Virus record (IMG/VR): IMGVR_UViG_3300046683_000150
Location: 1-20,156 of that record
Source of the DNA: a virus
DNA: 20,156 nt
Strand: one strand, 5' to 3'
Of the stretch, positions 1 through 20,156 are shown piece by piece. Positions within the stretch are counted from its first letter, which is position 1. Each line of letters starts with the position of its first letter. The position numbers and the translations under genes were made by a program. The notes beneath the pieces are model-generated. The model made no database searches. It saw only the letters and a program-made list of their open reading frames with translations, and was not told the DNA's origin.

Positions 1-31
1 GGGCGCCTTGCGCGCGGCCATAAATCACGCG

Positions 32-58
32 TTTTCAACGAGATACAGCTGTTATAGT
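32..58 (+). promoter_or_regulatory. Possible promoter upstream of the late operon
   Basis: A TATAGT hexamer at 53-58 (5 of 6 to TATAAT) lies 43 bases before the first convincing start codon at 101. The only upstream partner is a weak TTTTCA at 32-37 with a short 15-base spacer. The AT-rich patch stands out in a GC-rich window. The same TATAGT hexamer occurs as the likely -10 of the repressor gene. It is a weak call: late promoters of unknown hosts cannot be recognised reliably by eye. Confidence 0.25.
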
Positions 59-100
59 CGGGTCGGTGGTGCATGCGTGTGCAGTCTCGAGGGGGATCGG

Positions 101-367
101 ATGGGGTTCACAGGGGATCAATGGGTCGAGCGGGGCCAATGGTGGCCGGGGATGTTTGGGCGGTTGCTGATGGGGGTGCGGGCCGTCGATCCAGGGTGGG
201 AGGATTTCGTCCGGCATTTCGTCCTAAAGGGCGGCGTGCCGTTGGAGTGGCGCGGGGCCGTGCCGGATGCCGCGATGCGGGTCGCGGTGGCCGCGGTCGC
301 GGGCGCGGACGCGGGGGCGTTGGCGCGTCGGCTGAAAGCGTTGGAGTGGCGGGAAGACGGTTTGTAG
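101..367 (+). CDS. Small hypothetical phage protein (88 aa)
   Basis: No family is recognised. ATG at 101 is preferred over the upstream in-frame ATG at 8 because a purine-rich GAGGGGGA lies at a good distance (about 88-95) and the residues encoded before 101 look non-coding. The protein is rich in Trp, Gly and Val in its first half and ends in an Ala-rich, probably helical stretch (residues about 55-88). It is the first gene before the packaging genes. A terminase small subunit often sits in this position, but I see no helix-turn-helix and the protein is short for that role. It ends 53 bases before the next start, with no gene between. Confidence 0.45.
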   Translation: MGFTGDQWVERGQWWPGMFGRLLMGVRAVDPGWEDFVRHFVLKGGVPLEWRGAVPDAAMRVAVAAVAGADAGALARRLKALEWREDGL

Positions 368-420
368 ATGCACGGGCAAGAGGGTGGATTGAGGGGCGAA
401 ATGGAATAGGTGGTGTAGCA

Positions 421-951
421 ATGAAGTTTCCAAAGGGTCCAGCAGTTCGTGTGAGCGTCCGAAAGGAACACATCACGACAGCGGTGGAGGCAAATTCCAC
501 AAAGTGTTGGATTGCCGAAGCGGTGCGGGCCGCGATCCCGAAAGCGCAAAACGTGGCGGTAGATGTGGCGACGACGCGATTCAGTGATTTGGAGGCTGGG
601 TATCGTTACGTCTATCTGACGCCGTACGCTGCACAAAAGGCCTTGTTAGAATTTGACGAAGGCATCACGCCGGCGCCGTTTAGTTTTCTGCTGCGAAATG
701 CCCACGTCACGCGCGCGGGTACCCAGCCGGCAACGAAGGCGCGGCGGGCGAACACGAAGGCGAAGCGGCAAAAACACCATGATCCTGTTCAGATGATCAG
801 GACCGAACGCGATGCCGAGAAAGGTGCATTGCCGCGGCGAGCGGGTGGGAAGCGTCCACCGCAGTTACGCTCCTTGCGTCAGTTCGGCGTGCGAGCATTC
901 CGCGGAGCATCAAAGGCACGCCTGGAAGCGTTAGCAGGCGCGACAAAATGA
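421..951 (+). CDS. Conserved-looking phage hypothetical protein, compositionally foreign (176 aa)
   Basis: ATG at 421 follows an AGGTGG motif at about 409-414. The N-terminal half (residues about 8-100) looks like a folded domain, with alternating strands and a KAxLxFD-type motif. From memory this style of protein (MKxPKGPxVxVxVRxEHI, later FxFxLRxxxVT) recurs as an unnamed protein in phage and metagenome contigs; I know no function. The C-terminal 75 residues are strongly basic (many Arg and Lys), suggesting nucleic-acid contact. Its base composition is clearly lower in GC than its neighbours (about 45-60% by line), and it uses TTG-GAG and CTG-GAA for Leu-Glu where most genes here use CTC-GAG. 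This fits recent acquisition. It ends one base before the terminase start. Confidence 0.6.
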   Translation: MKFPKGPAVRVSVRKEHITTAVEANSTKCWIAEAVRAAIPKAQNVAVDVATTRFSDLEAGYRYVYLTPYAAQKALLEFDEGITPAPFSFLLRNAHVTRAGTQPATKARRANTKAKRQKHHDPVQMIRTERDAEKGALPRRAGGKRPPQLRSLRQFGVRAFRGASKARLEALAGATK

Positions 952-952
952 C

Positions 953-2797
953 GTGAACGGGCAACAACGGTTTGACGAGGCGTGGGGCATTCCGGCGCCG
1001 CGGGGCCGGGGCCGGCCGCGGCTCGAGGATGACGACAAAGCGAAGCGCGGGACGTTGCGGCCGCATCGGGTCCGCGCGCGGCTCGCGGCGCTGGCGAAGG
1101 CAGAACCGGCGCCGACGGCGGCGCTCGTGCCGGCGCGCGACTACGCGACGATCGCGGGGACGTATGCGGCCGATGTCCTGGCGGGCCGGATCGTGGCGTG
1201 TCGGTGGGTGCGCCTGGCGCTCGAGCGGGACGCGCGCGATCGGGCGACGTGGGGCGACGCCGGCGCGTACGCCTGGGATCCGGCGCAGGGCGCCGCGGCG
1301 TGTCACTTTCTCGAGCAGTTGCCGCACGTCGAAGGCGCGTGGTCGACGGCGACGGTCCGGCTCGAGCCGTGGCAAGTGTGGTTCGTGCTGACGCTCTACG
1401 GCTGGCGGCAACGGGCCGAACCGGCGCGGCGGCGGTTTACGTCGGTGTATCTCGAGCTCGGACGGAAGGGCGCGAAATCGACGCTCATGGCCGGCCTGCT
1501 GCTATATCACGTCTGCCGGGAAGATGAACCGGGCGCGTCGGTCGTGTGCGGCGCGTCGACGGGCGCGCAAGCGCGGATCGTGTTCACGATCGCACAACGG
1601 ATGGTCCGGCGGTCGCTGTGGTTGCGGGAACAAGGGCTCCAGGCGTTTCAGCATTCGATTTTCACGCCGGACGCGGTGATCAAACCGATCAATTCCAAAG
1701 CGTCGACGCAGGACGGGCTGAATCCGTCGTGTATTGTGCTCGACGAAGCGCACGCGCAAACCTTCGCGCTGCATGATGTGTTGAAAAGCGCGCAAGGGGC
1801 GCGGCGGAATCCGCTGCTCCTGTGTCCGACGACGGCCGGCTATAACCTGCTCTCAGTCGGGTACGCGCTCCGCACGACGGTGACGAAGGTGCTCGAGCGC
1901 GCCGTGTCGGTCGATCATTTGCTCGGGCTCGTGTACGGGTTGGACGCGGACGACGATTGGCGCGATGAACGGGTCTGGATCAAAGCCAATCCCATGATCG
2001 GCGTCACGCCGTCGTATGAGTGGGTCAAAAATTACTGCGCGGACGCGCAAGCGACGCCGGGGCTCGAGGCGGAGTTCCGGATCAAGGTCTGCTCGGAGTG
2101 GGCGAACGCGGCAAGCTCGTGGCTGTCGTTGTCGGCGTGGGATCGGTGTGCGGATCCGTCGCTGCGGCTCGAGCAGTTCGCCGGGGCGCCGTGCTGGATC
2201 GGGGGCGACCTGGCGCAACTCGACGACCTGGCGGCGGTCGCGTATGTGTTCGAACGGGCCGGCAAGCTGGTCGCGTTCGTGCGGTTCTATTTGCCGGAAC
2301 TCGTGGTGCAATCGCGGGCGCGCGCCATTCCGCAATATCTCGAGTGGGTCCGCGAGGGGCTGTTGACGCTGACGCCGGGGAATATGATCGACTACGCGAC
2401 GATCGAAGCGGATCTCCGCGCGGCGTGCCGGCGGTTCGAGGTGCGCGCGCTGGTCTTCGATCAATACGGATCCGTGCAATTAACGGGATCGCTGGCGAAC
2501 GACGGCTATCCGGCGCGGGTCGAACCGAAAAGCGCGAAAACGATGACGCTGCCGGCGCGGGAGCTCGAGGGGCGCGTCAATGCGGGCTTGTTCGCGCACG
2601 ATGGGAACTCGTGTTTGCGGTGGCAAGCGTCGAATGTGGTCGTGACGCGGCGCACGGATGATACGTTATTGCCGAAGAAAGATACCGCGGAGTCCGCCAA
2701 CAAGATCGACGGGATCGATGCGCTGCTTGAAGCGATGGGCGCCTGGCTCGCGGAGCAGGCGCGCGCGGCGCCGGCGTATCAGATGGTGATCATGTGA
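953..2797 (+). CDS. terL: Terminase large subunit
   Basis: This is the ATP-driven DNA-packaging motor with a headful or cos nuclease. At 614 residues it has the usual size for the Terminase_1/TerL family. The ATPase domain carries a Walker A GRKGAKST at 170-177 and a Walker B CIVLDEAHA around 260-268 with D264-E265. The C-terminal RNase H-like nuclease shows the expected acidic positions: D419 in GGDLAQLDDLAA, D503 in LVFDQYG, and D586/D589 in KIDGIDALLEA. The start is a GTG at 953; Shine-Dalgarno support is weak. The first 30 residues form a basic tail containing an AT-hook-like RGRPR motif (about 18-25) that is repeated in the small protein at 3021. No obvious terminase small subunit lies next to it. 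The last four bases overlap the next gene (GTGA). Confidence 0.95.
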   Translation: MNGQQRFDEAWGIPAPRGRGRPRLEDDDKAKRGTLRPHRVRARLAALAKAEPAPTAALVPARDYATIAGTYAADVLAGRIVACRWVRLALERDARDRATWGDAGAYAWDPAQGAAACHFLEQLPHVEGAWSTATVRLEPWQVWFVLTLYGWRQRAEPARRRFTSVYLELGRKGAKSTLMAGLLLYHVCREDEPGASVVCGASTGAQARIVFTIAQRMVRRSLWLREQGLQAFQHSIFTPDAVIKPINSKASTQDGLNPSCIVLDEAHAQTFALHDVLKSAQGARRNPLLLCPTTAGYNLLSVGYALRTTVTKVLERAVSVDHLLGLVYGLDADDDWRDERVWIKANPMIGVTPSYEWVKNYCADAQATPGLEAEFRIKVCSEWANAASSWLSLSAWDRCADPSLRLEQFAGAPCWIGGDLAQLDDLAAVAYVFERAGKLVAFVRFYLPELVVQSRARAIPQYLEWVREGLLTLTPGNMIDYATIEADLRAACRRFEVRALVFDQYGSVQLTGSLANDGYPARVEPKSAKTMTLPARELEGRVNAGLFAHDGNSCLRWQASNVVVTRRTDDTLLPKKDTAESANKIDGIDALLEAMGAWLAEQARAAPAYQMVIM

Positions 2798-3024
2798 TCC
2801 GACATTGGCAGTTGTGGCGGATTTGGACGCGGGGATGGGGCGTGCGCGATTGGTGGGCGTATTTCAGACGGGACGGGTTGCCGATTAGCGTGGCGTGGGT
2901 GTTACCGCGGGCCGTGGTGTATTGGTGTTATGTGCGGGTGACGGTGGCGACGGCGCCGGATCCGTCGGTGTTGACGTTTGGCGACGTCTGTAAGGTGTGG
3001 CGGGAAAAGGGCACGGGTAAATGA
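2794..3024 (+). CDS. Small Trp-rich hypothetical protein (76 aa)
   Basis: It starts at GTG 2794, overlapping the terminase stop by four bases (GTGA), so it is probably translationally coupled. It is very rich in Trp and Arg at the N-terminus and has a moderately hydrophobic segment (residues about 29-52, ISVAWVLPRAVVYW and following) that could be a membrane-associated helix or a buried core. Small proteins of this type, with a W/R-rich head and a LPRAVVYW-like centre, occur next to terminase genes in other high-GC phages as far as I recall. No function is known to me. It ends with an ATGA overlap with the following gene. Confidence 0.6.
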   Translation: MIRHWQLWRIWTRGWGVRDWWAYFRRDGLPISVAWVLPRAVVYWCYVRVTVATAPDPSVLTFGDVCKVWREKGTGK

Positions 3025-3224
3025 CGGCCGGCGATCCGCTGAAACCGAACGGGCGCGGCCGGCCGCGGCTCGAGGCGGACGAACGAACGATCAACGTGAC
3101 GTTTACGCTGTCGCCGCGACAGTATGCCACGCTCTGCCGGCACGCCCGGCGCCGGCGCGTCTCCACGTCGGCATTGTTGCGATCGATGCTCGCGCGCTAT
3201 CCGGGTTTCGCGTCAATTTCCTAA
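3021..3224 (+). CDS. Small ribbon-helix-helix-like DNA-binding protein (67 aa)
   Basis: ATG at 3021 overlaps the preceding stop (ATGA). The N-terminus has a GRGRPRLE motif (about residues 11-18), an AT-hook-like element identical to one in the terminase N-terminus. Residues about 24-58 follow a ribbon-helix-helix pattern: a short strand (INVTFTL), helix one (SPRQYATLCRHARRR) and helix two (STSALLRSML). It likely binds DNA. Its place inside the packaging/head block suggests a role in packaging (an unusual terminase small subunit or accessory) or regulation of the head genes immediately downstream. Neither role can be shown here. Confidence 0.6.
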   Translation: MTAGDPLKPNGRGRPRLEADERTINVTFTLSPRQYATLCRHARRRRVSTSALLRSMLARYPGFASIS

Positions 3225-3286
3225 CAATTCGATTTTCACAACATTTAAATCGGCCCGGCGCCGGCCGGGCGGTATCGTCTCGGCCC
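3216..3286 (+). promoter_or_regulatory. AT-rich patch plus GC hairpin before the capsid gene
   Basis: About 35 bases of AT-rich sequence (3216-3250, including TTTAAAT) are followed by a perfect 7-bp inverted repeat, GCCCGGC (3253-3259) and GCCGGGC (3264-3270), with a 4-base loop. No T-run follows, so a simple terminator is unlikely. The patch may carry a promoter for the capsid gene or be an mRNA processing or stability element. The capsid start at 3287 has no visible Shine-Dalgarno sequence, so the hairpin may matter for translation. Confidence 0.35.
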
Positions 3287-5134
3287 ATGGCGGACGCGTC
3301 CTATCTGGTCCTTGAGGTCAAAGCGATCGACGCGGGCGCGCGCACGTTTTCCGGGTTTGCGACGACGCCGGGGCTCGACCTGGGCGGCGATCGCGTGAAT
3401 CCGTTTGGGGTGCGCGTCACGAATCCGATCCCGCTGCTGATGTACCACGATCGCACGCGGCCGATCGGCACGGCGGTGTTACACGCGGCGACGCCGGCCG
3501 GGATCCCGTTCACGGCGACGCTCGCGGACGTGCCGGAACCGGGCGTGTTGCGCGATCGGGTGCTCGAGGCGTGGCACTCGATTAAGGCGGGCCTGGCCTG
3601 GGCGGTGTCGATCGGCTGGCGTCCGCTCGAGAACGGCGTCAAGTATCTGAAAGATGGCACGCGCGATCTACTTGCAATACAGGTGCATGAACTCTCGATC
3701 GAATCGCTGCCGATGAATCCGGCCGCGGTGATCGACACGATCAAAAGTTTGGCGGCCGCGTCAGGCCGGAACTCTGCGGGCGTCTCCGCAATTTCAGCAA
3801 TGGGGCGGAGCATGACGATTGCAGAAGCGATCACGGGATTTGAACACAAGCGCGCGGCGCTGATGGGACAAGCGAACGCGATCATGGACGCGCATCCGGG
3901 CGAAACGCTCGACGCGACGGACGCGGATCGCTATGACGGGCTGCTGCTCGAGGTCAAGAGCATTGATGCGCACCTGACGCGGGAGCGCGCGCGCGAGGCG
4001 GCGGCGGTCGCGACGGCGACGAAGCTCGAGACGGGCGGGATCAAAACGATCACGCCGGGGAGCACGGGGCGCGTCGTGTCGGTCAAGGCGAACGTCCCGC
4101 CGGGTCAGGGGTTCGTGCGCCAGGCGATGGCGATCATTGCCGGCAAGGGCTCGCGGAGTGACGCGATCCGGATCGCGGAAGAACGCTGGCCGGACATGCC
4201 AGAAGTGGCGCTCTCGCTGAAAACGGTCGTGGCGCCGGCGACGACGACGGGCGCGTCCTGGGCGAAGCCGCTGGTCAATCCGCCAGGCGGATCGGCGGAG
4301 TTCATGGCGATGCTCCGGCCGGCCACGGTGATCGGCCGCATTCCGGGCTTACGCGACGTGCCGTTCAACGTCGCGGTCCCGATGCAGATCGGCGGCGGCA
4401 CGTACGGATGGGTCGGGGAAGGCAAACCGAAGCCGCTGACGCAGTTGGCGTTTCAGTCCTTGTCGCTGACGCGGACGAAGATCGCGGGGATCCTGCTGAT
4501 GACGGAGGAGCTCGCGCGGAGCTCGGATCCGAAAGCGGAGGAGATTTTCCGCCAGGACATGATTGCCGGGATCGGGGCGTTCAAGGATGCGCAGTTCTTG
4601 GATCCGGCGGTGGCGGAAGTCGCCGGGCTGCATCCGGGATCGATCACGAATGGCATTTCGGGATCGGCGGCGACGGCGGATCCGGCGGCGGATATTGCGG
4701 CCATGCTCGGCAAGTTCACGGCGGCGAACATTCCGTTGTCGAACGTGTCGATCGTGCTGTCGGAGTCGAACGCGTTTTCGCTTTCGATGTTCAAAACCGT
4801 CGGCGGCGAATCGATGTTTCCGGGTATGTCCGTGGCGGGCGGGTCGGTGGGCGGCGTGACCGTCGTGCCGTCGAATGCGGCCGGCACGAATGTGATCGGC
4901 GTCGCGGGGCCGTACATCCTGTACGCGGACGATGGGGCCGTCGAAATTGATGTGTCGAATCAGGCGTCGGTGCAAATGGAAACGGCGCCAATGGATCCGG
5001 CCGATGCGACCGTGGTCCACACGTCCCTCTGGCAGAACAACCTGGTGGGTCTGCGCGCGGAACTGTTCGTGAACTGGAAGCGGTCCCTGTCGGGATCGGT
5101 CCAGTTGATCACGGGCGCGGCCTGGGCGCCGTAG
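3287..5134 (+). CDS. Fused prohead protease and HK97-type major capsid protein
   Basis: A single 615-residue reading frame joins two normally separate head proteins. Residues 1-165 match an HK97-family (S78-like) prohead protease: the LMYHDRTRPIG segment with candidate catalytic H54, the AVSIGWRP segment with candidate S108, and a HELSIESLPMNPAA segment (134-147) typical of the family end. Residues about 176-250 are a charged, probably coiled-coil scaffold (delta-like) region. Residues about 280-615 are an HK97-fold capsid protein (EGKPKP, MTEELARSSDP, GSVGGVTVVPS and TSLWQNNLVGLRAE segments). The chosen ATG at 3287 lacks a Shine-Dalgarno sequence. In-frame ATGs at 3800 and 3812 lie exactly at the domain boundary and could give a separate capsid protein of about 440 residues. 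The protease would mature the capsid by cutting off the scaffold region. Confidence 0.9.
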   Translation: MADASYLVLEVKAIDAGARTFSGFATTPGLDLGGDRVNPFGVRVTNPIPLLMYHDRTRPIGTAVLHAATPAGIPFTATLADVPEPGVLRDRVLEAWHSIKAGLAWAVSIGWRPLENGVKYLKDGTRDLLAIQVHELSIESLPMNPAAVIDTIKSLAAASGRNSAGVSAISAMGRSMTIAEAITGFEHKRAALMGQANAIMDAHPGETLDATDADRYDGLLLEVKSIDAHLTRERAREAAAVATATKLETGGIKTITPGSTGRVVSVKANVPPGQGFVRQAMAIIAGKGSRSDAIRIAEERWPDMPEVALSLKTVVAPATTTGASWAKPLVNPPGGSAEFMAMLRPATVIGRIPGLRDVPFNVAVPMQIGGGTYGWVGEGKPKPLTQLAFQSLSLTRTKIAGILLMTEELARSSDPKAEEIFRQDMIAGIGAFKDAQFLDPAVAEVAGLHPGSITNGISGSAATADPAADIAAMLGKFTAANIPLSNVSIVLSESNAFSLSMFKTVGGESMFPGMSVAGGSVGGVTVVPSNAAGTNVIGVAGPYILYADDGAVEIDVSNQASVQMETAPMDPADATVVHTSLWQNNLVGLRAELFVNWKRSLSGSVQLITGAAWAP

Positions 5135-5233
5135 GTACCCTCACGGCGTGCTGGTGGGCCGGTCGCGCGGGTTCCTGGGCGGGGCAAGCGCGGCCGGCCT
5201 GATTTCGTTCTTGGTGGAGTGCAAGGGGGTCGG

Positions 5234-6631
5234 GTGCGGGTCCTGGGGCTCGAGATTCGCCGGGCATTGAAGCCGGTCGCGGCGCGACGGGACGGCGGCG
5301 GGCCGGTCGTGATCCGGGAGCCGTTTACGGGCGCCTGGCAATCGAACGCGGACCTGACGGCCGACGGCGTGTTCTGCAATCCGGTCCTGTTCGCGTGTCT
5401 CGATTTGATTGCGCGCGAGATCGGGAAGATGCGGCTCCGCCTGGTCGCGCGCGACGCGATCGGCATCTGGCACGAAACCACGAATCCCGCGTATACGCCG
5501 GTGCTCCGCCGGCCGAATCGGTACCAGACGACACAAAAGTTTGTGGAGTGCTGGATCCTGTCGAAGTGCGCGCACGGGAACGCCTACATCCTGAAAGAGC
5601 GCGACGCGCGCGGCGTGGTCAAGGCGCTCTATCCGTTGGATCCGGCGCGCGTGTCGGTGCTCGTGAGCGACGATGGCGGCGTGTATTACGAGCTCGCGGC
5701 CGATGTGCTGAAGCAAGTGCCGCGGAGCGACACGGGCGGGATCGTGGTGCCGGCATCCGAGATCATTCACGATCCGATGGTGCTGTTGTGGTCGCCGCTG
5801 ATCGGCGTGTCCCCGATTACGGCGTGCGGCGCGACGGCGCTCCAGGCGCTCAGCATTCAACAGGATCAATCGACGTTCTTCCAAAACGGCGCGCGGCCGT
5901 CGGGGGTGCTCAAGGTACCGGGGGCGCTGACGACGGAGAAAGCGGCGGCGCTGAAGCAACAATTTCGCGAACTGTTCAGCGGGGCGAATAGCGGCAACGT
6001 CGCGGTGCTGACGGACGGGATGTTGTTCGAACCGATGCGCATGAACGCGGTTGATACACAGCTGATCGACCAATTGAAACTGAGCGGCGAAACGATCTGC
6101 GCCTGCTACCACGTGCCGTTCTACATGGTGAACCAGGGCGCGGCGCCGGCGAATCTCGATGCCGAAAGCCTGGTGCAGTTGTTCTATTCCCAGTGCTTGC
6201 AGAGTCTCACGACGGCGTTTGAGACGTCACTGGATGCCGGGCTCGAGCTCGCGGACGATCTGGGGACCGAGTTCGACATTGACGATTTGATCTGGATGAA
6301 CTCCGACGTGCGGACGCGATCCGCGAAGGAGTCGATCGGATCGGGGGCGCTGTCGCCGGACGAAGCGCGCGCGAAGTACTTCGGCCTCGGGCCGGTGCCG
6401 GGCGGCGCGTCGCCGTACATGCAGCAACAATATTTCAGTCTCGAGGCGTTGGCGGCGCGGGACGCGGCCGAACCAGCGCCGGCGACGGGGACGGCGGCGG
6501 ACGCCATGCCGGCCGAAGTCAAAGCGGCGCCGGCGCTCGAGGCCGCGGCGCTGGATGTGGCGGCGTATGGGGCGCGGACGCGGGCGGCGCTGCTGGCGCG
6601 GCGGGAGAGGTGGATCGATGCTGTCGCCTGA
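5234..6631 (+). CDS. Portal protein (HK97 family)
   Basis: This is the dodecameric portal ring at the capsid vertex, through which DNA enters and to which the tail attaches. The length of 465 residues is normal. Recognisable features are the early LFACLDLIAREIG helix, the HGNAYILKERD strand, the IIHDPM...SPLIGVSPI loop (about 170-195), the FFQNGARPSGVLKVPG segment, the GNVAVLTDGMLFEPM stretch and the ICACYHVPFYMV helix. A GALSPDEARAKYFGLGPVPGG tail motif follows. GTG at 5234 is chosen because AAGGGGG lies just upstream; an in-frame GTG at 5219 would add five residues but has no ribosome site. The Ala/Pro-rich end (about 415-450) is probably flexible. It overlaps the next gene by 14 bases. The 99 bases before it hold only a doubtful 40-codon frame. 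Confidence 0.93.
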   Translation: MRVLGLEIRRALKPVAARRDGGGPVVIREPFTGAWQSNADLTADGVFCNPVLFACLDLIAREIGKMRLRLVARDAIGIWHETTNPAYTPVLRRPNRYQTTQKFVECWILSKCAHGNAYILKERDARGVVKALYPLDPARVSVLVSDDGGVYYELAADVLKQVPRSDTGGIVVPASEIIHDPMVLLWSPLIGVSPITACGATALQALSIQQDQSTFFQNGARPSGVLKVPGALTTEKAAALKQQFRELFSGANSGNVAVLTDGMLFEPMRMNAVDTQLIDQLKLSGETICACYHVPFYMVNQGAAPANLDAESLVQLFYSQCLQSLTTAFETSLDAGLELADDLGTEFDIDDLIWMNSDVRTRSAKESIGSGALSPDEARAKYFGLGPVPGGASPYMQQQYFSLEALAARDAAEPAPATGTAADAMPAEVKAAPALEAAALDVAAYGARTRAALLARRERWIDAVA

Positions 6632-7148
6632 GCAATTGGCCGAAGTGATCGGCGGCGCGATCGAGGGGATCCTGGGCGCGGCGCTCGCGGGGATGCGAAC
6701 GCGGCTGGCGGTGCTCGAGGCGCGCGCGGAATTCGCGCCGGACGCGAAAAGCCTGGGGGCGCTCGGGGAACGGCTGGCGGCGCTCGAGGCGCGGCCGGCG
6801 GTGCCGGGCCCGGCGGGGAAAGACGGGGCGCCGGGCGCCGCGGGCGTCGATGGGTTGGGGTTCGGGGATCTGGTGCTCGAGCAGGTGAACGATCGGGATC
6901 TGGTGGTCAAGGCGATGGTCGGGGATCGGGTGCGCGAGCTCGGGCGCGTGTCGTGGCCGGTGATGCTCGATGCCGGTGTCTGGGCCGCGGGCCGGGCGTA
7001 CGCGAAGGGCGACGCGGTGACGTACGGCGGATCGCTGTGGGTCTGTCAGCAGGCGGGCGCGACGGCGCGGCCGGAAACGGCGGAGGGCGCGCGGGCGTGG
7101 CGCCTGGCGGTCAAACGCGGCCGGGACGGGCGCGGGGATCGGGTATGA
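6618..7148 (+). CDS. Collagen-like virion protein with a carbohydrate-binding-like C-terminus
   Basis: This 176-residue protein starts at ATG 6618, inside the portal end, with GAGAGG (6604-6609) as a good ribosome site. Residues 1-60 are helical and likely coiled coil (regular Leu/Ala with LExR heptads). A short Gly-X-Y collagen-like segment follows (GPAGKDGAPGAAGVDG, about 65-80). The C-terminal part, GVWAAGRAYAKGDAVTYGGSLWVC with a later W, resembles the small Trp-rich chitin-binding/ChiC-type modules (YxxGDxVxYxGxxW pattern). This suggests a trimeric, surface-exposed decoration that sticks to glycans. It lies between the portal and connector genes, so it is probably a head or neck decoration. 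The function is inferred from pattern only. Confidence 0.7.
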   Translation: MLSPEQLAEVIGGAIEGILGAALAGMRTRLAVLEARAEFAPDAKSLGALGERLAALEARPAVPGPAGKDGAPGAAGVDGLGFGDLVLEQVNDRDLVVKAMVGDRVRELGRVSWPVMLDAGVWAAGRAYAKGDAVTYGGSLWVCQQAGATARPETAEGARAWRLAVKRGRDGRGDRV

Positions 7149-7450
7149 CAGATCTGGTCACGATCGACGACGCGAAAACACACCTCAAGATCTTTGATAC
7201 CGACCATGACGCGGAAGTCCAGGCGCGGTTGGACGATGCGACGGCGTGGGTGATCGGGTATCTGAATCAGCCGATCGATCCGGCCTGGGATGACACGACG
7301 GTGCCGGGGCCGGTGCGCGCGGCGGTGCTCGTGTATCTCACGTTCCTCTGGGTGCATCGCGACGACTGGGCGAACGACGGGATCGAAACCGGCACGCACG
7401 CCGGGATCGCGAATCTGTTGCGCCAGTGGCGGGATCCGGCGATCGCGTAA
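7145..7450 (+). CDS. Head-tail connector protein (gp6-like)
   Basis: ATG at 7145 overlaps the previous stop (ATGA). The 101 residues fit the small helical HK97 gp6/Phage_gp6-type connector: an N-terminal VTIDDAKTHLKIFDTDHDAEVQARLDDA segment, an ATAWVIGYLNQP helix, and a helix through VRAAVLVYLTFLWVHRD. The family forms a ring under the portal. Its position right after the portal block and before the stopper gene agrees. The stop shares a base with the next start (TAATG). Confidence 0.85.
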   Translation: MTDLVTIDDAKTHLKIFDTDHDAEVQARLDDATAWVIGYLNQPIDPAWDDTTVPGPVRAAVLVYLTFLWVHRDDWANDGIETGTHAGIANLLRQWRDPAIA

Positions 7451-7794
7451 TGGGGATCGGCGCCTGGCGGACACGCGCGGAGTTTCTGACGCCGGTGCAT
7501 ACGCCGGCGCCGGACGGGAGTTATACGGAAACGCTCGTGCCGCTGGTGCCGCAATTTCAGGACGTGGGGATCCGGCCGGCCGGCGCGCGGGATCTGGAAC
7601 GCCTGACGGCGGGCACGGTGAGCAGTACGGCGGGGTTTGTGGTCGAGACGTGGTGGCATCCGGGCGTGACGATGGAGACGGTGTTGCGGGTGCCGGGCGC
7701 GGCCGGCGATCGGGTGCTGTCGGTCCTGTACGTGGGCAATCCGGACGGCCAGCACACGTATCTGGAACTGCTCGTGGCGGAGCGGGTGTTGTAA
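7450..7794 (+). CDS. Head-tail joining/stopper protein
   Basis: This is a 114-residue protein of the Phage_H_T_join (SPP1 gp16 / HK97 gp7-like) kind: an N-terminal GAWRTRAEFLTPVHTPAPDGSY strand pair, the VGIRPAGARDLERL segment that normally reads as (A)xRPxsgxE, and mostly beta structure with a WWHPGVTMET core and an L-rich end. Such proteins plug the connector until the tail attaches. ATG at 7450 overlaps the previous stop by one base, and its own stop overlaps the next ATG in the same way (TAATG), so these connector genes are probably translationally coupled. Confidence 0.8.
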   Translation: MGIGAWRTRAEFLTPVHTPAPDGSYTETLVPLVPQFQDVGIRPAGARDLERLTAGTVSSTAGFVVETWWHPGVTMETVLRVPGAAGDRVLSVLYVGNPDGQHTYLELLVAERVL

Positions 7795-8264
7795 TGCCGC
7801 GGGGGCCACGGGGGCCGCATCTCGCGACGTGGGCCGGGCTGCCGGCGTTCGCGGCGGATCTGAAAGCGTTGCCGCAGAACGTGGTGGACGCGGCGACGCC
7901 GATCGTCGCGACGTGGGGCACGAAAACCGCGGCGCAGATTAGTCTGAATTATCCGGTCGTGACGGGCATCCTAGCGGCGCGGGTGCGGTCGACGCTCGAG
8001 TTTGGCGCGGCGTTTGGGGTGCGCGCGAAGGTCGTGAGCGCGGCGCCGCACGCGCATCTGTACGAGAAAGGGTCATACAAAACGGGGCGACGCTTCACGG
8101 GGAAGCGCGGCGGGCCGCGGGCGAATCGGGGAATCATGCCGGCGGCGCCGGTCGGGCGCGCGTTTATTCCCCAGATGCAGGCGGCGCGACGCGAGCTCTA
8201 TCCGGTGTTGGCGCGGCTCCTGGCGTCGTTCGGGTTTCGCGTGACGGGGGATCTGAGTGGATAG
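7794..8264 (+). CDS. HK97 gp10-like head-tail/tail completion protein
   Basis: At 156 residues it has the size and layout of HK97_gp10-type proteins. It has an N-terminal helical segment and a basic, beta-rich centre with an AAPHAHLYEKGS motif (family pattern: Y/H-A-xxVExGT), followed by a Gly/Arg-rich loop and a final helix (about 130-150). It acts in the neck or tail terminator during joining of head and tail. It starts at ATG 7794, overlapping the previous stop, and its last eight bases overlap the next gene. Confidence 0.8.
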   Translation: MPRGPRGPHLATWAGLPAFAADLKALPQNVVDAATPIVATWGTKTAAQISLNYPVVTGILAARVRSTLEFGAAFGVRAKVVSAAPHAHLYEKGSYKTGRRFTGKRGGPRANRGIMPAAPVGRAFIPQMQAARRELYPVLARLLASFGFRVTGDLSG

Positions 8265-8682
8265 CGCGGCGATTGACGCGGCGCTCGTGGCGTATCTGCG
8301 CGTCGACGTGACGCTGGCCGGGTTGCTGCCGGATGGCGTCTGGTTGGACGCGGCGCCGCAAAACTCGGAAGTCTACACGCTGGTGCGGCTGGTGGAGTCG
8401 CGCGACGAGGGCACGTTCGACGGGCGCGGGTTTGAAGTCGTGGCGTATGAGGTGCTGGCGGTCGGCATGAGTCGCGCGATCGACGGCGCGACGCTGGCGG
8501 AGGGCGCGGCACGGATTGATGCGCTGCTCGACGGCGCGCAAGTCCAGCCGGTGGGGTATCCGGGGCCGGCGACGGTCGCGCGCGTCGGGCGGATTCGCGG
8601 GGCGCTGGATCTGGCCGATGAAGATCGGTCGGTGCGGTGGTTTCGCCGCGGCGGGGTCTACGAAGTGATGGCGCCGAACTAA
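8257..8682 (+). CDS. Tail terminator/completion-like protein (DUF3168-like)
   Basis: This 141-residue protein starts at GTG 8257, eight bases inside the preceding gene. It has an N-terminal helix (MDSAAIDAALVAYLRVDVTLAGLLPDGVW), then QNSEVYTLVRLVESRDEGTFDGRGFEVVAYEVLAVG, then a helix with DGATLAEGAARIDALL and a last RGGVYEVMAP strand. This order and its place just before the tail tube match DUF3168/tail-terminator proteins that cap the tail tube. Family assignment is by pattern and position, not alignment. Confidence 0.6.
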   Translation: MDSAAIDAALVAYLRVDVTLAGLLPDGVWLDAAPQNSEVYTLVRLVESRDEGTFDGRGFEVVAYEVLAVGMSRAIDGATLAEGAARIDALLDGAQVQPVGYPGPATVARVGRIRGALDLADEDRSVRWFRRGGVYEVMAPN

Positions 8683-8700
8683 CGGCGCGGAGGGCGGATC

Positions 8701-9150
8701 ATGATTCTGACAGGACGATACGGCGAAGTCTGGTACGCGCCGGCGCCGTCGCCGGGCACGCTGGCGAAAATCGCGTCGATCAACACGTTCAAACTCGATA
8801 GCAAGGCGGACTACGAGGATGTGACGTGCTTCGGGGATACCAACAAGGTCTACATTCCGGGCCTGATCGACATGAGCGGATCGTTTGCCGGGTTCTGGAA
8901 TAGCGCCGATCTGACGCTGTTCGAGGCGGCCGTGGCGACGGAGCCGGGGACGCTGAAGCTCGTGCCGAACAACACCGAGCCGTTGTTCTACTGGACGGGC
9001 CTGGCGTACCTCGATGCGTCGATCGAGTGCACGTTGCAGGCGCCGAAGGTGACGGGGACGTTCAAAGCGGCGGCGTCCTGGACCGGACCGGAGCAGGCGT
9101 CGACGCTCCGCGGCGGCGGCGACGCGACGCGGGTCCAGCACGCGGCGTAA
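8701..9150 (+). CDS. Major tail tube protein
   Basis: It has a strong ribosome site (GGAGGG at about 8689-8694) before ATG 8701, as expected for a protein made in many copies. The 149 residues are beta-rich: GRYGEVWYAP, then INTFKLDSKADYEDVTCFGDTNK, then a DMSGSFAGFWNSAD segment, which is a hallmark of siphophage tube proteins. Later comes LFYWTGLAYLDASIECTLQAPKVTGTFKAAASW. Polymerised rings would form the tail tube. It lies between the terminator-like gene and the chaperone/tape genes. The stop is directly abutted by the next ATG. Confidence 0.8.
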   Translation: MILTGRYGEVWYAPAPSPGTLAKIASINTFKLDSKADYEDVTCFGDTNKVYIPGLIDMSGSFAGFWNSADLTLFEAAVATEPGTLKLVPNNTEPLFYWTGLAYLDASIECTLQAPKVTGTFKAAASWTGPEQASTLRGGGDATRVQHAA

Positions 9151-9441
9151 ATGGCGGGCGGGCGGTCTACGGTCCGCGCGACGGGGCGGGCCGGGCTGCT
9201 GACGATCGGCGGCTACACGACGGCGGCGGTGTTGGGACCGTGGGCGCTCGTGCCGGCGCCGGCCGGCGGCGCCTGGCGCGTGTCGTCGACGATCGTCCGC
9301 GTGGCGCTGCCGCGGGGGTTGTGGGCGCGGGATCTGTGTTTCCAGGCGCCGGAACTGACGGGCGCCGCGGTGTGGCGCGTGCGGTCGTTTACGGTGACGG
9401 GCACGGCGATCGGGGCGGATCTGGATCCGCCCGTCAAATAA
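9151..9441 (+). CDS. Small tail-region hypothetical protein (96 aa)
   Basis: I do not recognise this protein. ATG at 9151 follows the tail-tube stop without a gap and with no ribosome site of its own, so it is likely made by coupled translation. It is beta-rich with many Val, Gly and Trp, has no membrane segment beyond a short hydrophobic centre, and lacks cysteine pairs. Sitting between the tube gene and the chaperone gene, it may be a second tube-associated protein or tail decoration. Nine bases, including AGGGGG, separate it from the chaperone gene. Confidence 0.6.
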   Translation: MAGGRSTVRATGRAGLLTIGGYTTAAVLGPWALVPAPAGGAWRVSSTIVRVALPRGLWARDLCFQAPELTGAAVWRVRSFTVTGTAIGADLDPPVK

Positions 9442-9450
9442 GGGGGCGAC

Positions 9451-9846
9451 GTGGGGCGGTTTGTCCGGCCGGAAACGGTGACGTTGACACTCGAGGATGG
9501 CGCGCGCGTGATCGTGCGGCGCCGGCTGAATACGGGGCAACAAACGGCGCGCATGGTCCGCATGTACGCGGCCGGCGTCGACGATCCGGGCAAGCTCACG
9601 GTCAAGGTGTTCGAGGTCGGGCGGGCGACGGTCCTGGCGTATCTGCTGGATTGGACGCTGGCGGACGACGACGGGGAGCTCGTGCCGATTCGGGGCATTT
9701 CCGGCGACGAGCTCGAGGCGGTGTTAGACGCGCTCGCGCCGGACGCGTTCCGCGAAGTGCGCGAAGCGATCGAGGCGCACGAAGCGAAGGAAACCGCGGC
9801 GCGCGCGGCCGAAAAAAAAACGATCCGGCCTGGAGCGATCGCGTGA
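9451..9846 (+). CDS. Tail assembly chaperone, short form (gpG-like)
   Basis: GTG at 9451 has a clear ribosome site (AGGGGG at about 9441-9446). The 131-residue product starts with a small beta domain (ETVTLTLEDGARVIVRRRL) and then has helical segments (KVFEVGRATVLAYLLDWTL, DELEAVLDALAPDAFREVREAIEAHEAKE). Size, position before the tape measure, and the A-rich run near the end fit the siphophage tail assembly chaperones that coat the tape measure during assembly. The first 123 codons are shared with the longer frameshifted form at 9451-9974. Confidence 0.8.
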   Translation: MGRFVRPETVTLTLEDGARVIVRRRLNTGQQTARMVRMYAAGVDDPGKLTVKVFEVGRATVLAYLLDWTLADDDGELVPIRGISGDELEAVLDALAPDAFREVREAIEAHEAKETAARAAEKKTIRPGAIA

Positions 9847-9974
9847 GAACCAATCTGCGGATTGCGCGGCGCTGCGGCTGGCGGTACGAGTGGGTCGACG
9901 CGCTCGATCCGGACGTCTACGCGGTGCTCTGCGACGATTTGCGCGACGAGCAAACGGCGGACGCGGCGGGGTAG
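9451..9974 (+). CDS. Tail assembly chaperone, frameshifted long form (gpGT-like)
   Basis: The short form contains a run of nine A (9812-9820) read as GAA-AAA-AAA-ACG. A -1 slip on the A-AAA-AAA heptamer (9813-9819) re-reads base 9819 and gives K-K-N-D-P-A-W-S-D-R, continuing in the -1 frame to a TAG at 9972-9974. The fused product would be 174 residues, with a 51-residue tail (including GWRYEWVDALDPDVYAVLCDDL). This is the lambda G/GT organisation, where the T part recruits tube subunits to the tape measure. Alternatively, the downstream part could be made separately from a GTG at 9843 that overlaps the stop (GTGA). The frame, position and short -1 extension make frameshifting the better reading. 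Confidence 0.75.
9812..9820 (+). promoter_or_regulatory. Slippery A9 run for -1 ribosomal frameshifting
   Basis: Nine consecutive A in a GC-rich gene sit in the phase required for simultaneous slippage of two AAA-decoding tRNAs. It lies 27 bases before the zero-frame stop, and the -1 frame stays open to 9974. No strong downstream stem-loop was identified by eye. Confidence 0.75.
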
Positions 9975-9977
9975 TTC

Positions 9978-11936
9978 ATGCCGATTACCGGAACGTTCCT
10001 GGCCGATTTCTCGCAATTCGTGTCCGAGGTCAACACCGCGGTCGTCGCGCTCGACGGGTTGACGAGTGACGCCGACAAAGCGCAAGCGGCGCTGACGGAA
10101 GTGGCCGGCGTGGATCCGGCCGGCCTCGAGGCGACGGCGGCGGCGGCGAAGGATCTGGGGACCGCGGTCGCGGACGTGCATCCGGGGCTGACGGCGACGG
10201 CGACGGCGGCGCGGCAGGTGACGCAGGACACGGACAGCATGAGCGGGGCGTTTGCGCAGGCGAAAAGCCTGGCGGCGGCGCTCGGGATCGGGTTGTCGGT
10301 GGGCGCGGTCGTGGCCTACGGGCGCGCGATGATCGACACGGCCGGCCAGATTCAAAAGATGGCGGACGCGACGGGGTTGACGACGGATCAAGTACAAGGG
10401 CTGATGGCGGCGGCGGATCAAACCAGTACGCCGATCGGCGCGTTCGAATCCGCGATCCAGGCGTTGCAGCAAAAAATCGGGTCCGGCGATACGGGGTTGA
10501 TTGCGGCGACGCGGGCGCTCGGGTTGTCGTGGGACGAGCTCCGCCGGATGTCGCCGTATGAGGCGATGACCACGTACGCCGGCGCGTTGCAAGGCGTCGA
10601 CGATCAAAACCGGCAAGCGGCGCTCGGCGTCGACGTGTTCGGGAAGTCGTGGCGGGAGCTCGGCGCCGCGGTCAAGGCGGGGGCACTCGAGGTCGCGGAC
10701 AATGCGCCAAAGATGAGCGCCGGCGCGATTACGACGCTGAACGCGCTCGATGCCAAGCTGAAAGAAACGAAGCAAAACTTTCTGGTATTTGCGGCGGACA
10801 TCGTGGCGGCGATGGCCGGCGAGAAAACATCCGAGGGGCTGAAGCACGCGAAGGAACAGGCGGACGCGGCGGCGGCGGCGTTGCCGAAGGTCACGGACGC
10901 GGCGCGGGCGATGGTGGAGCCGCTCACCGTCTCGACGACGGCGACGATCAATTTGGCGTTGCAGCAACGGTTACTCGCGGCCGATGTCGAGCGGGCGGCG
11001 GCGGCGGCGGCGTTCCTGACTAAGTGGAAGGACGCGATGGTCGAACTCCACGACGTGGGGCAGACCTGGTATCAAACGCTGCTGTCCATCGATGGCGAAG
11101 TGGTCGAAGCGGTGCGCTATTACCTGGCGGCCGGCGTGCAACAGGGCGTATTGGCGGCGGCGTATGGGTTGACGTCGGAGCAGGTGGCCGCGGTCGCCGA
11201 TGGGGTGAAGGCGTACACGGGCGCCAACGAGGCGGCGTTGGCGATCGGCGCGAAGGTGCTCGAGGCGCACGCGGCCGAAGTCAAGGCGCTCCAGGACGAC
11301 GTAAACGCGCGGAACGCGGCGATCCTGAAAACCAAAGAGGCGGACGCGACCAATCAGGCCTATTACGTGCGGCTCGCGGACGAGGCGCGCGTCGCGTACG
11401 AAATTGCGGCGCAGGCGGGGAGCGGCTACACGGCGGCGCGGATCGAACAATTGCGGCAAGAGTCCGAGGCGGCGACGGCGACGCTCCAGAATTGGCAAAC
11501 CGCCGCGGAGCAGGCCATGAGTAGCACGGGCAACGCGGTCGACGCGACGCGCGCCCAGATCGCGGCGTTGAATGCCGAACTTGCGACGCCGTTGGCGACG
11601 ATCCGGGGCGAGGTGGCGCCGGGCTACGTGTCGCCGTTCGGGCCGGTGCCGGGGATGGGCGGCCGACTCCCCGCGGGCGCGGGGGGCAGCGTGTCGGCGG
11701 CGGACGCGGACGCGTATCGGCCGGCGAGCTATGGCGCGCTTGGGAATGTGTTTATTCAGCCGCCGACGAGTCTGGTCGGGCGGTTTCGCACGGAGGCGCC
11801 GGTCATCAACGTGCAGTCCGGCGCCGTGACGATGAACTACCCGATCATGAATGATCCGGCGGCGTTGCAGCAATTGGGCGATACGGTCGGGCGCGCGATC
11901 CTGTCGAACGTGACACGCACGGGCACGCCGGTATGA
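9978..11936 (+). CDS. Tail tape measure protein
   Basis: A 652-residue, mostly helical Ala-rich protein that would set tail length and later leave with the DNA. The N-terminal 95 residues are coiled-coil-like. A hydrophobic stretch lies at about 98-114 (LAAALGIGLSVGAVVAY). After it comes the typical tape-measure block MIDTAGQIQKMADATGLTTDQVQGLMAAAD...ALGLSWDELRRMSPYEAM...QAALGVDVFGKSW (about 117-225). Further helices follow, and then a Gly/Pro-rich end. At about 0.15 nm per residue (family rule of thumb) the tail would be near 100 nm. It starts three bases after the chaperone stop and overlaps the hub gene by four bases (ATGA). Confidence 0.92.
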   Translation: MPITGTFLADFSQFVSEVNTAVVALDGLTSDADKAQAALTEVAGVDPAGLEATAAAAKDLGTAVADVHPGLTATATAARQVTQDTDSMSGAFAQAKSLAAALGIGLSVGAVVAYGRAMIDTAGQIQKMADATGLTTDQVQGLMAAADQTSTPIGAFESAIQALQQKIGSGDTGLIAATRALGLSWDELRRMSPYEAMTTYAGALQGVDDQNRQAALGVDVFGKSWRELGAAVKAGALEVADNAPKMSAGAITTLNALDAKLKETKQNFLVFAADIVAAMAGEKTSEGLKHAKEQADAAAAALPKVTDAARAMVEPLTVSTTATINLALQQRLLAADVERAAAAAAFLTKWKDAMVELHDVGQTWYQTLLSIDGEVVEAVRYYLAAGVQQGVLAAAYGLTSEQVAAVADGVKAYTGANEAALAIGAKVLEAHAAEVKALQDDVNARNAAILKTKEADATNQAYYVRLADEARVAYEIAAQAGSGYTAARIEQLRQESEAATATLQNWQTAAEQAMSSTGNAVDATRAQIAALNAELATPLATIRGEVAPGYVSPFGPVPGMGGRLPAGAGGSVSAADADAYRPASYGALGNVFIQPPTSLVGRFRTEAPVINVQSGAVTMNYPIMNDPAALQQLGDTVGRAILSNVTRTGTPV

Positions 11937-14900
11937 GTGCCTATCCGGCGACGTGTCTGCTCGGGCATCGGCTGAACGCGTTTCGCCTGGGGCATGTGTC
12001 GCCGGCGATCTACATCCAGATCGGCGGCGCCTGGACGGGCGCGGCGCAAGGCGTGATTATTGATTCCCTGGCGATTCAAGATCGGCTCAACGACGAAGCG
12101 AATACGCTCATCGCGACGATCCGCGGGACGAAGCCGGTCGAAGGCGGCGCGATCCGCGTCGCGCTCGGGAGTCACAATGCGGCGCCGCTGTTTGCCGGGA
12201 CCCTGTTGCGGGTGACACGGGTCTGGGGCGCGGACAATCCGGCGCACGTCCTGTATCACGTCGAAGCGACCGATCCGACCTGGCCGCTCCAGGGCGTGTT
12301 GTTCTCGGCGCGGTACGAGAATCAATCCGCGTCGACGATTGCGGCGGATCTATTGACGCGGGCGCCGGCGGGGTATAGCGGCGTGATCCAGGCTGGCTTG
12401 CCGGTGCTCGACACGCTGTCGTTCACGAATACGACGCTGATGGATGCGTTCGTGCAGTTGGCGAAACGCATCGGCGGCTACACGCTCTGCGATTACCTGG
12501 CGCGGGTGCATCTGTTCACGACGGATGACGGGACGGCGGCGCCGCGGGCGCTCTACGCGGATCATCCGTCGCTGGCCGGCGTCTCGTACGTGCGGGATCT
12601 GACGCAAATCATCACGCGGGCGATCGTGGAAGGCGGCGGCGTCAACGCGCTGGCGCCGGTGCCGCCGGGGTCGCCGGTGCTGCCGGTCGAGACGGTCGCC
12701 TGGTATGCGCCGGGCGGCGGGTATGTCCGGAGCGGCGCGCAACGGATCCAATATGCGGGCGTGACGGCGGGCGGCGCCGGGAGTTTCGCCGGCACGGGCG
12801 TGACGCCGACGACGGCGCCGGCGGTGACGGCGACGATCGGGACGAGTCCGGTCGAGCTCGGGGCGCATAGCTACGCGTATACCTGGGTGACGGGCGTGGG
12901 GGAAACGTTGCCGAGTCCGTTGGGGACGGTGACGCTCGGGGCGCCGGCGCTCCCGGCGGCGGTCGACGTGGCGGCGATCCTGAACGTCACGAGCGGGCTC
13001 GTGATTGGCGTCACGTATACGTATACCTATGCCTGGTCCTACGTGGCGAGCGATACCGACGTGTCGCAAGTGTCGGCGGTGCAACCGGACACGCGATCGG
13101 CGGTGTGTCAGGCGTGGCAGAAACCCTCGAGCCTGGCGACGCCGGGCGCGGCGCCGGGCCTGGCGTACGATCGCGCGACGACGGGCGCGGTCGATCTGGG
13201 GTCGCACTGGTACGCGTACACGTTCGTGACGGCGATTGGGGAGTCGCTGCCGTCGCCGGCGCCGGCGATTACGCTGGCCGACATTCCGCCGCCGACGACG
13301 GCGCCGGTGTGGGCGTCGGTCAAGGCGGGATCGGCCTGGGCGCCGGATCCCTCGCATGGGTTTGTGATCGGCGCGACGGTGCGCGTCGGCGTGGTGGTTG
13401 GGTATGCCGTGGCCACGCCCGGCACGCCGGTCAGCGCGATCGGGCCGGCGTCGGCGGCGTTCACCTTGGCGCAGGCGGCCGGGTTTCCCGCCGGCCAGAT
13501 CCGCGTCGAGCAATTCACCTGTCCGCGGACGAACGACGCGCAAGCGACGAGCGGCACGCTCTACGCGAGCGCCTGGAACGGGGGCGCCGGGGCGTGGGAT
13601 CCGTGGTATCCGACCGGCGTGCCGTATAACAACGCGGCGCCGGGGACGGTGCTCGTCGATTTCGATCGCCCGCCGGGGACGGCGTACCCGTTGCCGCCGG
13701 CGGCGCCGTGGAGTCGCGTCCTGGTGTCCGGCCTGGCGGCGGGATCGGGCGGCGTCACGGGGCGCAAGATCTACCGCACGGCGGCGGGCGGCGGGGTGTT
13801 GCGGTGGCTGGCGACGATCGCGAACACGACGGCGACGACCTACAGCGACGGGGCGCCGGATAGTAGTCTCGGCGCCGAACCGCCGACCGCGGCGCTCGAT
13901 ACGGTGCCGGGCGGCATCACCTGGGCGCCGTATCCGGGGGCGTGGGATCCGGCGGCGAAGCGGTTGCTCGCGTTCCGGGCGCTGGCCGGACAATGGCGGC
14001 TCGTGAAAGCGTTGCCGGTCGGGCAGGCCTGGACGATCGGCACGTATCGCGACACGGTGAGCGACGCGGCGATCGCGGCGGATCCGGCGACGTATCCGGC
14101 GAATCCGGCGCCGGGCGCCGGGAATGCGACGCTGGGGCGGGCGGTCGTGAGCGGCGTCGCGCCGGGACCGGCCGGCGGCGTCGGGGTCACGGCGCGCCGG
14201 ATCTACCGCACGGCGGCGGGCGGCGCGCAATTGAAACTCTGGGCGACGCTGGCGGATAACACATCCACGACGGTGCCGGGGTATGACGCGACGCCGGACG
14301 CGAGTCTCGGGGCGACGGCGCCGACGTCGGATACGGCCGGCGTGATCCAGACGGCGAAGTTTGTCTCGGCCGGATCGACCGAGTTGCCGGTCACGAGCAC
14401 GGCGCCGTTCAGTGACACGGGCGGGTATGTGCAGGTGGGCACGCAAGTGATCGGGTATCGCGGGCGCTCGAGCACGGCGCTAACGGGGGTGCCGGCGACG
14501 GGGGACAACGCGATCGGCACGTCGATTCCCTGGGGCACGCCGGTGACGACGGCGCCGGCGCTGATCGGGATCCCGGCGACGGGGGCCGGCGCGATCCGGT
14601 GGGCGCTGCTCCGCGGCGATCCGGTGAATGTCGTCGTGATCGTCGACGATTTGCCGGCACAAGCGGCGCTCGCGGCGCTGCTCGGCGGCGGGGACGGCGT
14701 GCGGGAGTCGCTGTTGGCGGACGGGCGGATCGGGTTGACGGAGGCGGCGGCGCGCGGGCGGGCGCTGCTCGCGGCGAATAAAGCCGTGCGCGAAACGGTG
14801 GCGTATCGGTCGCGCGATCCGAACACGCGATCGGGGGCGCAGATCGTCGTGGATCTGCCGGCGCCGACCGACATCCACGGGACGTATCGGATTCAGGACG

Positions 14901-15037
14901 TCGGGATCACGCGGTTTCACGCGCGCGGCCTCGTGCCGCCGACGTATGAGACGCGCGCCAGCTCGCAGCAATTCACGTTTGAGGATTGGATCCGGCAATT
15001 GGCGCGGACGCAGGCGCCGCCGGCGACGGGAGAATAG
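11933..15037 (+). CDS. Large tail-tip/hub protein with internal repeats
   Basis: This 1034-residue product follows the tape measure, where Dit/Tal or baseplate-hub proteins lie. Residues 1-240 resemble a gp27-like hub start (IYIQIGGAW, GTLLRVTRVWG, YENQSASTIAADLLTRAPAGYSG, TTLMDAFVQLAKRIGGYTLCDYLARVHLF). The last 150 residues look like the matching hub end (DPNTRSGAQIVVDLPAPTDIHGTYRIQDV, later a TFEDWIRQL helix). Between them lies a long Gly/Ala/Pro/Thr-rich beta region with two pairs of internal repeats, at 307-335 and 420-448, and at 608-647 and 752-793. These probably form fibronectin-like or adhesin-like modules for receptor binding. No separate distal-tail gene is seen, so this protein may combine several roles. 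Family assignment is by pattern only. Confidence 0.7.
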   Translation: MSAYPATCLLGHRLNAFRLGHVSPAIYIQIGGAWTGAAQGVIIDSLAIQDRLNDEANTLIATIRGTKPVEGGAIRVALGSHNAAPLFAGTLLRVTRVWGADNPAHVLYHVEATDPTWPLQGVLFSARYENQSASTIAADLLTRAPAGYSGVIQAGLPVLDTLSFTNTTLMDAFVQLAKRIGGYTLCDYLARVHLFTTDDGTAAPRALYADHPSLAGVSYVRDLTQIITRAIVEGGGVNALAPVPPGSPVLPVETVAWYAPGGGYVRSGAQRIQYAGVTAGGAGSFAGTGVTPTTAPAVTATIGTSPVELGAHSYAYTWVTGVGETLPSPLGTVTLGAPALPAAVDVAAILNVTSGLVIGVTYTYTYAWSYVASDTDVSQVSAVQPDTRSAVCQAWQKPSSLATPGAAPGLAYDRATTGAVDLGSHWYAYTFVTAIGESLPSPAPAITLADIPPPTTAPVWASVKAGSAWAPDPSHGFVIGATVRVGVVVGYAVATPGTPVSAIGPASAAFTLAQAAGFPAGQIRVEQFTCPRTNDAQATSGTLYASAWNGGAGAWDPWYPTGVPYNNAAPGTVLVDFDRPPGTAYPLPPAAPWSRVLVSGLAAGSGGVTGRKIYRTAAGGGVLRWLATIANTTATTYSDGAPDSSLGAEPPTAALDTVPGGITWAPYPGAWDPAAKRLLAFRALAGQWRLVKALPVGQAWTIGTYRDTVSDAAIAADPATYPANPAPGAGNATLGRAVVSGVAPGPAGGVGVTARRIYRTAAGGAQLKLWATLADNTSTTVPGYDATPDASLGATAPTSDTAGVIQTAKFVSAGSTELPVTSTAPFSDTGGYVQVGTQVIGYRGRSSTALTGVPATGDNAIGTSIPWGTPVTTAPALIGIPATGAGAIRWALLRGDPVNVVVIVDDLPAQAALAALLGGGDGVRESLLADGRIGLTEAAARGRALLAANKAVRETVAYRSRDPNTRSGAQIVVDLPAPTDIHGTYRIQDVGITRFHARGLVPPTYETRASSQQFTFEDWIRQLARTQAPPATGE
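12851..13276 (+). repeat. Internal repeat pair A in the tail hub gene
   Basis: Residues 307-335 (12851-12937) and 420-448 (13190-13276) share the pattern VxLGxHxYAYTxVTxxGExLPSP followed by an ITL/VTL strand. The two copies are 339 bases apart. They look like duplicated beta modules in the exposed part of the tail protein. Confidence 0.75.
13754..14311 (+). repeat. Internal repeat pair B in the tail hub gene
   Basis: Residues 608-647 (13754-13873) and 752-793 (14186-14311) share VTxRxIYRTAAGGxxLxxxAT and an ending of PDxSLGAxxPT. The DNA coding for IYRTAAGG is nearly identical in both copies. The two units lie 432 bases apart. The IYRTA...SLG pattern is, from memory, common in exposed modules of phage tail proteins. 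Confidence 0.8.
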
Positions 15038-15039
15038 GG

Positions 15040-15561
15040 ATGCCGATCAATCGGGCGCCGTTTAACGCGCTGGTCGATGACGACGGGAGCAACAGTCTTG
15101 GCACGCCGTGGAATAAAGCGGCGATCGCGGGCGTGATCCTGGATCCGGTGGATGCGGCGCTGACGCAGGCGTGGCAAACGGTGCCGTTTAGCGCGGCGAA
15201 TTTTTCCGCCGCGGCGCCGCTGGTGTGGACGGTCGGATCGGCGGCGGTGATCCGGAACCGCTATACGCTCAGCGGCAAGATCCTGTTTTGGAGTATCTAT
15301 CTCTCGTGGTTTAGCGGCGGCAATGTGCTGAGCGGATCCGCCGGGCCGGCGCTCTATCTGACGCTCCCGGCGGGGCTGTCGGGGCAAGCCCAAAGCGTGA
15401 CGATCGATTTTACCGCGGGGATCGCGGGGATCCCGGCGTCGGCGGGGCTCTACGGGTCCCCGAATAATACGCGGCTCGAGCTGTCGAAAAGCGTGGGCGG
15501 CAATTTTGCGGTCACGGACGTGCCGGGCATGAACTTCAATATCTGGATCGAGACCACCTGA
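15040..15561 (+). CDS. Distal tail/receptor-binding-type hypothetical protein (173 aa)
   Basis: ATG at 15040 with GGGAG (15028-15032) upstream, two bases after the hub stop. The N-terminus has a DDDGSNSLGTPWNKAAIAGVILDPVDAAL motif of a kind I recall at the start of phage tail-associated proteins. It is followed by a W-containing beta domain with YTLSGKILFWSIYLSW and LYLTLPAGLSG strands and a final FNIWIET strand. It probably forms a small beta-rich tip or fibre subunit, given its place at the end of the tail operon. No catalytic motif is seen. The stop overlaps the next start (TGATG). Confidence 0.65.
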   Translation: MPINRAPFNALVDDDGSNSLGTPWNKAAIAGVILDPVDAALTQAWQTVPFSAANFSAAAPLVWTVGSAAVIRNRYTLSGKILFWSIYLSWFSGGNVLSGSAGPALYLTLPAGLSGQAQSVTIDFTAGIAGIPASAGLYGSPNNTRLELSKSVGGNFAVTDVPGMNFNIWIETT

Positions 15562-15866
15562 TGGCGCAGCCCTTTCCCCCGCAAGGCGATCAACACCAGT
15601 ACACGGAGCGTCCGCTGAAGATCTATGGCGAACAGTGCGTCGCGGGCGGGCCGCTGCCGGTGGGCGTCCAGACGACGGCGCCGGGCGGCGCGACGACCCC
15701 GCCGTACGTGATCGACGCGGCCGGGCGGTATTGGCCGGTGCCGGTCGGGGCGTGGGTTGTCTCGAGTCGGTATAGCGGGGCGGTGCTCGAGGTGCTGTCG
15801 GACGAGGAATTTACGGAGCGGTTTGGGGGCGGCGGCGGGCCGACGGGGCTGCCGACGGGGGGCTAG
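15561..15866 (+). CDS. Small hypothetical protein ending the tail operon (101 aa)
   Basis: ATG at 15561 overlaps the previous stop by one base. The protein begins with a polar segment (PPQGDQHQYTERPLKIYGEQC), has a Thr/Pro/Gly-rich centre, then a strand region (YWPVPVGAWVVSSRYSGAVLEVL) and a Gly-rich end. I recognise no family. It is the last gene before the attachment region and so could be a virion tip protein or a lysogeny-time accessory gene; context favours the former. Confidence 0.6.
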   Translation: MAQPFPPQGDQHQYTERPLKIYGEQCVAGGPLPVGVQTTAPGGATTPPYVIDAAGRYWPVPVGAWVVSSRYSGAVLEVLSDEEFTERFGGGGGPTGLPTGG

Positions 15867-15879
15867 GGCGGAAGGGATG

Positions 15880-15892
15880 GGCGGAAGCCGCC
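15880..15892 (+). terminator. Weak hairpin after the tail operon
   Basis: GGCGG at 15880-15884 and CCGCC at 15888-15892 can pair around an AAG loop, 13 bases after the last tail stop. No T-run follows, so it would be a weak or factor-dependent terminator at best. Confidence 0.25.
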
Positions 15893-15935
15893 GCAAGGTG
15901 TGGGACGGTCAGGAGTTAGGGCGTGGGGGATCCGG

Positions 15936-15980
15936 CTCCTAAGCGGTAGGTCGTTGGTTCAAATCCAACCGGGCGCACCA
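15936..15980 (+). other. attP core: 3' half of tRNA-Arg(CCT)
   Basis: From the anticodon loop onward every element of a tRNA is present: loop CTCCTAA (15936-15942, anticodon CCT), 3' anticodon strand GCGGT, 5-base variable loop, T stem GTTGG/CCAAC around TTCAAAT (15953-15969), acceptor strand CGGGCGC (15970-15976), discriminator A, and CCA. The bases before 15936 do not pair: TCCGG does not match GCGGT, and no GCGCCCG acceptor strand lies at the required distance. So only the 3' half is here. Known tyrosine integrases often recombine inside tRNA anticodon loops, so this is the likely identity segment that rebuilds the host tRNA on integration. Confidence 0.85.
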
Positions 15981-16001
15981 TTAAATCCTCAATAAAACTG
16001 C

Positions 16002-16048
16002 GCTGTTTCGGTTTAACTTCGCGTTGACTTCCGCGCTCGGCTGTTTCG
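16002..16048 (+). repeat. Direct repeat GCTGTTTCG
   Basis: Two identical 9-mers at 16002-16010 and 16040-16048, spaced 38 bases start to start, flank an ACTTCGCG / ACTTCCGCG near-repeat. They lie 22-68 bases from the end of the tRNA fragment. Confidence 0.6.
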
Positions 16049-16118
16049 TCTGACTCTGAAAAACTCCTAACAAATCCGACCATATCCACAACAGTGCGCG
16101 GAAGAAGTGCGCGGAAGT
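16027..16118. repeat. GCGCGGAAG repeat set, two direct and one inverted copy
   Basis: ACTTCCGCGC at 16027-16036 is the exact reverse complement of GCGCGGAAGT at 16109-16118. A further copy, AGTGCGCGGAAG, at 16093-16104 is repeated at 16106-16117 with a 13-base period. These are candidate arm-type sites for integrase or excisionase. Confidence 0.65.
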
Positions 16119-16230
16119 TTTCCCGGGCGATGGGCCGGTATCGGCCGGGCTGGATCTGGCAGTACTGCCGGTTGGCGGCGCTGGTCATTTACAGGTATAC
16201 GATTACGGTTTCCGAATGGCTGGCGCTCGG

Positions 16231-16266
16231 GGGACGATTTGGGACGATTGGGGACGATTGGGGACG
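16231..16266 (+). repeat. Tandem 10-bp repeats GGGACGATTK
   Basis: Three full copies (16231-16240, 16241-16250, 16251-16260) and a partial fourth (GGGACG, 16261-16266) repeat with an exact 10-base period, close to one helical turn. This would place bound protein copies on one face of the DNA. They lie 65 bases before the 3' end of int. Confidence 0.8.
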
Positions 16267-16275
16267 CGATCCAAA

Positions 16276-16304
16276 ACTGTCCGAAAAAGTCCCTTGACTG
16301 TCCG
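16276..16304 (+). repeat. Direct repeat ACTGTCCG, 21 bp apart
   Basis: Identical 8-mers at 16276-16283 and 16297-16304 are spaced by two helical turns; the second abuts the integrase stop codon. They are possible further arm-type binding sites. Confidence 0.5.
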
Positions 16305-17519
16305 TCAGTGTGTGAGGGGCGATTCTGGGGCCGTGGGCGCCGCCTGGGCGGGCTTTCCCTGGCGGGCGGCATGGGCGGCGGCAATGGCGGCGCCGGCGGC
16401 TCTAAGGCGCTCGGGGACGGCGCCTTGGGCATAGCGGCGCGTCGTGCGGGCGTCGGCGTGGTCGAGGAGCTCTTGCGTCGCGGGGAGGCTGCCGGTTTGC
16501 TGGTACGCGAACGTGCCGAACGAATGCCGGAGATCGTAGGGGCGCATCCTGGCGGCGTGCGACACGTCCAGATCGGGGCGGCTCTGGCGGAGTTTGGCGA
16601 CGGCGCGATCGCGGGCGCCGATGAACCGTTTCCAGAGACTCGCCTTACTCGGGACGGTTTCCCAACAGTCCGCGCGGTCGAACGCGCGGAACGCTTCGAG
16701 CGCTTCGGGGCCGATCGGTTTGATGGCGGGGAGGGTCCCGGCGCCTTTCTTGCGGCCGGGGACGAGGATCGTGCTGGCGATCCAATCGACGTTGGCGCGG
16801 GGGAGGGTCCAGAGTTGCGCGGGTGTGAGCGGCGCGTACGCGAGCACGCGGAGGCGGGCTTTCGTTTTCGACGGCGGGCGCGTGGCGCCTTTTGCGGTGC
16901 CGGTGTCGCGGAGCTCCGCCAAGATCGCATCGATAATGTCGTACGAGACGTGCCGGATCATGGCTGGCGGCTCGGCAAACTTCGGAATATCGCGCACGGG
17001 GTTGGGCGCGTTTTTCCCATCCAGCACGGTGAACAGGTGCGAGATGGCCGTGCGATAGTCGTTCTTGAGGGACGCGGACGCGGGGTGGGACGGTTTGCCT
17101 TTCTGGGCGACGGTCCAAATCGTATTCAGGGCGCGGCGGAGTTCGTCATGCTTCAGCGTGTCCCGGCGGCGGTTGGGAAACTGCGCGATGAGCCAATCGA
17201 AGTGCTGGCGCCGGGCTTGGGTGATGTTTTTCGACAGTGTGGCGGTTTTGAAGTACAGCCGCACATCGGCGGACAGTGTGCCGCGGCGCGTGTTGGCGTG
17301 GGGATCCTTGGCGCGATCGGTGAGGAGTCGCGCACGTTCGCGGGCCTGGCACGCGCGGAGCACATCGCGATCGGTGTCCAGCGGGTAGCGGTGCTCGGGG
17401 CTGCGGCGGGCGGTTTTGCCGGATCCGATCCGGACGATCACGGCATACCCGTAGGCGTCCTGATAGATGCCGGGCTCGAGGGTGATCCGGGCGGCGCGTG
17501 TCGGGCGGGGCGTGGTCAT
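16305..17519 (-). CDS. int: Tyrosine-family site-specific integrase
   Basis: The 404-residue protein catalyses phage insertion and excision at the adjacent att site. Residues 80-180 form a SAM-like core-binding domain (LYFKTATLSKNITQARRQHFDWLIAQF). Residues about 188-375 form the catalytic domain. It shows the second Arg in RPYDLRHSFGT (R331, H332, with Y328 where His is usual), the beta-hairpin Lys in ILVPGRKKGAG (K257/K258), H354 in LLDHADARTTRRY, and the nucleophile Y363. The first-Arg motif, normally TGLRxxE, reads APLTPAQ (229-235), so the canonical Arg is replaced by Thr at 232; nearby R222 or R224 might substitute. The Ala/Pro-rich end (about 375-404) is a flexible tail. The ATG is at 17519 on the reverse strand, immediately after its promoter palindrome. 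Confidence 0.93.
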   Translation of the reverse strand: MTTPRPTRAARITLEPGIYQDAYGYAVIVRIGSGKTARRSPEHRYPLDTDRDVLRACQARERARLLTDRAKDPHANTRRGTLSADVRLYFKTATLSKNITQARRQHFDWLIAQFPNRRRDTLKHDELRRALNTIWTVAQKGKPSHPASASLKNDYRTAISHLFTVLDGKNAPNPVRDIPKFAEPPAMIRHVSYDIIDAILAELRDTGTAKGATRPPSKTKARLRVLAYAPLTPAQLWTLPRANVDWIASTILVPGRKKGAGTLPAIKPIGPEALEAFRAFDRADCWETVPSKASLWKRFIGARDRAVAKLRQSRPDLDVSHAARMRPYDLRHSFGTFAYQQTGSLPATQELLDHADARTTRRYAQGAVPERLRAAGAAIAAAHAARQGKPAQAAPTAPESPLTH

Positions 17520-17540
17520 GGATTCGATTATACCGAATCC
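17520..17540 (-). promoter_or_regulatory. int promoter (-10) inside a palindromic operator
   Basis: On the reverse strand a perfect TATAAT (bases 17532 to 17527) is flanked exactly by an inverted repeat, GGATTCG (17520-17526) and CGAATCC (17534-17540), with a 7-base centre. Transcription would start near 17520-17521, next to the ATG at 17519, giving a leaderless int mRNA. No good -35 is seen. A dimeric regulator bound to the palindrome would block or assist RNA polymerase. Confidence 0.6.
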
Positions 17541-17575
17541 GTATAGGCGGCGGCGACCGAGAACAGGGGGCGGCG

Positions 17576-17848
17576 ATGGCGGCGGCGATCCAGCGGCGAT
17601 CGATGCGACTGAGCCCGGCGGAAATCCAGCAGATCCGGCGCCAACGGCAATTATCCCCGGCGCAGCAACGGGTGATCCAGCGGACTACTTTCGTGATTTA
17701 CCGCGAGCACGTACTCGGGACGACATGGCATCCGATACCTGTAAAAGTGTCTGACGCGCGTCGGGCCGGCACGCGCGATAGTTCAGAATCAAGCGCGCCT
17801 CGTCCGGCGATGGCGGCACGAGGAGCAGTTCCGCGATCGTGTGGCTGA
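17576..17848 (+). CDS. Doubtful small protein opposite the repressor end
   Basis: The ATG at 17576 follows GGGGGCGGCG, and the first 50 codons have a protein-like composition (SPAEIQQIRRQRQLSPAQQRVIQRTTFVIYREHVLG). However, the frame then runs antisense to the repressor gene for 164 bases and its last 30 residues look random. It would be read away from int in a gap of 165 bases. It could be a small regulatory protein or only a spurious frame. I recognise no family. Confidence 0.22.
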   Translation: MAAAIQRRSMRLSPAEIQQIRRQRQLSPAQQRVIQRTTFVIYREHVLGTTWHPIPVKVSDARRAGTRDSSESSAPRPAMAARGAVPRSCG

Positions 17849-18053
17849 ACACGCCGGCCATTTGCTCCAGCGTCGTCAAATCCGCGTCAAACTCCCCGGC
17901 TAAATAACGGGACATCCACGCCTGGTTGCGGCCGATCGCGGTCGCCAGTTGCGTCTGTGTCAGGCCCGTCGTGTCGATCCAACGTCGGATCTGACTGCGG
18001 GCGGTTTCATCCAAGGACATGACAGTACGGCGGCGCGCGCGCGGCTCAGGCAT
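17685..18053 (-). CDS. XRE-family phage repressor (CI-like, short)
   Basis: This is a DNA-binding regulator with an N-terminal helix-turn-helix: residues about 20-75 contain IRRWIDTTGLTQTQLATAIGRNQAWMSRYLAGEFDADLTTLEQMAGVF, with the usual TQTQLA and SRYLAG helices. The rest is only about 45 residues, basic at the end (SSRVRARGKSRK). There is no LexA/S24-type peptidase domain, so it is not expected to undergo RecA-dependent self-cleavage. The ATG at 18053 sits just downstream of a reverse-strand TATAGT; an internal ATG at 18020 (MSLDE) would give 111 residues and is also plausible. It is divergent from the Cro-like gene, as in lambdoid switches. Confidence 0.8.
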   Translation of the reverse strand: MPEPRARRRTVMSLDETARSQIRRWIDTTGLTQTQLATAIGRNQAWMSRYLAGEFDADLTTLEQMAGVFSHTIAELLLVPPSPDEARLILNYRACRPDARQTLLQVSDAMSSRVRARGKSRK

Positions 18054-18135
18054 GGGCGCGCAGACTCTACCGCACTATACGCATTGTGCATAACTGTTGA
18101 CAGACCGTTTCTGTAAGGGTATATGCATATGCGAA
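18054..18135. promoter_or_regulatory. Divergent genetic-switch promoter/operator region
   Basis: Rightward: TTGACA at 18097-18102 (perfect -35), a 17-base spacer, and TATATG at 18120-18125 (4 of 6 to the -10 consensus). The start point falls about 3-5 bases before the ATG at 18136, so the cro-like mRNA is nearly leaderless. Leftward: TATAGT on the reverse strand (18079 to 18074) fits a -10 for the repressor. Possible operators: CTGT-TG-ACAG (18094-18103) over the -35, the palindrome ATATGCATAT (18121-18130) over the -10, and the overlapping GCATATGC (18125-18132). A GCA-TTG-TGC element lies between the two promoters. Confidence 0.65.
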
Positions 18136-18381
18136 ATGGGAAAGCGTGTGCAACCGCGGGCACGTCGGTATGCGTCGCTGGCGGCCTATCTGGCGGCGTC
18201 GGGCGTCTCGCAAGAACGGCTGGCGGCCTGGGTCGGAACCTCACAAGCGCATATCTCGCGGATTGCGGCCGGGCGCGTCGTGCCGGCGCCGGCGCTCGCG
18301 CTGAAGCTCGCGACGATCGCGCGCGTGCCGTTGGCGTCGTTTACGCGCGCGTATCTGGCGCGGCATGAGGGGGCGGCATGA
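18136..18381 (+). CDS. XRE-family Cro-like regulator (81 aa)
   Basis: The 81-residue product is almost entirely one helix-turn-helix domain: LAAYLAASGVSQERLAAWVGTSQAHISRIAAGRVVPAPALALKLATIARVPLASF (residues about 15-70), with SQERLA as helix two and SQAHISRI as the recognition helix. It is the first gene of the rightward early operon and faces the repressor. ATG 18136 is chosen because the predicted transcript starts only a few bases before it; a TTG at 18097 in the same frame is part of the -35 box. It would act as the lytic-side repressor of the switch. It ends with an ATGA overlap with the next gene. Confidence 0.8.
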   Translation: MGKRVQPRARRYASLAAYLAASGVSQERLAAWVGTSQAHISRIAAGRVVPAPALALKLATIARVPLASFTRAYLARHEGAA

Positions 18382-18716
18382 GCGGCGCGGAGCTCGAGGC
18401 GATCACGCCGGCGCTCGAGGCGCCGGATCCGAATCCGGACGACGCGGCGGCGCTCGAGGCGTCCCTCGCGCGCGCGAAGGCTGGCGCGCTGCTCGACGTG
18501 TCCGATATGCAACGGATTTTCCGGATCCGGAGTGCGTCGACATTCTTCGGATTGCAAAAGCGCGGGCTGTTCGATCCGTTTCGCGTCGCGTTTCCGGTCG
18601 GGACGGCGCGGTACTCGGGCGTGCTGGTGCAACGCTATCTCGAGGGGTTGGACGTGGGCGAATCGGGCCGCAATTTCTTCGGGCGCAAACGGCGGACGGC
18701 GAAGGCGGGGCTCTGA
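18378..18716 (+). CDS. Winged-helix/AlpA-excisionase-like protein (112 aa)
   Basis: Residues about 38-90 (LLDVSDMQRIFRIRSASTFFGLQKRGLFDPFRVAFPVGTARYSGVLVQRYLEGL) follow the MerR/AlpA pattern of excisionase-type proteins: an xLLxVxDVxxxLxIxxxTxxRLxxxGxxPxPxR core and a final helix after a Y/W. The first 35 residues are acidic and Ala/Glu-rich. The C-terminal GRKRRTAKA segment is basic. It could be the directionality factor for the integrase or an early regulator. It overlaps the previous stop (ATGA) and shares one base with the next start (TGATG). Confidence 0.6.
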   Translation: MSGAELEAITPALEAPDPNPDDAAALEASLARAKAGALLDVSDMQRIFRIRSASTFFGLQKRGLFDPFRVAFPVGTARYSGVLVQRYLEGLDVGESGRNFFGRKRRTAKAGL

Positions 18717-18988
18717 TGTTGCGGCCGATCGTGGTGTCCCATAGTGCCGATCCGGATCGACCGACGATCGACGGCGTGACGGTCGCGCGGTGTGGGGCGC
18801 TGATGCCGGCGCGGAGCTCGAGCGGCGATCCGATCTGTCTGACGTGTCGGTGCGCGCTCGGCCTGGTGGCGGTGACGGATCCGGTGGTCCTGGCGTGTCG
18901 GCGGTGTGGGGAAGATCGGCTGGTGGAACTCGAGGCGCGGACGGCGTGTTGTGCGGTGTGCGGCTATGCGTGGCGGGTGCTGGCGTGA
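18716..18988 (+). CDS. Zinc-ribbon-like early protein (90 aa)
   Basis: The 90-residue protein carries three Cys clusters: C41/C44/C46 (CLTCRC), C61/C64 (CRRC) and C78/C79/C82 (CCAVC), plus C26. The spacing C41-C44...C61-C64...C79-C82 fits one or two zinc-binding knuckles of the treble-clef or ribbon type. I recognise no named family. It is made by coupled translation in the early operon and probably binds DNA or a replication partner. It ends with a GTGA overlap if the next gene begins at 18985. Confidence 0.7.
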   Translation: MLRPIVVSHSADPDRPTIDGVTVARCGALMPARSSSGDPICLTCRCALGLVAVTDPVVLACRRCGEDRLVELEARTACCAVCGYAWRVLA

Positions 18989-19344
18989 AACCTATGACGG
19001 GCGAATTCTTTTACGTCGATCGGTGGCTGGCCTCGAGTGCATTCGCGCTGCCGATTGAGGTCCGCGGGCTTTATCGCGAAATGTTATCGCGCGCGTGGCT
19101 GAACGGCGCGAAATTGCCGAATAACCACGAAGCGATCCAGCGGTTGATCGGCGCGAGTGCGGCGGAATGGCGCCGGTGCTGGCCGTTGGTCGCGAAGTAC
19201 TGGCGGATCGACGGCGCGGACATGGTGAACGATGTCCAGCGTCAGATTTATGCGGCGTCGCTGGCGCGGTCGGCGCGCGCGCGGCATGGCGCGGCATCCA
19301 AAGCGCGACGCTCAGCGAGTGTGCTCGCGCGCGTGAAGGGATGA
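18985..19344 (+). CDS. DUF1376-type phage replication protein, short form
   Basis: The core GEFFYVDRWLASSAFALPIEVRGLYREMLSRAWLNGAKLPNNHEAIQRLIGASAAEWRRCWPLVAKYWRIDGADMVND matches the DUF1376 pattern (Y.xDxxLxSxxfxLxxExRGLYxxLLxxaWxxGgxLPxDxxxLarxxGxxxxEWxxxWpxVxxxf). Such proteins sit in phage replication modules and are often fused or adjacent to helicase-loader-like parts. The product here (about 119 residues) stops soon after the domain with a basic tail (ARARHGAASKARRSASVLARVKG); relatives I recall are often longer. GTG 18985 is chosen for its GTGA coupling; ATG 18994 would remove three residues. Confidence 0.7.
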   Translation: MKPMTGEFFYVDRWLASSAFALPIEVRGLYREMLSRAWLNGAKLPNNHEAIQRLIGASAAEWRRCWPLVAKYWRIDGADMVNDVQRQIYAASLARSARARHGAASKARRSASVLARVKG

Positions 19345-19590
19345 CGCCTAATAGGTGCTCAATGAGTGCTCCACGCGCTGCTTACATAGTGCTCGCGCCG
19401 CTGCTGAAAGCCTGCTCACGCGTCACGCAAATCTCTGCGATCGACGATTTGAGCAACCGCATCTCTTATCTCTTATCTCTTTGTAGCATTTGGGTACTTG
19501 TGAGATAGGGCGTGTGGAAAAGTCGAGCATTTCGCCATGAACGGAAACGGGTCAAGCACTTACGTTGTGGAAAAGCCTGTGGATGACGTG
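19345..19590. other. Candidate phage replication origin
   Basis: The gap after the DUF1376 gene is more AT-rich than its surroundings. It contains a tandem TCTCTTA-type repeat (about 19462-19483) and three DnaA-box-like motifs: TGTGGAAAA at 19513-19521 and at 19566-19574, and TGTGGATGA at 19578-19586. Each differs by one base from TGTGGATAA. The last two fall inside the start of the next gene. This combination, next to a replication-type gene, suggests an origin with an AT-rich unwinding stretch. Only 9-mer matches support it. No coding sequence is convincing in 19345-19536. Confidence 0.4.
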
Positions 19591-19761
19591 ATCCGAATCA
19601 TCGCGAATCCGCTGTGCATCTGGCGGATCCATTGCGGCGGCATGGCGCGGATCGGCGTCGCGATCCGGAATGCGGCGGGGACGTGTGAACACCGGACGAT
19701 CGATTGCCTGAAATGCGGGCGACGGGTGGGGCTCCAGAGTCGGAACCTGGAAGCGCGATGA
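19537..19761 (+). CDS. Small Cys-containing early hypothetical protein (74 aa)
   Basis: The 74-residue protein begins at ATG 19537 with no clear ribosome site. It ends with an ATGA overlap into the next gene, which supports it being translated. The Cys/His residues C27, C33, C50, H52, C57 and C60 (CEHRTIDCLKCGRR) could bind one zinc ion. The centre (DDVIRIIANPLCIWRIHCGGMARIGVAI) looks beta-rich. No family is recognised. Its first codons overlap the DnaA-box-like motifs. Confidence 0.5.
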   Translation: MNGNGSSTYVVEKPVDDVIRIIANPLCIWRIHCGGMARIGVAIRNAAGTCEHRTIDCLKCGRRVGLQSRNLEAR

Positions 19762-19964
19762 AACCGGTGACACGACGCGACCGGCTGGCGGCGATCGGAC
19801 GCGAGGATGCGCGGAATCGCTGCGCCTGGTGCCGGATCAATCTGCTCACGGTCGACGGGCCGATCGTCGTGACGCTCGAGGGGCGGCGGTTCTGCTCGGA
19901 TGGGTGTTTCGAGAGTTCGCAACAGTGGGACGCGTTCCAAGAGGAAAAGAGGCTGGCTAAATGA
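19758..19964 (+). CDS. Small treble-clef zinc-finger-like protein (68 aa)
   Basis: The 68-residue protein has C22-x2-C25 (CAWC) and C46-x3-C50 (CSDGC) about 20 residues apart, with a TVDGPIVVTLEGRRF strand pair between them. That is a small treble-clef/TRASH-like zinc finger pattern (FCSDGCFESSQQW at the end resembles the family's FCSxxCxxxF). It likely binds nucleic acid or a partner protein. It starts at ATG 19758 inside the previous stop and overlaps the next start (ATGA). Confidence 0.65.
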   Translation: MKPVTRRDRLAAIGREDARNRCAWCRINLLTVDGPIVVTLEGRRFCSDGCFESSQQWDAFQEEKRLAK

Positions 19965-20156
19965 GTGATTTGTATTTCTACACGACACCAATCGGCGCGG
20001 CACTCACGCTGACGCTCGATCACGGCGCGATTGTGTTGCCGGGCGTACCAGGGACGGCGAACGGACGCGACGACGCGCAACGGGTGACGCTGCCGCCGGG
20101 GACGATCTGGCAAGGGGCGACGCTCGAGGTGTCGGCGGAGTCGACGGATCCGGCGT
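19961..20156 (+). CDS. Unrecognised early protein, cut by the window end
   Basis: ATG 19961 overlaps the previous stop (ATGA), and the frame is open to the window end (65 complete codons). The visible part, starting MSDLYFYTTPIGAALTL, has beta-strand character with a TLPPGTIWQGATLEV stretch and no cysteines or enzymatic motif. The first third of the gene uses more AT-rich codons than the rest. I recognise no family; the true length is unknown. Confidence 0.55.
   Translation, partial: MSDLYFYTTPIGAALTLTLDHGAIVLPGVPGTANGRDDAQRVTLPPGTIWQGATLEVSAESTDPA

Follow-up and report, generated by a model that had tools for sequence, protein, structure and literature searches.

A probable phage attP in unintegrated layout, with the 3' half of a tRNA-Arg(CCT) gene as its core

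Positions 15866-16304 of the window (i.e. the whole stretch of viral DNA analysed, 20,156 bp, which makes up all of IMG/VR record G000) are very probably the attP of a temperate HK97-type tailed phage in its free layout, with lambda-like integration into an acidobacterial tRNA-Arg(CCT) gene. What can be seen directly in the DNA is the anatomy of the site, the circular form of relatives with the same gene order, the identity of sister-phage tRNA halves with host genes, a conserved geometry of flanking repeats, and a breakpoint in phage-phage identity at the core.

Results

From left to right, the window encodes the terminase large subunit (953-2797, plus strand; PF20441/PF03354), a head-protease/major-head fusion, the portal protein (5219-6631, plus strand; PF04860, 1.4e-72), a major tail protein, the tape measure protein (9978-11936, plus strand; phrog_9483, 5.7e-12) and further tail genes, and it is the tape measure match that identifies the operon left of the attP as a tail operon. 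Its last gene is an open reading frame of 101 aa (15561-15866, plus strand) whose stop codon abuts the attP region, and homologues of this gene (95% identity in the related contig G001, 44-45% in G215 and G216) always lie beside att and int. To the right follow the non-coding region 15867-16304, a minus-strand tyrosine integrase, HTH regulators and a DUF1376/primosomal-like gene. The contig ends interrupt open reading frames, and judged against G216 some ~9-10 kb would be missing, the int-to-terL side being partly absent. Both ends of the window (1-978 and 19270-20156) have no similarity to G001, and most of the remaining window is 70-99% identical to it. A promoter/terminator search of the attP region gave no match. 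An antisense open reading frame at 15916-16188 (minus strand) ends in MVRPVGFEPTTYRLGAGSPTP, a false peptide arising from antisense translation of the T-arm, and is probably not a gene.

The initial annotation had placed 45 bases of a tRNA-Arg(CCT) gene, from the anticodon loop to CCA and lacking the 5' half, between the tail operon and int, and this was borne out. Positions 15936-15980 (plus strand), the attP common core, parse exactly into the loop CTCCTAA, stem GCGGT, variable region AGGTC, T-arm GTTGG-TTCAAAT-CCAAC, acceptor CGGGCGC, A73 and CCA. ARAGORN calls no complete tRNA in the window and the Rfam tRNA model stays under its gathering score (20.7 vs 29 bits), from which it follows that the tRNA 5' half is absent. 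Upon shuffling of 0.85 Mb of related phage DNA, a scan for T-arm, acceptor and CCA returned 0 matches, and the real matches are mostly halves near int, which excludes a chance origin. In fact, tRNA halves adjoin int in ~20 relatives, with differing targets (Arg, Val, Glu and others). Weak Rfam matches to HPnc0260 and Plastid-ycf2 were rejected, being the T-arm on the opposite strand. A blastn search of the 61-bp core against plasmids and phages gave ordinary tRNA similarity, except for the annotated attP of epsilon34. When a host 5' half is joined computationally to the 3' half of the window, ARAGORN calls a tRNA-Arg(CCT), and the reciprocal product (the attR side) is not called, in agreement with the earlier expectation that the rebuilt host tRNA would lie beside int. 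The window phage thus carries, beside int, a tRNA 3' half that starts at about the anticodon loop, and in computation integration rebuilds an intact tRNA.

The crossover had been predicted to fall at the anticodon loop, and three observations agree with this. Firstly, identity between phage and host tRNA begins at position 32 in the G001/L125 comparison. Secondly, among 16 attPs the 5 bases to the left and the 5 to the right of the 7-nt loop pair at 65/80 positions, compared to 19.4 +/- 5.3 (maximum 31) when the left flank is slid; the window's own left flank is among the poorer ones (3/5 pairs). Core-type half-sites flanking a 7-bp overlap should show such mirror symmetry, and the loop itself (15936-15942, plus strand) is proposed as that overlap, within which the strands would be cleaved and exchanged. 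Thirdly, a change-point fit places the breakpoint in identity between the window and G001 at 15937-15951 (95% set; maximum likelihood 15947), i.e. in the anticodon loop and stem. Identity is 95.0% to the left and 66.5% to the right (~67-70% after the junction), and 92 identical bases (15855-15946) precede the drop. It is mainly in the T-stem that the two tRNA halves differ, by compensating changes (GTTGG/CCAAC in the window vs GCCAG/CTGGC in G001), as though each phage carried a different allele of the host tRNA.

G001 (IMGVR_UViG_3300046791_000128, 19.3 kb) has the same tail-attP-int order and the same junction as the window, to which it is mostly ~91-93% identical from terL to the end of the tail genes. 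At its right end, in window orientation (L007 1-150), an 81-bp stretch is tandemly repeated with a 69-bp step, a possible reason for the contig ending at this point. A relaxed pattern, with the T-stem left open, was run on viral contigs and on 84,980 genomes. Among the viral contigs it gave 5 matches, in each of which the half lies between tail genes and an int homologue. Two of these relatives share the window's order and are closed tail-attP-int molecules free of host DNA: G215 (31,851 bp, terminal repeat of 123 bp) closes to a circle of 31,728 bp, and G216 (29,673 bp, terminal repeat of 127 bp) to one of 29,546 bp, with the portal gene running through the join. In G217 and G218 both contig ends lie within one tail gene; the ends join in frame in G218 and leave a short gap in G217. 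The pairs window/G001, G215/G216 and G018/G019 are close and are not independent within their lineage.

Since relatives with this order are circular and without host DNA, the layout is an unintegrated one. The initial annotation had proposed as much for the window itself, from a circular or virion genome. This stands for the arrangement, by way of G215 and G216; the window has no terminal repeat, and as a linear fragment of 20 kb, which cannot alone prove circularity, it would by analogy come from the unintegrated form. Neither finding that would have spoken against this was seen: no host chromosome was observed beside the junction in the contigs of the group, and no complete tRNA was called in the window. 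The same junction could also arise in a chromosome, in a tandem double lysogen or a hybrid of two prophages in which tail meets int at a phage-phage att site. The breakpoint between the window and G001 at the core is the trace that a past hybrid junction would leave, but the single-copy circles G215 and G216, and the group contigs, none of which was seen to have chromosome next to the tail-int junction, make this origin improbable for the window.

On both sides of the core lie pairs of putative arm-type sites in one direction, located at -70, -57, +160 and +173 from the first base of the anticodon loop and 13 bp apart within each pair. On the left these are P1 (GGGCGGAAG, 15866-15874, plus strand; offset -70 also in G001, G215, G216 and G217) and P2 (again GGGCGGAAG, 15879-15887, plus strand; offset -57 in five phages), and on the right P'1 (GCGCGGAAG, 16096-16104, plus strand) and P'2 (the same word, 16109-16117, plus strand). 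A four-word test was applied to 16 related attPs, with targets Arg CCT/TCT/TCG/CCG, Val, Glu and others, and 200 shuffles each. It found a repeat pair on each arm in all 16, with a score that no shuffle reached in 14/16 (0/200 in the window); in G010 and G013 1/200 shuffles reached it, and the words of G010 are poor. Left pairs are mostly at -74/-61 to -70/-57 with a spacing of 11-13, G218, G009 and G013 deviating from this. The arm words vary among phages (GCGTGGAAG, TGGGGCGGG, TGGGGGAAC, GGGGCATCC, TTCCCGT, TGTTGCACA) and track the integrase, and the left arms of the window, G215 and G217 share only 29-43% identity outside the putative arm sites. A fifth, inverted arm-type site (AGCGCGGAAGT, 16027-16037, minus strand; offset +91) is possible, and inverted copies also occur at ~+81 to +102 in G004, G005, G018, G019 and G217. 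A 10-bp unit (GGGACGATTG) present three times in tandem at 16230-16266, close to the 3' end of int, is absent from G001 and was set aside as a candidate for arm sites.

Because these offsets had originally been found by inspection, the geometry was retested by a blind DNA search of the viral collection with the pattern GGAAG-N8-GGAAG-N48-CTNCTAAG. This returned 10 contigs (a raw count, without a chance expectation), comprising 4 known attPs, 5 new complete ones and 1 half site. In each of the five new contigs the tRNA-Arg(CCT) half is complete and a further pair lies on the right arm (+174 to +185); in 4/5 the fetched piece also includes an int homologue. The half site, L183 (3267-3370), has the left arm and core only, beyond which it continues into another module containing an unrelated gene on the minus strand, a repressor-like HTH gene and a further integrase-like open reading frame; it reads as a fossil half attP with a module swap at the core.

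The integrase (404 aa; 16305-17519, minus strand; PF00589, 5.7e-7; phrog_1, 4e-18) has its 3' end facing the attP, and no similarity to it was found in the phage records of the collection. In its model (mean pLDDT 83.9, pTM 0.62), strands (12-45) and a helix (51-71) at the N-terminus precede helical and catalytic domains; Foldseek matches it to Tn1549 Int and lambda Int, and hhalign aligns it colinearly with lambda Int residues 7-343 (E 0.0022, at a low probability of 13%). Together with the repeat pairs, the modelled strands and helix and the colinearity with lambda point to an N-terminal domain that would bind the arm sites. In the C-terminal half R331, H354 and Y363 are invariant in 15 sequences, and K258 is kept in 14/15 or better. 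The catalytic Arg I is lacking, with Thr232 aligned to lambda Arg212, and 14/15 aligned integrases have T, A, P, Q or E instead of Arg at this position. A literature search on integrases lacking Arg I yielded nothing of use.

Because this canonical first catalytic arginine is missing, activity of the integrase is not certain. It could be argued that the site is a relic, i.e. a fossil attP next to an inactive integrase, in line with the absent Arg I and with L183, where only the P arm and core are retained beside a foreign module. Against this, the reading frame of int is open and its product shares 70% identity over 380 residues with that of G001, arm words vary in step with the integrase, changes in the T-stem of the tRNA half are matched by compensating ones, and sister phages carry halves that equal host genes. 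Such features mark a site in present use throughout the group, and a relic is accordingly very improbable. It is hardly credible that the half is not an attachment site but cargo, or what is left of a decayed phage tRNA gene: phages do carry tRNA genes, but the first base of the half is precisely that of the anticodon loop, position-conserved repeats flank it, and it has counterparts beside int in relatives that use different tRNAs. An assembly chimera wrongly joining tail to int, conceivable for a single metagenomic contig, has next to no probability, since G001 and other contigs have this junction too, with the 92 identical bases running across it in G001.

The initial annotation had proposed a search for an exact copy of the core in bacterial tRNA-Arg(CCT) genes; this was negative for the allele of the window and positive for sister alleles, in two Acidobacteria MAGs. 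An exact 41-mer of the window was absent from the viral contigs and from the 84,980 genomes, and the nearest tRNA alleles have 2 mismatches (in 193 genomes of the class of the first MAG, Acidobacteria). The relaxed pattern had only 2 matches in the 84,980 genomes, both of them Acidobacteria MAGs with an intact tRNA-Arg(CCT). The 45-mer of G001 is identical (45/45) to the gene in RIFCSPLOWO2_02_FULL_65_29, and G215, G216 and G218 share their half with nzgw76. Since the halves of sister phages are those of acidobacterial tRNA-Arg(CCT) genes, the host of the window phage is probably an acidobacterium related to the two matched MAGs.

Neither 193 genomes of the same class nor 396 of the same phylum yielded an integrated copy of this phage group, and no portal homologues were found at 1e-40 in the 193 same-class genomes (a search with no positive control). 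Integrase matches in acidobacterial genomes, which often adjoin displaced tRNA halves, were rejected as lysogens of the group, since these halves point their anticodon end to int, unlike the window, and the G189 contig has no second att copy. Six such loci (L133, L134, L135, L136, L138 and L141) have related integrases beside tRNA 3' halves with the anticodon end toward int, the reverse of the window.

Discussion

The tRNA half, the adjacent int, the flanking repeat pairs and the exact tRNA matches of sister phages all back the proposed identity of the region as an attP. In the mechanism that we infer, a lambda-like bivalent integrase would bind the paired 9-bp arm sites on both sides of the core with its N-terminal domain, and the mirror-image half-sites around the 7-bp anticodon loop with its catalytic domain. 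Strands would be exchanged within the loop with the intact tRNA-Arg(CCT) gene of an acidobacterial host, so that the phage 3' half substitutes for the host 3' half and an intact tRNA is rebuilt beside int, running toward the int 3' end, and the displaced host half would end up beyond the tail end.

The bivalent integrase of phage lambda likewise has N-terminal arm-binding and C-terminal catalytic domains, with Int sites flanking the core. The lambda overlap is also 7 bp, and lambda integrates at a non-tRNA site. The positions of the Int sites differ from those of lambda, as does the residue at Arg212. As in epsilon34, where the attP (resembling argU) lies beside int, the 3' end of int is directed toward the attP. 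The KplE1/CPS-53 prophage sits in argW and has a bivalent integrase with arm and core sites (PMC2951348), which resembles the tRNA-Arg target and site types found here, but its duplicated core is only 16 nt. Mycobacteriophage Int-Y attPs (e.g. Boilgate, Omega, Pixie and CrimD) have a common core of 30-45 bp that includes the host tRNA 3' half (PMC10865867, PMC3203893). They share with the present site the location at the anticodon loop, paired putative arm-type sites, a lambda-like integrase, and arm words that differ among related phages. Unlike these phages of actinobacterial hosts, the window phage would have a host in the Acidobacteria, and its relatives keep the pair offsets near constant although their integrases have diverged strongly and they use several tRNA targets. 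The parts of the attP are already known from mycobacteriophages; less usual are the lack of Arg I and an arm geometry that stays nearly fixed as the words drift.

The tRNA halves link an otherwise hostless metagenomic phage group to the Acidobacteria, and a phage-phage recombination breakpoint sits on the integration core. Arm pairs and an anticodon-loop core amount to a rule based on DNA only, by which new attPs were found blind, and more than 15 natural pairs of integrase and arm word are offered for studying how recognition evolves. Tentatively, and with slightly less than even confidence, the group may represent a large uncultured temperate lineage with an integrase subfamily that lacks Arg I and is nonetheless active, near-fixed arm geometry (-70/-57; ~+150 to +185) and a drifting arm word. 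If true, it would provide a natural series to decode arm-site recognition and to show how Arg I can be replaced.
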